IMG/VR virus record: IMGVR_UViG_3300032307_000705
Location: 1 to 64,000 of that record
Reading direction: 5' to 3' (one strand)
DNA: 64,000 nt
Origin: a virus
Below the pieces are notes generated by a model. That model worked only from the letters and a program-made list of their open reading frames with translations, was not told the DNA's origin and did no database searches. Positions 1-64,000 of the stretch are shown piece after piece; the first letter of the stretch is position 1; every line of letters begins with the position of its first letter. The translations under genes were made by a program, and so were the position numbers.

Positions 1-542
1 CGGGGTGGGCGAAAAGAATTGGAGAATTACAAACTGAAACCTATAAAAAACAATACGGGTGGGATAGGATATCAATAGTTAGACCTGCAAACGTTTATGG
101 ACCGTATGACAACTTTAATCCTGATAATGCGATGGTTGTACCTTCATTGATACGTAAAGCTCAGGAGAACGATGTTTTAGATGTTTTTGGAGATGGGTCT
201 CCAATTCGAGATTTTATTTATGCTGAAGATGTTGCAGAAGGTATGATTTTTACTGTTGAAAATAAAATCACTGAACCTGTTAACTTGGGTTCTGGAGAAG
301 GTAATTCAATTAAAGAACTTGTTGAATTAGTCATCAAATATTCAGGAAAAGATATTGATGTTAAGTGGTATACCGATGTACCGAGTGGAGATAAACAAAG
401 ATTGATGAGTATGAATAAGATGAACAAATATGGGTTCAAAAGTCATACTTCATTGGAAGAGGGTGTTAAAAAAACTACAGAGTGGTTTTTGAACAACAAA
501 GACATTTTAGATAAACGATATAATCCATTTGTGAACCATTGA
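1..542 (+). CDS. NAD-dependent sugar epimerase/dehydratase, GDP-L-fucose synthase-like (5' end missing)
   Basis: The reading frame is already open at base 3, so only the C-terminal 179 residues of an extended SDR enzyme are present. The first residues, GWAK, are the end of the catalytic YxxxK motif (Y-G-W-A-K in this subfamily). They are followed by a conserved 'RPANVYGPYDNF' segment typical of GDP-fucose synthase/WcaG-like enzymes and by the DFIYAEDVAEG motif of the substrate domain. These enzymes epimerise or reduce nucleotide-linked sugars in the cytoplasm. The next gene, of the same family, begins 2 bp later, so the two probably act in one nucleotide-sugar pathway. The Rossmann half lies outside the window, so cofactor and substrate cannot be assigned. 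Confidence 0.85.
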   Translation, partial: GWAKRIGELQTETYKKQYGWDRISIVRPANVYGPYDNFNPDNAMVVPSLIRKAQENDVLDVFGDGSPIRDFIYAEDVAEGMIFTVENKITEPVNLGSGEGNSIKELVELVIKYSGKDIDVKWYTDVPSGDKQRLMSMNKMNKYGFKSHTSLEEGVKKTTEWFLNNKDILDKRYNPFVNH

Positions 543-543
543 T

Positions 544-1497
544 ATGAGTGAATTTTTCAAAGATAAAAAGGTTGTAGTAACTGGTGGATCCGGATTCATT
601 GGTACTCATTATTTAATTGAACTTGTCAAACAAGGTGCAAAAGTTATTACTCATACTCACAAATCTCCATTACAATATACGAATGAGAGTATCATTGTTC
701 ATGAAAATTTAGACCTAACAAAGTTAGAAGATTGTTTCAAACTTGTTGAAGGTTGTGATTATGTAATTCATTGTGCGGGACAAATTGCTCATCCTTCCAC
801 AGTACCAACTGATGTACAAATTTCATTGAAACAAATCCAAATAATTGGAAATGTGTTAGAAGCATCGTACAAATCAAAAGTAAAACGATTTTTAGACCTT
901 AACAGTTCTACAGGATATCCTGACATTAGAAGACCATTAACTGAAGATGAGTTTTGGGTCGATGAACCCTATAAATCTTATTATGGTTATGGATGGATGA
1001 GAAGATACAGAGAAAAATTAATGGAACATGTGTCACGATTAGGTGATATGGAAATCTGTATCGCAAGAGGTACTGCAATATTTGGGCCTTACGACAATTT
1101 TGATTTGAAAACGTGTCACGTTGTACCGGCATTAATAAAACGATTATTGAGTGGTGAAAATCCTTTTGTAGTGTGGGGGTCACCTGATGTTGTCAGAGAC
1201 TTTTTATATGTGAAAGATGTGGTCAAAGGTGGCCTTTTGATTCTTGAGAAAGGAGAACCCATGAGGCCTTATAATTTGGGGTATGGTGGAGGTATTACTA
1301 TTGGTGAAATTGTTGATACAATTATAGAAGTAAGTGAATTAAATCCTGATGTAATTTGGGACGATTCTAAGCCAACGACAATCCCTTTCAGAGCGGTGAG
1401 TACGGAAAGAATAAACACGGAACTCGGGTTTACTCCGGAATATTCTTTCAAAGAAGGAATAACTAAAACAATTCATTGGTTTAAGGGTCATGATTGA
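544..1497 (+). CDS. NAD-dependent epimerase/dehydratase with altered catalytic motif
   Basis: This 317-residue extended SDR protein starts with a Rossmann glycine motif (TGGSGFIG, about residues 14-21). It has the later 'FGPYDNF' and 'RDFLYVKDVVKG' segments of sugar-nucleotide epimerases. Its length is normal for the family. The expected YxxxK motif reads Y-G-W-M-R, so the catalytic lysine is replaced by arginine, whereas the preceding paralogue ends this motif with lysine. It may have weakened or changed activity, or act as a partner subunit. It overlaps the following gene by 8 bp, consistent with translational coupling in a sugar-biosynthesis operon. Confidence 0.85.
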   Translation: MSEFFKDKKVVVTGGSGFIGTHYLIELVKQGAKVITHTHKSPLQYTNESIIVHENLDLTKLEDCFKLVEGCDYVIHCAGQIAHPSTVPTDVQISLKQIQIIGNVLEASYKSKVKRFLDLNSSTGYPDIRRPLTEDEFWVDEPYKSYYGYGWMRRYREKLMEHVSRLGDMEICIARGTAIFGPYDNFDLKTCHVVPALIKRLLSGENPFVVWGSPDVVRDFLYVKDVVKGGLLILEKGEPMRPYNLGYGGGITIGEIVDTIIEVSELNPDVIWDDSKPTTIPFRAVSTERINTELGFTPEYSFKEGITKTIHWFKGHD

Positions 1498-2665
1498 TTA
1501 TAGGTTTCATAAAAGTGTTTTATTAATTAATCCCTCTGGAAGTTATACTGATATTAGAGAGATAAGTAATCTGATAGATGAAATAAAACCTGAGAGTCAT
1601 GCAATAGTTTGGCATCCTTGGGAAGCAGTCGACGAAAGATTTATAAGTTATCTAACTCACGATTATGTAAATAATCCAAATCATTCTGAAGATTTCCAAA
1701 ATTTTGAAGATACTTTGGTAAAAAATAATATTAAGTGTTACTTACTTGTTGGATGTGATTATAGTAACGCATATTCAAATATTAAAACAAATCCACTAAA
1801 AAACTTTGAAGTTTTATTTTGGCCTACAGTATTACTTCATTACACATTTTATGGAATGGTCAATTTTTATGGTAAAACCCCTTCGGAGTTATTTAATCAA
1901 TATAGACCAATTGATAAACTTTATCTGAACCTAAATAACCATGAAAGGAGCCATAGGGCTAAATTATTGGATTATTTATATAAATTCGAATTGTTCGATT
2001 ATGGGATAAATACGTGGCAACATTCTGATTTCGATACATGGCATTTCAAGTATTTCACACCAAGGAAGTTATCATTCGATGACTTTTATGATTTACCCGA
2101 CGATGCTCCTAAACGTGTATTTTCAGAAAAATTACTGAATGCTCCTAATTTAATTGATATTGTTACGGAAACTTACCCGTACCTTACGCACCATCATGAA
2201 TTTCCTGAATTGACTACAGAATTTATGTTTCATACTGAAAAAACATTTAGGAGTATTTTATTCGGTAAACCTTTTTTAGTATTGGGGGCTAAAGGCCAAA
2301 ATACCAATTTATATAAGTATAACTTTGGATTATATGGGGATATTTTTGATTATGAATTTGATAAGGCTAGTTTAATCTCTTCAAGATGTTTTGGGATAAT
2401 CGATAATCTGTACTCGATAAAAAACAAAAATTTTGGGGAAGTCCGAGATAGCGTGATGGGTTTATCACAGTCAAATATTGACACGGCGACGGGAATTGTT
2501 TATAATGATGAGTATATTCCAAATCAGTTAAAAACTATAATCAAAGAAAACAAAGATGAATATAAAATATTACTTCGGGACTTTGATAGTAATTATAATG
2601 GATCGTTTGGATTACCGGATAACTGGAGTTTAACTGAAAAAATTTTCAAAGAAATATATCAATGA
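1490..2665 (+). CDS. Putative glycosyltransferase, GT10-like C-terminal signature
   Basis: This 391-residue soluble protein has no certain family match by eye. Near residues 150-165 it has 'NNHERSHRAKLLDYL', and about residues 225-265 carry 'IVTETYPYL...HTEKTFRSILFGKPFLVLG'. The order of an Arg-rich N-R segment, then E-T, then TEK and a hydrophobic 'KPFLVLG' resembles the nucleotide-sugar-binding half of GT10 fucosyltransferase-like enzymes. The gene at 5362-6549 has the same arrangement and is probably a paralogue. It lies between sugar-nucleotide enzymes, with 8-bp and 4-bp overlaps to its neighbours. A sugar-transfer role is inference; the N-terminal 140 residues are unassigned. Confidence 0.45.
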   Translation: MIDYRFHKSVLLINPSGSYTDIREISNLIDEIKPESHAIVWHPWEAVDERFISYLTHDYVNNPNHSEDFQNFEDTLVKNNIKCYLLVGCDYSNAYSNIKTNPLKNFEVLFWPTVLLHYTFYGMVNFYGKTPSELFNQYRPIDKLYLNLNNHERSHRAKLLDYLYKFELFDYGINTWQHSDFDTWHFKYFTPRKLSFDDFYDLPDDAPKRVFSEKLLNAPNLIDIVTETYPYLTHHHEFPELTTEFMFHTEKTFRSILFGKPFLVLGAKGQNTNLYKYNFGLYGDIFDYEFDKASLISSRCFGIIDNLYSIKNKNFGEVRDSVMGLSQSNIDTATGIVYNDEYIPNQLKTIIKENKDEYKILLRDFDSNYNGSFGLPDNWSLTEKIFKEIYQ

Positions 2666-3669
2666 ATGTATTAATCACAGGTGTTTTAGGGATGGTCGGA
2701 TCTCATATGGTTGATTTTCTTTTGGAAAAACCAAATGTAAAAATATATGGATTTTGTCGATGGAATGAGTCTATGGATAACATAGAACATTTGACAGATA
2801 TTATTAATACTGGTGATAGAATTAAATTAATCTATGGAGATTTGAATGACTTTAGTTCTATTGTTAACGCGATTGATATATCTAAACCCGATTATGTTTT
2901 TCATCTTGGGGCTCAATCCTATCCCCAAACCAGTTTTGATTCTCCAATCGAAACATTACAAACAAATATAATTGGTACTGCAAATTTATTAGAAGCTCTT
3001 AGAAAATCTCAGTATAAAGATGCTTTCATACATGTATGTGCGTCAAGTGAGATTTTTGGTAGGGTTAGTAAAGATAAATTACCTATCAATGAAGAATGTT
3101 CATTACATCCCGCCTCACCCTATGCAATATCTAAGGTGGGTACCGATTTGATTGGTCGGTATTATGGGGAGGCTTATAGTATGAAGGTGATGACAACTAG
3201 AATGTTTACACATACAGGTCCAAGGAGAGGAGATGTATTTCATGAATCTACATTTGCAAAACAAATTGCGATGATAGAATATGGGTTACAAGAACCAAAA
3301 ATATTTGTGGGTAATTTGGACTCACTTAGGACATACGCCGATGTTAGGGATGCTGTCAGAGCATATTGGATGTTATTAAATATTAATCCATCTGCTGGTG
3401 CATATTATAATATTGGTGGGTCTTATACTTGTAAAGTTGGTGATACGTTGAATTATCTATTATCAAAATCTACGGTTAAGAATATAGAAGTAGTAGTTGA
3501 CCAAAATAGATTACGGCCCATAGATGCGGATTTACAAATACCTGATACAACTAAATTCAGAGAAATGACTGGGTGGGAGCCCAAAATAGACTTCAATCAA
3601 ACAATGGATGACCTATTAGAATATTGGAGAGAAAGAATAAATAAAGGACGAAAATTTTTGAACAGATAA
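2662..3669 (+). CDS. GDP-mannose 4,6-dehydratase / RMD-like SDR enzyme
   Basis: A 335-residue extended SDR with an N-terminal GVLGMVGSH nucleotide-binding motif. It has an 'SSEIFG' catalytic Ser segment and an intact Y-A-I-S-K (YxxxK) motif preceded by 'HPASP'. The 'RMFTHTGPRRG' segment is characteristic of the GDP-mannose 4,6-dehydratase and GDP-6-deoxy-D-mannose reductase branch. The product would be a GDP-deoxyhexose precursor (the GDP-fucose or rhamnose route), matching the GDP-fucose-synthase-like gene at the window's left end. The start overlaps the previous stop as ATGA. Dehydratase and reductase cannot be separated with confidence by eye. Confidence 0.85.
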   Translation: MNVLITGVLGMVGSHMVDFLLEKPNVKIYGFCRWNESMDNIEHLTDIINTGDRIKLIYGDLNDFSSIVNAIDISKPDYVFHLGAQSYPQTSFDSPIETLQTNIIGTANLLEALRKSQYKDAFIHVCASSEIFGRVSKDKLPINEECSLHPASPYAISKVGTDLIGRYYGEAYSMKVMTTRMFTHTGPRRGDVFHESTFAKQIAMIEYGLQEPKIFVGNLDSLRTYADVRDAVRAYWMLLNINPSAGAYYNIGGSYTCKVGDTLNYLLSKSTVKNIEVVVDQNRLRPIDADLQIPDTTKFREMTGWEPKIDFNQTMDDLLEYWRERINKGRKFLNR

Positions 3670-3670
3670 T

Positions 3671-4078
3671 ATGGAGAAGAGAAAATACTTGCCAACACTT
3701 GCCGAGTTAATTGATAGACTCAGTATTTCACAATTAAAAGAAGTTTTTATTCCCGAACACAAAGAGGAATATGCTCAAGAAATTAGAGACATCGAACACG
3801 ACATTGATTTGATTCTTAAAGAACATAATGGTGTTATTGACGCAAAGACCGTGAGGTCTATTGTTGTTTTAGCCCAAACAAACTTACACATTTGGCACAA
3901 CGAGTCCAACTATCGTAAGGGAATCAAAGAAGGTAATAATTTGGAGTTGACACACGGATTAAACGGAGTTCGTAATACCGCAAAAAATAGAATACAAGAA
4001 ATTGTAGGTGGTAGAAAAGACTATAAAACTGATTGTTTGGCTGCGGAGTTTAAGGATTGGGGTATCAGTTGGGAGTAA
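3671..4078 (+). CDS. Conserved phage protein of unknown function
   Basis: A 135-residue, probably helical, charged protein beginning '[19 protein letters not shown]'. Proteins with this kind of N-terminus occur in T4-like marine phages, to my recollection, but no function is known to me. It has no signal peptide, membrane segment or recognisable catalytic motif. It starts 1 bp after the stop of the dehydratase gene and belongs to the same transcription unit. Its composition differs from the sugar enzymes around it, so it may be a core phage gene around which the cassette was inserted. Confidence 0.75.
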
Positions 4079-4088
4079 ACTAAGTAAT

Positions 4089-4700
4089 ATGTTAGATAGA
4101 GTTACACAGGAATTGAACGAACAGGGATATTCTGTAATCGATAATTTTTTGCCCAATGATTATGCGAATAATTTACATGAGTTATTTGTTAATGCGAGCA
4201 CGTGGGAAAAAAACTTACAGAAAAGAGAAAACCATTATTCACACGTATTCAAAACCGAGTCACCCACACTACCAAATGAAACAGAAGTTTATACTTCAAG
4301 TTTTAGTAGGTCTTCTGATTTAGAGAAAGATGATTACATATCGAAAATATTCGAAGATTACTTTGTTGATACCCTTGAAAAAGTATCACCATTTATCTTG
4401 AATCAATTTGACATTAGATGTTATAAACTTGATAGTGGTGACCATTACAGGATGCATATGGACGACTACGCAGGAAAAATTAATTTAATCTATTATGTAA
4501 ACAAAGAATGGATTTGGGACTGGGGTGGTATTCTTAACATTTGTTCTGAGGTAGATGAAGAGTTTAATCAACAAATTTTCCCTAAATTCAATAGAGTTGT
4601 ACTCTTGAATAATAAAGTTTTCAGACAACCACACTTTGTTAGCACTGTCCAAGATTATGCTAAAACACCAAGATTCAGTATAGTATCATTTAATAAGTAA
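4089..4700 (+). CDS. 2OG-Fe(II) oxygenase family protein
   Basis: A 203-residue protein from the ATG at 4089. The frame is open further upstream, but that part overlaps the preceding gene. The double-stranded beta-helix signature is visible: 'HYRMHMDD' supplies the HxD iron ligands, a distal 'QPHFVSTV' supplies the second His, and 'RFSIVSF' near the C-terminus contains the Arg that binds 2-oxoglutarate. Such prolyl-hydroxylase-like enzymes hydroxylate proteins or small molecules. It lies between sugar-nucleotide genes and a TPP-enzyme subunit, so a small-molecule or glycan substrate is as likely as a protein. Confidence 0.8.
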
Positions 4701-4722
4701 TTTCAAAATTCTTCAGAATACC

Positions 4723-5352
4723 ATGATAAAAAATTTAGAACAGTATCCAATAGTTAGAGAACACAACTGGAATGAAGAAGAACTTATTCATTTTGAAAAT
4801 AAAATAGTTGAAAGTTGGGAAACTGGTAAAATACGAGGTCCTGTTCATTTAAGTGGAGGTAATGAAAAACATCTTATTGAAATCTTCAAAAGAATTTCAG
4901 AGAATGATTGGGTATTTTCAACATGGAGGTCTCATTATCATGCTTTACTTAAAGGAGTATCACCTGATTGGTTAGAATCAGAAATTTTGGATGGAAGATC
5001 CATTAGTATCATTAATAGAGAAAAAAAATTTTATAGTTCTGCGATTGTTGGTGGAATAATTCCAATTGCGACTGGTGTTGCAATGTCCAATAAACGAGAT
5101 AATAAGAATGATATCGTTTGGTGTTTCATTGGGGACATGACTTTTGAGACAGGTACTTTTATGGAAAACTACAAATATATAAAAAACTTTGAGTTACCTG
5201 TTAGATTTGTTGTTGAAGATAATGGAGTTTCTACAAATACCCCAACAATCGAGACATGGGGTAAAAAATTAGAGGTCCCGAATGATGTGGTTTATTACGA
5301 ATATGAAAAACATTGGCCTCATTATGGAACAGGTAAGTGGGTTGTATTTTAA
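4723..5352 (+). CDS. TPP-dependent dehydrogenase/transketolase-like alpha subunit (PP domain)
   Basis: A 209-residue protein resembling the E1-alpha subunit of 2-oxo-acid dehydrogenases. It has 'STWRSHYHALLKG', then 'SAIVGGIIPIATGVAMS', and the thiamine-diphosphate motif starting GDM (where GDG is usual) at about residue 139 and ending at 'VVEDNG' about 30 residues later. Usual E1-alpha proteins are 320-360 residues, so this is a minimal version. A matching pyrimidine-domain subunit lies at 6549-7076. Together they would bind TPP and act on a 2-oxo acid or ketose. The substrate is unknown; sugar or phosphonate/sulfonate chemistry is possible given the neighbours. Confidence 0.75.
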   Translation: MIKNLEQYPIVREHNWNEEELIHFENKIVESWETGKIRGPVHLSGGNEKHLIEIFKRISENDWVFSTWRSHYHALLKGVSPDWLESEILDGRSISIINREKKFYSSAIVGGIIPIATGVAMSNKRDNKNDIVWCFIGDMTFETGTFMENYKYIKNFELPVRFVVEDNGVSTNTPTIETWGKKLEVPNDVVYYEYEKHWPHYGTGKWVVF

Positions 5353-5361
5353 TTGAAGATT

Positions 5362-6549
5362 ATGAAGTATTTTAATTTATTGTTTGATAGTAATATCGAA
5401 AACGAAAAGGAACATATTTTTAACACTTTGACTGCTAACAAAGTTGACGAGATTAAAATGATTGATATTAATAATTTTGAGATTGACTCCGAACAAAAAT
5501 ATTATTCATTTACAATAACAGGAACTTATATGGAAAATTTCCAATCACTTCCTGCGTCCTCAAAAGTAAAAGAGTTAATGAAATCGTACTCCAATTGCTT
5601 TCTTGTTATTTTAGCGGAACATGAGTCCGACAATGGAAACGTAATAAAACTTATTGAAAAATATTGTAATGAAGAATCGATTAATTCGAATCAGGTAATT
5701 GCAATCAATGGAAATCAGAAAATAAAAAAATTAATCAATGAGTTAGATAGTAAAGTTGTTGGACATACTTCAAATAGGTTACCTTATGTGGCGGTCGAAG
5801 GAATGACCTCATTCAAGTACGAATTTCAAAAAGACAAAGAATCATTTTTTATGTGCTATAACAGAATGTTAAAACCACATAGAGTGTCTCTGTTGGCGTT
5901 ACTGAAAAGAGAAGGGATATTAGATGAAGTTGATTGGACAATGTTACGTGGTAATGAATTGAATGAACGATTCTCCGATCCAGATGGAACACCATCATTC
6001 AATTTATTTTTTGAAGTTTTTGATAGAGACGACTTCAAAGAATATTATAATGAAATATTATTTCTTCAAAAATCAGGGGTTAAAAAAAGTAGGTTTGAAG
6101 AAGAATATAGAGTTGACCAACCACCTTACTTCATTGACTTTTATAAAACATATGAAATGAATCCTTATAGAAATTCATATGTTAATATTGTTACCGAAAC
6201 TGGTTACATATCCACAGATGTAATTCATATTACGGAAAAATCATTGATGCCAATTTATTATTCTCAAATTCCTTTGATATTGGCTAATTTTGAACATAAT
6301 AAGTTCTTGAAAGAAAGATATGATTTTGATTTGTTTGAGGATATTATTGATTATTCTTATGACAATGAAAAAGACCCGAGAAAACGGATTTTTATGTTTG
6401 TTGATGAAGTGAAAAGATTAAATTCTATCAAAGACGAAATAATTAATTTTTATAAAAATAATCAGGAAAGATTTGAACTTAATAAGAAAAAAGTTACAAG
6501 TATATTACAAGATGATACCGATTACAAGTTTTTCAAAAGTTTAATATAA
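5362..6549 (+). CDS. Putative glycosyltransferase, GT10-like, paralogue of the 1490-2665 gene
   Basis: A 395-residue protein from the ATG at 5362; a TTG 9 bp upstream is possible but less likely. In its second half it has 'FMCYNRMLKPHRVSLLALL', then 'VNIVTETGYIS', 'HITEKSLMPIYYSQIPLILA' and 'FDLFEDIIDYSYD'. The VTET...TEK...P-L-I/V-L pattern followed by an F-x-D-I-x-D-Y element is shared with 1490-2665 and resembles the donor-binding region of GT10-like enzymes. It is inserted between the two TPP-enzyme subunit genes. The N-terminal 130 residues are unassigned. The glycosyltransferase call is inference. Confidence 0.45.
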   Translation: MKYFNLLFDSNIENEKEHIFNTLTANKVDEIKMIDINNFEIDSEQKYYSFTITGTYMENFQSLPASSKVKELMKSYSNCFLVILAEHESDNGNVIKLIEKYCNEESINSNQVIAINGNQKIKKLINELDSKVVGHTSNRLPYVAVEGMTSFKYEFQKDKESFFMCYNRMLKPHRVSLLALLKREGILDEVDWTMLRGNELNERFSDPDGTPSFNLFFEVFDRDDFKEYYNEILFLQKSGVKKSRFEEEYRVDQPPYFIDFYKTYEMNPYRNSYVNIVTETGYISTDVIHITEKSLMPIYYSQIPLILANFEHNKFLKERYDFDLFEDIIDYSYDNEKDPRKRIFMFVDEVKRLNSIKDEIINFYKNNQERFELNKKKVTSILQDDTDYKFFKSLI

Positions 6550-7076
6550 TGGAATACAAAGATTCATTAACAATCGCAATGACAAAGTTAGGAAAAATGG
6601 ATAATACTATTTTTCTTGGGCAACAGATATTATTTCCGGGAAACCCGATGAGTTCAACTTTGGTCGATGTTCCAAAAGAAAAAATGATTGAATTACCGGT
6701 GATGGAAGATTCTCAAATGGGAATGTCTTTGGGTATGGCAATGACAGGGAAATTTGTGATTACATTTTATCCGAGATGGGACTTTTTGATTTGCGCTGCT
6801 AATCAATTAATAAACCATGTTGATAAGATGGAATTAATGAGTAATGGTCAGTGGAAACCAAATATGATTATTAGAGTCGGTAAAGGATCGGAAATACCTT
6901 TGAATCCAGGCCCTCAACACAGAAATAATTATTTCAAAGAGTTTCAGTCAATAACTCACACAATAAAATTCTTTGATTGTTTGACTGCGGATGATGTTAA
7001 AACCGCTTATGGCCACGCAATAAATGAGGGAGGGATAACCTTAATTAATGAATATCCCGAAAAATACAATTCATAA
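6549..7076 (+). CDS. TPP-dependent enzyme beta subunit, pyrimidine domain only
   Basis: A 175-residue protein resembling the first half of E1-beta or the transketolase pyrimidine-binding domain. 'MIELPVMEDSQMGMSLGMAMTGK' (about residues 47-69) contains the Glu that activates the thiamine aminopyrimidine ring. 'YPRWDFLICAANQLINHVDKM' matches the following helix region. The usual C-terminal transketolase domain is absent; ordinary E1-beta is about 325 residues. It overlaps the upstream stop by one base (TAATG) and is followed directly by the carbamoyltransferase. It is probably the partner of the alpha-like subunit at 4723-5352. Confidence 0.75.
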   Translation: MEYKDSLTIAMTKLGKMDNTIFLGQQILFPGNPMSSTLVDVPKEKMIELPVMEDSQMGMSLGMAMTGKFVITFYPRWDFLICAANQLINHVDKMELMSNGQWKPNMIIRVGKGSEIPLNPGPQHRNNYFKEFQSITHTIKFFDCLTADDVKTAYGHAINEGGITLINEYPEKYNS

Positions 7077-8743
7077 TGTACGTACTTGGCATTTCATCTT
7101 TTTATCACGATTCATCCGCCTGTCTATTCAAAGACGGGGAGTTGGTGTTTGCTTGTGAAGAGGAAAAATTTACGGGAATTAAACATGATAGTTCTTTTCC
7201 AATTAATACAATTGAATACATCTTTAGTCATTATAGTATAACTTATGATGATATTGAAATGGTGTGTTATTATGAGGACCTCAATCTGAAACTAAAAAGA
7301 GTATTGAGTAACATCAAGAAAAACTTTTTTAGATCACCAAAATATTCTTTGAAATCTTTAGTTAAAATCTTGAAAAATATCTCAGATGTAAATAAACATT
7401 TGAGACCATTTAAGGGAAGAGTATTTTACTCCGAACACCATTTGGCTCATCAGTATTATTCTTTTTTCACTTCCGATTTTGAAAGGGCTATCTGTTTGTC
7501 TATTGATGGTGTTGGTGAAATTGATACCTTGTCTTTTGGGTTAGCGGATGATGATGGAATTGAATATCATGATTTGGGGAAATATCCACATTCATTAGGT
7601 CTTTATTATTCTACAATGACTTCTTATTTGGGGTTCAAACCAAATGAGGGGGAATATAAATTAATGGGATTAGCATCATACGGAGACCCGCAAGAGTATA
7701 TTGAAAAAGTTAGAAGTTTAATAGAATTCAAAGAGGGAGAATTAATCTGTGATATGAATGTTTTTTGTTGGGATAAGTCAGAAAAATTGATGTTCAACGA
7801 AAAACTAATAGAGCATTTAGGGATTTCACCAAGATTAACTGAAGAAGAAATTACTACAATTCATCAAAATTTAGCAGCGGCAGTTCAACTAAGATACGAA
7901 GAAGTTTTATTCGATATTATCAGAAGTTTGAAAAATCTTGGTAGTAATAATCTATGCTTAGGAGGTGGTTCGGCATATAATGGTACTGCGAATGGGAAGA
8001 TAGTATCCAATTCGGATTTTGAAAAAATTTGGATACCAGTTGCTCCATCTGACGCTGGATCCTGTGTTGGCGCTTGTATTCATTACCTTGTACAAAATAA
8101 AAAATTAACAAAAAGAGTTACCAAGAATCCTTTTTTGGGACCAAAGTACGATGTTGAATTTTATTTGGGTCACATTAAAAATTTGAACTTTTTTGAAATT
8201 CACGATTACAATAGATTAATAAAATACGTTGCAGAAAAAATACATGAGGGTAAAGTAGTTGGGTGGTATAGAGATAGAATCGAATTCGGAGCAAGAGCAT
8301 TAGGACATAGGTCTATTTTAGCCGACCCTACAGTTCCTGATATGAAATCCAGAATTAATAGATTGATTAAGAAAAGAGAAGGATTTCGTCCTTTTGCTCC
8401 TATGGTCACGAAAGAAAAACAACATAAGTTTTTTCATACGATTGATGATGTTCCATACATGAATCAAATTGTTAAAGTTAGAGAAGAATATGTTGATAAA
8501 TTATTAGCGGTTGTTCATGTGGACGGAACCTCAAGGATTCAAACTGTCTATAAAAATACTGTTATTCACGATTTATTAACTGAGTTTGAAAAACTAAGCG
8601 GATACCCAATTATATTGAATACATCCTTTAACATCAAAGATAAAACAATGGTACTGACTCCGTGTGATGCGATAGAAACCTTCAAGGACACTGACTTAGA
8701 TCTGTTAGTTTTGGATAATTATATAATACACAAAATACTATGA
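7076..8743 (+). CDS. Carbamoyltransferase, NodU/CmcH family
   Basis: A full-length 555-residue carbamoyltransferase. The N-terminal ASKHA-like domain begins 'YVLGISSFYHDSSACL' and includes the 'EHHLAHQYYSF' metal-binding histidines and the 'LSIDGVGE' segment. The C-terminal YrdC-like domain has 'EFGARALGHRSILADP' at about residues 402-417 and 'GFRPFAPMV'. Family members transfer a carbamoyl group from carbamoyl phosphate to a hydroxyl on sugars, Nod factors or antibiotics via carbamoyl-adenylate. In this operon the likely acceptor is a sugar. It overlaps the tiny downstream gene as ATGA. Confidence 0.92.
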   Translation: MYVLGISSFYHDSSACLFKDGELVFACEEEKFTGIKHDSSFPINTIEYIFSHYSITYDDIEMVCYYEDLNLKLKRVLSNIKKNFFRSPKYSLKSLVKILKNISDVNKHLRPFKGRVFYSEHHLAHQYYSFFTSDFERAICLSIDGVGEIDTLSFGLADDDGIEYHDLGKYPHSLGLYYSTMTSYLGFKPNEGEYKLMGLASYGDPQEYIEKVRSLIEFKEGELICDMNVFCWDKSEKLMFNEKLIEHLGISPRLTEEEITTIHQNLAAAVQLRYEEVLFDIIRSLKNLGSNNLCLGGGSAYNGTANGKIVSNSDFEKIWIPVAPSDAGSCVGACIHYLVQNKKLTKRVTKNPFLGPKYDVEFYLGHIKNLNFFEIHDYNRLIKYVAEKIHEGKVVGWYRDRIEFGARALGHRSILADPTVPDMKSRINRLIKKREGFRPFAPMVTKEKQHKFFHTIDDVPYMNQIVKVREEYVDKLLAVVHVDGTSRIQTVYKNTVIHDLLTEFEKLSGYPIILNTSFNIKDKTMVLTPCDAIETFKDTDLDLLVLDNYIIHKIL

Positions 8744-8856
8744 AAACAATTATTGATTGGTTTTTGAAAAAAATCAAAGATCGCAAACGGAAAAAAGAAT
8801 TAAAGAAGAAAATCGAAGAGTTGAAAAAAAGAGATCCTTTTATTTACAACCATTAA
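8740..8856 (+). CDS. Tiny basic phage protein
   Basis: A 38-residue ORF starting within the carbamoyltransferase stop (ATGA overlap). The sequence is mostly Lys/Arg/Glu helix and ends in 'KKRDPFIYNH', a type of ending I associate with small proteins of T4-like marine phages. The overlap and the absence of another candidate in this stretch support translation. Function is unknown. Confidence 0.6.
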   Translation: MKTIIDWFLKKIKDRKRKKELKKKIEELKKRDPFIYNH

Positions 8857-8884
8857 ATTTGATTATTAGATAATATGAATTTAT

Positions 8885-9379
8885 ATGGGAGTAATTAGAT
8901 TTACAACTGATGAATGTGCTAAAATTATTTCACTGTCAAATGTTTTTGAAAAACATTTATCAAGTGAATGGTGGGAGGGTAATCAGACCATATATTCAGC
9001 ATGGCATTTAGAAAGGAATGAAATGACTGAGTGGATTTTCGAAAGATTATTAACTTATCTCGAACAAAATACAAATATAGTCTTAAAACAACCTCTAAGT
9101 TTGATTCATTTACAAAATGTTCAAACTGGAAACAAGTTTGAACCTCATATAGATAAAAGGAGTGAATATAACGTAGGGGTTTGCCTTAATGATGATTACG
9201 GAGGTGGGGAACTCATATGTTATGAACCAAAAATTATCTTACCTAAAATTACTGGAAGTATATATACATTCTACGGTACTAAGGTTCATGAAGTTAAAGA
9301 AGTAACCTATGGAGAAAGATGGTCTTTAATCGCGTTTTTCGATAAAAATACGATTGATAGAAAGAAAAATTCAATATAG
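8885..9379 (+). CDS. 2OG-Fe(II) oxygenase, prolyl 4-hydroxylase-like
   Basis: A 164-residue protein carrying the P4H-type core. 'FEPHIDKR' gives the HxD ligands, 'DDYGGGELICY' is the loop typical of P4H-like folds, and 'VHEVKEVTYGERWSLIAFF' holds the distal His and the Arg for 2-oxoglutarate. The start at 8885 follows the preceding gene by 28 bp. It is the second of three oxygenases of this superfamily within 9 kb, which suggests repeated hydroxylation steps on related substrates. Whether these are proteins or glycans cannot be told from sequence. Confidence 0.8.
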   Translation: MGVIRFTTDECAKIISLSNVFEKHLSSEWWEGNQTIYSAWHLERNEMTEWIFERLLTYLEQNTNIVLKQPLSLIHLQNVQTGNKFEPHIDKRSEYNVGVCLNDDYGGGELICYEPKIILPKITGSIYTFYGTKVHEVKEVTYGERWSLIAFFDKNTIDRKKNSI

Positions 9380-9410
9380 ATAAATGCACTATGTATAAAA
9401 ATTTTTTCTA

Positions 9411-9418
9411 TATTTATA
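9411..9418 (+). promoter_or_regulatory. TATTTATA motif, candidate phage late promoter element
   Basis: TATTTATA ends 17 nt before the start of the Hint protein in a 56-bp intergenic gap. It is one of ten such motifs placed just upstream of starts in this window. Confidence 0.5.
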
Positions 9419-9435
9419 ATTGAACAAAAAATATT

Positions 9436-11718
9436 ATGAAAGGAACCTTATTTTCGGCTGACTTTGTCAAAGACTCAGATGGCAATTTGAGATTGTTAGA
9501 ATTAAACACTGATACAGGATTTATTAAACAAGAATTACAAAATTTCGATTTTTCTCAGTTCGAACAAATGTTAGAGGATAATAATATTTCTGAACTAGAT
9601 ATCATATATAAACCGGATCTCCATGAATATTTTGTAAACCAATTATTATCTTCTCTATCACTTGAAATTCCTGTAAACTTACATAAAGAAGATAATACTA
9701 CAATATATCCAACGCAAGTTACAAATTCTGATAATAGATTTATTTTAAGATTAGCGTATGATGAATCCGCTTTATTTGATAGTGAATATTGTAAAAATAG
9801 ATTGAATGTGTTCAATTTATTTACTGATAATTCCATAAATGATTATTGTGTTGGATATTATCATTCATCATCATCGGGAGTAAAAAATACTCTTACAAAG
9901 GAGATAAATCCAAATAATATACCCGATGCTACTATAAAAGATGTAGATGAATCACACAATCCAATTGATTTCTTCAAAATAGGTTCTCAAAATGAAAATG
10001 AATCAGTCGAAGACCGGTGGAACAACTTTATTAGTGAAAATGATACAGAAGATAAATTGATAGAACAATATCACTTTCACCCATCTAGTGTTGATGTAAA
10101 CAATCACATAACATCATATAGATTTTTTGGAATAGTGTATGGGTCTAATTTGGAAGTAGTAACTTTACACACTTACAAAATTAGTTCAATATTCGATTTA
10201 CCAATTGATTTAACATCTGAAATAGTTGAGAACAACTACACAAACAAAATTCCTGATTTCCATTACTACGAGTTTGCAACTAACTTATTCAGGGGTGATT
10301 CTTCAGGAATATTATCAACTCATGAAATTTTAACTGACGAAAACACTTATAAACCGATATCAGAATTTGTTGTCGGAGATTATGTGAAATCGTACTATGT
10401 ATCTCGTTCTCTTGAAGACAAGTTGAATCTTGATTTTACTTTTCCAACTGACACACCACCAAATGGATCATATCTTACATCATCGGTTGTCGTTTATAAA
10501 GCAATCGAAAATTTAACATATAATAGTATGTTCGAATTAAAAGTAGATAATGATTCTTTTTTCTGTGGAGTGAATAAACCATTTTTGGTTTTTGATTCTG
10601 ATTCTAATACTAGCTCATTTAAGCAAGTACATAAAATAAAACCAGGAATAGATTATCTATACGATATTGATAGTAATATGGTTGGCATAGATGAATTGAA
10701 TTTCTATGTGTCCACCGACAATAATTTAAGTTATATCGAACTGGATGTTGAAGATACCGATACCTATATTATAAATGGATCTACCTCAATCCATTCGATA
10801 GTTTCTCATAATTCTCCTTGTTTTGTTGCGGGTACACAAATTTTGTTAGAAAATGGACTTACAAAAAATATTGAAGATGTAGTTGTAGGTGAATATGTAA
10901 TGTCATTTGATTTGAAAAATAACGAATCGAAAGTTAGTAAAGTTCTAAATATTTTTTCTAAAAAAATCGACAAGATTGTTGAATATGAATTTTCGGATGG
11001 AAGTACTTTGAAAGCAACATTAGATCATCCAATTTATGTTATAGATAAAGGATGGGTCAACTATTTAGGTGAACCAGAACAATATAATAATATTTCATTT
11101 GACGGAATCAAACCGGCCAAAAAACTGGAAGTAGAAAAAATACAAATCGGTGATAGTGTAAAATTACATAATGGAGATATTAAATTGATTAATATGAATG
11201 TAATAGAAGAATCCACAATCGTATATAATTTATCAGAAATTGAAAAATACCATACATATTTTGCTAATAATGTATTAGTTCATAATTTTAGACCAGTTCT
11301 TATCTGTTTTACGGCTGAAACTAAAGTGAAAATGGAAGATGGTAGTTTCAAAAAAATTGTTGATATCGAAATCGGAGATTATGTTTTAAGTTACAAGGAT
11401 GGTAAATACGTAAGAGGTGTCGTGACTGATAAATTAATACACCCAATGAATTCAATAATTGAAGTTGTTAAATATAAAGGAATGACCGCCGATAGGTTAC
11501 ATCCATTTTATGATAACGGAGAATGGAAACCAATTTGTGAAGCTAAGGGAGTTGAATTTGATGTTCAATATGTAGATAATTTTTATAATTTAGAAGTAGA
11601 TGGTGATGTTTTATTTGAAAGTGATCATAATTTTATAGTAGAGGATTTTGTGGTTTCTGGTTTAGGAGATAATGAATTACTTAATACAACATTCAAAAGA
11701 CAAGCAGTTTTTCAATAA
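9436..11718 (+). CDS. Triple tandem Hint (intein/hedgehog-type) domain protein
   Basis: A 760-residue protein. Residues 1-280 form an unassigned N-terminal region; 'LRLLELNTD' (18-26) and 'RFILRLAYDESALFD' (101-115) faintly recall ATP-grasp motifs, which is speculative. Three Hint-like domains follow. Hint1, about 289-459, has 'PISEFVVGDYV' and ends SHN|S at 458-460, but Gly291 or Ser290 stands where the first Cys should be. Hint2, 462-617, begins CFVAGT, has 'TLDHPIYV' at 528-535 and ends VHN. Hint3, 624 to about 740, begins CFTAET, has 'RLHPFYD' and 'DHNFIV'. Hint domains perform N-S acyl shift, cleavage or ligation. The gene has its own promoter-like motif. No homing endonuclease insert and no obvious extein host protein are visible. 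Confidence 0.8.
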   Translation: MKGTLFSADFVKDSDGNLRLLELNTDTGFIKQELQNFDFSQFEQMLEDNNISELDIIYKPDLHEYFVNQLLSSLSLEIPVNLHKEDNTTIYPTQVTNSDNRFILRLAYDESALFDSEYCKNRLNVFNLFTDNSINDYCVGYYHSSSSGVKNTLTKEINPNNIPDATIKDVDESHNPIDFFKIGSQNENESVEDRWNNFISENDTEDKLIEQYHFHPSSVDVNNHITSYRFFGIVYGSNLEVVTLHTYKISSIFDLPIDLTSEIVENNYTNKIPDFHYYEFATNLFRGDSSGILSTHEILTDENTYKPISEFVVGDYVKSYYVSRSLEDKLNLDFTFPTDTPPNGSYLTSSVVVYKAIENLTYNSMFELKVDNDSFFCGVNKPFLVFDSDSNTSSFKQVHKIKPGIDYLYDIDSNMVGIDELNFYVSTDNNLSYIELDVEDTDTYIINGSTSIHSIVSHNSPCFVAGTQILLENGLTKNIEDVVVGEYVMSFDLKNNESKVSKVLNIFSKKIDKIVEYEFSDGSTLKATLDHPIYVIDKGWVNYLGEPEQYNNISFDGIKPAKKLEVEKIQIGDSVKLHNGDIKLINMNVIEESTIVYNLSEIEKYHTYFANNVLVHNFRPVLICFTAETKVKMEDGSFKKIVDIEIGDYVLSYKDGKYVRGVVTDKLIHPMNSIIEVVKYKGMTADRLHPFYDNGEWKPICEAKGVEFDVQYVDNFYNLEVDGDVLFESDHNFIVEDFVVSGLGDNELLNTTFKRQAVFQ

Positions 11719-11749
11719 AATTAATTTTAATAAATAAAAATAAATAATT

Positions 11750-11902
11750 ATGGATATAGATAAACACCCACCTCTATATAAAAAAAAGTCAATAAATGAT
11801 GTAAATAATAGAACTACATCTCAACTGACAACTGAACAAAAACAAAGAGTTCAAGTTGTAATCAATAAATTTTTTGAATTATTTATTGCAAAACATTCAT
11901 AA
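11750..11902 (+). CDS. Small protein of unknown function
   Basis: A 50-residue ORF in the space between the Hint gene and the SET gene, preceded by an A/T-rich leader of AATAAATA-like units. The N-terminal half is basic and polar; the C-terminal half (from about residue 29) is a predicted amphipathic helix ending 'ELFIAKHS'. No family is recognised. Support is position and an otherwise empty gap. Confidence 0.5.
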   Translation: MDIDKHPPLYKKKSINDVNNRTTSQLTTEQKQRVQVVINKFFELFIAKHS

Positions 11903-11936
11903 TAAAATATTAAAATGAAAATCTAATATATAAGTT

Positions 11937-12326
11937 ATGATATATTTTAGATATAGATTTAACACACGAGGTGTTGGGATTGTATCAAATAGTCAAATAG
12001 TGAAAGACACTTATATAGGGAATTGTGCCTCTAAGTTTGAAACTATAACAAAAGAGAACAGAATAATTTATAACGGGTGGATTGAAACGAACCCATTAGG
12101 TAGATACATAAATCATAATAGAACCCCAAATTGTAAAGTAATTTTGGATGGTGATACTGTTAAGTTGTATTCGATGAATAATATTGATATGTGGGAAGAA
12201 CTTACAGTAAATTATTTAGATTTTGCAAATGTAATTGAAATGCCTGAAAATTTGTTAGAAAAATTTGGAATAAGAGATTTCGATTACATTCCTGAGACAA
12301 TAAAAGTAGAAACTAAATTAATATAG
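11937..12326 (+). CDS. SET-domain protein (putative lysine methyltransferase)
   Basis: A 129-residue protein consisting almost only of a SET core. Near the start 'TRGVGIVSNSQIVKDTYI' matches the first SET strand pair. 'GRYINHNRTPNC' (about residues 55-66) corresponds to the conserved RFINHSCxPN motif that forms the pseudoknot and binds S-adenosylmethionine, with Asn in place of Ser. 'EELTVNYLDF' matches the GEELTxDY motif. The length is close to minimal viral SET proteins such as vSET. The target could be a host or phage protein lysine. It lies between the Hint gene and a P4H-like oxygenase, suggesting protein modification. Confidence 0.8.
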   Translation: MIYFRYRFNTRGVGIVSNSQIVKDTYIGNCASKFETITKENRIIYNGWIETNPLGRYINHNRTPNCKVILDGDTVKLYSMNNIDMWEELTVNYLDFANVIEMPENLLEKFGIRDFDYIPETIKVETKLI

Positions 12327-12362
12327 AATTTTTTTGTTTGGAATAGAATATCATATTATTAG

Positions 12363-12884
12363 ATGCAAGCCGTTATTCAAAAAAAATTATTTAATAAAGA
12401 TGAATGTGATTATTTCAAATCATTGTCTGACGATAAATCGTTTCAACGAGAACACAGTAAACTTCTAATTCTATCGGAACATAGAACTTGGACTGAGTCA
12501 GTGATAGATTTGAATTATGATTTATCAAATATAATATTGGAGAAATTAAAAGAATTTGGAATTGTAAGTTTACCCAAATTTTTTGTAATTCTAAAATATA
12601 TTAAGGGCCAAGAATTAAAAAGACATAATGATACTGCCCTACAATATCCAAACAGATATAAAACTTTGATAATACAACTTTCAAATGAAACCGATTATGA
12701 TGGTGGAGAACTATGCATTTTTCAAAATGGTAAAACTACTATCTCATCAAAAGAAATCGGGAATGTTATAATGTTTGATTCGTCTATAGATCATTGCGCT
12801 AATAAAATTAAGGATGGCATACGATATAGTATGGCTTTTTGGCTATCTATAGATAATTTTGGATTAAATAAATCTCTAGTATAA
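12363..12884 (+). CDS. 2OG-Fe(II) oxygenase, prolyl 4-hydroxylase-like
   Basis: A 173-residue protein with the complete P4H-type signature. 'LKRHNDTALQYP' supplies HxD, 'TDYDGGELCIF' the typical loop, 'NVIMFDSSIDHCANKI' the distal His, and 'GIRYSMAFWLS' the 2-oxoglutarate Arg. It is the third oxygenase of this fold in the region and is closest in layout to the one at 8885-9379. The neighbours, SET protein and radical SAM protein, point to a modification cluster. The substrate is unknown. Confidence 0.82.
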   Translation: MQAVIQKKLFNKDECDYFKSLSDDKSFQREHSKLLILSEHRTWTESVIDLNYDLSNIILEKLKEFGIVSLPKFFVILKYIKGQELKRHNDTALQYPNRYKTLIIQLSNETDYDGGELCIFQNGKTTISSKEIGNVIMFDSSIDHCANKIKDGIRYSMAFWLSIDNFGLNKSLV

Positions 12885-12939
12885 CATTGAATTCAATTTA
12901 TGTGTATAGTGATAAAGGTTTATTGAACGATGAATCATT

Positions 12940-14007
12940 ATGATTGAAAAATCAAAATATATTTGTGAAGTTCCATTCACATCCTTAGAGATTCATGACC
13001 ATCAAAGATTTTTATGTTGTGCATCTTGGTTAACTAAATTTTTACCTGATGATACTAAACCAAACGAAGCATGGAATTCCGAGGAAGCGAATGACATTCG
13101 AAATAGTATATTAGACGGTTCATATAGGTATTGTGATGATAAACAATGCCCGTTTTTACACCAATTAAATACATTTGGTGATGTTGGTAGAATACAGCCT
13201 ATCTACCATAAAGATAAACTAACCCCCGAGTTAAAATTAAAAATAGAAAAACATAAAGAAGGTAAATTAACATCACCACAGATAGTTCAATTTTCGATGG
13301 ATAGGAGTTGTAACCTTGAGTGTCCCTCATGTAGATTGGAGATGATTATTGCTGATAGCAAAAAAATTAAAAAAGTAAAACAAGATATACAAGATATTGA
13401 AGACTCATTTGGAAGTGAAGTTAATACACTATACATAACGGGTAGTGGAGACCCATTTGTGTCAGTTGGTTTTAGAGATTTTTTAAGAAATTTTGATAAA
13501 TCTAAATGGCCAAAATTGAAAACAATTCACTTACATACTAATGCAACACGTTGGACTAAGGAAATGTGGGAATCGATGCCAAACATACATCAATATGTTA
13601 AAAGTTGTGAAATTAGTGTCGATGCTGGAACTAAAGAAACCTATGAAACAAAAACAAGAATAAACGGTGATTGGGATTTATTAGTAGATAACTTGAAGTT
13701 TATCTCTACAATACCAACTTTAAGGAGTATAAAAACTTCGTTTGTAGTCCAACAAAAAAATTATAAAGAAATGAAGTTATTCTACGATTTAATGTATTCT
13801 ATTTTTGGTGAAAAGGTAAATGTGTTTTTCGGTAAAATAACTAATTGGGGTACATTTAGTGAAGATGATTTTTTATTAGAACAAATTTGGAATGAATCTC
13901 ATCCGGAGTATAACGAATTTATAAAAGAAGTTAATTCTTTCTTGCCAAACAATTATAGTTGGAGTAATTTACAAGAATTTATCACACCTGTTAAAACTTT
14001 AATATGA
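12940..14007 (+). CDS. Radical SAM protein with extra N-terminal cysteine cluster
   Basis: A 355-residue protein. The radical SAM motif C-x3-C-x2-C lies at residues 124, 128 and 131 ('DRSCNLECPSCR'), followed by 'LYITGSGDPFVS' matching the GGE-like SAM-binding strand. Cysteines at 26/27, 65 and 70 form a second set before the core; 'HQRFLCCASW' resembles the auxiliary-cluster part of SPASM/twitch proteins but in N-terminal position. Such enzymes make carbon-centred radical modifications on peptides, sugars or cofactors. It overlaps the sulfotransferase-like gene by 4 bp, so the two are probably co-translated. Confidence 0.85.
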   Translation: MIEKSKYICEVPFTSLEIHDHQRFLCCASWLTKFLPDDTKPNEAWNSEEANDIRNSILDGSYRYCDDKQCPFLHQLNTFGDVGRIQPIYHKDKLTPELKLKIEKHKEGKLTSPQIVQFSMDRSCNLECPSCRLEMIIADSKKIKKVKQDIQDIEDSFGSEVNTLYITGSGDPFVSVGFRDFLRNFDKSKWPKLKTIHLHTNATRWTKEMWESMPNIHQYVKSCEISVDAGTKETYETKTRINGDWDLLVDNLKFISTIPTLRSIKTSFVVQQKNYKEMKLFYDLMYSIFGEKVNVFFGKITNWGTFSEDDFLLEQIWNESHPEYNEFIKEVNSFLPNNYSWSNLQEFITPVKTLI

Positions 14008-14570
14008 TTATTACAATATTGAGTGAGCCGAGATCTGGAAGTACTAATTTATTATTTTGGTTAGGGCAACATAATGAATGTACCGTACTTCTTGAACCAA
14101 CAACTAATTCTGAATATAAAAAATATTCAGATAAAGAAGTGGTTATAAATGAAATCAATGATTTTAATACGTGGAAATATTTGACAAAACATTTAGTTAT
14201 TAAAGAAATTTGTGAACCAAATAAAAATTATGAAACTATACTCCAACATTCTGATAAAGTTATAATTTTATTTAGAGAAAATTATATTGAACAAAAAGAG
14301 TCTTGGTTAATGTCAATAAACACAAAAAAATGGGGAGGAGAATATTTTTTGGATGAATCGTTATTATTGGATAGTAATGACAATTATTTAATTGAAATCA
14401 AAAAAGAAATCGAGAAATATAAAAATTCAAATAATTTTGTAATTTCTTACGAAGAATTGTATTTCAATAATGGAATTAAAAAATTAATTAATTACATTGG
14501 TATTGAAGAATTAAATGAAAATAAATTTCCTTATGGACAAAAATATCGAAAATACAAGGTAGTGATATAA
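14004..14570 (+). CDS. Sulfotransferase-family protein
   Basis: A 188-residue protein whose N-terminus 'ILSEPRSGSTNLLFWL' (residues 4-19) is the 5'-phosphosulfate-binding loop of PAPS-dependent sulfotransferases. 'KVIILFRENYIEQKESWL' (about 89-106) fits the 3'-phosphate-binding strand and helix. It is shorter than most family members (250-300), so the acceptor domain is reduced. A phage-encoded APS kinase at 63537-63980 could supply PAPS. The start overlaps the radical SAM gene by 4 bp. The acceptor, sugar or protein tyrosine, is unknown. Confidence 0.7.
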   Translation: MIITILSEPRSGSTNLLFWLGQHNECTVLLEPTTNSEYKKYSDKEVVINEINDFNTWKYLTKHLVIKEICEPNKNYETILQHSDKVIILFRENYIEQKESWLMSINTKKWGGEYFLDESLLLDSNDNYLIEIKKEIEKYKNSNNFVISYEELYFNNGIKKLINYIGIEELNENKFPYGQKYRKYKVVI

Positions 14571-14646
14571 CATAAATCAATAATATGGTGATAAAAAACA
14601 CACATTTTTGGTATTAATCAACTATTATTTAATTGATTTAATTTTT

Positions 14647-15456
14647 ATGAAAAAAACATATTATCCATCTTTGAATACATTAAAATATTGGACTCCTGAA
14701 GGATTTGAAATTTCAAGTTATAAATGGAATTTGTCGGAGAAAGTTAATCAATCGTATGACACATCTGGATCTGATAAAACTAAATTGTGTACCTATACTT
14801 ATAATGAATTGGGATTTAGGGGAGATTCGGTATCAAAGGAAGGGTTCAAAATCATGAGTATTGGAGATTCAAATACAGAAGGTGTCGGGGTTAACAATGA
14901 TGAAACATGGCCGGCACAATTTTCTAAATTAATACCTAACGGAGTGAATCATAACTTTGGTATGGGTGGGAGAAGTAATGATTATATATCAAGATGTTTG
15001 ATAACATATTACGATTTTATCAAACCTGACTTAGTCTTGATTATGTATACGTCACCACAAAGAAGAGAACTTTATACTAAAGACGGTGGATTAGAACCCT
15101 TCATGATAACCTCACAGTGGGGGTATACAGAAGAAACTGAAGAAGGCAGAGAAGTTCAACAAAGTTTAACTACAATACAAAACGACTATGCAGATTTTAT
15201 GAATTGGTATAAGAATCACCTTTTAATAAAATATTTTTTGGAATCCAAGAAGTGTAATTGGTTGTGGAATGGATGGTATGAAGTACCTCTGATATATGAG
15301 GAATTTAATCGGTTTGATGGATTATATGGTAAATTTGTGGATGATGCTGTTGACTTTATTCATCCAGGCCCTTTACACAATAAAATTTATGCTAAAAACT
15401 TGATGGACCACATATACACAAACTTTAGAAGTTATGTACCAAATAATTTGATTTAA
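14647..15456 (+). CDS. SGNH/GDSL-type hydrolase
   Basis: A 269-residue protein from the ATG at 14647; a longer non-ATG start at 14608 is less likely. Block I reads 'IMSIGDSNTEGVGV' with the nucleophilic Ser at about residue 75. 'LVLIMYTSPQ' matches the central strand. 'DFIHPGP' near residues 236-242 supplies the C-terminal catalytic D-x-x-H. SGNH enzymes in phage glycan clusters are esterases or O-acetyl transfer/hydrolysis enzymes; here removal of O-acyl groups from a glycan is plausible. It ends 4 bp inside the convergent FkbM gene, with no terminator between them. Confidence 0.8.
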   Translation: MKKTYYPSLNTLKYWTPEGFEISSYKWNLSEKVNQSYDTSGSDKTKLCTYTYNELGFRGDSVSKEGFKIMSIGDSNTEGVGVNNDETWPAQFSKLIPNGVNHNFGMGGRSNDYISRCLITYYDFIKPDLVLIMYTSPQRRELYTKDGGLEPFMITSQWGYTEETEEGREVQQSLTTIQNDYADFMNWYKNHLLIKYFLESKKCNWLWNGWYEVPLIYEEFNRFDGLYGKFVDDAVDFIHPGPLHNKIYAKNLMDHIYTNFRSYVPNNLI

Positions 15457-16127
15457 TTTCTATTATCAATATATATCATAATTTCGTTATAATAAGGAAT
15501 AAAGTTTTCATTCCATATTGACCAAGTAATATCAATTCCATCAAAAGAATAAACTTTGAAATTAGGGAAAAATCTTAAATAAACATCTCTGAATATTCTG
15601 AACTTTTCTTTCATCCATCCTTCTCTTAAATGCCATTCACCTGAAATTTTTCTCACATTATTTTTAATCCAAAATAAATTTTCCAATGTGAAAATATCGT
15701 ATTCACCAGTTTCACAGTCAGTTTTCAAGAAATCAATTTTTTTGATGTTGTAATCTTTGATTACCTTATTGAATGTAGTTGAATAGAGTTTATGGCCACC
15801 TGAAACATCAAATACTTCAGAAAATTCAAATTCTCCGATAGCGTTGGTTATGCCTTTATTAATATGAGTAACATTTCCATGTCTTGTATTCAAAACTAAT
15901 GTTTTGAATTCTTCGAAACTTGGTTCAAAGGCAAAAACCTGTGAAGGATTTTTGTGTAAGATAGAATAGGTGAATGGGCCAAGACTAGCTCCAATATCAA
16001 ACACTACATCTCCCTCCTCGACTTCGAAGAATCTTTCATAAATTTTATCCACGAAAATTTCTTTTTCGACGGTTTCTCGGAATCCTTCATAACATTTAGG
16101 TTCCCAAACAAAGTTTTCTAAGTTCAT
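15453..16127 (-). CDS. FkbM-family methyltransferase
   Basis: A 224-residue protein from the ATG at 16127, which overlaps the upstream stop as ATGA. An in-frame start 57 bp further upstream would extend into the preceding gene and is less likely. The SAM-binding motif 'VVFDIGASLGPFTYSIL' and the acidic 'VFAFEPSFEEF' are typical of FkbM, as is 'IDFLKTDCETGEYDI'. Family members O-methylate sugars or polyketides. It is the last gene of a minus-strand glycosyltransferase operon, so methyl capping of a phage-specified glycan is the likely role. Confidence 0.85.
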   Translation of the reverse strand: MNLENFVWEPKCYEGFRETVEKEIFVDKIYERFFEVEEGDVVFDIGASLGPFTYSILHKNPSQVFAFEPSFEEFKTLVLNTRHGNVTHINKGITNAIGEFEFSEVFDVSGGHKLYSTTFNKVIKDYNIKKIDFLKTDCETGEYDIFTLENLFWIKNNVRKISGEWHLREGWMKEKFRIFRDVYLRFFPNFKVYSFDGIDITWSIWNENFIPYYNEIMIYIDNRN

Positions 16128-19100
16128 TTTAATAAGTGTTGTATTTGATTTATTACCATTTCTGGTGTTATTGATGTATGACATTCAAATTGTCGGTTTG
16201 TTCCTTTGTGGACTGGACACCAATTCCAGTCTCCTTTATCGAATTTATATATAGGACTATTCCAACACCCGTTGCAAACATTTGGATTTGTAATTCTTGT
16301 ACAGTTAGAGGTAAATTCGTGGTCAGGTTCTGTGAAATTACTAATCATTACAACGTGTTTACCCATTGCCCAAGATAACCAAGATAGTCCACTTGATAAA
16401 CCAATAAAGAATTCACTGTGATGGATTACATTCATTGTATAATCCATCGCAATGTCTTTTATTTTTTCACAGTTGTCGAATCGATTATCTTCTTTAGATA
16501 CATTGATAACTTTATATCCGAGAGAATGAAGATAATTTATAAGACCTTGCCATCCCTCTTTTGTCCAAAACTTACACCCTGCGGTTGAGTTGGTTGCAAT
16601 TGTTACATATTTCTCTTCATAAGGTCTTTCAATAATTTTATAAGAGATTCTTGGTTTAATCTCTTTATATGGTAACCCCAATATGTTTGTCGCAGCTTGT
16701 TGTAAAGGGATTGTGTTTGGGGTAATGGGTTCTTTTTTGATATCATAGTACCATCCAATATTGTATTGACCAAATATATTATAAACAACACTTCCTGGTT
16801 CAACAAATTCTAATTCAGGATACACTTCACGGAATAAATGGTTCCAATATGTTGAAACAACTACCTCGCATTTGTGGGTATTTTTGAATTCTAAAACATA
16901 AGGTATCCATGATATTGTATCCCCCAAAGAACTGCTGTCAAAATTTATAAAAACACGTTTCCCCTCATAATTTAGAGTTTCATCATATATTAAAACCCCA
17001 TCTTCAAGAACTTTTGTATTCCATTTTGTAAAATATTGCCGATTTAATTTAACCCAATGATTTGTTTTTATTTTATTATGATAATGGCAGATATCGAATT
17101 CATCAAAGAATTTTATATCATATTCGCTATTACTTTCTCCGATAATTTCTAAAAATGGTTCATTTATGAAAAATTGTTTAATGTTTACTTTGGTACTATT
17201 TTTAGATTTCTTTCTTGGTTCTTGGGTTAATAAATAATTATAAAGATTATAATGTTTAACGGCAAATTCTTTAGTCATGCCATCTAAAATTTTATAGTCC
17301 CGACTTGATGAGATTAATCTGCGTAATGAATTTACATTTGAGAGTAAATCGTCCGTAAGAGGAGTGATTAAACCGTTGAACATTCCGACATATTGAGGTA
17401 AATCTCTTGCAATTATTTTCAACCCCAACGATGCCGCTTCACGTATCACAAGAGGATTACATTCCCAAGTTGAATTGAACATTAAAATATCTGAAGCTTT
17501 CATAAATGTTTCAACATCGTTTCTTTCTCCCCAAACTTTTACATTAGATGGTAGATTAGCCATTAAAGGCCCCCAATAACTTTCAAAGTTTGATGCTTGA
17601 TTTCCCACGAAATGGAATTCAACATTTGTATTTTCGAAATGTCTAGCAATTTCTATTCCCTCACCTTGATTTTTACCTGATGTCCAAAGTCCAACATTGA
17701 TAATATGTACCTTTGTGATATCTAACTCTAATTCTTCTTGTGCTCTAACTTGGTCTATACGAGTTCTAAATTTATTTTCTATTGGGTATTCAAAAACTTC
17801 TTGGTGAGATGGCATTCCTTTGAATGTCTTTTGTAAATGGTATGGAGTACACAAAGCGTACGCATCTGGATGAAAGTGTTTTGAGGACCCTGGGTCGAAC
17901 CAAATGTTATGGCATGTCTCAACCACTCTCCACGTTCTATCGTTGTCATAGAGGGCATGTTTAAGTTCGTCAGGTACTTTATTGAAAGAATCAAATCCTT
18001 CAATCATTTCATCAACATGTACAATATCTATGAAATGAGTTTTGAGAAGGTCAATCACTTTCATAGAGTTTTCAACCGTATGGTCATCCAAAGTGTTAAT
18101 AGTCCAAAATCTTTCTTCGGGGATTATTTGTTTTATTCTATCTCGTTGAACGGTGTATAGTGTTGAATATTGACAAAACTCAGCGAGAAAAAATTCTACG
18201 TCGGGATAATAGGATGAAATAGATTCGATTCTTTTTAATAAATAAGAGGGCATACCGCCTGTGGAAAGATGAGGAGCTAAATACAAAACCCTAAGTCTTT
18301 TTGGTTCAGATTTTGGAAAATATTCGCAGTCGGAATCGATCCAAGGAGAGTGTTCTAATAGTTGTTCAGCAATTGAAACATCTCCGATTTCAAATTTCAA
18401 TTTTTCTAAATCTTCCAATGCAATTTGATTAGTTAAAATTATAGGGTTATGATATTCTCTTTTTACTGACAAGTGATAATCTACGAATTTGAAGTCACCA
18501 CCTTGGATTAAATCTGATATTGAGACGATATGATTAGGAATACCATATGCATCCGATGCGATTAACCCATGTAAACTTGATGATAATATGTTTTCACATT
18601 CCAAAAGTTCATCTATGAACTCATATATTCCCGAAGTTATATTAATAATTTTAATACCTAAGTTTTCAATATTGTTAATTACCCTCAGTCCTTCTATAGT
18701 TGTGTAATCGGAGTAGTGGGGTATTAACCCATATTTATACTTTTTTTCTATTTTTGGGTTATATATTTTTGGAAAAAGTAATGCTGGATCACCATATATT
18801 TCAGGTACTTCCCACCCTTTTCTCATCAAAACTTCTCTTGTTTGTGGACCCCGAACCGCATATATTTTTTTAGGGATATCTCCGATACTATCATTGTCAA
18901 TACATCCTGTACCCCAGACATAATCATTAGGTTTGGTAAATCTTGTTAAACTACCCGTCCCAATAATTTTTCCATTTTTGAATGGAATTATACCCCGACT
19001 ATCAAAGTGAAAAACATCTTCATCATTTAATTTTTTTCCTGAAAAATGTTCCAAAATGAATTTGGTAATAATGTCTCCCCAATTTTTTGATGGGTCTATG

Positions 19101-20068
19101 TTTGGATATTCTCTAATCTCTTCGGAGGTGGTGTTATATTTTTTTATTTCTTTTACCATCTCTCTCATTAATTCAATATTTTTTTCTCCATGAAAAAACA
19201 AGAGATGTTCTTTATAATAAGGTACTCGTAACCAATTTCCATGAAAATTGAATGTGCCAGGTCCTTTGTATTCTAATTCATTATACATTTTGTTCACGGT
19301 CTCAACACTACCGTTAACATAGATATAAGGTAATCCCTCTTGAATATTATATTTCCAAAGCAAAACATTTGAGATTGTTTCTTCGTCGTATGGGGCATAA
19401 TGACTTATATTGTTTAGAATTTTCGGATGATTACACATCCAATACCATTCATCTAAAAAATCATATGTGTTTTGTCCTGCAACAAAATATCCTGTTTGTC
19501 TATAAAACTTTCTTACTGTTTGGTCAACATTGAATAGTTCGCATGCGTTGTGCTCGAGAGTGTCAGACCATCCACCTCCCAACGCGCCTCCACCACCTCT
19601 ACCATCGTATTTCAAAAATTCATATATCCCTTCAACAAAATAAGGGAATGCCGAGTCTTCTTTGAAATATGAGAATATGGTATCAATTAATGGAGTTGCA
19701 ACAGAATCACTATCGACGTAGCATACTGTGTTAGAATACTTCGATAGGGCATCTTTGATGACTAGTGGTCGTTGAATTAAAATCTTATAAATTGTTGGAT
19801 TTTTTCTATCAATATAGAAATTATTATTATTTTTAAGATAAAGTTCATTCGATAAATCATTAATTTGTAAGTCCCATCTTATTGTTTTGGTATTTGAGAC
19901 TTCAACTTGTTTGTCTGAGTTTATGAGATAGACTATAACAGGTAATTCACTGAATTCTCTAATAGATTTTACGCATTCGGTAAGAATATCAAAATAGTTT
20001 TCAGTTGAACACAAAACGAATGATTTATCGAATTTTGTTATATTTTCATTGGTGTTTGAATTATTCAT
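16124..20068 (-). CDS. Four-module glycosyltransferase / polysaccharide pyruvyltransferase fusion
   Basis: A 1314-residue protein with four enzymatic modules. (1) About 15-300: GT-A-like domain with a 'CYVDSDSVATP' DxD motif (116-126). (2) About 325-545: polysaccharide pyruvyltransferase-like domain, with 'NWGDIITKFI' (329-338), 'GDPALLFP' (426-433) and 'SSSLHGLIASDAYGIP' (496-511). (3) About 590-950: GT4 GT-B domain, with 'APHLSTGGMPSYLL' and 'STWECNPLVIREAASLGLKII'. (4) About 960-1314: GT9-like domain close to TibC/BAHT O-heptosyltransferases, with 'GLSSGLSWLSWAMGKHVVMIS' and cysteines at 1265, 1268, 1284 and 1296 resembling their iron-binding finger. The protein could assemble and cap a glycan. 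No stop or frameshift interrupts it. Confidence 0.8.
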   Translation of the reverse strand: MNNSNTNENITKFDKSFVLCSTENYFDILTECVKSIREFSELPVIVYLINSDKQVEVSNTKTIRWDLQINDLSNELYLKNNNNFYIDRKNPTIYKILIQRPLVIKDALSKYSNTVCYVDSDSVATPLIDTIFSYFKEDSAFPYFVEGIYEFLKYDGRGGGGALGGGWSDTLEHNACELFNVDQTVRKFYRQTGYFVAGQNTYDFLDEWYWMCNHPKILNNISHYAPYDEETISNVLLWKYNIQEGLPYIYVNGSVETVNKMYNELEYKGPGTFNFHGNWLRVPYYKEHLLFFHGEKNIELMREMVKEIKKYNTTSEEIREYPNIDPSKNWGDIITKFILEHFSGKKLNDEDVFHFDSRGIIPFKNGKIIGTGSLTRFTKPNDYVWGTGCIDNDSIGDIPKKIYAVRGPQTREVLMRKGWEVPEIYGDPALLFPKIYNPKIEKKYKYGLIPHYSDYTTIEGLRVINNIENLGIKIINITSGIYEFIDELLECENILSSSLHGLIASDAYGIPNHIVSISDLIQGGDFKFVDYHLSVKREYHNPIILTNQIALEDLEKLKFEIGDVSIAEQLLEHSPWIDSDCEYFPKSEPKRLRVLYLAPHLSTGGMPSYLLKRIESISSYYPDVEFFLAEFCQYSTLYTVQRDRIKQIIPEERFWTINTLDDHTVENSMKVIDLLKTHFIDIVHVDEMIEGFDSFNKVPDELKHALYDNDRTWRVVETCHNIWFDPGSSKHFHPDAYALCTPYHLQKTFKGMPSHQEVFEYPIENKFRTRIDQVRAQEELELDITKVHIINVGLWTSGKNQGEGIEIARHFENTNVEFHFVGNQASNFESYWGPLMANLPSNVKVWGERNDVETFMKASDILMFNSTWECNPLVIREAASLGLKIIARDLPQYVGMFNGLITPLTDDLLSNVNSLRRLISSSRDYKILDGMTKEFAVKHYNLYNYLLTQEPRKKSKNSTKVNIKQFFINEPFLEIIGESNSEYDIKFFDEFDICHYHNKIKTNHWVKLNRQYFTKWNTKVLEDGVLIYDETLNYEGKRVFINFDSSSLGDTISWIPYVLEFKNTHKCEVVVSTYWNHLFREVYPELEFVEPGSVVYNIFGQYNIGWYYDIKKEPITPNTIPLQQAATNILGLPYKEIKPRISYKIIERPYEEKYVTIATNSTAGCKFWTKEGWQGLINYLHSLGYKVINVSKEDNRFDNCEKIKDIAMDYTMNVIHHSEFFIGLSSGLSWLSWAMGKHVVMISNFTEPDHEFTSNCTRITNPNVCNGCWNSPIYKFDKGDWNWCPVHKGTNRQFECHTSITPEMVINQIQHLLK

Positions 20069-20071
20069 GGA

Positions 20072-21028
20072 TTAACTAAATTTTATAATTTCATTTACTT
20101 TATTGAATACTTGTGAAACGCTCGGGTGACAAACAAATTCTTTTTTATTCTCCAAACAATTAACGATTGGAGGAACTCCACGGATGGAACCCCATTCTCT
20201 CACACCGTATCTCATATCAGATGCACACGCAATTTTACAATCACCATCAACATAGTGGTGTTTATATTCTTGTTTCCCATTTCGGAATGGAGCCCGTAAT
20301 TTCCAATTAATTGAACTTCCAAGTTGAATAATTTCAGAGTCAGTTGTGCCCGCAAGATGTAGAAGACCCGAATCCATAGTAACGAACGCCATACTTTTTT
20401 GTATTAACCACCAAGTTTGTGATATAGTAGTTTGATTCATTAAGTTAAGACCTAATTTAATCGGGAAATCAAAAACAGGTTTTTGAACCATATGCCATCC
20501 AACCTCACTTGAAGATTTACCAACAGAAACTACGGCAATTCCGTTATCATTTAACATGTTTGTCAATAATTTCCATTTTTCATAGTCCCAAGTTCTTGAG
20601 TCCCAACTTTGTACTGGATGGATTAAGATAAATTTATCAGGTAGATTTTCGATTGGTTCCCATTCATCTGGAGTATATTCTACAGTGCATTCTTCAGGTA
20701 ATAATTGAAACCCTAAACCTGATGCGTGAAACTGCCGAATGTCCATTACGTTATGACGTAACCCTAATTTATATTCATTTTCTAAATTAGGGGCAAAACT
20801 GACTAAAAGTTCGAATTCTTCTTGTAACCCTTCCCGTGAAATTTCTGTTGAATTGAAAATTCTGTCAACGTATTTGTTATTCTTGAAGATATTAGGGTGT
20901 TCTGTTAATACGGATATTTTTTTACCGTATGCAAAAAATAATTTACGTAGAGATGGGGTTGAACAAATGGTGTCTCCAAGTCCTCTACATAGATGTAAAT
21001 CTAATAATGGTTCTTTCATATTGAACAA
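20072..21028 (-). CDS. Glycosyltransferase family 9 (heptosyltransferase-like)
   Basis: A 318-residue GT-B protein. The N-terminal 'RGLGDTICSTPSLRKL' is the G-x-G-D loop of ADP-heptose-type transferases. 'FILIHPVQSWDSRTWDYEKW' begins the donor domain, and 'FVTMDSGLLHLAGTTDSEIIQLG' is the D-S-G/H-x-A motif of GT9. It ends with a cysteine-containing tail (C-x3-C and two later Cys) reminiscent of the TibC-like module in the next gene. It lies 3 bp upstream of the four-module gene in the same operon. Either of two in-frame ATGs (21028 or 21019) could start it. Confidence 0.82.
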   Translation of the reverse strand: MFNMKEPLLDLHLCRGLGDTICSTPSLRKLFFAYGKKISVLTEHPNIFKNNKYVDRIFNSTEISREGLQEEFELLVSFAPNLENEYKLGLRHNVMDIRQFHASGLGFQLLPEECTVEYTPDEWEPIENLPDKFILIHPVQSWDSRTWDYEKWKLLTNMLNDNGIAVVSVGKSSSEVGWHMVQKPVFDFPIKLGLNLMNQTTISQTWWLIQKSMAFVTMDSGLLHLAGTTDSEIIQLGSSINWKLRAPFRNGKQEYKHHYVDGDCKIACASDMRYGVREWGSIRGVPPIVNCLENKKEFVCHPSVSQVFNKVNEIIKFS

Positions 21029-21072
21029 ATATATGAAAGGTGTGTAGAAAAATCTATTGACTTGGGATTAAA

Positions 21073-21243
21073 TTATCGTTTCTTTTTTTCTTCAGACTGA
21101 TATAATCTGAGGAGTTTGAGAGAATCTTTGTAGCGCTTTTCAAGTTTATCCAATTCTTCAACTGGAACACAAGAATCACATGCATTGTTATATTGTTCCT
21201 CGGCTTCCTGAATAATTTTTTCGATAGTCTTTATAAGTTTCAT
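21073..21243 (-). CDS. Small charged helical protein
   Basis: A 56-residue ORF on the minus strand, first gene of the minus-strand operon. It is rich in Lys and Glu, with an isolated C-D-S-C motif (residues 22-25) and a C-terminal 'EEKKKR'. It has its own TATTTATA element 5 nt before the ATG. No family is recognised. The promoter-like element and position support it as a real gene. Confidence 0.6.
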   Translation of the reverse strand: MKLIKTIEKIIQEAEEQYNNACDSCVPVEELDKLEKRYKDSLKLLRLYQSEEKKKR

Positions 21244-21248
21244 ACACA

Positions 21249-21256
21249 TATAAATA
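21249..21256 (-). promoter_or_regulatory. TATTTATA motif (minus strand)
   Basis: Read on the minus strand this is TATTTATA followed by 5 nt and the ATG of the 56-residue gene. With the motif at 21329 it forms a divergent promoter region of about 110 bp (21244-21354) that otherwise holds no gene. Confidence 0.5.
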
Positions 21257-21328
21257 TTATTGGGATACTACTTTATTTAGTTTTCAACAAAACTATATTA
21301 TTCAATGTGTAAAAACCTGTAATCTGGT

Positions 21329-21336
21329 TATTTATA
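21329..21336 (+). promoter_or_regulatory. TATTTATA motif, candidate late promoter
   Basis: TATTTATA ends 18 nt before the start of the first large structural gene. It is the plus-strand half of the divergent pair. Confidence 0.5.
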
Positions 21337-21354
21337 TTATAAGAAAAAAATTTT

Positions 21355-24300
21355 ATGTCGAGTTGTGGTACAATCTTAAATAGTGGATACACAGGGTTTG
21401 ATTCAATAACCCAAGTTTATGACTTGGATTTTACGGGGTTAGCTAATGGGTCGTCTATTGATATTACAGTTGGTTCTGTTGAAAGACCTGATTATTTTAC
21501 AGTTCGAATCGATGGAACTCCTGTTGAAAATTCTGGATGGATAGGATTCGCAACCTACGCCGGACCTTGGGGAGCAACCTTGAATGGACCAACTTCATAC
21601 TTTTTTTCAACAATTACTTACGATAATACAAAGTCATATTCAGTTGATATACTCATCGGACCTGCAGATCCAGGTGCTCCAACCTCTGATGCCTATGATA
21701 TCGAAGTTGATTGTGGACCAGCGCCGACACCAAATCCAACACCTGACTCGACTCCTCCTGTAACACCATCAAATACGCCTACTAATCAAACACCAACACA
21801 AACTCCTACAAATACCGAAACTCCAAGTCCCACCCCAACATTAACTCCTACTTCAACTCTTCCCCTTGGACAATGTTGGAGATTACAGTCAGCTCCATTT
21901 GGAGGATGTACATTTGTATATGTAAATCAATTTGGAGGTACAACAACCCTCAACATACCACCAGAAGATGTGGGATTGTGTTTTACAGAGTGTGTTGTAT
22001 CTGTAATAAGTGATGATTGCGGATTCTTAAATGAACTAATTCCTTGTAATGATCCACAATGCGATTGTAGTGCAATTACGCCTACTCCCACCGCTACTCC
22101 AACTGAAACTCCTACCGAAACTCCAACACAAACTCCGACTACTACTACGACTGCAACAAGTGGAACAAGTCCAACCCCTACCGAAACTCCTACCGAAACT
22201 CCTACCGAAACTCCAACACAGACTCAAACTCAGACTGCAACCAATACGAATACTCCAACAGAAACACCAACCCAAACACCTACAGAAACACCAACACAGA
22301 CAGCGACTAATACTGCAACTCCAACTGAGACACCTACGCAAACTCCAACTGAGACACCTACACAAACTCAAACTGCGACTAATACTGCTACTCCAACTGA
22401 AACACCAACCCAAACCGCAACTGCAACTGAAACACCAACATCTACCCCAACAGAAACTCCTACACAGACTCAAACGCAAACCCCAACTCAGACCGCGACT
22501 AATACCGCTACTCCAACTGAGACTCCTACACAGACCGCGACTCAAACCCAAACCCCAACTCAGACCGCGACAAACACTTCTACTCCAACTCAAACTCCAA
22601 CTCAAACTTCGACCCAAACACAAACACCTACACCAACAAATAGTATAGTTGTACAATTCCAAGATTGTACAAATGGTTCAAATATTTTCAGATTTGGTGG
22701 GCCAAGTATTCCAACAGTAATCGGAAATGTATATTATATTACAGGGAGCACTGAGTTTGAGGGTTGTGCCACAATCGTGAGTGGATTCACTGCAGGGCCA
22801 TTATACGATTCTGTAGGAGTCACCTTTACACAAGTACCAACATGTGCTGACTCATTTTGTCCAAGAACTGCCGTCACAGCGGCTTTACTAACAAAGTGCT
22901 CAAATGGTGAAGTGTTATACGCTAACGTAAATGAAGACACTGCATTTGTTGGAGCTGCCTATCTTTACAATGGTGAATGTTATAGTTTTGTGGAATTTTC
23001 TGGACCAGGTGGTCCTGATTTTGGTGATCCTGACTTCGAGGATTGTTTATTATGTGTTCCAACGCCAACTCCAACTAATACTCCACAACCAACACCAACT
23101 AATACTCCAACTATTTCACCGTCCCCTTCGGCATGTGCATTTACAGATTTTTGTTTTTACACGACTTTACCGTCTTTTTCAGGTTACAATGGAAATTACG
23201 AGGTTGCTGGAAATTATAATTCAAGATTGTACTATACAGGAGATGGAATAACTTCTGCGGTCATTTATTACACAGGAAATTATTGGTGTTTAAGCACATC
23301 TTTGGGCGGATCTTGTCTGTTGAGAGGTTCTTACCCTTGTAATTCTCAATGTCCTGATATATCTGCTAACGATTTTAGTGGAGGTATTTGTCCAACACCA
23401 ACACCGACAGGAGTTGATTGTTCTACGTTCGATTTCAATGCGTACTTCGATTGCGCTTATACTCCGCCAGTAACTCCAACTCCAAGTATTGCTTGTGATG
23501 ATGTTAATTTTACAATCAGTTCATTTGGAGTAACTCCAACACCATCCCCCACAGGTAACTTCTGTGTTGGTGTTGGGATTGATTTTAGTTTGAGTGGATA
23601 TACTTCAACCACTCCGTCTGTAACCTTAACTCCTTCGGTAACATTAACGAGAACTGTATCTATTGGAGGCAGTGTATCTTTCGAGTTAATGGATCAAACC
23701 TTCAGTTGTGTATCTGTAAAAGTATTAACTGATTGTAACACAGGTGAGGAATTCTATACTAATGATTCATTATCATTTGCAGGAACACCTGTATTGATTG
23801 GTATGACAATGTTCGTTCAAGTTAATGGAGTAAATCGTTGTGTTGTATATACAAGAGATGATAATAACTTGTCATCTAACAGTAATCTTGGAAGTATTGT
23901 ACAAATTTACTCTTCTTGTGAATTCTGCAGTGTAATACCTACACCAACTCCAACGGTAACATCAACACCAACAAATACTCCAACATCAACTGCGGGTATT
24001 ACACCAAGTGTAACCGCGACTCAAACGGCAACACCATCTCAAACAGCTACAAATGGTACTACACCTCCACCGACACCAACTCAAACTAGAACTCCAACGG
24101 CTACAAACACACCTACACCATCTATAACCGCATCCCCATCGGCTACTCCTAATTTCCTATATGTTTATCAATCTTGTAATCGTATTGGTGGAGGAAGAGG
24201 GACGATAACTCAAGTTATTCAAACTCAACCAGTATCTTTCCCAATTGTTGTAAACGAAACATTCAAAGATAACGATGCTAACTGTTGGTATTTTGTTGGT

Positions 24301-24660
24301 CAGTTTAATACATCTTATATTCCATCACCAAAAGTTACACCAATAAACTTTGGAGGTAATTATTTCACAGGTGTTCCAAGTCAAACTTATTCTAATTGTG
24401 AGACATGCGCAACAGGAAACATCGGGGCTTTCGGAAATAGTGGAGTAAGTGATGTAAGTGTTACGGACGCTTGTTCTGATGCTATTATCAATCCGAAAAC
24501 ATTATATTCAAATTGTCAGACGATTAGTGTTGGGTGTACATTATACACAGATTCAACATTACAGAATGTGGTTAGTGAAATATATGTATTCCACCAAGGG
24601 GCGAATTGGGACTTAAATGGTTCGGGAGTTGTAACTGGATTATCATCAACACAATGTTAA
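21355..24660 (+). CDS. Large modular Pro/Thr-linker structural protein (tail fibre/adhesin type)
   Basis: An 1101-residue protein built from globular cysteine-containing modules joined by Pro/Thr linkers. Residues 1-120 form an N-terminal module. Linkers lie at about 122-170, 241-429 (the longest, TPTETPTQ units), 568-593 and 862-932. Intervening modules have regularly paired cysteines. The C-terminal module (about 935-1101) ends '[10 protein letters not shown]'. No signal peptide or membrane segment is present, so export by a secretion system is unlikely and virion assembly fits better. It is the first of five consecutive structural genes. A role as receptor-binding or decoration fibre is inference from composition and position. 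Confidence 0.7.
22078..22641 (+). repeat. In-frame Pro/Thr-coding tandem repeat array
   Basis: About 560 bp of degenerate hexa- to octacodon repeats encoding T-P-T-E-T-P-T-Q variants. Some units are identical at the nucleotide level, for example three consecutive copies of the 12-mer CCTACCGAAACT near 22184-22220. All lengths keep the frame, so slippage or recombination would change linker length without breaking the gene. Similar shorter arrays occur near 23061-23130, 23938-24150, 26323-26480, 27115-27290 and 27453-27580. Confidence 0.9.
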
Positions 24661-24672
24661 AAAAAATATAAT

Positions 24673-26097
24673 ATGGCTGTACAAGTAACTATAAACGATA
24701 TTTCAGGGCAAACTCCGTATGACATTTATGTTTGTCAGGTAGATGGGTCAGGTTGTTTTTATATATCAACAATAACGGATTCATCATTTCCATATGTTTT
24801 TGATATACCGGCCCCTAATGATACATCTGCGAATTATATGATAAAGGCAATTGACGCAAACAATTGTGTAATATCGGGAACAAGTTCGGTTAATTTCTTT
24901 GTAACTCCAACTCCAACTCCAAGTTCAACACCTTGGAACTATTGCTTTAGTTTTAACGGGGGGTTCAATAATCAACCTGAAGACGCTGTCGAAGATAGTA
25001 GTGGTCGAATTATATTCGTAGGGGGTTTTACAACGTATAGTGGATTACCGTTCAATAGGATAGTTAGAATAAATGGAGATGCGACCGTAGATAATACATT
25101 CAATATAGGTACTGGATTCAACGACGTGGTAACTGAAGTTAAGATACAACCTGATGGAAAAATACTTATTGGGGGTATTTTTACTTCTTATAATGGAACC
25201 CCCGCAAATAAAATTATTAGATTGAATAGTGATGGGACTGTGGATGGTACATTTAATAGTGGTACGGGATTCGATCAAATTATTTATGCAATTAGTATTC
25301 AATCAGATGGTAAAATTTTGGTTGGAGGATTTTTCTCACAATATAACGGAGTTCCTTACAATCGTCTGATTAGGTTAAATAGTGATGGAAGTGTAGATAA
25401 CTCATTTACAATCGGCACTGGGTTCAACAATACTATATTTGACATTAAACAACAGGTTGATGGTAAAAAGTTAATCTTTGGTGGATTTACAATATTTAAT
25501 GGGGTAGCACACAATAGTCTGGTTAGATTGAATAATGATGGTTCGATAGATAATACTTTCAATACTGGAGTTGAATTTAATGGGGCGACTTATTCTGGAT
25601 TAATTGACAATGGAAAAATAGTAGCAGTTGGAGATTTTTTTGAATATAGTGGACAAACAAATCGAAACATTGTGAGACTTAATCAAGACGGATCGATTGA
25701 TAATACATTTAATTCTGGAAACGGATTTACACGGACATCTGGATTATCTTATGCTTTGAGTATATCGAACTATCTTGGTAAATATTTCATCACAGGAGAT
25801 TTTAATACATATAACGGAGGTTCATCAAATGGACTAATAATGCTGAACAATGATGGTAGTATTGACCCTACATTCAATGTGGGTACTGGATTAATTTTTG
25901 GATCTTCTACGGATAACCGTGGGTTTATACTATCTAATGGGATTCATGTTGTATATGGGACATTTATAGGATATAATGGGTATGAGGCTAATGATATTGC
26001 ATTCTTAAACCCATTTGGAACATTATTAAATTGTTTGTTACCCACCCCTACTCCAACGGCAACACCAACATATACTCCAACACCAAGTTCAACTTAA
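24673..26097 (+). CDS. Delta-60 repeat beta-propeller structural protein
   Basis: A 474-residue protein. Residues 1-75 form a small beta-rich module ('TINDISGQTPYDIYVC') shared with the next gene, then a short PT linker. About 100-450 hold seven to eight delta-60 (DUF5122-type) repeats, each with the pattern 'G-G-F-x-x-Y-N-G...R-L-N-x-D-G-S-x-D-x-x-F-N-x-G-x-G-F'. A C-terminal PT tail ends the protein. These repeats form beta-propellers in secreted Bacteroidota and myxobacterial proteins. In a phage tail locus this probably is a ligand-binding head. It follows the 1101-residue gene by 12 bp. Confidence 0.8.
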   Translation: MAVQVTINDISGQTPYDIYVCQVDGSGCFYISTITDSSFPYVFDIPAPNDTSANYMIKAIDANNCVISGTSSVNFFVTPTPTPSSTPWNYCFSFNGGFNNQPEDAVEDSSGRIIFVGGFTTYSGLPFNRIVRINGDATVDNTFNIGTGFNDVVTEVKIQPDGKILIGGIFTSYNGTPANKIIRLNSDGTVDGTFNSGTGFDQIIYAISIQSDGKILVGGFFSQYNGVPYNRLIRLNSDGSVDNSFTIGTGFNNTIFDIKQQVDGKKLIFGGFTIFNGVAHNSLVRLNNDGSIDNTFNTGVEFNGATYSGLIDNGKIVAVGDFFEYSGQTNRNIVRLNQDGSIDNTFNSGNGFTRTSGLSYALSISNYLGKYFITGDFNTYNGGSSNGLIMLNNDGSIDPTFNVGTGLIFGSSTDNRGFILSNGIHVVYGTFIGYNGYEANDIAFLNPFGTLLNCLLPTPTPTATPTYTPTPSST

Positions 26098-26109
26098 CAT
26101 TTTATAGAT

Positions 26110-26757
26110 ATGAGTCAACAAGTAACAATAACTTCAGTAACCGCAAACACTCCAGTAGATGTATACTACTGTAATGCATTTAGTGCAAGTTGTGTGTCTG
26201 TTGGAACAGTATCGACTTTTCCGTTTACTTTCTCTGTTCCACCACCATATGACCAAACAAATATTGTTATCAAAATAGAAGATAATAATGGTTGTATTGA
26301 TGGTGAAATAATCTACATCACCCCAACGCCAACATCTACTGTTACTCCTACAGTTACGAAGACACCAACAAACACTCCTACCCCAACTCAGACTCGAACT
26401 AATACTCCGACAGTAAGTCCTACCCAAACAAGTACTCCAACAACAACTCCCACATTCACACCAACACCATCTGTGACACCTGCGTTCTCACTTCATTTGA
26501 TTGGACAAAATACCTTTTCAACTTCAGCAAACACCTGTAGTGATGCACTTACACTTGTAAATTATTACACGTATATTAACCAGGCGAATATTATCCCTGT
26601 GGTTGGAGTAAAGATATATCAAACTGCTTTTGGTGGAACATTATTCAACCCATACAATGGTAATAATCGATTTACTAAATTTACCTTTGGAGGAAACAAT
26701 TATGCTGTTCAGGTAGATGGAGATGGGACAATAACAAGTTTTGTTGCATGTTCATAA
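26110..26757 (+). CDS. Small modular PT-linker structural protein
   Basis: A 215-residue protein. Residues 1-72 ('TITSVTANTPVDVYYC') are homologous to the N-terminal module of the delta-60 protein. Then comes a PT linker at about 73-124 and a C-terminal domain of about 90 residues with two cysteines. The shared N-terminus implies that both proteins attach to the same site on the virion and display different C-terminal domains. It has no signal peptide and follows the previous gene by 12 bp. Confidence 0.7.
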   Translation: MSQQVTITSVTANTPVDVYYCNAFSASCVSVGTVSTFPFTFSVPPPYDQTNIVIKIEDNNGCIDGEIIYITPTPTSTVTPTVTKTPTNTPTPTQTRTNTPTVSPTQTSTPTTTPTFTPTPSVTPAFSLHLIGQNTFSTSANTCSDALTLVNYYTYINQANIIPVVGVKIYQTAFGGTLFNPYNGNNRFTKFTFGGNNYAVQVDGDGTITSFVACS

Positions 26758-26820
26758 ACTTCACAAATATATACAAAATATTGTGAGTTCTTATAATTAT
26801 AGGATATAATAAATTAATAG

Positions 26821-29316
26821 ATGTCGGCTTGTACCTGTTATTACATTGAAGTCCCTTATGATTTAGCCACCAGTGGAGGCCAGGATTTATACGTTGTGTA
26901 TACTGACTGTGATGGGCAAGCGGATAGTGCAGTTGCATTGAACTTACCTACCATTAATCTTGGAAGTTCATTTGCATTTTATATTTGTTCATCTATATTA
27001 GATACTCCAACATTCAAATATGGTTTCTTTGGAGATACAGTATTAATTGAAGGAATTACCGTGACTGACACGGAAACCGTTTGTACTAGTAATTCAAGTT
27101 GTTATCCGGTAGTTTCACCCGAACCATCAGCAACACCAACACAAACTCCAACAAATACTCAAACTCAAACTGCGACTATAACGCCAACCCGAACACCAAG
27201 ACCGACTCCTACTATTACATCTTCACCAACTGCGACACCAACTCAAACAAGGACTCCGAATCCAACTCCATCTTCTACCCCAATTTTATGTGGACAAGCG
27301 TTCACTTCAGTAAACCCTGGTAGTACGTATTTTTACACGGATTGTTGTGGCAATTTCCAACAAGGAAATCAGAGTGGATTATCCATTACAATGGATTATA
27401 CCAAGCCATCAAATGGTGTTGTAAAATTGAACATAACTGCTTCAGTTAGTTGCCCAACTCCAACACCAACACAGACTCCAACCACAACACCTACAAATAC
27501 TACTACTCCGACTATTACTCCTACAAGTTCATCAACTCCATCAGTTACAAGAACTCCAACACAAACACCGACTAATAGTCAAGTTTTCTCATTAAAAAAT
27601 AACTGTGATGTGTTTACCCTTTTCGATATGGGAGTGACTTGTTTTCCCATATCCATGCCAAGTTCTTCAAGTTCTTTGGATGGTATTTTATCTTTGAAAA
27701 TTACTGGAGGTACAAGTCCTTATTCTATTTATTGGGAAGGAGGACAGAGAACACAAACTTTGGTTGGTATACCTCAAGGAAATTATCAAGTAACTGTTGT
27801 CGATTATTATGGGGATTATACCGCAAATACTGTTTGTAGTTTGTTTCCTCCAACTGCAACTATTACTCCGAGTCCAACTGCAACACCAACAGTTACTCCA
27901 TCAGGAGTTTGCCCTCAATTGTGTTTAATAGCTTTAAGTACTTCAACCGCTTATGGTCCATTACAATTTAATTGCAATGGAATGAGAAATGGACGAACTA
28001 CTTGGACAACTGTAGATGGACAATATAATATTGTTTGGAACTCCACATTAACGAGATGGGAAGTAACCGGATCTAATCCGACAATACCATTCAACCCTGT
28101 AGGTGGAGGTATATTCATTAGCACATCTTCATCTTCAGTTCCGACTTCAGGTTGGGTCATTGCTGGTGGAGTTAATACATATAGTGTAACTATGACTCAA
28201 GGTGTTTGTCCTTCGGTGATACCAATGCAAGTGGCCTTGTCTGTAAATAATAACTCATGTGATAGTGTTGTGAATTGTGATGGTGATATAACGGTCAATG
28301 CTCAATATGGTTATCCTCCATATCTATTCTCTATTAATGGAGGATCTACTTATCAGTCGACAAATGTTTTTGAAGATTTGTGTGCTGGAACATATACAAT
28401 AACAGTAAGAGATTCTGCTGGTAATACTGAAATAGAAAGTATTACAGTTGGATTCACTCAACAACCTGTAACTTATCAATTGTCCTTGAGTGCTAATACG
28501 TTAGCAACTCAAACCATTACTTTGAGTAATTACAATTCTAATACAACATATTATCAAGTTGTAAGCACTCCACCATTACCACCTGGAGTTACCATACCAT
28601 TCAATTTGACACTATCATCCATAAAAACTTATAACGGACCTGGTACTGGATTAATTACTGATACGTTCTCCATCACTGAGAATGGAGTGACTAAAACTCC
28701 AACAACAACTCAGACAGTAGTTCAGACTGGTAGCAGACCAAATTGTAGTCCTGAAACATTTACTGCGGTTACTGAGGCGGACACCTACCAATTACAGATT
28801 GGACTAAACTCTCCTGTCTTAATAACCAGTACTTCTGTATTGTCTATTACAAGTGGACAAACTAACACTCAAAGCAACTGTATAACTAATCTTCAACAAC
28901 AAATTAGTGCTCAGTTCACTCAAGCAAGTATTAATGGATGTAGATGTTGTACGGTGATTTCTGATACAACTTCGAATACAATTAATAGTAACAGTGTGAA
29001 CTTCAGTTCGACAGGTAATATTCCATCCAAACCATTGGTTGCAACATCTAATGTACTTTGTGGATTTGGAGGAATTAATTCTGTGTTCATCACAGGTATC
29101 GCTGGAGGATCTGGTCAGTACGACATGACAGATACATATTACACAACTTGTAATGATGCGTTGAACGGGATATTCAACTCGATACAAGGAAATACAACAG
29201 ATTATCTTTACGTACCAAATGGAACGGTTTATTTTGGTTTGAGAGATACGAATAATCCAACCAACGTTACTTGTATAACTGTTGTAGTAAATTGCGACTT
29301 CGGACCGATATCATAA
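26821..29316 (+). CDS. Modular PT-linker protein with SprB-like repeats
   Basis: An 831-residue protein. An N-terminal cysteine-rich domain (1-98) is followed by PT linkers (about 98-155 and 211-256). Two segments, about 256-345 and 469-544, match the SprB repeat seen in Bacteroidota gliding adhesins: 'GGTSPYSIYW...GNYQVTVVD' and 'YGYPPYLFSINGG...AGTYTITVRDSAG'. The C-terminal 250 residues contain further beta-rich sequence without a recognised family. No secretion signal is visible. Likely a tail fibre or virion-surface protein that borrows host adhesin folds. The 63-bp gap upstream is A/T-rich without a clear promoter match. Confidence 0.7.
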   Translation: MSACTCYYIEVPYDLATSGGQDLYVVYTDCDGQADSAVALNLPTINLGSSFAFYICSSILDTPTFKYGFFGDTVLIEGITVTDTETVCTSNSSCYPVVSPEPSATPTQTPTNTQTQTATITPTRTPRPTPTITSSPTATPTQTRTPNPTPSSTPILCGQAFTSVNPGSTYFYTDCCGNFQQGNQSGLSITMDYTKPSNGVVKLNITASVSCPTPTPTQTPTTTPTNTTTPTITPTSSSTPSVTRTPTQTPTNSQVFSLKNNCDVFTLFDMGVTCFPISMPSSSSSLDGILSLKITGGTSPYSIYWEGGQRTQTLVGIPQGNYQVTVVDYYGDYTANTVCSLFPPTATITPSPTATPTVTPSGVCPQLCLIALSTSTAYGPLQFNCNGMRNGRTTWTTVDGQYNIVWNSTLTRWEVTGSNPTIPFNPVGGGIFISTSSSSVPTSGWVIAGGVNTYSVTMTQGVCPSVIPMQVALSVNNNSCDSVVNCDGDITVNAQYGYPPYLFSINGGSTYQSTNVFEDLCAGTYTITVRDSAGNTEIESITVGFTQQPVTYQLSLSANTLATQTITLSNYNSNTTYYQVVSTPPLPPGVTIPFNLTLSSIKTYNGPGTGLITDTFSITENGVTKTPTTTQTVVQTGSRPNCSPETFTAVTEADTYQLQIGLNSPVLITSTSVLSITSGQTNTQSNCITNLQQQISAQFTQASINGCRCCTVISDTTSNTINSNSVNFSSTGNIPSKPLVATSNVLCGFGGINSVFITGIAGGSGQYDMTDTYYTTCNDALNGIFNSIQGNTTDYLYVPNGTVYFGLRDTNNPTNVTCITVVVNCDFGPIS

Positions 29317-29330
29317 AAAAACAGAACAAC

Positions 29331-29338
29331 TATTTATA
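29331..29338 (+). promoter_or_regulatory. TATTTATA motif four bases before a start codon
   Basis: TATTTATA is followed by GACA and the ATG of the next structural gene. The spacing would place the transcription start at or near the ATG. Confidence 0.5.
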
Positions 29339-29342
29339 GACA

Positions 29343-31529
29343 ATGGCTTATATTATTAAAAATACTGCAGGACTTATTAACACCCGACTTACAGACGTTG
29401 GACGTAGAAACCTTTCTCAAGGTAACTTCAATATTTCCTATTTCCAAATTGGAGATAGTGAGGTGAGTTATACTGCAGTACCGAACTATAATCAGACCAA
29501 TAATAATATTTTGATGCCGGCGTTTAACGCACAAAATGATACAGGTTCACCGCAGTCGAACAAACAAAATATAAAATATCCATACTATGTACAAGGTTCG
29601 ACAGGTAACACTTATGGAATACCTTTTATGGATAGTAACTTCCAACAGGTCTATAATTCTGCGGGAGTAAAAGGATTTTTCACAACTGGAGTCACTCAAA
29701 TACAGACAAGTACCGCATATACAATGACCACAAGTTATTGGGTTGATATGTCAACGTTGTCAGGACAAACTTCCATGCAAATCGAATTTGATAATTCACC
29801 AACAAGTTGTTTGACATCAGGTACTCCGTCTATTAATGATTTTGTTACGATTGTATATGATGGAAATGGAGGATGTGGAGATTTTACTACAAACCAAATT
29901 TTAACATATAAGATTCAGAATATGAGTCCTGTTACAGGAACTACAGGAAGTACATTTACATTAACCTTAGATAGATCGTTACCAACGTTTGATAACTTAC
30001 CAGTTCAAACGAACTTTGCAAGACTATATGTTTATCCGTCAGGTATGACTGAATTGTATGATTTCATTACACCGGCACCTTATTGGCAAACAGATACTCT
30101 TAACTTTGAATCACCTTGTGATGTAAGTAATCGAGAGAATACTCTTATTTGGAACATGAACATTCCTTGGACCGAGAGCCCCGCTGGATTATTCAGTAGT
30201 ACATATGAAGACTATACCAAGTTTGGGTCAGTATCATACATAGGCACTAAAGAATATTTGGGATACAACGAACCATCAGGACAGACTGACACGAGTCAAG
30301 TGTTTTATTATAATTCCTTCGATGAGAAAATTGTTGTAAGACCTCAGGACCAAAAAGCCATTGCGATTATTCATTATACTAATCAAGATATTGATAATGT
30401 CTATGGTGAGAAATTCTCAACACAGCCATTTGACCCACAGAATCCGACAGACGATATTGGATTAGCGAGACACTTCAAATTGAACATGCCAACATTGATG
30501 TGGCATAAATCAACAGGAACTACCATCGGACAAACTTTCTTTATTGACCCTCCAGGATATGACTTGTGCAAACCATATTACATCAAGTCAACTAAAAACA
30601 TTGACATGAATGACCCTGGTATAAGATACTATCATTTGTGGGACACCAATGCGGATAGTAATGGTAACTTGAATAGAATAGGTAAAGTATTCCCTGACCA
30701 AGAAATTATTGTGGTTGATGATGAAGAAGTAATTGCTGCGTTATCCTATAAATCAAACAGGAACTTTACATTACCTGCACCAAAGTTGAGTTTATTAACT
30801 CCAAACATTTGTGATACGGGAAACAATTCTAACGGACTCATGACAAATCCGGATCAGAGATTTTGGGTAAGTTATTTATTTGAATCACAAACTGGTGTTA
30901 CAAGTTCGCTTCATTGTAATTATTATTCTGTGGTACAACCAACAAGTTCGGTTACGGCAAACACTCAAAACGTTGCAGTAAGATTCGGAGGAGAATTTGG
31001 ATTCTTGGGGGTTAATGAATTTACAGGATACACCGCTACCTCCATGAAGATTATTTGTCAAATGGTGACAGGTGATACAAGACCATCACCAACTGCTTGG
31101 AGACAGATAGATGTAACCTCAGCGATGACATTATCAAATGGGTATATCACTCAAGCATCATTGACAGGAACAACATTCCAAATAGGACTTGATGATTATA
31201 ACGGTGCGGCGGCATATCAGTTACAGAATTATTTGGACATTCCATTGAATGGACAGACCGATGTTCTGAACTTTGGCGATGAGTATTATTTTTATGGGAA
31301 CTTAGAAACTGATATCTCGGCAACGATTTATGAGATGAAATATTTGGTAAACTTGAATCGAAATCAGTTTACAAATACATCTAACCCCACATGGACACAA
31401 GGGACAAAATCATATATTACTGAAATTGGCCTTTACGATCAAAATAATGATCTTATAGTTATATCTAAGCTACAATCTCCTGAATTAAGACAGGGTATTC
31501 AACAATTTGTAGTTAAGTTAGATTTTTAA
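29343..31529 (+). CDS. Baseplate/tail structural protein
   Basis: A 728-residue protein beginning 'MAYIIKNTAGLINTRLTDVGRRNL', an N-terminus common in phage tail or baseplate proteins that polymerise. The C-terminus 'ITEIGLYDQNNDLIVISKLQ...VVKLDF' resembles the end of phage tail-collar or fibre-attachment proteins, where 'E-I-G-L-Y-D' recurs. The middle is beta-rich without PT linkers. It closes the structural block and is followed 2 bp later by the resolvase gene. It may be the anchor to which the PT-linker proteins attach; that is inference. Confidence 0.7.
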   Translation: MAYIIKNTAGLINTRLTDVGRRNLSQGNFNISYFQIGDSEVSYTAVPNYNQTNNNILMPAFNAQNDTGSPQSNKQNIKYPYYVQGSTGNTYGIPFMDSNFQQVYNSAGVKGFFTTGVTQIQTSTAYTMTTSYWVDMSTLSGQTSMQIEFDNSPTSCLTSGTPSINDFVTIVYDGNGGCGDFTTNQILTYKIQNMSPVTGTTGSTFTLTLDRSLPTFDNLPVQTNFARLYVYPSGMTELYDFITPAPYWQTDTLNFESPCDVSNRENTLIWNMNIPWTESPAGLFSSTYEDYTKFGSVSYIGTKEYLGYNEPSGQTDTSQVFYYNSFDEKIVVRPQDQKAIAIIHYTNQDIDNVYGEKFSTQPFDPQNPTDDIGLARHFKLNMPTLMWHKSTGTTIGQTFFIDPPGYDLCKPYYIKSTKNIDMNDPGIRYYHLWDTNADSNGNLNRIGKVFPDQEIIVVDDEEVIAALSYKSNRNFTLPAPKLSLLTPNICDTGNNSNGLMTNPDQRFWVSYLFESQTGVTSSLHCNYYSVVQPTSSVTANTQNVAVRFGGEFGFLGVNEFTGYTATSMKIICQMVTGDTRPSPTAWRQIDVTSAMTLSNGYITQASLTGTTFQIGLDDYNGAAAYQLQNYLDIPLNGQTDVLNFGDEYYFYGNLETDISATIYEMKYLVNLNRNQFTNTSNPTWTQGTKSYITEIGLYDQNNDLIVISKLQSPELRQGIQQFVVKLDF

Positions 31530-31531
31530 TT

Positions 31532-32134
31532 ATGTCAAAAAACATTAGGAAAGATTCGCCCAAAGTACTTGGGCTTGATGTGTCGACCAAAACGATAGGT
31601 TGGTCTTTATTCGACATCGGTACTGGAAATTTATTAGAATTAACTCACATCTCACCAGTTCCAAAACCAAAGGTAGAAAATAAAATTGAAGAATTGCTAC
31701 TCAAGGCACAAATCTTCAGAGAAAAATTATTATCCTATAAAGAACTTGGTATTCAGTATGTTGTCATCGAAGAACCTTTATTGAACTCCAATAACGTTTA
31801 CACGGTCAGTACTTTGATGAGATTCAATACATTAATTTGTAAAGAAGTTTATGATGTATTGGGAGTAGTTCCTGAATTTATTTCGACGTACAATTCACGA
31901 AAATTTGCATTCCCTCATTTAGTTCAACCTAATGACAAAGACAAATATGTTTTGTTTGGTGGTATGCCAAAAGATATTGATAAGAAAGTGGTTATATGGG
32001 AATTAGTTGCAAAGAGAGAACCACAAATTACTTGGCAATACACAAAGAACAATACTCTCAAAAAAGAAAATTATGACCAAACTGACGCCTATTGTGCCGC
32101 ACTTGGTTATATGAAGATGAAAGAAATTTGGTAG
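31532..32134 (+). CDS. RuvC-like Holliday-junction resolvase
   Basis: A 200-residue RNase H-fold nuclease. 'KVLGLDVSTKTIGWS' gives the first catalytic Asp (D16), 'VVIEEPLL' the acidic residue of the second strand, and 'YDQTDAYCAALGY' the C-terminal Asp pair. This is the layout of phage and bacterial RuvC-family resolvases, which cleave four-way junctions during recombination and before packaging. It starts the replication/recombination block and directly follows the structural genes. Confidence 0.85.
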   Translation: MSKNIRKDSPKVLGLDVSTKTIGWSLFDIGTGNLLELTHISPVPKPKVENKIEELLLKAQIFREKLLSYKELGIQYVVIEEPLLNSNNVYTVSTLMRFNTLICKEVYDVLGVVPEFISTYNSRKFAFPHLVQPNDKDKYVLFGGMPKDIDKKVVIWELVAKREPQITWQYTKNNTLKKENYDQTDAYCAALGYMKMKEIW

Positions 32135-32158
32135 GTTAATTTTTTTATAGTATCTTAG
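32127..32158 (+). promoter_or_regulatory. Bacteroidota-type promoter (TTTG - 20 bp - TATCTTAG)
   Basis: TTTG at 32127-32130 and TATCTTAG at 32151-32158 match the -33/-7 Bacteroidota consensus with one mismatch (TAnnTTTG). The ATG of the next gene lies 4 nt after the box. Confidence 0.55.
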
Positions 32159-32162
32159 CTTT

Positions 32163-32528
32163 ATGAAAGGATACGTGACAAAAACCCCCGAAGCAAAAGC
32201 ACTCAGACGAGTTGTCAAAAAGTACGGCACTTTGAATATCAAGGATGATAATATCGAAGGTACCATTCAGATTACTCACTATCGTCAGTATGACTACCAA
32301 GAAGAAGTTGATGTTACTTTCGTGGGTAAAATTCATGTTAGATACGGAGGTGGTCTAATGTGGATCGACCATCAAAGGATTACCAAAGACATGAAAAATA
32401 TTTCCAAGTTAAAACTCAACAGAGTTTTACGAAAATTCTTTATCAGTCACTTACGATCACACCTGTCGATTTTTAGTGTTCAATTAAACTACGCCGCAGA
32501 TATAAAAACCGTAAAATGGATTGGTTAA
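32163..32528 (+). CDS. Hypothetical basic protein
   Basis: A 121-residue basic protein with many Lys and Arg and predicted beta strands around 'EGTIQITHYRQYDYQEEVDVTFVGKIHVRYGG'-type sequence (residues about 38-66). No family is recognised. A promoter-like element immediately upstream and co-direction with the primase suggest an early gene. Nucleic-acid binding is possible from charge only. Confidence 0.65.
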   Translation: MKGYVTKTPEAKALRRVVKKYGTLNIKDDNIEGTIQITHYRQYDYQEEVDVTFVGKIHVRYGGGLMWIDHQRITKDMKNISKLKLNRVLRKFFISHLRSHLSIFSVQLNYAADIKTVKWIG

Positions 32529-32683
32529 TTCTATTCTATTTCGTTTGTTTGGTTATAACAACCGTCTTCGCGATTGCATATTATTTTATTGAGAGGTATC
32601 TTGATGAAACTCACCCTGTTATGAAGTGGTGGAGAAAAAACATTGTTGGTTTGAATTCATATCCTGATGATAATCAGGAATAA
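32516..32683 (+). CDS. Small single-span membrane protein
   Basis: A 55-residue ORF that overlaps the preceding gene by 13 bp. Residues 3-25 form one strongly hydrophobic helix ('WLILFYFVCLVITTVFAIAY'), followed by a charged tail. Function is unknown; inner-membrane location is predicted. Overlap and fit into the gap before the primase promoter support it. Confidence 0.6.
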   Translation: MDWLILFYFVCLVITTVFAIAYYFIERYLDETHPVMKWWRKNIVGLNSYPDDNQE

Positions 32684-32688
32684 TTGAT

Positions 32689-32696
32689 TATATTTG
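32689..32696 (+). promoter_or_regulatory. TATATTTG -7 box before primase
   Basis: TATATTTG matches TAnnTTTG exactly and lies 4 nt before the primase ATG. No TTTG is at the usual distance upstream, so it is a partial match. Confidence 0.5.
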
Positions 32697-32700
32697 TAGA

Positions 32701-33615
32701 ATGACAGACGAGGTTGACGTATTAGTTGAATTACTCACGGAGTTTCTTGGTGACTTCCACCAACACTACGAATCAAAAGGGCAAATATCTTTTGACTGTC
32801 CTGTCTGTGCTGAAGAAAAAGGTTTGGATGGTGGTGATGGTAAAGGTAACTTGGAAATTAACTATGGTAAACACGTTTATAAGTGTTGGTCCTGTGGTGA
32901 GACTCACGGAACTCACGGACCATTGGGTAAACTATTTGACCAATACGCGACCAAAAGTCAAAAGAAAGTCTACAACTTAATCAAACCTGAGGAACTCAAA
33001 CAAGAGGATGTCAAACGACCCAAACTCAGACTACCTGAAGGTTATACCACCTTCCAAGATTCCAACCCAAGATTCATTCCACATATGGAAGCATACAGAT
33101 ACCTCCAATCAAGAGGTATTACTGATGAGATGATTGAGAGGTTCAAGATAGGTTATACCGTAAGTGGGGACTTTGCCTACAGAATTATTGTACCTTCATT
33201 CAACAAGGAAGGAGCGTTAAATTATTTTGTCGCCAGATCTTGGGTGCCCAAGAAGATGAAGTATAAGAACCCTTCCGTTCCCAAAGATGAGATAATCTTC
33301 AATGAGAGTTTGATTGATTGGGATAAGGACGTATATTTGTGTGAAGGTGCGTTTGACTCCTTCTTCCTATCCAACTCTATTGTAATGTTGGGAAAGAAGA
33401 TGAGTAAGTTGTTGTTTGAAACTTTATACACCAAGGCGAATGCTCAAGTCATCATCTGTTGTGATGGAGATGCGTTTGAAGATGGACTCCGAGTTTATCA
33501 TGAACTAAATGGAGGTAGGTTGTATAATAAAATTAAAATAGTTAAATTGCCAGTCGATAAGGACGTTTGTGACCTACGTGGGCAAATTGACGAGTATTAC
33601 TACGAAATAAGATAG
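32701..33615 (+). CDS. DnaG-like DNA primase
   Basis: A 304-residue primase. The N-terminal zinc ribbon has cysteines at 33, 36, 62 and 65 ('CPVC', 'CWSC'). The Toprim domain contains 'VYLCEGAFDSFF' (catalytic Glu about residue 220) and 'VIICCDGDAFEDG' (DxD about 259-261). It is shorter than bacterial DnaG because it lacks a C-terminal helicase-binding domain, as in many phage primases. It makes RNA primers for lagging-strand synthesis. It stands 1 bp before the nuclease gene. Confidence 0.9.
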   Translation: MTDEVDVLVELLTEFLGDFHQHYESKGQISFDCPVCAEEKGLDGGDGKGNLEINYGKHVYKCWSCGETHGTHGPLGKLFDQYATKSQKKVYNLIKPEELKQEDVKRPKLRLPEGYTTFQDSNPRFIPHMEAYRYLQSRGITDEMIERFKIGYTVSGDFAYRIIVPSFNKEGALNYFVARSWVPKKMKYKNPSVPKDEIIFNESLIDWDKDVYLCEGAFDSFFLSNSIVMLGKKMSKLLFETLYTKANAQVIICCDGDAFEDGLRVYHELNGGRLYNKIKIVKLPVDKDVCDLRGQIDEYYYEIR

Positions 33616-33616
33616 A

Positions 33617-34462
33617 ATGATAGATTTGAAATCGGTCGCCTCAGAGATACGTGAAATTATCTCTGAGAGACAAAAAAGTTTGGGATTGGTCTTTGAAGAA
33701 GACAATCACATTTACACTATGGGTGGTAGACAAGACTACCCTTCAGTATCCAAAATACTAAAAAAATTCTATAGAGAGTTTCCTTTAGATGAGGCGGCGT
33801 TGAAGAAGTCTGGTGGAGACCCTGAGGAGGCGGAGAGATTAAAAGAAGAGTGGGCAGCCGCAGGTGACTATTCCACGAACATGGGGTCTCGTGTTCACTT
33901 TATATTGGAGAAAAAAACCATCGAGAGAAACGGAAACTATAAGGAAGTAAGACAGCCTATTTTTACTTGTGACCCATCCCAACTTATCAAAGGAGACGCA
34001 ATGATTAAGGGAGGTGAACAATATATCAAACTGATGGAAGAGAGAGGAGCGGTTCTTCTTGATACTGAAATGGTTTTGGGGGATCCTGAATTAGGATATG
34101 TTGGGCAACCAGATAAAGTTTGGATTATCCCTAACCGACAGAAAACTGAGTTCGGATTGGTGATAACTGATTGGAAAACCAACAAAGCAAAAAACTTTGT
34201 TGAAACGAGATATACTGATAGGATGTATGAACCATTCCAAAAGTATCCAAATACAGCGTTAGGACACTACTATCTTCAATTACCTTTCTATGGTAAGTTG
34301 CTTGTAAAAATGTTACAGGGAACCAAGTATGAAAATCTTAAGTTGTATGGATGTGTAATCTCCCATTTGAAAGAAGATTCTATGTATGATGAATACAAAG
34401 TTCCTCAAGAAGTTATCGATATCATCATGGGAATGGATATGAAAAAGTATCTAAAGAAATAA
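33617..34462 (+). CDS. PD-(D/E)XK nuclease (Cas4/RecB-like exonuclease)
   Basis: A 281-residue protein. 'YPSVSKILKKF' at the N-terminus, 'GSRVHFILEKK', then 'GYVGQPDKVWII' with the metal-binding Asp and 'LVITDWKTNKAK' with the D-x-K motif define the RecB/Cas4-type PD-(D/E)XK core. 'HYYLQLPFYGKLL' fits the following Q-x-x-x-Y motif. No Fe-S cysteine set is seen. It is likely a single-strand or end-processing exonuclease working with the SbcCD-like pair downstream. A strong terminator follows its stop. Confidence 0.82.
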   Translation: MIDLKSVASEIREIISERQKSLGLVFEEDNHIYTMGGRQDYPSVSKILKKFYREFPLDEAALKKSGGDPEEAERLKEEWAAAGDYSTNMGSRVHFILEKKTIERNGNYKEVRQPIFTCDPSQLIKGDAMIKGGEQYIKLMEERGAVLLDTEMVLGDPELGYVGQPDKVWIIPNRQKTEFGLVITDWKTNKAKNFVETRYTDRMYEPFQKYPNTALGHYYLQLPFYGKLLVKMLQGTKYENLKLYGCVISHLKEDSMYDEYKVPQEVIDIIMGMDMKKYLKK

Positions 34463-34485
34463 CCACCGAAGGGTGGTTTTTTTTT
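34461..34485 (+). terminator. Rho-independent terminator
   Basis: A 7-bp stem AACCACC/GGTGGTT with a GAAG loop followed by a run of T. It overlaps the nuclease stop codon. Confidence 0.85.
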
Positions 34486-34513
34486 GAAAAGTCAAAAATT
34501 ATTCGTACTATTG
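34483..34513 (+). promoter_or_regulatory. Bacteroidota-type promoter (TTTG - 19 bp - TACTATTG)
   Basis: TTTG at the end of the terminator T-run (34483-34486) and TACTATTG at 34506-34513, one base from TAnnTTTG. It restarts transcription right after the terminator and argues for the ATG at 34540 as the start of the next gene. Confidence 0.45.
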
Positions 34514-34539
34514 TGTCTAACATTAATTGTAAAGTCGAT

Positions 34540-35421
34540 ATGTCAAAGGTAGATGATTTGAAAAAAAAATATTCTGAGGTTTCCACGGCAAGTTTTACCA
34601 AATTTGTTGAAGGGGATACTACACCCACAAAAAAGTATTTGGAATTCATGTTGAAGACTTGGGAGGATAGGAAACTTGGAGGACATTACAGAACGACTAG
34701 TACCATCATTAAACATGTTACTAAGTTTAATGAGCTACTACCATACATCAGCAACAAAGACATTTATTCCAAAGAATATGGCAATTATCAAAAGTTAATT
34801 GATGTTATTGAAAATGCGGAACAAGCAAGAGAAGAAAAATATTTCGTAAAAGAAGACCATATCAATGTTCTCCTTGAGACGGAAGAGTTTATTTTACTTC
34901 AACCCAAAACCCATAAAGGTTCCATGAAGTATGGTGCGAACACAAAATGGTGTACTACAACTAAAAACAACGAATCAATTTTTAAGAACTACACTCGAGA
35001 CGGATTTCTTGCATACCTGATTGATAAATCAGAAACTAAGAATGAGAACTACAGGAAAGTTGCTTTGTACCTTGAGTTTGCTCAAGGAGGGTTGAACGAA
35101 AGTATTAAGATATATGATGTGAAGGATAAGTATGCCCATGAGAGTCACTTAATTGCTAGTGAATGGGAACTTGAAAAGTTATTTCAAATCTTCACAACCT
35201 TTAGATATCACTTTATTAAAACGAGAGAGTGTAAACTGAGTAGAGATTTCGTCAACTCATTTGTCAATACAATCAGTAAACTTGATTTTACAAAGTTCGA
35301 GTTACACTTGTCTAGACTTGATGAAGGTGGAGATTTATCTTATATTAATAAGGCACAAACAAAAGTAGAATCATTTATAGAAACATTAAACAATACAAAA
35401 TATGGAGTTAGAAAAACCTAA
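34540..35421 (+). CDS. Phage protein with [K/R]WCT motif, unknown function
   Basis: A 293-residue protein. The ATG at 34540 was chosen because an upstream in-frame GTG at 34513 lies within the promoter box. The central part reads 'SMKYGANTKWCTTTKNNESIFKNYT', followed by 'GFLAYLIDKSE'. The same block (WCT, then F-x-x-Y, then a 'G-x-L-Y-x-I' strand) occurs in the protein at 53905-55245. I have seen comparable motifs in large-phage hypothetical proteins but know no function. The cysteine is flanked by conserved aromatic and Thr residues, suggesting a catalytic or binding site. It overlaps the zinc-ribbon gene by 20 bp. Confidence 0.65.
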   Translation: MSKVDDLKKKYSEVSTASFTKFVEGDTTPTKKYLEFMLKTWEDRKLGGHYRTTSTIIKHVTKFNELLPYISNKDIYSKEYGNYQKLIDVIENAEQAREEKYFVKEDHINVLLETEEFILLQPKTHKGSMKYGANTKWCTTTKNNESIFKNYTRDGFLAYLIDKSETKNENYRKVALYLEFAQGGLNESIKIYDVKDKYAHESHLIASEWELEKLFQIFTTFRYHFIKTRECKLSRDFVNSFVNTISKLDFTKFELHLSRLDEGGDLSYINKAQTKVESFIETLNNTKYGVRKT

Positions 35422-35638
35422 AATTAATTTAAGAGACGTACCGACCATCAAGTGCGATAATTGTGGAGGAGTTTATTTCAGAGAAGTTACTTACCTGAAG
35501 TTAGTCCCAAAGTTGATGACTGGTTCATCCGAAGACACAACTGTACCATTTCCAATCTACAAGTGTGATTCTTGTGGACACATAAACAAAGGGTTTAATC
35601 CCTTCGAAGAAGAACCGAAAGTTATCATTAATGATTAA
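35402..35638 (+). CDS. Small zinc-ribbon protein
   Basis: A 78-residue protein with two C-x2-C pairs ('KCDNCGG' and 'KCDSCGH') about 38 residues apart, a typical zinc ribbon, and an acidic tail. Such small phage proteins are often nucleic-acid or RNA-polymerase binding; nothing here decides which. It overlaps both neighbours (20 bp and 8 bp). Confidence 0.75.
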   Translation: MELEKPKINLRDVPTIKCDNCGGVYFREVTYLKLVPKLMTGSSEDTTVPFPIYKCDSCGHINKGFNPFEEEPKVIIND

Positions 35639-36410
35639 TAGATTAGTTCATTTTTCTGACTTACACGTAAGACTATTCAAGGACCATGATTTGTATCGTG
35701 GAATCCTTGAGTCTGCGTTGAAAGAATGGAAAACACTACAACCTGATAGAATAGTTTTCACTGGAGATTTGGTTCATTCCAAAAATCAAATGACACCAGA
35801 GTTGGTGGAGTTTGTTGCTTGGATATTGACCGAGTGTGCAAAAATTACAAAGACTATTGTAATTATTGGTAACCACGACTTCCTTGAGAATAACAATACT
35901 CGTTTGGATGCTTTGACTCCGATTATCGATTCGTTGAAGAATGATAACATAGTTTATTATAAGAACCGTGGGGTGTATGAGGATGAGAATATTAATTGGT
36001 GTGTGTATTCTTTGATGGAACACAACATTCAACCTGATATTCAGAAGTCCAAGAACAAGAACATTGGATTATTTCACGGACCTGTCACTGGTCTTTACAC
36101 CGATATTGGATATAAGTTTGAGGATGGGTTTGATACGAGTAAGTTCAAGGGGTGTGACTTGGTACTTTGTGGAGACATTCACAAGAGACAAGTGTTTGAC
36201 ATTCCTGGTGGAAAGAAAGCGTACATGGTTGGGTCAACTATCCAACAGAACTTTGGAGAGAGAGTAACTAAACATGGATATGGTGTTTATGACATTGAGA
36301 AAGACCAGTATGACTTTGTTGACCTTCCGAACCCAAAACCTTTTCTATCATTCTATATAAACTCAATTGATAACTTGGTTAACGGAACCGAGAAACTTGT
36401 AAATTACTAA
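35631..36410 (+). CDS. SbcD/Mre11-type recombination nuclease (T4 gp47-like)
   Basis: A 259-residue calcineurin-like phosphoesterase with all motifs in order: 'HFSDLHVR' (7-14), 'FTGDLVHS', 'IGNHDFLE', 'LFHGPV' and 'LCGDIHKR'. It is the nuclease subunit that processes DNA ends with the Rad50-like ATPase encoded at 38350. In T4 this pair is essential for recombination-dependent replication and host DNA breakdown. Here four small genes separate the two subunits. Confidence 0.92.
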   Translation: MINRLVHFSDLHVRLFKDHDLYRGILESALKEWKTLQPDRIVFTGDLVHSKNQMTPELVEFVAWILTECAKITKTIVIIGNHDFLENNNTRLDALTPIIDSLKNDNIVYYKNRGVYEDENINWCVYSLMEHNIQPDIQKSKNKNIGLFHGPVTGLYTDIGYKFEDGFDTSKFKGCDLVLCGDIHKRQVFDIPGGKKAYMVGSTIQQNFGERVTKHGYGVYDIEKDQYDFVDLPNPKPFLSFYINSIDNLVNGTEKLVNY

Positions 36411-37178
36411 ATGGAATATAAACTAAACCTTTCTTCCACTGAAAACAAAGATCTCATATCATATTGTAATATGAATGACTTGAGAATTAGTGAGGTGATT
36501 AAGAAATCTTACCTTGAAGGATTTAACATTGAGAGGTATGGTTTGTTAAATGTGGGTGGGACTCGTGAAAAACAGGTGGAAAAAGAGGTCATTGTTGAAA
36601 AACGGGTGGAGATTCCTGTTGAGGTAATTAAAGAGGTTGTCAAGATTGAGTATATTGAAGTTGAAAAACCTGTTGAAAAGATTATAGAAATTATTAAAGA
36701 GGTTCCGATTGAACGAGTTGTTGAAAAAATAGTCGAGATAGTTAAGGAAATACCTGTTGAAAAAGTTGTTTTGAAAGATGTAATCAAAGAGGTGGTTGTT
36801 GAGAAAGTTGTTAGAGTCTCTGATGACACTCAAGTAAATGAACTGTTGTTGAAAATAGAAGAGTTAGAAAATAAACCTCCAAAAGTTTTAGAAGTGATTA
36901 GAGAAGTTCCTGTTGAGAAGATAGTTGAAATTATTAAAGAAGTTCAAGTTGAAGTCATCAAGGAAGTAGTAGTTGAAAAAGAAAGTACCGATATTGGATT
37001 GAAATCAAAGTTGGATGCAATTCAGAATACTGTCCAAAAGTTGAAACAAGACAATATCGAGAAAGATAATAAAATCAGAGAATACGAAAAAACTATCGAA
37101 GACATTCAAAAGTTTCAAACAGATAGGAAAGCGGCTTTTCTTAAAGGGTCCAACTTGGACGACACATTATATAAATAA
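36411..37178 (+). CDS. Coiled-coil protein with VEK/IEII heptad-like repeats
   Basis: A 255-residue protein. Residues 55-195 contain more than ten copies of a short unit of the form 'V-P-V-E-K-I-V-E-I-I-K-E', alternating Val/Ile with Glu/Lys. This is followed by a classical coiled coil (about 200-240) and a tail ending 'GSNLDDTLYK'. Composition suggests a long rod. The gene begins immediately after the SbcD gene. A role in bridging or tethering the nuclease complex is conceivable but only positional. Confidence 0.7.
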   Translation: MEYKLNLSSTENKDLISYCNMNDLRISEVIKKSYLEGFNIERYGLLNVGGTREKQVEKEVIVEKRVEIPVEVIKEVVKIEYIEVEKPVEKIIEIIKEVPIERVVEKIVEIVKEIPVEKVVLKDVIKEVVVEKVVRVSDDTQVNELLLKIEELENKPPKVLEVIREVPVEKIVEIIKEVQVEVIKEVVVEKESTDIGLKSKLDAIQNTVQKLKQDNIEKDNKIREYEKTIEDIQKFQTDRKAAFLKGSNLDDTLYK

Positions 37179-37183
37179 AAATT

Positions 37184-37534
37184 ATGGTACAAATATTAAT
37201 ATGGATGATTATGGCTTATGGTATGAGCAACATCCTCGTTTATGGAAGTATTTTCAATAGACCAAGAAATGCAATAAACAAATGGGCGGCAGATGTTGAC
37301 TCAATTTTCCAAGATTTTTGGATATTCTTATCCGATATGTTAAGATGTATGATGTGTACATCAACTTGGGTTGGATTCTTTATTGGAATTTTTGTATATT
37401 CGCCTTGGAATATAATCATTGGAGAATCATTATGGTACTCTTGGTTTTTTGATGGGATGTTTGCCTCAGGAGCCGTATGGGCAATAAATGCAATCGTAGA
37501 ATGGTTCGAGGTAAACCGACCAAAATCAGAATAA
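37184..37534 (+). CDS. Membrane protein, DUF1360-like
   Basis: A 116-residue protein with three hydrophobic stretches (about 3-21, 58-78 and 84-108). The 'LRCMMCTSTWVGFFIGIF' segment resembles the C-x-x-C-x-S-x-W-V-G motif of DUF1360-type small membrane proteins found in phages. Function is unknown. A holin role is possible, but it is far from the lysis cassette. Confidence 0.55.
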   Translation: MVQILIWMIMAYGMSNILVYGSIFNRPRNAINKWAADVDSIFQDFWIFLSDMLRCMMCTSTWVGFFIGIFVYSPWNIIIGESLWYSWFFDGMFASGAVWAINAIVEWFEVNRPKSE

Positions 37535-37561
37535 AAAAACAAACAACAAAATAAAAACAAG

Positions 37562-38155
37562 ATGGCAAAGTATCAATTAAAAGTTTACGGGTGGGAATTG
37601 AATGCATCCGCACAATCTATTACTGACCAACAGGTTCAAGATATTCAAGAATATCAAGAAGAAAATGGATATGAGGATCTGAGTGAAATGGCTTGGGACT
37701 TGGAAACAATCGTTGAAGGTTATGAGCCCTTTAACACAAATATGTGGGTTATTGACAAACCTATGGACAATGATGGACTTAGTTTCATAATCGCAGATGA
37801 AAATGGTGAGGACATTGCTACATTCAATTTGGATGAAATGACTGACCACTATGAAATTGATGAAAATTATGAAAGTATTGATTATCATGGATTTCCTTCT
37901 GAAGGAGAGAATGAGAATGTTTTGCTTTTCATGGAAGAGAATAAAGGAATGGTTTATGGATTCAATTTTGAATCTGAAGAAGTTCCAACACCAAAAGATT
38001 TTTCATATATTCCTGGTACAATAGGAACTGACTACGCAGATTATGATTTCATTGATAAAGTTTTCTTCAAAGGAAGTGAATTGGAAGTGGATTATGACTT
38101 TCAAGCAACCAATGGAAAAGGTGTAACGGTTCAATTATTTACATTAAACGACTAA
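37562..38155 (+). CDS. Acidic hypothetical protein
   Basis: A 197-residue strongly acidic protein without membrane segments, cysteines or recognised motifs. Runs such as 'DENYESIDYH' and 'ESEEVPTPKDF' suggest a soluble, possibly DNA-mimicking or chaperone-like protein. It lies between the membrane protein and a small basic protein in the SbcDC operon. Confidence 0.6.
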   Translation: MAKYQLKVYGWELNASAQSITDQQVQDIQEYQEENGYEDLSEMAWDLETIVEGYEPFNTNMWVIDKPMDNDGLSFIIADENGEDIATFNLDEMTDHYEIDENYESIDYHGFPSEGENENVLLFMEENKGMVYGFNFESEEVPTPKDFSYIPGTIGTDYADYDFIDKVFFKGSELEVDYDFQATNGKGVTVQLFTLND

Positions 38156-38159
38156 TAAG

Positions 38160-38348
38160 ATGGGAAAATCAAAAGTAAGAGGTGGAGCTAAGGCTCACAG
38201 AAAAAGAGTTGAGAACAGAAACCAAAACATTAAGACGCAACAATCTGCAATTCAAAAACTTTTCAATGAAACGATGAAACTTCAAATGGAAGAGTTCAAG
38301 AAAAAACAAGAAGCTGAACAAAACGGAACTTCTGAAACAAACCAATAA
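38160..38348 (+). CDS. Small basic helical protein
   Basis: A 62-residue, Lys/Arg/Gln-rich protein ('MGKSKVRGGAKAHRKRVENR' at the N-terminus) with a predicted long helix to the end. It resembles small nucleic-acid-binding phage proteins in composition only. It ends 1 bp before the Rad50-like gene. Confidence 0.6.
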   Translation: MGKSKVRGGAKAHRKRVENRNQNIKTQQSAIQKLFNETMKLQMEEFKKKQEAEQNGTSETNQ

Positions 38349-38349
38349 A

Positions 38350-40731
38350 ATGAAATGGGATTTATTCAATCCATATCCAACTTACAACTATTCAAATATG
38401 CCAACTAATTTAGATGTATCTACATTAGAAACCCCTTACATTCAGGTAATTTGGGAAGACACACCCGAAAACTTTACTCAGGAAAGAATTAAGTCTGTGA
38501 AGCAGTACTTTATGAAAAAGTATTATTCAACAAACATTAATGTGATTACCAAAGTGAAGACATCGGATGAAGACTCCATGCAGACCATTGATGTTTCAGT
38601 GAACATCATGGATAAGAATTATCAGACAGAGTTGGTAAAAACTTATTTGGAATCCAAAGGTCAAGAACAATATTTCGACCAACTAATGAACATCGACCTT
38701 GCGGTTGAAAACAGAATGTTGGCAAACGAAGTTGAGGTAACTCCATTCAAAAGATGGTATATCAAAAAAATTGAGTTCGATAACTTCTTATCTTATGGAC
38801 AGAATCAAGTAATTGATTTTGACAAGTGTAATGGGATTACTGTAGTTGAATCGGATCCACCAAACTTTGGAGGGAAGACGGTATTAACCGTTGACCTTCT
38901 ATTGTTTTTGTTCTTCAACACAACAACCAAAACTCAAAAGGCTGAAGAAATCTTCAACAGATTTACTGATGTAAACAAAGTTAGTGTTAAGGGTGACATC
39001 ACAATCGATGGTGAAGACTATGTGATTGTTCGTCAGATTGAAAGAAAGAAGTCCAAGGCGGGTGAATGGAACATTAAGACTGAACTTGAGTTCTTTAAGA
39101 AACTTGCTGATGGTCAACTTCAAAACTTCACTGGTGAACAAAGACGTGAGACAGAAAACTTCATGAAGAAATCCATCGGAAGTATGGAAGACTTTTTGAT
39201 GACCATTGTTACAACTGCATCCAATCTTGAAGACTTGTTGGATGCAAAACCAACTGCTCGTGGACAGGTATTGACTCGATTCTTGGGATTAGAATTTCTT
39301 AAGAAAAAGGAAGAGACTGGCAAAGAACTTTATTCAGAGTTCTCCAAAGGAATGATTTCTAATGTGTATAACACAGAGTCTCTTAAACAGGATAATGAGA
39401 CCTCTGGTGAGGAGATTATCCGAATGAAGGATGAGATTATCGAGATGTCCAAAAACATCTCAGATGTCGACAAAAGACTTCAGAAGGGACAGGATTATAA
39501 AGATAATTTGTTGAAATCCAAATTCACTGATTTGGATAAGGAACTCATTACCTTGAATCCATTGTTATTACAATCTTCAATAAGCAACTTAGAGGACTCA
39601 AAACAAAAGACCGAACAGGACATCAAGAATATTAAGATAGTTGAACCCAAAGAATTTTATCATGAGGATAAACATGATAACGTAAAAGAGGTTATCAAAT
39701 CAAGATTCGCTGAACTTGTTACTTGCGAGAATAAAGTTGAGGAAATTCAAGACCTTATCGAAAAGTATGGTGACGGAATTCAATGTGACCACTGTGGTAT
39801 CAAATTGATGGAAGCTAAATTGACCAACGAGAAAATTAAACAACTCGATTCATTCAAAAGACTTGTTCAGGACTTCAAAGAAGAAATTGATGGGTACGAA
39901 AAGAAAGAACAATCCTTTACACAACTCAAAAAAGATTTTGATGAATATGAGAGAAATAAGCTCATAAAAGAAAAATATGAGTTATCTTTGGAATCCACTC
40001 AACTCAAATTGGAGCAAGTTAAAGATAAACTCAAAAGATATGAGGAAGTCCAAGACAAAATTAAGAAGAACAATGAGATTGATGCTCAGTTGTTAAAGGC
40101 TGGATTACGTATTGACGAATTGATTAATGAGAAGAGAGGATATGAAAAGGTTCAAAATACAAACTCAACTCGTATTGAAACTATTGAATCAAGAATCGAA
40201 AAGAATAAAGACCTCATCTCGAAAATTGCTGAAGAGTTTGAAAGAGAAAAGATTTATAAAATCTATGTTGAAGTTTATGGTAAGAATGGTATCACCAAAA
40301 TGATTATGAAAACCATGATGCCGTTAATCAATTCAGAACTTCAGAGACTCTTACAAGATTCTGCTTACTTCAATTTGGAGATTCGTATCAATGACAAGAA
40401 TGAGGTGGAGTTCATGATGATTGATAATTCAACTGGTATTGAAAAACTGATGGTCTCAGGATCTGGTTATGAACGAACAATTGCTGCGATGGCGTTAAGA
40501 GCGGTGTTGTCTAAAGTATGTTCATTACCAAAACCAAATATCATAGTTTGGGACGAAGTTTTTGGTAAAATTTCCAATGACAATTTGGAAATGGTTGGAG
40601 AATTTTTTACCAAAATGAAAGAATATTTTGAAAAGATATTCGTTATTACCCACAATCCTTTAGTGAATAACTGGGCGAACAACACCGTCAGAATTAATAA
40701 AATAGACAATATATCAAAAGTAACACAATAA
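38350..40731 (+). CDS. SbcC/Rad50-type ATPase (T4 gp46-like) with N-terminal extension
   Basis: A 793-residue SMC-like ATPase. The ATPase head starts only at about residue 136 ('WYIKKIEFDNFLSYG'), after an extra domain absent from T4 gp46. The P-loop reads PPNFGGKT (170-177), so the first Gly of GxxxxGK[ST] is Pro. A coiled coil flanks a zinc-hook CxxC at 479-482 ('CDHC'). The C-terminal lobe has a signature region near 705, Walker B 'IIVWDEVFG' (D735) and 'FVITHNP'. Partner of the SbcD-like nuclease at 35631 in DNA-end processing and recombination. Confidence 0.9.
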   Translation: MKWDLFNPYPTYNYSNMPTNLDVSTLETPYIQVIWEDTPENFTQERIKSVKQYFMKKYYSTNINVITKVKTSDEDSMQTIDVSVNIMDKNYQTELVKTYLESKGQEQYFDQLMNIDLAVENRMLANEVEVTPFKRWYIKKIEFDNFLSYGQNQVIDFDKCNGITVVESDPPNFGGKTVLTVDLLLFLFFNTTTKTQKAEEIFNRFTDVNKVSVKGDITIDGEDYVIVRQIERKKSKAGEWNIKTELEFFKKLADGQLQNFTGEQRRETENFMKKSIGSMEDFLMTIVTTASNLEDLLDAKPTARGQVLTRFLGLEFLKKKEETGKELYSEFSKGMISNVYNTESLKQDNETSGEEIIRMKDEIIEMSKNISDVDKRLQKGQDYKDNLLKSKFTDLDKELITLNPLLLQSSISNLEDSKQKTEQDIKNIKIVEPKEFYHEDKHDNVKEVIKSRFAELVTCENKVEEIQDLIEKYGDGIQCDHCGIKLMEAKLTNEKIKQLDSFKRLVQDFKEEIDGYEKKEQSFTQLKKDFDEYERNKLIKEKYELSLESTQLKLEQVKDKLKRYEEVQDKIKKNNEIDAQLLKAGLRIDELINEKRGYEKVQNTNSTRIETIESRIEKNKDLISKIAEEFEREKIYKIYVEVYGKNGITKMIMKTMMPLINSELQRLLQDSAYFNLEIRINDKNEVEFMMIDNSTGIEKLMVSGSGYERTIAAMALRAVLSKVCSLPKPNIIVWDEVFGKISNDNLEMVGEFFTKMKEYFEKIFVITHNPLVNNWANNTVRINKIDNISKVTQ

Positions 40732-40735
40732 AAAT

Positions 40736-41329
40736 ATGAGTGCAATTAAAGAATACATTAAAGAGTTATTATCCCAAAACTTAGTTGATTTTGAATTAGT
40801 TGATGGGGGAATGCAAAGAACTGTTGGTGATTTAATTGAAAACAAAATCAGTGATATATTGTTCAATTCTAATAGTGAATTGATTACAGAGAAACGGGAA
40901 CCAAGAAGTAAAAAGTCAATCGAAGATGTTACACTTGTGTCAGATGGGGTTTTATACTACATCGACCCTAAGACTCATGATACAAATTCTGATTTTTCAA
41001 TGCCGAATCTTACGTCGATAGATAAGATTAAGAAATTATTTTCCTCTGATGAACAGGAACTAATCTATGTCTTTGTAAGTTATGGATTGGATAACGGAAT
41101 GGTAGTTATTAGCGACATCAAAGTATTCTTTATTTGGGAATTGGATATTTCAATATTAGGTATTGGGGCGTTAGGTAAAGGTCAACTTCAAATAAAAAAC
41201 GCAAACAATGAACTTGTTTTTACAAACAAAGGAAAAGAGGAATGGTTTGAGGACTTTAAGAAATTGGTACAGGAGTATTTGAAAAAACAAATTACCAAGA
41301 CAAACAAACAAATTTCTGAGTGGGTGTAA
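40736..41329 (+). CDS. Restriction-endonuclease-like PD-(D/E)XK protein
   Basis: A 197-residue protein. 'SKKSIEDVTLVSDGVLYYIDPKTHD' spans residues about 59-83 and has the spacing of an acidic residue, strand, then D-x-K catalytic core of type II restriction enzymes. 'NSDFSMPNLTSID' follows, as in several type II enzymes whose substrate loop contains 'F-x-M-P-N-L-x-S'. It could degrade host DNA or be a domesticated nuclease. The adenine methylase at 53021 is not adjacent, so a paired restriction-modification unit is not evident. Confidence 0.5.
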   Translation: MSAIKEYIKELLSQNLVDFELVDGGMQRTVGDLIENKISDILFNSNSELITEKREPRSKKSIEDVTLVSDGVLYYIDPKTHDTNSDFSMPNLTSIDKIKKLFSSDEQELIYVFVSYGLDNGMVVISDIKVFFIWELDISILGIGALGKGQLQIKNANNELVFTNKGKEEWFEDFKKLVQEYLKKQITKTNKQISEWV

Positions 41330-41348
41330 ATAATTGAAATCTTTCACA

Positions 41349-41356
41349 TATCTTTG
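41349..41356 (+). promoter_or_regulatory. TATCTTTG -7 box
   Basis: An exact TAnnTTTG box, 5 nt before the ATG at 41362. A TTG lies upstream at 41334 but at shorter than usual spacing. Confidence 0.55.
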
Positions 41357-41361
41357 TCTTT

Positions 41362-41835
41362 ATGAAGAGAACATTAAACCAAAATCAATTATCTAACATC
41401 GAAGAAACCTTGGAAGACTTCAAGGTATTGTTGGCACGTTATCGAAATATTAAAGGTGATGAGAACAAATTAAGACAATTCTTTGTCAGAAATAGAAATC
41501 CGATTTGGGATATTACCAACTGTAAATTTTTTAAGACAGGGTTAATGTCAGAGTCTGCAAAAAATATGACGTTAACACAATTGGTGGATGACCACTTCAT
41601 TCAAAGAAGTAAAGCAATGAGATTTATCTTTTCTGAGTTGGATAAAGACGAGAACATGGGATTGGATAGGTTCATTGGGTTATTAAAAAAATATTGTTCT
41701 ACAGTAAAGTTATCGAAAGAGGAACATTCTAAGGTTACAGTTGTTGCGAAACAAAATCCAACTTATTTGAATTACGAAAGTTATTTGGCGTGTAAGATTC
41801 AAATAGATGGATTATCTGATTTAATGTTGAGCTAA
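41362..41835 (+). CDS. Hypothetical helical protein
   Basis: A 157-residue, mainly helical, basic protein. No membrane segment or motif is recognised; 'SKAMRFIFSELDKDENMGLDRF' (about residues 84-105) looks EF-hand-like by composition but lacks a proper loop. It is monocistronic or leads a short unit with its own -7 box. Confidence 0.65.
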   Translation: MKRTLNQNQLSNIEETLEDFKVLLARYRNIKGDENKLRQFFVRNRNPIWDITNCKFFKTGLMSESAKNMTLTQLVDDHFIQRSKAMRFIFSELDKDENMGLDRFIGLLKKYCSTVKLSKEEHSKVTVVAKQNPTYLNYESYLACKIQIDGLSDLMLS

Positions 41836-41858
41836 TATCAAATTAATTCATATCTTTG
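41827..41858 (+). promoter_or_regulatory. Promoter (TTG - 21 bp - TATCTTTG)
   Basis: An exact TATCTTTG at 41851-41858 with TTG at 41827-41829. The ATG of the next gene follows after 4 nt. Confidence 0.6.
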
Positions 41859-41862
41859 TGGT

Positions 41863-42363
41863 ATGCAAACATTCCTACCATACGCGGATTTAACCGAATC
41901 ACTCAGAGTCCTTGATAATAAGAGACTTGGCAAACAACGAGTTGAAACCTATCAAATTATCAGTGCAATCACTGGCAGATTAAAGCTGGATGGTACCCCC
42001 TACAAAGGGTGGATTAACCATCCATGCTCTGTTATGTGGAGAAACCATGTTCCACTCCTTAAGATGTACTTGAACGCAAGTATAGATGAGTGGGTTAGTC
42101 GTGGATTCAAGAACACAATGGATAAGGAGGATATCGATGAGGAGGTGACTTATCCTGATTGGTTCGGTAATCAAAAGTTTCATGACTCACACAAATCCAA
42201 TCTATTAAAAAAAGACTTCGACTTCTATTCTCAATATAGATGGAGTGTTGACCCAACCAATCCTTACGTTTGGAAAGATAAAGAAGGTAAGTGGTACGAG
42301 CAACATTCGGGAACTAAAGGAAGAGTATATTTTGTTAGTAATATTAAATCAGTATCTTTGTAA
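41863..42363 (+). CDS. MSMEG_6728-like / pyrimidine-dimer glycosylase-like protein
   Basis: A 166-residue protein starting 'MQTFLPYADLTESLRVLDNKRLGKQRVE', then 'GWINHPCSVMWRNHVPLL'. This pattern (Q-T-F-L-P-Y, L-D-x-x-R-L-G-K-Q-R, N-H-P-x-x-x-M-W) is that of the MSMEG_6728 family, related to small phage pyrimidine-dimer-excision type proteins. A DNA repair role is plausible but unproven. The conserved N-terminal start fixes the ATG, which makes the 4-nt distance to the promoter box significant. Confidence 0.7.
   Translation: MQTFLPYADLTESLRVLDNKRLGKQRVETYQIISAITGRLKLDGTPYKGWINHPCSVMWRNHVPLLKMYLNASIDEWVSRGFKNTMDKEDIDEEVTYPDWFGNQKFHDSHKSNLLKKDFDFYSQYRWSVDPTNPYVWKDKEGKWYEQHSGTKGRVYFVSNIKSVSL
42331..42360 (+). 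promoter_or_regulatory. Bacteroidota-type promoter (TTTG - 18 bp - TATCTTTG)
   Basis: TTTG at 42331-42334 and TATCTTTG at 42353-42360, overlapping the end of the preceding gene. The ATG at 42378 lies 17 nt downstream, so this transcript would have a leader. Confidence 0.65.
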
Positions 42364-42377
42364 AAAAAATCAAACAC

Positions 42378-42950
42378 ATGAAAAACTATTTAGCCACAGT
42401 TATCGGTAATTTCATCACAGACGAAAGTTGTAATCAACTAGTAATGGCAGTCGCGCCATTGGTGGATTCACCAAACATGAAGTATCAATTCGGAGGAGGA
42501 ATTGTAATGATGTATTTCGCAACAGATGTTCCCAAAGACGAAATCTTTGAATATATCACTGGACTTATCCATGTTGATAGTGAAATACTAATTTTGACAG
42601 AAGTATCTGACAAAGTGTCAGTTCACGTTCCTTATGAAAAGTCTGGTCATTTATTTGATTTGGATAATCCTGGTCAAAATAATGACTATTCAATCGACAT
42701 GAAAGGTGTTGTTGAGAATACTGATTTGTATAGTGACTATGATGAGGATGATATCGACATCAGTTTTTCAAATGAAATGATTCTTCCAAACGAATTACAT
42801 TCAGAGATTAAGTCTAAGATTTCACAATGGATGGGTACTCCAGCAACTAAAACAACTTTGGATTCCATCTTGGATAAGATTAATGTCTTAGGAATGGACT
42901 CACTTACTAAACACGAATTAACTCTACTTCAAAACTACAGTAATAGCTAA
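42378..42950 (+). CDS. Hypothetical protein
   Basis: A 190-residue soluble protein, acidic in the centre ('DYDEDDIDIS'), with a C-terminal helix region 'MDSLTKHELTLLQNYS'. That ending resembles a motif found at the C-terminus of other phage small proteins. Function is unknown. It is co-transcribed with the sigma factor gene, whose ATG begins 1 bp after its stop. Confidence 0.65.
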   Translation: MKNYLATVIGNFITDESCNQLVMAVAPLVDSPNMKYQFGGGIVMMYFATDVPKDEIFEYITGLIHVDSEILILTEVSDKVSVHVPYEKSGHLFDLDNPGQNNDYSIDMKGVVENTDLYSDYDEDDIDISFSNEMILPNELHSEIKSKISQWMGTPATKTTLDSILDKINVLGMDSLTKHELTLLQNYSNS

Positions 42951-42951
42951 T

Positions 42952-43749
42952 ATGAAAGAAAAATCTTCAATTCCCATCAACCAAGAAGAGATAAGTCATT
43001 ATCTAAAAGACATCAGAAAGATTAGGGTCATGACTCCTGAGAGGGAGCGTGAACTTGCTGAAAGAATGTTATCAGGGTTTATTACTGAAGAAGAGAAGAA
43101 AGAAATCCAAAAAGAATTATTGGAAGGTAACTTACGTTTCGTTATCACCGTATCGAAACAATATCAGAATCAAGGTTTGGATTTGTGTGACTTGATTGCT
43201 GAAGGTAATCTTGGATTGATGAAGGCGATTGAAAACTTTGATTGGACAAAAAGATTAAGATTCATCTCTTATGCGGTATGGTGGGTTAGACAATCTATTT
43301 TGCAATCTTTGAATGAGAATGCAAGAACTATTCGTCTACCAGTCAATGTAGTTCAAGAACTTCATAAGGCTAAGAAAGAACTTGAAAAGGCTGGTGTTGA
43401 ATTACCTGAAAAGATGGTGAATCTACCTTATACCATTAACTTGGACAATCCACTTAATGAAGAAGGTGATACATTGTTGGATATTTTGGTAAACCCAAAT
43501 GCTGATTTGGCGGACAAAAACTTATCTACAGAAGACACTTTGAAAGAAAAACTTTTGAATATGTTGGATGTTTTGGACGAGAGAGAAAAGGTTATTATCG
43601 AAGATTATTTTGGGTTATCTGGTTCAACAAGAACCCTTGAGGACATTGGAACTGACTTCGATTTAACCAAAGAAAGGGTTAGACAAATCAAAGAAAAGGC
43701 TTTGAGAAAGTTACGAAACGAAACAGGTATTCTCTTCGACTATCTGTAA
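42952..43749 (+). CDS. Primary-type RNA polymerase sigma factor (Bacteroidota RpoD-like)
   Basis: A 265-residue sigma-70 family protein. It has a short region 1.2, then region 2 'LRFVITVSKQYQNQGLDLCDLI' and 'FISYAVWWVRQSILQSLNENAR' (about residues 61-128). A reduced region 3 follows, then region 4 with 'TLEDIGTDFDLTKERVRQIKEKALRKLR' (helix-turn-helix, about 228-255). The 'KQYQNQGL...NEGNLGL' type sequence and the total length match Bacteroidota primary sigma factors, which lack a long region 1.1. It probably redirects host RNA polymerase. It is followed by a clear terminator. Confidence 0.93.
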   Translation: MKEKSSIPINQEEISHYLKDIRKIRVMTPERERELAERMLSGFITEEEKKEIQKELLEGNLRFVITVSKQYQNQGLDLCDLIAEGNLGLMKAIENFDWTKRLRFISYAVWWVRQSILQSLNENARTIRLPVNVVQELHKAKKELEKAGVELPEKMVNLPYTINLDNPLNEEGDTLLDILVNPNADLADKNLSTEDTLKEKLLNMLDVLDEREKVIIEDYFGLSGSTRTLEDIGTDFDLTKERVRQIKEKALRKLRNETGILFDYL

Positions 43750-43761
43750 TTTAGAATAAAG

Positions 43762-43790
43762 GGTGTATTTATTTAATACACCTTTTATAT
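43762..43790 (+). terminator. Rho-independent terminator after sigma gene
   Basis: A perfect 8-bp stem GGTGTATT/AATACACC with loop TATTT, followed by TTTTATATTTT. It isolates the sigma unit from the lysis block. Confidence 0.85.
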
Positions 43791-43818
43791 TTTAAGGATA
43801 AATCAAAATAAAATTGTT

Positions 43819-44106
43819 ATGAAAAAATTTATTGAAAACAACTTTGTTATAATCGTTTTGGTAATCACCTTGCTCACATTATTCAAGTCCTGTGGTGATT
43901 CAAGAGAGTTAACCAAAGTAAGACAAGAGATTACCGCAATCAAAGACTCAACATATACCAAACAAGAATTAAACATTGAACTACAAATCTCAGGATTGGA
44001 AGCGGAAAAAAGAATGATTCAGGCTACCGATAGAAAATTATTTGATGTCAGAAGACAAACTGAAATCGAAGATGAGATAAAGAAACTTAAATCACAGAGA
44101 AAATGA
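43819..44106 (+). CDS. Membrane-anchored coiled-coil protein
   Basis: A 95-residue protein with an N-terminal transmembrane helix (about 8-24, 'FVIIVLVITLLTLFKSC') and a charged coiled coil to the end. It overlaps the next gene by 4 bp. A structural accessory or spanin-like role in lysis is possible from topology and location near the endolysin. Confidence 0.6.
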   Translation: MKKFIENNFVIIVLVITLLTLFKSCGDSRELTKVRQEITAIKDSTYTKQELNIELQISGLEAEKRMIQATDRKLFDVRRQTEIEDEIKKLKSQRK

Positions 44107-44813
44107 ATTGGGTTCAGAAGAATTTCAAGGCGATAATTTATATCTCATTTTTAGTTCCAATCTTAACCGTTGCATTTGTATCCATATCTCACGTAACTTC
44201 TTGGTATGGATTATCAAATCCATTAAGTTGGGCAATTTATTTGTCAGTGGGTATTGAAATCGCGGCACTTTCTGCATTGGCGGCAATCTCAGCACAGATG
44301 GGATCTAAGGTATATTTCCCATTCGGTATTGTGACACTTATTCAATTCATAGGAAATATTTTCTTTGCCTATCAATACATTGATGTTGATTCACAATCAT
44401 TTAAGGATTGGGTTGATTTAGTTGACCCTTTTGTTAGTTATTTGGGTGTTGAATCTGGTGATTTTGTTGGTCATAAAAGATTTTTGGCTTTGTTTGCTGG
44501 AGGTATGTTACCAATAATTTCTCTTTCATTCTTGCACATGTTAGTTAAGTTTGAAGAAGAGGAAAAGAAAAAAACACCAACACCACAACCTCAAGTTTTG
44601 GATATTGACCAATTAAGTATTCAGGCTGGCAAAATGGAGGCGGAAGTTGATAAAGAAAAATATACACCGACTCAAGAAGAATTGGAAAAGTTGGAGAATG
44701 AATTAAGAAAACTGAATGAACAAAAATTTGGAGTTTTAGAAAATGAACTCCAAGAAGAATCAAATTCTGATTCTGAAGTTAAAAGGCTCAGTTATTTGAG
44801 AAGTCATGGTTAA
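44103..44813 (+). CDS. Polytopic membrane protein, holin candidate
   Basis: A 236-residue protein with four hydrophobic helices (about 9-29, 38-60, 71-90 and 132-152), then a cytoplasmic charged, Glu/Lys-rich tail of 80 residues containing a coiled coil. It lies immediately before the endolysin gene (8-bp overlap), the usual holin position, though it is longer than typical holins. The holin assignment is by context only. Confidence 0.5.
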   Translation: MNWVQKNFKAIIYISFLVPILTVAFVSISHVTSWYGLSNPLSWAIYLSVGIEIAALSALAAISAQMGSKVYFPFGIVTLIQFIGNIFFAYQYIDVDSQSFKDWVDLVDPFVSYLGVESGDFVGHKRFLALFAGGMLPIISLSFLHMLVKFEEEEKKKTPTPQPQVLDIDQLSIQAGKMEAEVDKEKYTPTQEELEKLENELRKLNEQKFGVLENELQEESNSDSEVKRLSYLRSHG

Positions 44814-45411
44814 TATTGAAAGATACGGAAAATTCAAACCAACAGGAAAATACAAACAAAAGACGCAAATAATTTTGTGTCATACTTCAAGGGAAGTCGA
44901 GGAATACTTGGCTTCCCTTACGTTTAGATACAACACCAAATACGATAAAATACCAAACTATGTTGTGACTCGAGATGGAAGGGTATTACAATTATTGTCC
45001 AATGAAGGATATAGTAATTTCTTTAACGATGTAATAACAAACAAACTTTCGATAGTTGTGAGTTTGGAGAATTTGGGATGGTTGGAAAAGAAACCATTAT
45101 CTAACCATTATATTAACTGGAAAGGAAGTATTTATAATCAACAGGTTTACGAAAAAAAATGGAGAGACTATTATTTTTGGCAACCTTACACTCCTGAGCA
45201 AATTCAAACAACTGCTGAGCTGTGTAAGTATTTGACAGATACTCTTCAGATTGAAAAGACGTGTGTAGGTCATAACACGAAAGTGGATGGTATAGAAAAC
45301 TTCGAGGGTATTTGCTCGAGAAGTAACTACGACTCCACATTCACAGACTTAAGCCCATCATTCAATTTCGAAACCTTTATTAAATTTTTGGAAAATGAGC
45401 AATTTGCATAA
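44806..45411 (+). CDS. N-acetylmuramoyl-L-alanine amidase (endolysin)
   Basis: A 201-residue Amidase_2 / T7-lysozyme-type enzyme. Zinc ligands are visible at His26 ('LCHTSRE'), His156 ('CVGHNTKVDG') and Cys170 ('EGICSRSNYDS'). 'NYVVTRDGRVLQLL' is the typical second strand. It cleaves the amide between muramic acid and L-Ala. No signal peptide is present, so a holin must release it. It overlaps the next gene by 17 bp. Confidence 0.85.
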   Translation: MVNIERYGKFKPTGKYKQKTQIILCHTSREVEEYLASLTFRYNTKYDKIPNYVVTRDGRVLQLLSNEGYSNFFNDVITNKLSIVVSLENLGWLEKKPLSNHYINWKGSIYNQQVYEKKWRDYYFWQPYTPEQIQTTAELCKYLTDTLQIEKTCVGHNTKVDGIENFEGICSRSNYDSTFTDLSPSFNFETFIKFLENEQFA

Positions 45412-45967
45412 CGAAAGGTACGACGAGATTAAATCTCTATTAAAGAAGTCTAAATTACTCTTTGAGCAAGACGGACAAATAAACGTTGCTAAAGATGTTG
45501 AGAGTAGAATCCAACAGGATGTTGAGTATGATACTGCTGAGACTGAGGTTGATGCTGGTGAAGAACCAACTCCAAAAGATAAGTCCCAAAAATACAGAAT
45601 TTCTGGAGGTATCTTGAAACTTCACGGTAAAGATAGAAGTGATTTGGATATCACCACAGATGAGAAAGTTGCTTTCCAAGAGACTATGGACGAATTCGTT
45701 GAGGAGGTTTCTGACTTGGTTGATTTCAACACATTGAATGTATATAAAAATAGTGTTGAGTGGTCGGGAAAACTTATTGACGAGGACATTGACTTCATTT
45801 TTACAATCGGAGAAGACAGTGGAATCTATATCAACGGAGAAATGATTAAAGTTGACCAAGAGTTCTTGGATATGATTAATAAACTTCAACAATTCTATCA
45901 AAAGTTTAAGTCCAAGTGGGGTAAAGTTTTGGCGAATAGAAAAAAGACAGCAGAATCACCAGTTTAA
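45395..45967 (+). CDS. Hypothetical acidic protein
   Basis: A 190-residue soluble acidic protein with a predicted helical N-terminus, a central 'SGGILKLHGKDRSDLDITTDEK' (about 69-90) and a C-terminal helix. The composition and position between the endolysin and the spanin-like genes suggest a late gene, but no family is recognised. Confidence 0.65.
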   Translation: MSNLHNERYDEIKSLLKKSKLLFEQDGQINVAKDVESRIQQDVEYDTAETEVDAGEEPTPKDKSQKYRISGGILKLHGKDRSDLDITTDEKVAFQETMDEFVEEVSDLVDFNTLNVYKNSVEWSGKLIDEDIDFIFTIGEDSGIYINGEMIKVDQEFLDMINKLQQFYQKFKSKWGKVLANRKKTAESPV

Positions 45968-45968
45968 G

Positions 45969-46319
45969 ATGAGAGAGAAAATAATCAATAACAGACAAGA
46001 CATATTACTTGCAATAGTAATGGTGTTAGCGTTATGGAATATTTTTAATACAAATGGGATTAAAACAGATGTGAAATCCTATAAAGAAAAGATTGAGAAT
46101 ATTCAAGTTGAAATTGATTCAGCTCAATCTGTCAACAAAGAGATGGATGAAAAAGTTTTGGTAATAAAAGAAACAGTAAATTCTATTACCAACGAAATTC
46201 ATGAAATCGATAACAATATAGAAATGGTAAAAGAACAAACTGATGAAAAAGTTATTAGTGTTGGTTTTATTGGTAATGATGAGCTCGAGAAGCTTTTCGC
46301 AGACCGTTATTCAAACTGA
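45969..46319 (+). CDS. Single-span membrane coiled-coil protein (i-spanin-like)
   Basis: A 116-residue protein with an N-terminal membrane helix (about 11-27) and an extended coiled coil facing the periplasm. This is the topology of an inner-membrane spanin (Rz). The next gene starts inside its 3' end in another frame, as in many Rz/Rz1 pairs. The assignment is by topology, context and the overlap. Confidence 0.55.
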   Translation: MREKIINNRQDILLAIVMVLALWNIFNTNGIKTDVKSYKEKIENIQVEIDSAQSVNKEMDEKVLVIKETVNSITNEIHEIDNNIEMVKEQTDEKVISVGFIGNDELEKLFADRYSN

Positions 46320-46668
46320 AACAACAGATTCTTCCAAAGTAGTATTAAGTGTTAGAGTTGCTAGATTGGTCTATCAAGATTTGTTAAAATATGATGGATT
46401 GAAGGAAGAGATGGGATTTATGAAACTTAAACTTCAAAAAGTAGAGGAAAGAGAGTTTCAAAAAGATAATATCATTACTATTTTGACACAAAAAGATGAG
46501 AACAATCAGTTCATCATTGGAAAAAAAGATGAACAACTTAAACTATCCAAAGAATTAACGGATAGTTTACATAAAGAATTAAAAGGTCAAAGAGCCCAAA
46601 CATTCCTATGGAAAGTTGGGACTTTTGTTGGCTTGGGATTAACATCGTTTTTATTAATAGGTAACTAA
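46243..46668 (+). CDS. Exported coiled-coil protein (o-spanin-like partner)
   Basis: A 141-residue protein overlapping the previous gene by 77 bp in a different frame. It has a signal peptide ('MKKLLVLVLLVMMSSRSFSQ', cleavage after Ser-Phe-Ser), then 'DSSKVVLSVRVARLVYQDLLKYDGLKEE' type coiled coil, and a C-terminal membrane segment (about 121-139). There is no lipobox cysteine, unlike classical o-spanins. It is probably a periplasmic or outer-membrane lysis partner. Confidence 0.6.
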   Translation: MKKLLVLVLLVMMSSRSFSQTVIQTETTDSSKVVLSVRVARLVYQDLLKYDGLKEEMGFMKLKLQKVEEREFQKDNIITILTQKDENNQFIIGKKDEQLKLSKELTDSLHKELKGQRAQTFLWKVGTFVGLGLTSFLLIGN

Positions 46669-46913
46669 TGGCACTCACAAGTTCAGAAGCTAAAGAAATA
46701 GAAGTTATGATTCGTAAAGAAATAAAATCCTTTATGAATAATAACACTATCAAACAATTTGAAGACCAATTGATGGACAGAATTCAAAAAGAAATAAAAA
46801 GAGGGAAGCTCGAAGGAGAAGTCAAAGACATTACTCTAAGAATGTTCCGAGAATTCTACCAATTCATGTGGATGAATAGAAGTTATTGGGAGCCAAGGCT
46901 TAAGAATGCCTAA
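46668..46913 (+). CDS. Small charged helical protein
   Basis: An 81-residue, mainly helical, charged protein beginning 'MALTSSEAKEIEVMIRKEIK' and ending with aromatic residues ('FMWMNRSYWEPRL'). Its start overlaps the preceding stop by one base. Such short proteins precede structural genes in related phages as far as I recall; no function is assigned. Confidence 0.65.
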   Translation: MALTSSEAKEIEVMIRKEIKSFMNNNTIKQFEDQLMDRIQKEIKRGKLEGEVKDITLRMFREFYQFMWMNRSYWEPRLKNA

Positions 46914-46924
46914 AAATAAATGAA

Positions 46925-47902
46925 ATGAAAAGTTCAGCAGATTTATTCAAGAATAGTTTAGATAAAGCGTTTTCGCAGATAAGTCTGAACTCATCAACAT
47001 TACAAGATCATATGAAATACAAACAAGGATTCACAGAGGAAAATTTAGAAGGTGGTATCGCTGACAAAAAAACCGTTGAAGACATTGCAAAAAAATATAA
47101 GTTAGATGTTGAAGTCATCAATAAACACTTGAATGATGGGATAAAAGTTGAAATGGAACATACCAATCTGAAAACTAAGGCAAAAGAAATTGCCATGGAC
47201 CATTTATTTGAAGACCCTAATTATTACACAAAATTAAAAAAAATGGAAGCAAAAGAATCTAAAGATTTGAAATTAAGTAAAAATGATAATGAGATGGTAC
47301 GTGGTATCGTTGATATCATTAATCAAGTCAAAGATGTTGAAAATAAAAAACAGATTGCTCGAAACATGGTTAAACAATTCAAAAAGGAAAACATTGAAGT
47401 CGACACCAATGAATTTTTGAAGATGTGTAAGTTGAATGGTATGAAGAAAGAGGAAAATAACGAGGCGACAGGTTCTGGATCATCAGGAGCATATGTTGGG
47501 CCAGTATTTGGTGGTGATGATGAGTTTTGGGAAAGAAGTAGAAGTGAGACACCTAAATTGAAGGAAAGTGATGTGGAAAAGGTTGAAGCAAAAGAAGCGA
47601 CGACAACAGGATCTTCAGGAGGATATGAGACACCGGCAATGTGGGCAAAGTCTACAAAGAAAAAAGATTGGGGACCAAGTAGAAAAACTCAATACAAAGG
47701 TGGATCGTTTGTAAAGATTAAGAAGAAATGTACAACATTCCCATATTGTAATCAGGGTGATATCACAAACTTGAAACTAAGTAAAAATGAATCAGTTAAA
47801 GAAGCAATTAAGAATGTTGCGAGTAAATTGAATATTGATGAATCTCTTATTATAACTATTTTGGAACATGAGTACCAAATGAAGAATAAAAGGAACAAAT
47901 AA
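46925..47902 (+). CDS. DUF5661-containing protein with Ser/Gly-rich tags
   Basis: A 325-residue protein. Residues about 36-105 fit DUF5661 ('GGIADKKTVEDIAKKYKLDVEVI...VEMEHT...AKEIAMDHLFEDPNYYTKL'). Two related tags follow: 'EATGSGSSGAYVGPVFG' (about 180-196) and 'EATTTGSSGGYETPAMWA' (about 224-241), then a Cys-containing 'KKKCTTFPYCNQGDI' and a C-terminal helix. The tags resemble repeated segments in head-scaffold or virion proteins of large phages. Likely a late, possibly virion-associated protein. Confidence 0.7.
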   Translation: MKSSADLFKNSLDKAFSQISLNSSTLQDHMKYKQGFTEENLEGGIADKKTVEDIAKKYKLDVEVINKHLNDGIKVEMEHTNLKTKAKEIAMDHLFEDPNYYTKLKKMEAKESKDLKLSKNDNEMVRGIVDIINQVKDVENKKQIARNMVKQFKKENIEVDTNEFLKMCKLNGMKKEENNEATGSGSSGAYVGPVFGGDDEFWERSRSETPKLKESDVEKVEAKEATTTGSSGGYETPAMWAKSTKKKDWGPSRKTQYKGGSFVKIKKKCTTFPYCNQGDITNLKLSKNESVKEAIKNVASKLNIDESLIITILEHEYQMKNKRNK

Positions 47903-47905
47903 AGA

Positions 47906-47913
47906 TATTTATT
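47906..47913 (+). promoter_or_regulatory. TATTTATT motif
   Basis: TATTTATT 16 nt before the ATG of the 477-residue acidic gene. Confidence 0.45.
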
Positions 47914-47929
47914 ATAAAAAATAAAAACA

Positions 47930-49363
47930 ATGAGAATCAACATAGACAAATTAGTTTCCAAAATATTGAACGAGGAAATTGAAAATAAAGCAAAACAAAT
48001 TTCTGAACAGTTAGAAGAAGGAGAGTGGACTGAAATTGAAGTTGACGAACAACTTAAAGGTGGTCAAAAAAAGATTGATGTCGCCGAACCAAAAGGTAAA
48101 ATCACAGCAGCAGACTTCAAAAAACTTAGAGATAATAAAACGAATAAAAAAGAAGTTGACGAGTTTTACTTTGAGTTTGATGGGGATGATTCTGAAGATG
48201 AAGAAATGGAAATGGGTAGAGATAAATTTCATGTGACTCGTAAACCAAAAATGATGGGTTCATTTGATGATGATCACGGATTTTATGACGAAGACGAAAG
48301 ACGATATACTGGAGATTTTGACTTTGACTATGATGAAGAAGAGTTTGACGATTTCGATTCATTTGATTCTAAGTATGGAGGGAAACAAAGATTATTCGCG
48401 CCAGGTAAAGAGGGTAAAAAATTCTTCGACATGTATAAAGAAAGGTTCGGTAAACCATTTAGAGTTAGAACTCCAAGAGACATGGGAGAAGCTGAGACTG
48501 AAGAAGGAAATGCATTTAGTGGAGCATTAGCAGACGCGAAGAAATCTGGTAAAGATTCATTTGAAGTTGATGGAAAAACATACAATGTTAAGGAAAATAG
48601 AAAATCTTCTTTGAAATTGACTGAAGATGAATTGATTGACCTAATCGAACAAATCGTGTTGGAGCAATCAGTAAAAGATAAAGACGAAAAATCAAATATT
48701 TCTAACAAGAGTCCTGAAGGTTTGAAAAAAACTGATAAGGTGTTGGGTCTTAATAAGAAAGAAAATGATGATTATGCTAAAGAGGTTGTCAAGAAGATGA
48801 CAGATTATATGAAGGATATGGTTTCAGGTGGTAAAGGATATGATGAAAATCCTGACGACTTCCCTCAAAGTAATTATGACATGGAAAAAGACCATAAAGA
48901 AAAGAAATACCATCCGTCTGATGCTGTTGAAGAATATATTGAAGCCTTTGCTTATCCTGGTATGACTAATTTGGTTTATGACGAAATCAAACCTGATGAT
49001 GAAATGATTGAAAAACAAATCAAGGGAGATTCTAAAAATGGAAATGCGGTTACTGGTAAAGATGGTAAAGCATTAGGTAATGTTTCAAAAAGAAGTGAAA
49101 AAGTTGGAGAGAGATTCAAAAAGAATTTTGACGAAAACTTGTACGGAGCGGAACAAATGAACGTATCATATAAAAGACAACCACAACCTGTAGATATCGC
49201 TGGTGAAAAGAAAGAATCAGGTGGATTGAAGAAAGGTTCTACCGCAAAGGCTCAGAAAATAATGAACCAACTTGAGTCAAAAGAAGATAAGAAGTCTAAA
49301 GTTATTTCTGAAGAGATGGAAAAGATGAAAAATCTTATCGGATACAACAGAAAAACACAATAA
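47930..49363 (+). CDS. Large acidic protein, probable virion or scaffold component
   Basis: A 477-residue protein. Residues 1-60 are helical and acidic; about 60-140 are extremely Asp/Glu/Phe-rich. 'EGNAFSGALADAKKSGKDSFEVDGKTYNVKE' spans about 192-222 and is a motif I associate with prohead or internal virion proteins of large phages. Helices follow, and the C-terminus ends 'EEMEKMKNLIGYNRKTQ'. There are no membrane segments. Its own promoter motif and a terminator directly downstream make it a single-gene unit, suggesting high expression. Confidence 0.65.
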   Translation: MRINIDKLVSKILNEEIENKAKQISEQLEEGEWTEIEVDEQLKGGQKKIDVAEPKGKITAADFKKLRDNKTNKKEVDEFYFEFDGDDSEDEEMEMGRDKFHVTRKPKMMGSFDDDHGFYDEDERRYTGDFDFDYDEEEFDDFDSFDSKYGGKQRLFAPGKEGKKFFDMYKERFGKPFRVRTPRDMGEAETEEGNAFSGALADAKKSGKDSFEVDGKTYNVKENRKSSLKLTEDELIDLIEQIVLEQSVKDKDEKSNISNKSPEGLKKTDKVLGLNKKENDDYAKEVVKKMTDYMKDMVSGGKGYDENPDDFPQSNYDMEKDHKEKKYHPSDAVEEYIEAFAYPGMTNLVYDEIKPDDEMIEKQIKGDSKNGNAVTGKDGKALGNVSKRSEKVGERFKKNFDENLYGAEQMNVSYKRQPQPVDIAGEKKESGGLKKGSTAKAQKIMNQLESKEDKKSKVISEEMEKMKNLIGYNRKTQ

Positions 49364-49379
49364 AAATTCACATTTATTT

Positions 49380-49387
49380 TATTTATA
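49380..49387 (+). promoter_or_regulatory. TATTTATA motif before hairpin
   Basis: TATTTATA 15 nt before the ATG at 49403 and 4 nt before a perfect 12-bp hairpin. A transcript from here would carry the hairpin at its very 5' end. Confidence 0.45.
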
Positions 49388-49391
49388 TTAT

Positions 49392-49426
49392 ATTCTCCAT
49401 AGATGAACTCTATGGAGAATTTTTTT
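49392..49426 (+). terminator. Perfect 12-bp hairpin terminator overlapping a start codon
   Basis: Stem ATTCTCCATAGA/TCTATGGAGAAT with loop TGAAC, followed by seven T. The ATG of the next gene (49403-49405) lies at the stem-loop boundary and a second in-frame ATG (49412) in the descending arm. Confidence 0.85.
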
Positions 49427-49879
49427 AATTGGATAGCCAAACCAGTTCCCAATGACGAAGTGGTCATTTGGTTTAACGTGCACAATATGATTTATGAAAA
49501 AATTGAATTATATGGTGATATATTCAAATCATTGAACTATGTGATTACTGATACCTATATGGGTGATTCAAATGGCAACGCAATTGAAACTAAAATAGTT
49601 TTATCTCAAGATGATAAAAAATCTCATTTTGACTGGTGCTGGGAGAAAATGATTGAAAATTTCAAGAAAGAAAATATAGTAATTACTTTGAATGGAGAAC
49701 ATAAAGACTATTTGAAATCATTTTACATGGATACGTTTTATAACCAAAGTGAAAAAAAAGTTAAAGACTCCGTTCCAATATTTCTAAACGATATATTCAA
49801 TATGTCAAAACCATTTAGCAAGTCAGATTTAGATATGCTCACGGAGATTTACAAAATGATGGAAAAAAATGTTAAGTAG
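49403..49879 (+). CDS. Hypothetical protein whose start lies in a terminator hairpin
   Basis: A 158-residue soluble protein, aromatic-rich at the N-terminus ('NFFNWIAKPVPNDEVVIWF'), with no recognised family. Its first codons are inside the perfect hairpin at 49392-49426. Translation from 49403 or 49412 would require the hairpin to be opened, so expression is probably low or conditional. Confidence 0.6.
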   Translation: MNSMENFFNWIAKPVPNDEVVIWFNVHNMIYEKIELYGDIFKSLNYVITDTYMGDSNGNAIETKIVLSQDDKKSHFDWCWEKMIENFKKENIVITLNGEHKDYLKSFYMDTFYNQSEKKVKDSVPIFLNDIFNMSKPFSKSDLDMLTEIYKMMEKNVK

Positions 49880-49959
49880 AAAAAAACCATACTCTATTTA
49901 CACAGGGACAAATAAAGTTATTTTTATCACATAAACAATAAACATTAATTAGATTAGAA

Positions 49960-50142
49960 ATGGAAACATTAGAACAAATTAAAGAACTTACTGAACTATT
50001 GTCAGTTGATGCTGCTAAATTCTATAAAGGTAATAAAAGTGCGGGTACCCGTGCAAGAAAATCTGCACAAGAACTAAAAGCGTTACTTCAACAATTCAGA
50101 ACTGAAGTTCTTGAACACAGCAAAACTGAAAAGAATGCATAA
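49960..50142 (+). CDS. Histone H1-like protein (Bacteroidota Hc1 type)
   Basis: A 60-residue protein, 'METLEQIKELTELLSVDAAKF' at the N-terminus, then 'YKGNKSAGTRARKSAQELKALLQQFR'. This matches small histone H1-like proteins widespread in Bacteroidota, whose pattern is a helix ending D-A-A-K-F-Y, G-N-K-A-A-G-T-R-x-R-K and a second helix. The Lys/Ala-rich C-terminal tail of Hc1 is absent. Such proteins bind and compact DNA. In a phage it could condense or protect DNA or disturb host nucleoid structure. Confidence 0.8.
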   Translation: METLEQIKELTELLSVDAAKFYKGNKSAGTRARKSAQELKALLQQFRTEVLEHSKTEKNA

Positions 50143-50323
50143 CATTAATACAATATATTTTTTTATATTTGTGTTTACAATATTAGTGTCATTACGGCAC
50201 GTGTTGAAATTTATAAGAGCCCTGTTAGCTAAAGAGCCAAAACCTTTGGTTTATTCTAACAGGGAACTTATAACCTTAGGATTATCAATAAGTTACATCA
50301 TCACCTACATATATCTATCATGA
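50135..50323 (+). CDS. Small two-span membrane protein
   Basis: A 62-residue protein from ATG 50135, overlapping the histone gene's stop by 8 bp. It has hydrophobic segments at about 6-20 and 47-61. No family is recognised. It overlaps the next gene as ATGA. Confidence 0.55.
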   Translation: MHNINTIYFFIFVFTILVSLRHVLKFIRALLAKEPKPLVYSNRELITLGLSISYIITYIYLS

Positions 50324-50790
50324 GTTTTTATAAAGAATTATTGCCATTTGTTGAGTATCTACACTCAATTAGAAAACTAAAAACTTACTTAAGTTTTGAC
50401 ATGGTTTTTCCTACTAAATGGTCTTTACCTAAAAGTATTGTTGAAGAAGGCCAGATCGTCGGATTTGAGGCAGAAAATCAAAACCTGAAAGGGATTTCAT
50501 TTGTTTCTCCTATAGATGATTCTGAAGTCTCTAAGACTATGATAAAAATATCTAAGGTTATTAAGTTGAACAAAGAAAAAGAATTAAAAGAAAGACTATT
50601 CAAAGAAACTGTTGAACGATTGAAATCCACATTTGAAAAAACTGATTTAGATAAACTCCAAAATTTATATTTTGACTTCGATGATGGTGATACACCAGAA
50701 TTAGATGTTGAATTGGATGATGACGATAATGATTCTGACTATGAGCAAGACGAACAGGGACCAGTCGATACTGAATTGGTTGGAAAGTGA
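50320..50790 (+). CDS. Hypothetical protein with acidic tail
   Basis: A 156-residue protein with a basic helical middle and a C-terminal Asp-rich run ('DFDDGDTPELDVELDDDD'). Its start overlaps the previous stop as ATGA. No family is recognised. Confidence 0.65.
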   Translation: MSFYKELLPFVEYLHSIRKLKTYLSFDMVFPTKWSLPKSIVEEGQIVGFEAENQNLKGISFVSPIDDSEVSKTMIKISKVIKLNKEKELKERLFKETVERLKSTFEKTDLDKLQNLYFDFDDGDTPELDVELDDDDNDSDYEQDEQGPVDTELVGK

Positions 50791-50935
50791 AAAATTAAAA
50801 GATACCAAAGATATTGAGAATACTAAAAGAAAATATATTGAGGAGATTCGAGGTATCAAGAAAGAAGAATTGTTTAGAGTACCTAAAAAACTAACATTAT
50901 GGCAGAAAATAAAGATAATAATTTTGGGGAGTTAG
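50741..50935 (+). CDS. Small charged protein
   Basis: A 64-residue protein from ATG 50741, overlapping its upstream neighbour by 50 bp in another frame. It has a helical charged middle ('TKRKYIEEIRGIKKEELFRV') and a hydrophobic C-terminus 'LTLWQKIKIIILGS'. It overlaps the next gene by 37 bp. No family is recognised. The run of overlapping genes fits compact phage coding. Confidence 0.5.
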   Translation: MSKTNRDQSILNWLESEKLKDTKDIENTKRKYIEEIRGIKKEELFRVPKKLTLWQKIKIIILGS

Positions 50936-51129
50936 AAAAGTTGGCGTTAATTGCTGAGTCCTGTCAGACTATTTTTAGTGGCAAGGCGACCGTTGTGTTT
51001 GAGTTACCAAAGGGAGAATATACCAGCGTTATTAATCATTTTAGAGAGGTTGACAGACATCACAAACAATTTTCTATTGATATTTCAGGTACGGAATTTC
51101 ATTTCATTTTGACTGAGGTAGAGTCGTAA
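50899..51129 (+). CDS. Small hypothetical protein
   Basis: A 76-residue protein starting 'MAENKDNNFGELEKLALIAE'. An alpha/beta pattern with 'ATVVFELPKGEYTSVINHFREV' suggests a small soluble domain. It ends 26 bp inside the convergent gene, without a visible terminator. Confidence 0.6.
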   Translation: MAENKDNNFGELEKLALIAESCQTIFSGKATVVFELPKGEYTSVINHFREVDRHHKQFSIDISGTEFHFILTEVES

Positions 51130-51748
51130 ATTTCCGATATAATATTTTTTTATCGATACCTGCAGATTCCAATAATGTGTATAATGATTTCCTTTGTGCT
51201 GTGGAATAATCTTTTACAAACAAACAATCTCCTCTTTTGATTTTGAAAAAGTGCGAGGAAAGATTATCAACAAATCTTGAAGATTCACTTTCTGACTTTA
51301 ATGTAAAGATGTGAATCTTTTCATCTTCCTGAAGTACAATTTTATTGTTAAGGACTGAAATCATTTTCAAACCATCTCCCTTCAAATATTTTTTAATAAA
51401 GGATTGTGTTGTTATTTTTTTCTGTTCCTTGATGTCGTAAATGGTTTCTTCTTTTTTGTAAGGGTTAATCTTAAATAAAGTCATACCATCCTCATCTAAT
51501 TTCACTTTGATATTCCTTCCATACTCGTCAGTCATGTAAACTGGTATTAATTGTTTTGAACTCATTTCAACAATTCCAACTTCATACCTACATTCAGATC
51601 CACCTTCAACTTTAACTTCGAATAATACTTCATTTGATTCTTCGATTAATTTGTCATAAAATTGTTTTGCGCGGGAGAATGTTATAAACTTCTTTATAAT
51701 TTTTTTCTTTTTTTTATTCTTGAATAAGACTACCACGTAGTTCTCCAT
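51104..51748 (-). CDS. Hypothetical protein, divergent from dnaJ
   Basis: A 214-residue protein from the ATG at 51748; the frame is open further upstream but that part lies inside dnaJ. It has a Lys-rich N-terminus ('FKNKKKKKIIKKFITFSRAK') and a mixed alpha/beta body with no known motif. Its start codon and that of dnaJ are only 2 bp apart (CATATATG), so any promoter for it must lie within dnaJ. Confidence 0.65.
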   Translation of the reverse strand: MENYVVVLFKNKKKKKIIKKFITFSRAKQFYDKLIEESNEVLFEVKVEGGSECRYEVGIVEMSSKQLIPVYMTDEYGRNIKVKLDEDGMTLFKINPYKKEETIYDIKEQKKITTQSFIKKYLKGDGLKMISVLNNKIVLQEDEKIHIFTLKSESESSRFVDNLSSHFFKIKRGDCLFVKDYSTAQRKSLYTLLESAGIDKKILYRKFTTLPQSK

Positions 51749-51750
51749 AT

Positions 51751-52668
51751 ATGAAAGATTACTATAAAATATTAGAAGTTGAAGAGAAAGCCTCTCAGGA
51801 TGAAATAAAAAAGTCTTATCGAAGACTTGCAGCACAATACCATCCAGATAGAAACCCTCAAGGTGAAGAAAAGTTCAAAGAAATTGCCGAGGCATATGAA
51901 ACTTTAGGTAATCCTGATAAAAGGACTGAATACGACAATCGAGGAAACAATCCATTTCAAGGTACCGCTTACGAACAAATGTTTTCACAAATGTTTGGTG
52001 GAGGAGGATTTCAACAACCAAAACGAAAGAGCGCTCCTGATAAGATTGTACGAGTACAAATCAATCCTATTGAATCATATAAGGGTGAGGAGAAGACTAT
52101 CCAATACATGAAGGATACTCATTGTAATGTATGTAGTGGCGCTGGTGGAGAACAACAAAAGTGTGTATCTTGTAATGGACAAGGGTTCTTTATGAAATCT
52201 TTTGGTACTGGATTTATGACTCAACAAGTTAGATCTGCTTGTCCAACTTGTGGAGGTAGGGGATATACTTTGGTTCACAAATGTTATGGGTGTGATGGTA
52301 GAGGTACCAAACAAAACGCTGCAGACTTAAGGTTTATGATACCTAAAGGAGTTGACAGTGGACAGTACTTGAAAATAGAAAGGGCTGGAGATTTTAAGAA
52401 TGGAGAGTATGGTGATTTGGTAATTCAAATTGAGGTTGTACCTAAAGACGGTTTTGAGAAATTCAACAACGACTTAATTTATAACTTATTTTTGAACTTG
52501 GAAGATTTGAAAAAGGATAAATACAATATCCCACATCCTGATGGTGAGTTAAGAATTGACTCACCAAAGATATTTGATACTTCCAAACCTCTGAGATTGA
52601 GAGGTAAGGGTTATAATGGTGGGGATATGTATTTGAAATTGAACGTAAAGTTCGAGAGGACTAATTAA
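51751..52668 (+). CDS. dnaJ: DnaJ (Hsp40) co-chaperone
   Basis: A 305-residue type I Hsp40. The J domain (1-65) has HPD at 31-33. A short Gly/Phe region includes 'MFGGGGFQQP'. The zinc-binding domain has four C-x2-C-x-G-x-G repeats ('CNVCSGAGG', 'CVSCNGQG', 'CPTCGGRG', 'CYGCDGRG') at about 124-190. Substrate-binding domains follow. It is shorter than bacterial DnaJ (about 375) because of a reduced C-terminus. No DnaK gene is in the window, so it probably recruits host DnaK for virion assembly or replication. Confidence 0.93.
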   Translation: MKDYYKILEVEEKASQDEIKKSYRRLAAQYHPDRNPQGEEKFKEIAEAYETLGNPDKRTEYDNRGNNPFQGTAYEQMFSQMFGGGGFQQPKRKSAPDKIVRVQINPIESYKGEEKTIQYMKDTHCNVCSGAGGEQQKCVSCNGQGFFMKSFGTGFMTQQVRSACPTCGGRGYTLVHKCYGCDGRGTKQNAADLRFMIPKGVDSGQYLKIERAGDFKNGEYGDLVIQIEVVPKDGFEKFNNDLIYNLFLNLEDLKKDKYNIPHPDGELRIDSPKIFDTSKPLRLRGKGYNGGDMYLKLNVKFERTN

Positions 52669-52801
52669 TTAATCCAATTAGTAATTCAAATATTTTTACT
52701 GTTCCGTAAATTGATGAACCTAACAGATAGAAACCTGCGGCTATTGTAAAATATTGAGTTTTACTTGTTGGTTTTTGATTACATTTTTTACATTCTGCCA
52801 T
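52661..52801 (-). CDS. Small membrane protein with CxxC
   Basis: A 46-residue ORF with 'MAECKKCNQKP' at the N-terminus (C-x2-C) and a hydrophobic helix at about 17-41. It overlaps the end of dnaJ by 8 bp on the opposite strand and is divergent from the next small gene. Function is unknown. Confidence 0.55.
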   Translation of the reverse strand: MAECKKCNQKPTSKTQYFTIAAGFYLLGSSIYGTVKIFELLIGLIN

Positions 52802-52811
52802 AATTATAAGT

Positions 52812-52985
52812 ATGTTAAGTGAACAAATTCGTAGAATCCTTTATATGTACCTTGACGAGAAGGAACAAGGAAAATATAAAAAACCTCGCAAATATAGTAA
52901 ATCGTATTGTGAATCTACACCATGTGATGAAATGGGATTCACACAGAAAGCATCTTGTCGCCCATACAAAAATTGTTATAAGTAA
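52812..52985 (+). CDS. Small conserved cysteine protein (MGFTQKASC motif)
   Basis: A 57-residue protein. The C-terminal half has 'CESTPCDEMGFTQKASCRPY' and then 'KNCYK', with four cysteines. The G-F-T/S-Q-K-A-S-C-R motif recurs, to my knowledge, in short ORFs of many marine and large phages and is probably a small metal- or nucleic-acid-binding element of unknown role. Basic residues precede it. Confidence 0.65.
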   Translation: MLSEQIRRILYMYLDEKEQGKYKKPRKYSKSYCESTPCDEMGFTQKASCRPYKNCYK

Positions 52986-53016
52986 TTGCCTTTGTTGAAT
53001 TTTTTTATTATCATTG
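52986..53016 (+). promoter_or_regulatory. Candidate promoter (TTG - 20 bp - TATCATTG)
   Basis: TTG at 52986-52988 and TATCATTG at 53009-53016 (one mismatch to TAnnTTTG). The methylase ATG follows after 4 nt. Confidence 0.45.
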
Positions 53017-53020
53017 TGTC

Positions 53021-53860
53021 ATGATAAGTTATATTGGAGGTAAATCAAAAATAGGTAAGTGGATAGTACCATTTTATCCAACAGACATGGAAACATACGT
53101 AGAACCTTTTTCAGGTATGTTCTGGTGTTTTTTTAATATGGACTTGGAGAAGTATCCAAACCTGAAGAAAGTCGTTTACAATGACTTTAATCCACTAAAT
53201 TACAATCTATTTCAGTGTGTTCAAAATCCATCAGAACTTCAACGTGTGATGGATGAAATTGAAGTACAACAAGTTGGGGTAATCGATACCTCAATCGAAC
53301 TTAAAGAAAAGTTTAATACGTTCCAATCTGAAATTTTTGGAGAGGGGTTCAAAGTTGGGAACTGTGATTATCTAACTGCTGCTAAGTACGTTTATGTATT
53401 GTCTCAAGTCTTCAGTGGTAGTAAACCTGAAATATCTAATTTCATTGATTTGAAAGGTAAGTATAGATCGAAATATCTTGCGTTCAGGGACAAACTTAGT
53501 AAACCAAATTGGGTCGACCATTTCCTTAAAATTACTGACGTGGAGAATTTAGACTTCCAAGATGTAATTGAGAAATATGATTCTCCATCCACTTATTTTT
53601 ATGTTGACCCACCTTATTGGAAAACTGAAAACTATTACAGTAACCATGATTTTGATAGGGATGACCATGAAAGATTGGCGATTGCGTTGAATAATATACA
53701 AGGTAAGTTCAGTTTATCCTACTACGATTTTGAACTATTACACGATTGGTTTCCTGAAACCAAAAATCGATGGGAGAAAAAAGAATTTGCAAAGGCGGCG
53801 GCAGCGAAAAAAGGTACAAAACAAAATATGGGAGAAGAGCTGTTAATATTGAATTATTAA
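53021..53860 (+). CDS. DNA adenine methyltransferase (Dam/D12 class)
   Basis: A 279-residue N6-adenine methyltransferase of the D12 (MT-alpha) class. 'MISYIGGKSKIGKWI' contains the N-terminal SAM motif, 'YVEPFSGMFWCFFN' motif I, and 'YFYVDPPYWKTENYY' the catalytic DPPY. It transfers methyl groups to adenine in phage or host DNA, often to evade restriction or mark replication forks. The start at 53021 is fixed by the conserved N-terminus. Confidence 0.9.
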   Translation: MISYIGGKSKIGKWIVPFYPTDMETYVEPFSGMFWCFFNMDLEKYPNLKKVVYNDFNPLNYNLFQCVQNPSELQRVMDEIEVQQVGVIDTSIELKEKFNTFQSEIFGEGFKVGNCDYLTAAKYVYVLSQVFSGSKPEISNFIDLKGKYRSKYLAFRDKLSKPNWVDHFLKITDVENLDFQDVIEKYDSPSTYFYVDPPYWKTENYYSNHDFDRDDHERLAIALNNIQGKFSLSYYDFELLHDWFPETKNRWEKKEFAKAAAAKKGTKQNMGEELLILNY

Positions 53861-53880
53861 TTATTTTTGTAATAACAATA

Positions 53881-53888
53881 TATTTATT
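53881..53888 (+). promoter_or_regulatory. TATTTATT motif
   Basis: TATTTATT ends 16 nt before the leucine-rich-repeat gene in an AT-rich gap. Confidence 0.45.
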
Positions 53889-53904
53889 AATAAATTAAAG
53901 TTAA

Positions 53905-55245
53905 ATGAAATTTACTTCGTTATTAAAGTCAATCATAGTTGAACAGTCAAGATTTGAGGTTTTGATGAACGCTTTAACTAAATCTGGTAAGGACAAAGAG
54001 GGCAATAAGTTAAGACCTAAACTTTCAAAGAAAGAGTTTGTTGATTTGGTATTGGCAGACCCAACAACTAGATTAAACAATGTGGACATAGAAACCGCAA
54101 CTCCTGAGGAATTGGGTAAAATTAAAGCGGGAAGTTATGTTCCATGGTTGGTGAAACATTATTTGATACCAAAAACTGAGACAAGTCCTGGTGACTATAC
54201 CTATGAAAAAGATGTAAAACGGGCGAAGGATGTTTTCATGGAAGACCTTTACAAGGTTACTGATGACCTTAAAAAGTTTGATAGATTCAAAGGACGACTT
54301 CCTAAAGAAATGAGAGACATCAACAAGTTAACACCAGATCAACTTTATGATGCGGTTAAAGATTTTGATTTAACATTAGCGACTACAACAAAGGCAGAAA
54401 GAAAGTCTGCACCTGTTCATCCAGGAGCAAAGTTAGTTTATGACGGGGAAAATTGGAGGGTTGTTGAAATTGAGGACAAAGGACAAGTAGGTAAGGAGGC
54501 GGCTTGTTTCTATGGTGGAAACAACCAAGAAACGAGATGGTGTACTTCAGCACCAGGGGCTAGTTGGTTCGACAGATACATAAAAGACGGACCGTTATAT
54601 GTTATTTTCAATCCTAATGATACTGATGTCAGTCCAATGACAGGTCTTCCTAAAGAAAGATATCAATTCCATTTCCAATCTAATCAATTCATGGATAAGG
54701 ATGACAGACAACAAGATTTAGTTCAATTATTGAATGGGTCTATGTCTGAGTTGAAACCTTTCTTCAAACCTGAATTTGCAAAAAATATTGTACTCGGAGG
54801 TAAAGAATTGAAAATTGAGAGTTTAACTTCAGGTTCTGTTGGTAAATTCATTGCATTATATGGTTTAGAGGATTTGATGGACAGTTTACCTAAATCTTTG
54901 GAAAGAATTCTAATTCAAAACAGAGACAGTAAAGACCCAATACATGTGGAATTACCTGAAGATATCGGCAAGCTTCAAAACTTGACGAATATTCTTACAG
55001 ACAATATTACATTCTCAAAAATACCTGATTCAATATGTAATCTTAAAAATTTGAATTTTTTAGCGATTACTAGAAATCCTGAATTAACAACAATACCTGA
55101 TTGTGTTGCTGATTTACCGAATCTTATGTTTTTGAATCTAAAAGGATCTGACAACGCAAGAATACCTAAGAAAATAGAAGAAAAAGGTGATCCAATAGGC
55201 CCTAACATGTGGGATTTGGAATTAATGGACAAAAGTGAAGATTAG
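53905..55245 (+). CDS. WCT-motif protein with C-terminal leucine-rich repeats
   Basis: A 446-residue protein. The central domain has 'AACFYGGNNQETRWCTSAPG', then 'DGPLYVIFNP', matching the WCT block of the protein at 34540-35421. About residues 345-430 contain leucine-rich repeats ('LPEDIGKLQNLTNIL', 'IPDSICNLKNLNFLAI', 'IPDCVADLPNLMFLNL'). Phage LRR proteins are uncommon; LRRs usually mediate protein binding. The gene has its own promoter motif and no membrane segments. Binding of a host factor is a reasonable inference. Confidence 0.75.
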   Translation: MKFTSLLKSIIVEQSRFEVLMNALTKSGKDKEGNKLRPKLSKKEFVDLVLADPTTRLNNVDIETATPEELGKIKAGSYVPWLVKHYLIPKTETSPGDYTYEKDVKRAKDVFMEDLYKVTDDLKKFDRFKGRLPKEMRDINKLTPDQLYDAVKDFDLTLATTTKAERKSAPVHPGAKLVYDGENWRVVEIEDKGQVGKEAACFYGGNNQETRWCTSAPGASWFDRYIKDGPLYVIFNPNDTDVSPMTGLPKERYQFHFQSNQFMDKDDRQQDLVQLLNGSMSELKPFFKPEFAKNIVLGGKELKIESLTSGSVGKFIALYGLEDLMDSLPKSLERILIQNRDSKDPIHVELPEDIGKLQNLTNILTDNITFSKIPDSICNLKNLNFLAITRNPELTTIPDCVADLPNLMFLNLKGSDNARIPKKIEEKGDPIGPNMWDLELMDKSED

Positions 55246-55271
55246 TATTTCGTAAATTAATTTTAATTGAT

Positions 55272-55553
55272 ATGGTTGATGTTGAAATATACATGAATAA
55301 CATCATTAAGTTTTTTAGGGAAAATCCTACTGACTTATTGAATCTGGTCCCCAAAGACAAGGAAGAATACTTTTACACAAAAATCAAAAAAGTGGCGATT
55401 GAAAATTATGAGAAGGGTGAGGACGTAAGCCTCACCCAATCTCAATTAATTGATGTCTGCTCCGAAATTAATCAACCTGATAAACAGGTAGTTGAGGAAA
55501 TTTCAAAAAATTTTATTCAAAAAACGAAATTTGGTTATCTTTTTTTGAATTGA
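55272..55553 (+). CDS. Hypothetical small protein
   Basis: A 93-residue mainly helical protein, 'MVDVEIYMNNIIKFFRENPT' at the N-terminus and ending 'FIQKTKFGYLFLN'. This C-terminal pattern is shared by small phage proteins of unknown role, as I recall. The next promoter starts 2 bp after its stop. Confidence 0.65.
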   Translation: MVDVEIYMNNIIKFFRENPTDLLNLVPKDKEEYFYTKIKKVAIENYEKGEDVSLTQSQLIDVCSEINQPDKQVVEEISKNFIQKTKFGYLFLN

Positions 55554-55554
55554 G

Positions 55555-55586
55555 TTTGGCGAATTAAATTTCTTATCATATCTTTG
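55555..55586 (+). promoter_or_regulatory. Bacteroidota-type promoter (TTTG - 20 bp - TATCTTTG)
   Basis: TTTG at 55555-55558 and TATCTTTG at 55579-55586, both exact. The ATG at 55606 gives a 19-nt leader. This is the best promoter match in the window. Confidence 0.75.
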
Positions 55587-55605
55587 AATTCTAAATCAAT
55601 AAGAC

Positions 55606-56355
55606 ATGATAACGACAGACTACCTCAAGAGAATCGCTCCCTCAGTGTTCACCACCTCTCCATCTCCAAAAATGTCGAACAAGTACACTTTTGTACCGAC
55701 TTTGGATATTCTCGAAAACTTTGAGAATGAAGGATGGAAAGTATTCTCCGCTAAACAAAATGGTAGAGGAGATTACAATCAACATGAGTTAAGACTACGT
55801 AATGTGGAATTTCCACAGGTAGGAGATTCTTTGGTAGAGGCGATTATTAGAAACTCCCACAACGGAATGAGTACGTTCTCAGTAAGTGCTGGTCTTCATC
55901 GATTAGTTTGTTCCAATGGTTTAACAGTACCAACATCCCTTTCGGATAAAATTTCTGTTAAACACATGAAGTTTGACATGGGGACAGTGAGACAAATCAC
56001 AGACCAATTTGCGGAAAGACTGCCAGTAATCCAAAGGTCTGTAGGTAAGATGGAGACCACATTCTTGGATGAAGAAAAAGTGGTTGACTTTGTCACCAAA
56101 GCCACCTCAATCCGTTGGGAAAGTGGGTCAATCCCTAAAATCAAATTTGAGGACTTCCTTCGTCCTATCAGACATGAGGATTCAGGAAGTTCAGTTTGGA
56201 CTACGTTCAACGTAATTCAAGAGAAGTTTGTTCGAGGGGGTTTGAGATACCAATCCGAAAAAGGAAGATTCACTTCGATGAAAGAATTGAAAAACTTCCA
56301 ATCCATCAACAAGATTAATACTAATCTTTGGGAGTTGGCTGAGTCTTATTGTTAA
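55606..56355 (+). CDS. DUF932 family protein
   Basis: A 249-residue protein with the DUF932 layout: 'FVPTLDILENFENEGWKVF', 'HELRLRN', 'AGLHRLVCSNGLTV', and a C-terminal 'NLWELAESYC' segment. DUF932 proteins are found on plasmids and in phages; function is not established. It is expressed from a strong host-type promoter and closed by a strong terminator, so it is an independent early gene. Confidence 0.8.
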   Translation: MITTDYLKRIAPSVFTTSPSPKMSNKYTFVPTLDILENFENEGWKVFSAKQNGRGDYNQHELRLRNVEFPQVGDSLVEAIIRNSHNGMSTFSVSAGLHRLVCSNGLTVPTSLSDKISVKHMKFDMGTVRQITDQFAERLPVIQRSVGKMETTFLDEEKVVDFVTKATSIRWESGSIPKIKFEDFLRPIRHEDSGSSVWTTFNVIQEKFVRGGLRYQSEKGRFTSMKELKNFQSINKINTNLWELAESYC

Positions 56356-56357
56356 TT

Positions 56358-56388
56358 AAATGGGGGGTTTATATCCCCCATTTTTTTT
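56358..56388 (+). terminator. Rho-independent terminator
   Basis: Stem AAATGGGGG/CCCCCATTT with a short A/T loop followed by a run of eight T, directly after the DUF932 gene. Confidence 0.88.
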
Positions 56389-56402
56389 ATTATAATTAAA
56401 AT

Positions 56403-58079
56403 ATGAAAGAAGAAATTTTCAAAGTTAGTTATGAGGCTTACACTACGATCGTATTCCACGACACCGTCCCGATTACCTTCCCACACTCAAGGAACAAATA
56501 TTTTTTCGAGGACGAAAATGAGGCGGATATTTGGGACCAATTACTTTATGCAAATGATAGAGTAAACTTATCGAAAAAATCTGATGTTTATTTAGAGGAT
56601 TTCGTTTCTAATGTTGAGGAGGACTTTGTGTTACACTACGGAAATCCTTTAGCCAGAGTACTCAAATCTTATTTGATGATTCTGGTCGAACGTGATGGAG
56701 ATAAGGTCTCTATGAAGGTCTTTAATGGGTTCAGGGAAAGAAGAGTTGGAAACAAGTGGTTCAAAGTTGCTCGGAGCGTGGACTATATTACCGTCAACAC
56801 CAAAACTGGTGATGTATACTCAGGATTTCTACACAATTATCAAAATAAGAAGAAGGTACGGAAAAAACTTAACAAAAACTTTTTTTTGAATGAACCAATA
56901 GCACAAGTAATGTATACCATTAGAGACAAAGGGTGGTCATACTCACACAATAGTTCCGAGATTGCTAATGACGCGGTATCAAAATTCATGTATGAGATTG
57001 ACGGTAGGGAAGAACCATACGAATTCAACTTCGAAAAGAGATTATTCAAGTTCTATTTGGATAAAAAAAGAATAAGATACCCGAACAATTTCCGTTTGTA
57101 TTCTTCTAAATTAGTTGGTCCAATCTTTAGAAAGATACTCAAAAAGAATGACAATCGATTGGTGGACGCGTTTATGATACATAATGGACTGACTGGAAAG
57201 AAATTAAAAAAATGTCTTCATAGTTGTAAATCACTTAACTTGGACTTGTACTTGATAGCAAGAAAATTATTCGGTGATGATTGGATTAATCAGGATGATG
57301 ATTTTATTTTACAAACTTTGAATTCTGAATTCAACATCAAAGATAGGGATATTCCCGCTGAGTTTGTAAATGTAATTGGTAAAGATGAACTACGTAGGGT
57401 ATTCAATCTATTCAAGAAAGTATATTTTGAGGAAATGCTAGACACCTATACATTCATCGACCACATTGAAATTTACACCCAATTAAAAATGTATGGTGAA
57501 ACTGATTTGAGGTGGATGAGTAATGATGTGGATGTCTTTAGAAATGAACATTTGGATTGGTCGGATAAATTAACATTCTATAAAAATGGCCACTATGAAA
57601 GGATTTATCCCATCTATTCTTACGAACATTTGGAACAACCATTGGGAGAGTATTACCCTGTATTATTGGATGATTCAACATCATATAATCAAGAAAGTTC
57701 AATTCAATCAAACTGTGTAAAAACTTATATTGGTAAGTCGTCAAATATAATATTATCTTTGAGAAAGGGTTCAAGATATTCTGAGGAAAGGGCGACTATT
57801 GAATATCAGTTATATCGAGAAGATGATAAGGTCAAATGTCGTAGAGTACAAAGTTTGGGGAAATACAATGGGAAATTATCAGATGAATGGACACACTGGC
57901 TATTGAAATTGGATTTGAAAATGTTATATTACGTAAACGATGACAGATTTGAACCTGTAAAAATAACCAAAAAGTGTTACAATGGGGCTTTCTTTGAATC
58001 TGGTTCATATTGGGATGAGGATGGTTTCTTGAAATGGACACATAAAACAATCGAGGGACCTCGTACATTAGACTTTTAA
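56403..58079 (+). CDS. PcfJ-like protein
   Basis: A 558-residue soluble protein. The C-terminal part reads 'SIQSNCVKTYIGKSSNIILSLRKG', 'ERATIEYQL' and 'RVQSLGKYNGKL'. The order C-V-x-x-Y, I-x-S-L-R, T-I-E and Q-x-x-G-x-x-N is that of PcfJ-like proteins known from conjugative plasmids and phages. The N-terminal 350 residues are unassigned. No enzymatic function is known for PcfJ. It follows DUF932, also a plasmid-associated family. Confidence 0.65.
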   Translation: MKEEIFKVSYEAYTTIVFHDTVPITFPHSRNKYFFEDENEADIWDQLLYANDRVNLSKKSDVYLEDFVSNVEEDFVLHYGNPLARVLKSYLMILVERDGDKVSMKVFNGFRERRVGNKWFKVARSVDYITVNTKTGDVYSGFLHNYQNKKKVRKKLNKNFFLNEPIAQVMYTIRDKGWSYSHNSSEIANDAVSKFMYEIDGREEPYEFNFEKRLFKFYLDKKRIRYPNNFRLYSSKLVGPIFRKILKKNDNRLVDAFMIHNGLTGKKLKKCLHSCKSLNLDLYLIARKLFGDDWINQDDDFILQTLNSEFNIKDRDIPAEFVNVIGKDELRRVFNLFKKVYFEEMLDTYTFIDHIEIYTQLKMYGETDLRWMSNDVDVFRNEHLDWSDKLTFYKNGHYERIYPIYSYEHLEQPLGEYYPVLLDDSTSYNQESSIQSNCVKTYIGKSSNIILSLRKGSRYSEERATIEYQLYREDDKVKCRRVQSLGKYNGKLSDEWTHWLLKLDLKMLYYVNDDRFEPVKITKKCYNGAFFESGSYWDEDGFLKWTHKTIEGPRTLDF

Positions 58080-58084
58080 TTACT

Positions 58085-58423
58085 ATGATAAAAAAACCAA
58101 AATTTATAAAGAATAATGAAAAATCTTTAGGAGTTTTTTCCAGTTTAAGATTGGATTTTCCTGGTCATTCTATTTATAAATTCATCGATAATAGAAGTTT
58201 AGAAGTCGTTTGGAGTGAGGCATTCACAGGTATTATTAATGTAAAAACTGAATTCAATAAAAAAATTTATAAAACAAAACAGGGATTTTATTTATATTTA
58301 TTGTTAGGTGAAGTTGAATCGAATTTGATTGTCTATTACAATCAGAGCCAATACAGTGAACTAACAATTTTTATACAACAACTATTAAAACAATTTAACA
58401 ATGACAAAACAACTAACAAGTGA
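58085..58423 (+). CDS. Hypothetical basic protein
   Basis: A 112-residue basic protein, possibly beta-rich, with no recognised family. It overlaps the thioredoxin gene by 23 bp and stands 5 bp after the PcfJ-like gene. Confidence 0.6.
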   Translation: MIKKPKFIKNNEKSLGVFSSLRLDFPGHSIYKFIDNRSLEVVWSEAFTGIINVKTEFNKKIYKTKQGFYLYLLLGEVESNLIVYYNQSQYSELTIFIQQLLKQFNNDKTTNK

Positions 58424-58718
58424 AGAACTAAAACAAAAAATTAACAACAAGGAAAACTTCGTCCTTGACCTATTTGCAACTTGGTGTGGACCGTGCAAAA
58501 TAATGTTGGGGAACCTTGAAAAAGTTAATGAATCTTTAATTCAAAAAGGAACACCAAAATACAGTGTTTATAAATTTGACATTGAACAAGATATGGACCT
58601 TATGAAAGAGTGGAACGTTAGAGGAGTTCCGACGATTAAAATATTCGAGAATGGTGAGGAAACTTTCTCAAGACCAGGTGTGATGTCACCAGATCAACTT
58701 CTTAAATTATTAGATTAA
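58401..58718 (+). CDS. Thioredoxin
   Basis: A 105-residue thioredoxin with the active site W-C-G-P-C at 28-32 in 'FVLDLFATWCGPCKIML', the cis-Pro loop 'VRGVPTIKIF' and the C-terminal 'GVMSPDQLLKLL'. It reduces protein disulfides. In phages it serves as a reductant for ribonucleotide reductase or as a replication cofactor. It stands 5 bp before glutaredoxin. Confidence 0.93.
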   Translation: MTKQLTSEELKQKINNKENFVLDLFATWCGPCKIMLGNLEKVNESLIQKGTPKYSVYKFDIEQDMDLMKEWNVRGVPTIKIFENGEETFSRPGVMSPDQLLKLLD

Positions 58719-58723
58719 AGGTT

Positions 58724-59023
58724 ATGAAGGATCTGAATGTAATTGTCTATACTATGAAAGGATGTCCTTTTTGTGTCGACTTCAAAAAAATGTTGAAGGA
58801 AGAAGGAGTTGAATTTTTTGATAGAGATATCGATGAGTATAAAGATGAGTACGACATTTTCAGTGAAATAACTGACAATGACATGATTCCAGCATTATTG
58901 ATTATTGAAGGTAGTGGGAAGGATTATAAATCCTTCCTATACACACCTGAAAAAAATTATAACGAGTTAACCGAGGCACTTCAAATAATCAATGAACATC
59001 GAAAGAATGTTGGGATTATTTAG
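58724..59023 (+). CDS. Glutaredoxin
   Basis: A 99-residue protein with C-P-F-C at 14-17 in 'IVYTMKGCPFCVDF' and the 'MIPALLII' cis-Pro segment. It is a dithiol glutaredoxin that supplies electrons to ribonucleotide reductase in T4-like phages. It is paired with the thioredoxin and ends 4 bp inside the convergent gene. Confidence 0.9.
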   Translation: MKDLNVIVYTMKGCPFCVDFKKMLKEEGVEFFDRDIDEYKDEYDIFSEITDNDMIPALLIIEGSGKDYKSFLYTPEKNYNELTEALQIINEHRKNVGII

Positions 59024-59766
59024 AAAATAATAAAGTCCTTATTTTTCTTTTTAATAAAAGAATATTCCTCAAGTGGATTTGTGAGTTCAATACTCCAATC
59101 CACTTTTTTCATTTCAGATGATAACCAAGACATATCAAAATCGAACACATCTAAGATTGCCGATTTCAAAGTTTCATCTTCAGAGTTTTTGTCTACATTA
59201 AAGATTGATATGATATTATCATTATCATCATCTTTATCCAAAGACAGATTAAAAATAATGGATGAATCTGTGTAGTTAGTTGGGATACTATAAAAAATAT
59301 GTTTTCCGTAAAGATAGATAAGTCTTCCTTGACTCAATGAATAACCATGAGGAAATTCGGATGTAACAATTAATTCATCATCAGATACTTCTGATGGATA
59401 ACAACTGAAATCAAATGATGACTCACTTGATAAGAATTTTTCTATTTGGGTTTTATGATAAGAACAGTTTTCTGACTTATGTAAGATGAACTCCAAATTT
59501 TTTACTTTGGATAACTTACAATCATATTCAATTAAATCTATTGTATGGGAGATTGGTGTCTCAGGTTCGTATTTTTCGTTAAACTCTTTTGTTATTGAAC
59601 TGATATCCAAAATTTCTTTATGGGAGGTCTTACCTTTTATAATAATGAAATTTTTACAATCTACGACAGAGAAAATTGATTCTTCTGTGTTTGGGATTTT
59701 GGTTAGTAGATAGTCTGAAAATAAATTTATTGTATAAACCCTGCTGTTAGTCTTCTTTAATATCAT
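59020..59766 (-). CDS. Hypothetical acidic protein
   Basis: A 248-residue soluble protein, acidic, with no motif recognised. It contains a Ser-rich central stretch and ends 'YSFIKKKNKDFIIF'. It is the last gene of a three-gene minus-strand unit (61036 to 59020) with a 57-bp gap to the gene upstream. Confidence 0.6.
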   Translation of the reverse strand: MILKKTNSRVYTINLFSDYLLTKIPNTEESIFSVVDCKNFIIIKGKTSHKEILDISSITKEFNEKYEPETPISHTIDLIEYDCKLSKVKNLEFILHKSENCSYHKTQIEKFLSSESSFDFSCYPSEVSDDELIVTSEFPHGYSLSQGRLIYLYGKHIFYSIPTNYTDSSIIFNLSLDKDDDNDNIISIFNVDKNSEDETLKSAILDVFDFDMSWLSSEMKKVDWSIELTNPLEEYSFIKKKNKDFIIF

Positions 59767-59823
59767 TTAATTAACTGATTTGTTGAATGATAATAAATTG
59801 TACTTACAAAAAGAATAGAATAA

Positions 59824-60819
59824 CTAGATGTAATCTGTGAAAATTTCATTGATATTATTTTTAACTTCACTAAAGTCAGGATAGTCTGGATAGTATGCTG
59901 TTAAACAATCTTGTTCATCTTGAACCATTGGTATGTAATCACCCCAATATTCTAATAATCCACGAGATCCTTGATTTTTGTTTGAAATTAAATAGTCCAA
60001 AATTATTTCGTCAAAGTTTGATGCAACAGGAACTCTGAAACGTTGTGTCATGGTATCTTTTTTGAAACGGTGAGGTTTCGAATAATATTCACCATTACCA
60101 TTTATATATTCTTGTAATTCACTGAAAATTTTTCCGTAAAGTTCACTCTCATATGCTTGGCTGTAAGCACTATTGTGAATGGACTTTAGTTGGTCATCTA
60201 AGTCTTCAAGATAAGTATTCAAAAGGTAATTCATTGACTCTTCATCGTCTATGATAGTCTGTGCTGTTGTAGGATTATCAACTGTCACGTATTCTGGATG
60301 ACCTTGTTCTTTAGCAATATCTTGTAGTTCAATAGTTTCAGTTTCTATTTTTTGACCTTTTAGATTTTCGACTACATATTCTCTAAGGTGTTTCATATTT
60401 TTTGGGGATAGTTCTTCAATAACATCACTATAAACATTACCAGTTGTGTCGTAATCGAAGAAGTTATCGTATTCACCTGAAAGAATTTCCTTAATACTAT
60501 CCATTGAAAGACCATTTCGGGAACGGTCACAGAAAAAATTTGATAATTCAGACCTATCATCCAAATCCAAATAAATTGTACCGTTTTCGTCCATATCAAC
60601 ATCGGACAATTTATCTATGACAAATTCATGAAATCGTTTACGGTCTCGTCCATGAAGCCAAATTAACAATGAATTCTGTACTTCCGTGTTTTCAATATCG
60701 ATTTGAGAAATCAATCCTCTCTTATCCAATACGGTAAAAAATGTGTTCCAGTCACCGAAAAAAAGTTCAGCGTCAAACTCACCATCATTGAAGTCGTCAA
60801 TTATTTTTTGAAAATCCAT
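59824..60819 (-). CDS. Hypothetical acidic protein
   Basis: A 331-residue protein from the ATG at 60819, 3 nt after a TATTTATT motif. An in-frame upstream ATG at 60861 would need translation through a terminator hairpin and is rejected. The protein is Asp/Glu-rich and mainly helical with no known domain. The composition resembles the plus-strand gene at 61123-61968 ('D-x-D-x-N/G-x-I' patterns). Confidence 0.65.
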   Translation of the reverse strand: MDFQKIIDDFNDGEFDAELFFGDWNTFFTVLDKRGLISQIDIENTEVQNSLLIWLHGRDRKRFHEFVIDKLSDVDMDENGTIYLDLDDRSELSNFFCDRSRNGLSMDSIKEILSGEYDNFFDYDTTGNVYSDVIEELSPKNMKHLREYVVENLKGQKIETETIELQDIAKEQGHPEYVTVDNPTTAQTIIDDEESMNYLLNTYLEDLDDQLKSIHNSAYSQAYESELYGKIFSELQEYINGNGEYYSKPHRFKKDTMTQRFRVPVASNFDEIILDYLISNKNQGSRGLLEYWGDYIPMVQDEQDCLTAYYPDYPDFSEVKNNINEIFTDYI

Positions 60820-60822
60820 ATT

Positions 60823-60830
60823 AATAAATA
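60823..60830 (-). promoter_or_regulatory. TATTTATT motif (minus strand)
   Basis: Read on the minus strand, TATTTATT follows the T-run of the terminator at 60832-60855 and precedes the ATG at 60819 by 3 nt. Confidence 0.45.
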
Positions 60831-60831
60831 C

Positions 60832-60855
60832 AAAAAAGGGACAAAAAATTGTCCC
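60832..60855 (-). terminator. Rho-independent terminator (minus strand)
   Basis: On the minus strand GGGACAA/TTGTCCC with an A/T loop followed by six T. It terminates the 51-residue gene upstream. Confidence 0.8.
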
Positions 60856-60880
60856 TCTCATAAATCCCTTACACTAAAAC

Positions 60881-61036
60881 TTAGTTAGAAGTTTTATTTA
60901 CGTTGTAATACTTCTCCACAGTTTTTTTGATAGCCGCCTTAACACTCTCATTTTGTTGTTCTTTTACTAATTGAGTTGTTGTTGGTTGTTGAGCCTGAGG
61001 CTGAGGTTGATTATTGTTTTTGCATCCGCATCCCAT
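60881..61036 (-). CDS. Small Gln/Pro-rich protein
   Basis: A 51-residue ORF starting 'MGCGCKNNNQPQPQAQQP', then a helical segment 'KAAIKKTVEKYYNV'. The two early cysteines are not in a lipobox. It lies between a promoter motif and a terminator as a single-gene unit, which supports it being expressed. Confidence 0.6.
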   Translation of the reverse strand: MGCGCKNNNQPQPQAQQPTTTQLVKEQQNESVKAAIKKTVEKYYNVNKTSN

Positions 61037-61066
61037 AGTGATGATAATTTAATTTGTTTATGTCTA

Positions 61067-61074
61067 TAAATAGT
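61067..61074 (-). promoter_or_regulatory. TATTTATA motif (minus strand)
   Basis: On the minus strand, 30 nt upstream of the 51-residue gene. With the motif at 61103 it makes a divergent pair. Confidence 0.4.
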
Positions 61075-61102
61075 TCCTTACTTTAATTATATTGCATAAA
61101 GA

Positions 61103-61110
61103 TATTTATT
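61103..61110 (+). promoter_or_regulatory. TATTTATT motif
   Basis: TATTTATT 12 nt before the ATG of the 281-residue gene. Confidence 0.45.
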
Positions 61111-61122
61111 AAATAAAAACTG

Positions 61123-61968
61123 ATGAATTTTTTAGAACAAAATGAATCCGCTGAAGATAGAACCAAATTATACATGGAAAATAATCCCTCACTAAAAACA
61201 AGAGCTAAACTTCTTTTGAGTTGGTTGAAAGATGTTGGGGATTTAGGTGAGGACGCTACATTGGAAGATATCATCTTCGTTGGAGATTACTACGATTTAG
61301 ATAGATTCAGTGTTGAAGGTTCTGAATATGCGGTAGGTAGTGAATATGACACACATGCATCTGCTGAACAATATATCAAAGATATGATAGATTCCGAAGG
61401 GGTATCGGTATTTAATCAAGATTTCCTAAAAAGTCACTTGGACATCAAAAGAGTCATGGAATACGCCCAAGATTATTATACTGAAGATGTTTATGATTAC
61501 GCTGAAGGGTATTTCGATGATACAGATAGGATGTTGTCATCTAAACAACAAGAACAAGTTGAAATTTTAACAAACAAACAAAAAAGATTAGAAAATGGAG
61601 TAAAACAATTTCAAAATTTTATGGAGAAAGGGAATGAAGATTTTTATTCATCCAAAATATCTGAGTTTGAAGAATTAATTGATGATTATGTTTTAGAAAT
61701 TTTGGAAATAAGATCTGATCCGCAAGGAGAATTCCCTGATGAATTAATTGATGATATGATTGAAACCAAATTACGTGAGGTTAAAGCCGACCCTTGGGAG
61801 TTTATAGGGAGTTTAGATTTAGACTATGAACCATTTATAGATGTTGATAGTCTAATAGAAGAAGCGATAGACACGGACGGTTACGGACATTTCCTTGCGA
61901 CCTACGATGGAGAAGCTCACGAGGTTTATGATGACAGAGACTTATTTTATATAATGAGAATTGATTAA
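61123..61968 (+). CDS. Hypothetical acidic protein
   Basis: A 281-residue acidic, helical protein beginning 'MNFLEQNESAEDRTKLYMEN'. The C-terminal 'DGYGHFLATYDGEAHEV' and 'YIMRID' form a recognisable end module found, to my recollection, in large-phage hypothetical proteins. No catalytic motif is visible. It is driven by its own promoter motif. Confidence 0.65.
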   Translation: MNFLEQNESAEDRTKLYMENNPSLKTRAKLLLSWLKDVGDLGEDATLEDIIFVGDYYDLDRFSVEGSEYAVGSEYDTHASAEQYIKDMIDSEGVSVFNQDFLKSHLDIKRVMEYAQDYYTEDVYDYAEGYFDDTDRMLSSKQQEQVEILTNKQKRLENGVKQFQNFMEKGNEDFYSSKISEFEELIDDYVLEILEIRSDPQGEFPDELIDDMIETKLREVKADPWEFIGSLDLDYEPFIDVDSLIEEAIDTDGYGHFLATYDGEAHEVYDDRDLFYIMRID

Positions 61969-61982
61969 TAGTTAATAACTAT

Positions 61983-61990
61983 TATAATTT
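61983..61990 (+). promoter_or_regulatory. Weak -7-like box (TATAATTT)
   Basis: TATAATTT, two mismatches to TAnnTTTG, 4 nt before the ATG at 61995. It is listed because of the recurring 4-nt spacing. Confidence 0.25.
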
Positions 61991-61994
61991 CCCT

Positions 61995-62774
61995 ATGGGT
62001 AGAAAGAAAAAAATATCATTCAAACTAAATCCCGAATGGATGTTCAAAGAGCCATTGGATTTCGAGTACAACAAATATACCTTGTTGGACTATCTTCAGA
62101 AATGTGACCAAAGTTTTGACAAGTTTGAGTTATACCCAAATTTTGTAGAATTATCATTACATTTAGCAAATGTTCAATCAATCTCAAAGGAGAATACACT
62201 TTTATTAACCAACAAGAAATTCGAATCTCCTGATGATGAAATACTTGTTAAAGAATTAACTCCAAAGAAACCAAGACAGTTAACCGAACAAGAAGAAAAT
62301 GAATTAGACAAAACTCTGAGGTTTTCGGGGCCAAAACTATTTGACGCCTTCAACATTGCCAAATCAATATGGAACATCGCATTCGAATCTATTGATTTGT
62401 ATTTACGAAAAAACAAAAACAATTTAGTATCAAGTTTAGGATATATTTTTTTCTATCGAAAATCCGAAGAAAAGATGTATGTGTGGGAGTATGAAATTAA
62501 GTCTGACAAAAAGGATAAATCCACAAACAGAACACATTTGAGTTTGATATCTGAGGGTGGAATTGATGAACGGACACTTACTGAAATTATTGATTCAAAT
62601 TCAAAATGGAATCAAACCGAATTTTACAAATCCTTACCAATATTCGAAATCAAATGTTCGCAGAATTTTCCATTCGAGGAAACGATGGTACCCATCATCA
62701 AAAGAAAAGTTATGTCTTACATTTTTCAAGTTGTTAATTTCGAAAAAATTAATAACTTTGACTCTCAGAACTAA
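61995..62774 (+). CDS. Hypothetical protein
   Basis: A 259-residue soluble protein with a basic N-terminus ('MGRKKKISFKLNPEWMF'), mainly helical, with a central 'EVKELTPKKPRQLTEQEE'-like charged stretch. No family is recognised. Confidence 0.65.
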   Translation: MGRKKKISFKLNPEWMFKEPLDFEYNKYTLLDYLQKCDQSFDKFELYPNFVELSLHLANVQSISKENTLLLTNKKFESPDDEILVKELTPKKPRQLTEQEENELDKTLRFSGPKLFDAFNIAKSIWNIAFESIDLYLRKNKNNLVSSLGYIFFYRKSEEKMYVWEYEIKSDKKDKSTNRTHLSLISEGGIDERTLTEIIDSNSKWNQTEFYKSLPIFEIKCSQNFPFEETMVPIIKRKVMSYIFQVVNFEKINNFDSQN

Positions 62775-62788
62775 CTTTATTATATTTT
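62757..62788 (+). promoter_or_regulatory. Candidate promoter (TTTG - 20 bp - TATATTTT)
   Basis: TTTG at 62757-62760 and TATATTTT at 62781-62788 (final G replaced by T). The ATG at 62793 follows after 4 nt. Confidence 0.45.
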
Positions 62789-62792
62789 CAAA

Positions 62793-62975
62793 ATGAGCGT
62801 TAACAAGAGATGGGTAAAACTTGACCAGTGTGTCTCTGCCCTAAAAGAAGGAAGATTGAAAGAATACTACGGAAAAAGTGATATGTTGTATTTTGAGAAT
62901 GATACTTGTTCTCTTATTTTTAACTTGTATGTGGAGGGAAAAACTGATAAAGAAATATTGAATCTAATTAAATAA
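62793..62975 (+). CDS. Small hypothetical protein
   Basis: A 60-residue soluble protein, alpha/beta by pattern, ending 'EGKTDKEILNLIK'. It begins an operon of small genes leading to APS kinase. Confidence 0.6.
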   Translation: MSVNKRWVKLDQCVSALKEGRLKEYYGKSDMLYFENDTCSLIFNLYVEGKTDKEILNLIK

Positions 62976-62977
62976 AA

Positions 62978-63199
62978 ATGAAAGTTATGAATAAAAATCT
63001 AATCAAAATGTTAAAGACCTCAGCGGAGGCAGATAAAGCAAAAGCACTATTAACTTTAGACTTGTTGGGTAATACTGGTGTAGGTATTGGTGACCACTCA
63101 ACAAAAGACTTTTATGAGAATGCTGAAGAAGCTCTCCGTATGTTGGCAGATGCTGATGAACGACTTGAAACTATTGAACAATATTTTGGAAAAAATTAA
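62978..63199 (+). CDS. Small hypothetical helical protein
   Basis: A 73-residue helical protein with a Gly-containing centre ('LLGNTGVGIGDHSTKDFYEN') and a C-terminal helix. No family is recognised. It overlaps the next small ORF by 44 bp. Confidence 0.6.
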   Translation: MKVMNKNLIKMLKTSAEADKAKALLTLDLLGNTGVGIGDHSTKDFYENAEEALRMLADADERLETIEQYFGKN

Positions 63200-63323
63200 A
63201 AAAGGACTTAAAAAGATAGAATGGTTCATTGATATCTATTTTGTTTGGATGTTGTATAGTCCAAGAAAATATGATAGATACAATGAATACATCGGAAAAA
63301 AGTGGGGTAAAAACAATGAGTAA
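63156..63323 (+). CDS. Small aromatic/basic protein
   Basis: A 55-residue ORF with 'WFIDIYFVWMLYSPRKYDRY' in the second half and a Lys-rich end. It overlaps the DUF3310 start by 8 bp (ATGAGTAA), which suggests translational coupling. Function is unknown. Confidence 0.45.
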   Translation: MNDLKLLNNILEKIKKGLKKIEWFIDIYFVWMLYSPRKYDRYNEYIGKKWGKNNE

Positions 63324-63540
63324 AGAAATGGTAAATCATCCTAACCATTATGGTGGTGAAGACAATACGTACGAGGTTATTAAAGTATGTGAGGCTTGGG
63401 AACTTGATAAAGATGCTTACCTATTCAACGTGGTTAAATACGTTGCAAGGGCGGGTAAAAAAGACCAAACCAAAGAACTTGAAGACCTGAAGAAAGCAGC
63501 ATTTTATTTGGACAGAAAAATCAAAAATTTAGAAAAATGA
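63316..63540 (+). CDS. DUF3310 protein
   Basis: A 74-residue protein from ATG 63316. 'VNHPNHYGGEDNTYEVIKV' and 'LFNVVKYVARAGKKDQTKEL' are the signature of DUF3310, a small family common in phages. An earlier in-frame Met at 63229 would extend into the overlapping ORF and is not needed. Function is uncertain; it is often called a nucleotide-kinase-like protein without proof. Confidence 0.85.
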   Translation: MSKEMVNHPNHYGGEDNTYEVIKVCEAWELDKDAYLFNVVKYVARAGKKDQTKELEDLKKAAFYLDRKIKNLEK

Positions 63541-63980
63541 TAATTTGGTTAACAGGACAACCTGGTTCGGGTAAGACAACTCTATGTAAACAAATGATGT
63601 TAAACATGGGTTCGGATGTATTTCATATTGATGGTGATGATTTGAGGGATTTATTTGATAATAAGGATTACTCTGAAGTTGGACGTAGAAAAAATATTGA
63701 ACTTGCACAACAAATCTCAGAATATCTTCATAATAAAGGTAAACACGTATTTGTTTCTTTGGTATCTCCATATAAAGACCAAAGAGATAAGTTCAAATTA
63801 AAGATGGAAGATAATCTTTTCGAAGTTTATCTTTATACAAGTGAGATTAGAGGAAGGGAAGATTACTTCGTAAATGAATATGAACCACCAACTGAAAAGT
63901 ATCTCAGATTAGACACAACAAACGATAGTGTTGAAGAATCAGTAAAAAAAGTTTTAGAGTATGCAAAAAATTCACGTTGA
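63537..63980 (+). CDS. cysC: Adenylylsulfate kinase-like protein (APS kinase)
   Basis: A 147-residue kinase. Walker A 'GQPGSGKTTLCKQM' (7-20), 'FHIDGDDLRDLF' with the substrate Asp residues, 'VGRRKNIELAQQI', and 'VSLVSPYKDQRDKF' with the S-P-x-x-x-x-R motif are those of CysC. The lid and C-terminus are short against bacterial CysC (about 200), which fits phage versions. It would phosphorylate APS to PAPS, the donor for the sulfotransferase-like gene at 14004. It overlaps DUF3310 by 4 bp. Confidence 0.87.
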   Translation: MIIWLTGQPGSGKTTLCKQMMLNMGSDVFHIDGDDLRDLFDNKDYSEVGRRKNIELAQQISEYLHNKGKHVFVSLVSPYKDQRDKFKLKMEDNLFEVYLYTSEIRGREDYFVNEYEPPTEKYLRLDTTNDSVEESVKKVLEYAKNSR

Positions 63981-64000
63981 GGGAGACCCAAAGTTAAAAA
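63961..64000 (+). CDS. Start of a further gene (truncated by window end)
   Basis: An ATG at 63961 opens a frame 'MQKIHVEGDPKLK' that runs to the end of the window. It overlaps the APS kinase gene by 20 bp, like its neighbours. Nothing more can be said. Confidence 0.5.
   Translation, partial: MQKIHVEGDPKLK

What the first reader, a model, noticed from the sequence alone, without database searches (positions are those of the whole stretch)
9436..11718. One protein with three tandem Hint (self-processing) domains
The sequence shows three consecutive Hint-like blocks with matched spacing. In each, 23 residues separate the first position from a G-D/E-Y-V motif. Hint2 and Hint3 have Cys first and an HN ending. 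Hint1 has lost the Cys but ends HNS with a Ser in the +1 position. Inteins and hedgehog/BIL proteins normally carry one Hint domain per site. A tandem triple with an unassigned 280-residue N-terminal region, in a phage modification island next to a SET protein and oxygenases, could be a programmed self-cleaving or ligating polyprotein, or a scaffold that conjugates its N-terminal region to another molecule.
Basis: partly seen in the sequence, partly recalled or inferred. Interest (0 to 1): 0.82.

Follow-up and report, generated by a model that had tools for sequence, protein, structure and literature searches.

The report
Phage protein with tandem self-cutting domains
A family of uncultivated large phages makes a protein whose front part resembles a glutathione-synthetase-type enzyme and whose back part is a run of up to four intein-like domains, most of which keep every residue needed to cut themselves but none of the residues needed to splice, so it looks like a self-cutting (or self-conjugating) protein of a new layout.

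Summary
The three Hint blocks are real. Hint2 (462-617) and Hint3 (624-743) pass curated cut-offs. Hint1 (291-459) is invisible to HMM libraries but matches a phage virion-protein Hint subfamily by profile-profile comparison (prob 98.5%, E 1.7e-15). One correction: Hint3 has no terminal Asn. Its 'HN' is the internal HNF motif, and the domain is Vint-like (Cys1, no TxxH, no C-terminal Asn).

The protein is not unique. I found 28 more full-length relatives on IMG/VR phage contigs (one copy in each of 14 checked), all with the same N-terminal domain plus Cys-less Hint1, followed by 0, 1, 2 or 3 Cys-Hints. All 50 complete non-Vint Cys-Hints keep Cys1, TxxH and HN; their +1 residue is K (25), R (20), L, Y, I or F, never C/S/T. 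That is the BIL signature: cleavage or transfer, not splicing. The last Hint is a swappable cassette. The N-terminal domain most resembles eukaryotic-type glutathione synthetase (permuted ATP-grasp; Foldseek E 3e-4), without sequence-level proof.

Best reading: a self-processing protein that sheds, or transfers through, its Hint array. This is a new architecture built from known Hint/BIL/Vint parts. No activity has been shown. It is absent from 50,697 isolate-phage records and 84,980 prokaryote genomes at the sensitivity used.

The parts
9411..9418 (+). TATTTATA element 25 nt upstream of the start codon (ATATTTATA-like motif, possible phage promoter element)
   Evidence: an ATATTTA/GTATTTA core lies just upstream of the gene in all 23 loci read, exact TATTTATA in most of them; TATTTATA 6-fold enriched upstream of ORFs; role inferred
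9436..11718 (+). whole gene, 760 aa: N-domain, Hint1, Hint2, Hint3
   Evidence: relatives
9436..10284 (+). N-terminal domain, residues 1-283, probable eukaryotic-type glutathione-synthetase-like (permuted ATP-grasp) fold; invariant D9, E22, N24, K59, R105, D109, E110, K168, K181, R229, H276
   Evidence: AlphaFold2 pLDDT 82.9, pTM 0.80; Foldseek 5oes_E E 3.1e-4 prob 1.00; invariants; hhalign with GSS puts ADF..ELNT on SDY..EINT but not significant
10306..10812 (+). Hint1, residues 291-459: Cys1 replaced by Gly, terminal Asn459 invariant; predicted C-terminal cleavage only
   Evidence: hhalign 98.5% / E 1.7e-15 with virion Hint subfamily; alignment
10813..10818 (+). Ser-Pro linker between Hint1 and Hint2 (Ala-Pro in most relatives; absent in three)
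10819..11286 (+). Hint2, residues 462-617: Cys462, T528-x-x-H531, H616-N617 all present; +1 is Phe618; BIL-type
   Evidence: Pfam/NCBIfam; Foldseek BIL2 6y75 E 3.3e-10; catalytic table
11287..11304 (+). linker FRPVLI between Hint2 and Hint3
11305..11664 (+). Hint3, residues 624-743: Vint-type, Cys624 and His689 kept, no terminal Asn; swappable last cassette
   Evidence: Pfam Vint 1.3e-13; domain identities
11665..11715 (+). C-terminal tail GDNELLNTTFKRQAVFQ (residues 744-760)
   Evidence: direct reading; SGLGDxxELN conserved in Vint-type members
8885..9379 (+). 2OG-Fe(II) oxygenase gene directly upstream, conserved neighbour
   Evidence: Pfam 3.8e-7; synteny
11937..12326 (+). SET-domain gene directly downstream, conserved neighbour
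   Evidence: Pfam 2.2e-8; SET in relatives; synteny
12363..12884 (+). second 2OG-Fe(II) oxygenase gene
   Evidence: Pfam 3.7e-11
12940..14007 (+). radical-SAM-like gene (sub-threshold), conserved in the cluster
   Evidence: Pfam 1.3e-4, 8.6e-6 in a relative

Best explanation
This is a phage protein that processes itself. An N-terminal domain of probable glutathione-synthetase/ATP-grasp fold is followed by a Cys-less Hint (Hint1) and a short array of BIL/Vint-type Hint domains. Shown here by sequence: the architecture, its conservation, and the state of each catalytic residue. Inferred: (1) Cys462 (Hint2) and Cys624 (Hint3) each turn the peptide bond before them into a thioester, as in Hedgehog, BIL and inteins. 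(2) With no Cys/Ser/Thr at +1 there is no trans-esterification, so the thioester is resolved by water or by an amine nucleophile; the result is cleavage or transfer rather than splicing. (3) Asn617 (Hint2) and Asn459 (Hint1) cyclise to cut behind them. Hint3 has no Asn, so it can only act on its own N-side. The net effect would be to shed the array in steps, leaving the N-domain (with or without Hint1) with a freed or newly conjugated C-terminus. The N-domain would then act, possibly together with the 2OG-oxygenase and SET proteins encoded beside it, on a phage or host target.
For: Hint homology of all three blocks. 50/50 complete non-Vint Cys-Hints in 29 distinct proteins keep C1, TxxH and HN, and their +1 is K25/R20/L2/Y/I/F, never C/S/T. 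[quoted passage not shown] The closest solved structure is BIL2 of Tetrahymena BUBL1, reported to transfer its N-side ubiquitin-like domain onto a lysine (PMC8616854). Hint1's terminal Asn is invariant although its Cys1 is gone. Purifying selection on every domain (dN/dS 0.10-0.24 for window against L010). One copy per phage in 14/14 records. Conserved modification-gene neighbours.
Against: No biochemical evidence of any kind. The residue before Cys462 is Pro in most members, and Pro at -1 is known to hinder thioester formation in standard inteins (own knowledge), so the P461-C462 cut may be slow or absent. In 19 of 29 members the last Asn is followed by a single terminal Lys, where cutting would release only one residue. 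Two relatives (L042, L043) have no Cys-Hint at all, so the array is not indispensable. The ATP-grasp assignment rests on one Foldseek hit; profile-profile comparison with GSS is not significant, and the ATP-binding G-loop motif is missing.
Confidence: 0.55

Rival explanations
1. Conjugation device: the Cys-Hints hand their N-side onto an amine. In the BIL2 manner a lysine, possibly the Lys at +1, attacks the thioester, so the N-domain ends up isopeptide-linked to Lys or to another protein.
For: +1 is Lys or Arg in 45/50 Hints and Lys in all 19 members ending HNK*. Closest structure is BIL2, reported to form an isopeptide with a lysine (PMC8616854). A +1 Lys is also seen in virion-type Hint proteins of the same phages (HNKGG).
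Against: Arg cannot serve as that nucleophile, yet it is at +1 in 20/50; five Hints have a hydrophobic or aromatic +1; no acceptor identified; no biochemistry.
Confidence: 0.2
2. The Hint array is a catalytically inert, beta-rich structural tail (degenerate inteins) and the protein stays whole, perhaps as a virion or scaffold part.
For: Hint1 has lost Cys1; Hint3 has lost TxxH and the terminal Asn; -1 Pro before Hint2. Hint1 belongs to a subfamily found in virion structural proteins.
Against: Perfect conservation of C1, TxxH and HN in 50 Hints as divergent as 25-40% identity is hard to explain without catalysis.
Confidence: 0.15
3. Hint2 is an ordinary mini-intein that splices out and joins Hint1-linker to Hint3.
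For: Hint2 passes the NCBIfam intein_Nterm and Pfam Intein_splicing cut-offs; one relative (L051) lacks a middle Hint.
Against: +1 never Cys/Ser/Thr; insertion point and linkers are not conserved; no homing endonuclease (132-167 residues); no conserved host motif at the site.
Confidence: 0.08

Closest known systems
Bacterial intein-like (BIL) domains, A-type
   Same: Hint fold, Cys1, TxxH, HN end, no nucleophilic +1 residue, no endonuclease (Hint2 and its kin)
   Different: here 0-3 such domains in direct tandem with short linkers (0-12 residues), behind a degenerate Hint and an ATP-grasp-like domain
BUBL (polyubiquitin-like) proteins of ciliates, BIL2 domain
   Same: best solved-structure match (6y75, E 3.3e-10); intein-like domain inside a polyprotein, BIL2 reported to transfer to lysine (PMC8616854)
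   Different: in the BUBL1 locus BIL2 is flanked by ubiquitin-like domains; here almost nothing lies between the Hints, and no ubiquitin-like domain was seen
Vint domain
   Same: Hint3 hits Vint best (1.3e-13); Cys1 kept, terminal Asn lacking; Vint described as having motifs A and B but lacking J, K, L (PMC2362128)
   Different: no VWA domain; phage; occurs behind another Hint
C-terminal Hint domains of phage virion proteins (Erwinia Alexandravirus gp111; NCTB 'large intein domain protein'; L081/L082)
   Same: Hint1 belongs to this subfamily (98.5%, E 1.7e-15); NCTB also ends VLVHNAP..., compare HNAP here
   Different: those keep Cys1 and are single; Hint1 has Gly and is followed by further Hints
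Eukaryotic-type glutathione synthetase (permuted ATP-grasp)
   Same: fold match 5oes_E E 3.1e-4; D9, E22 and N24 lie where GSS has its Asp and Glu Mg ligands and the adjacent Asn (PMC2845819; ScGS D130, E146)
   Different: no GSS sequence signal, no KPQREGGGNN G-loop, about 280 residues instead of about 474

Membership tests
Hint superfamily | Hint fold / blocks A, B, F, G | tested here: met
   for Hint2 and Hint3; for Hint1
BIL type A (Hint2 and relatives) | Cys1, TxxH, C-terminal HN | tested here: met
   50/50 complete non-Vint Cys-Hints
BIL type A (Hint2 and relatives) | no Cys/Ser/Thr at +1 | tested here: met
   K25 R20 L2 Y1 I1 F1
BIL type A (Hint2 and relatives) | autocatalytic N- and C-cleavage | not testable with these tools
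   needs expression and mass spectrometry
Canonical (class 1) intein | Cys/Ser/Thr at +1 and conserved host insertion site | tested here: not met
Class 3 intein (Hint1 considered) | WCT motif: internal Cys nucleophile in place of Cys1 | tested here: not met
   no conserved Cys in the Hint1 alignment (direct reading)
Vint (Hint3) | Vint profile above curated cut-off | tested here: met
   51.6 bits against 27
Vint (Hint3) | VWA-Vwaint domains upstream | tested here: not met
   no such Pfam domain
BUBL polyprotein | ubiquitin-like domains between BILs | tested here: not met
   linkers of 0-12 residues
Eukaryotic-type glutathione synthetase / ATP-grasp (N-domain) | fold | tested here: inconclusive
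   one significant Foldseek hit, E 3.1e-4, TMq 0.40
Eukaryotic-type glutathione synthetase / ATP-grasp (N-domain) | sequence profile (PF03917) | tested here: not met
Eukaryotic-type glutathione synthetase / ATP-grasp (N-domain) | Mg/ATP residues: Asp, Glu, Lys, Lys and G-loop | tested here: inconclusive
   D9, E22, K168, K181 invariant; G-loop absent; Lys correspondence is by order only

The most novel reading that the evidence does not exclude
A phage-encoded, enzyme-free conjugation machine. Successive Hint domains activate the C-terminus of an ATP-grasp-like domain as a thioester and pass it to lysine (the +1 Lys or a partner protein), with an exchangeable last Hint cassette choosing the acceptor or the timing.
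Probability: 0.12. Interest if true: 0.88.

Novelty: new variant of a known kind. Interest (0 to 1): 0.62.

Why it matters
I found no described Hint proteins that stack up to four Hint domains head to tail, and none fused to a glutathione-synthetase-like fold (papers searched). If the array is active, one polypeptide holds up to three thioester-forming sites in direct tandem. That would be useful for protein engineering and would make the open question of what phage-borne Hint domains are for directly testable. The uniform lack of a +1 nucleophile with near-uniform Lys/Arg at +1, and the swapping of the last Hint between phages, are concrete and checkable patterns.

Tried and rejected
N-domain in INPHARED by tblastn: no hit even at E 1 or with the most divergent members (Hint hits only). 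N-domain in 84,980 prokaryote genomes: none. N-domain profile against PDB sequences: none meaningful. Pfam on all 30 N-domains: only noise; one weak GSP_synth preATP-grasp hit, E 0.053. BFVD structures: nothing significant. hhalign against glutathione synthetases: correct motif aligned but P 0.089. PF03917 in the phage genome: none. Defence-system library: only a weak homing-endonuclease-style match to Hint3. Considered and dropped: Hint2 as a homing intein (no endonuclease, no +1 nucleophile, unconserved site); linkers as released peptides of a RiPP-like precursor (linkers are short, variable and often absent); Hint1 as a class 3 intein (no internal Cys).

Full report
What is there. The ORF at 9436-11718 (+) encodes one uninterrupted 760-aa protein in an 83,722-base virus record, present once. 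Curated models call Hint-type domains in residues about 453-745 (Vint 1.3e-13, Hint 1.4e-13, Hom_end_hint 4e-13, Intein_splicing 2.5e-9; intein_Nterm 5.9e-12 in two stretches). The AlphaFold2 model (mean pLDDT 73) matches solved BIL domains best (6y75 E 3.3e-10; 2lwy E 7e-9), then inteins, Hedgehog and the Tetrahymena Vint structure. The first block is not seen by any HMM library. A profile of 29 homologous Hint1 segments nevertheless aligns over 151 columns with a Hint subfamily found in virion-like proteins of the same phage group (98.5%, E 1.7e-15) and, more weakly, with the family's own Hint2 and Hint3 sets (E about 1e-7). The negative control, the N-domain against the Hint2 set, gives 0.1%.

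One detail is corrected. Hint3 does not end in HN. H731-N732 belongs to the internal HNF motif. The domain continues to FVVSGLGDNE and has neither a terminal Asn nor TxxH, though Cys624 and His689 are kept. The same is true of all 7 distinct Vint-type members.

The family. Scans of IMG/VR gave 44 contigs carrying relatives: 28 further distinct full-length proteins plus one partial. None was found in 50,697 isolate-phage records using the N-domain as query or in 84,980 prokaryote genomes. Each of 14 phage records checked, up to 326 kb, has exactly one copy. Every member has the same N-domain (30 invariant positions among 30 sequences) and the Cys-less Hint1. After that come 0 (L042, L043), 1 (L051), 2 (21 proteins including the window) or 3 (5 proteins) Cys-Hints. 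Across the family there are 58 Cys-Hints: 7 Vint-type, 1 truncated (L031) and 50 complete. All 50 keep Cys1, TxxH and a terminal HN. Their +1 residue is Lys (25), Arg (20), Leu (2), Tyr, Ile or Phe, and never Cys, Ser or Thr. Nineteen of 29 proteins end in HNK-stop. Hint1 has lost Cys1 (a nearly invariant Gly instead) but its terminal Asn is invariant.

Evolution. Between window and L010 (81% identical) dN/dS is 0.11 (N-domain), 0.24 (Hint1), 0.14 (Hint2) and 0.10 (Hint3), so all parts are under purifying selection. The last Hint moves independently of the rest. The rank correlation of pairwise identity is 0.66 between N-domain and Hint1, 0.67 between N-domain and Hint2, but 0.34 between N-domain and last Hint. 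For example window against L033 is 45/28/28/84% and window against L013 is 75/62/59/28% (N/H1/H2/last). In 3-Cys-Hint members the last two Hints are 48-57% identical, more than any other pair in the same protein, which fits tandem duplication.

The N-terminal domain. AlphaFold2 on 30 sequences gives a good model (pLDDT 82.9, pTM 0.80). Its one significant PDB match is plant glutathione synthetase 5oes_E (E 3.1e-4, probability 1.00, TMq 0.40). Glutathione synthetase of eukaryotic type is a known gene-permuted relative of its bacterial counterpart (Polekhina et al., cited in PMC2845819). The invariant N-terminal motif FSADF-x11-E-L-N-T-D sits on the GSS motif RSDYM...EINT in hhalign, but that alignment is not significant (P 0.089). 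The corresponding yeast residues D130 and E146 belong to the Mg site, and human R267, K305 and K364 bind substrate and ATP phosphates (PMC2845819). The window has invariant D9, E22, N24, R105, K168 and K181. The Lys correspondence is by order only, and the G-loop KPQREGGGNN has no counterpart. I therefore treat 'ATP-grasp of GSS type' as probable for the fold and open for activity.

Neighbourhood. The gene lies in a modification island: NAD-dependent epimerases, carbamoyltransferase, TPP-enzyme halves, 2OG-Fe(II) oxygenases, SET, radical-SAM-like protein, glycosyltransferases, FkbM methyltransferase. A 2OG oxygenase lies within about 1.7 kb in 20 of 23 loci by one homology cluster, and in 21 when a second oxygenase cluster is counted. 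The two exceptions are L042 and L043, the members with no Cys-Hint. A SET gene follows directly in 12 loci and precedes in one; the window has its own SET gene at 11937-12326. All 23 loci carry an ATATTTA-like element just upstream of the start. Elsewhere the window has phage replication, sigma-factor and SbcCD-type genes.

How it probably works. From established Hint chemistry, Cys462 and Cys624 can each form a thioester with the residue before them, and Asn617 and Asn459 can cyclise and cut behind themselves. Without a Cys/Ser/Thr at +1 the trans-esterification needed for splicing is not available. Published work says that such BIL domains mainly cleave (PMC7664689), and that the closest solved relative, BIL2, instead passes its N-side to a lysine (PMC8616854). 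The best reading is thus stepwise self-processing that frees, or conjugates, the N-domain side. Against it stand the Pro before Cys462 in most members (unfavourable for thioester formation in standard inteins; own knowledge), the existence of members without any Cys-Hint, and the total lack of biochemistry.

Known or new. The parts are known (BIL, Vint, virion Hint, probable GSS fold). The combination was not found in the papers searched: direct tandem arrays of up to four Hints, a Cys-dead first Hint with an invariant Asn, near-uniform Lys/Arg at +1, and an exchangeable last Hint. I rate it a new variant of a known kind.

Noticed in passing
L081:145-1464, L082:457-1773, L083:33-1805 (from two other phages of the group): Other likely virion-type proteins of the same phages carry a single active-looking Hint (Cys1, TxEH, HN), two of them internal with HN-KGG and an Fn3-like stretch behind, one C-terminal with HN-AKGGAPPG. 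Related Hints sit in Erwinia jumbo-phage virion structural proteins.
   Followed up: partly
window 9411 and upstream of the Hint gene in 22 other loci: An ATATTTATA-like element lies about 22-42 nt before the start codon in the loci where TATTTATA is exact; the 8-mer is 6-fold enriched upstream of ORFs in these phages. It may be a promoter of this phage group (note TATTTATA is the reverse complement of the T4 late promoter TATAAATA).
   Followed up: partly
window 16124-20068 (-): A 1314-aa protein fuses polysaccharide pyruvyl transferase, group-1 glycosyltransferase and family-9 glycosyltransferase domains; unusual multi-enzyme fusion in a phage.
   Followed up: no
window 4723-5352 and 6549-7076: Two separate short ORFs look like the two halves of a TPP-dependent enzyme (E1 dehydrogenase-like and transketolase pyrimidine-binding), split by another gene; in some relatives a single ORF of about 590 aa occupies a similar place.
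   Followed up: no
L031:10001-12163: The last Hint is cut short by a TGA (720 aa, no terminal HN); could be an assembly error or a real truncation.
   Followed up: no
L040 downstream of the Hint gene: A separate 168-aa ORF clusters with the Hint proteins and may be a stand-alone or displaced Hint cassette.
   Followed up: no
plasmids collection: A eukaryotic-type glutathione synthetase homologue (about 29% identical to human GSS) occurs on 351 plasmids, mostly Escherichia and Salmonella, predicted conjugative in 221.
   Followed up: no
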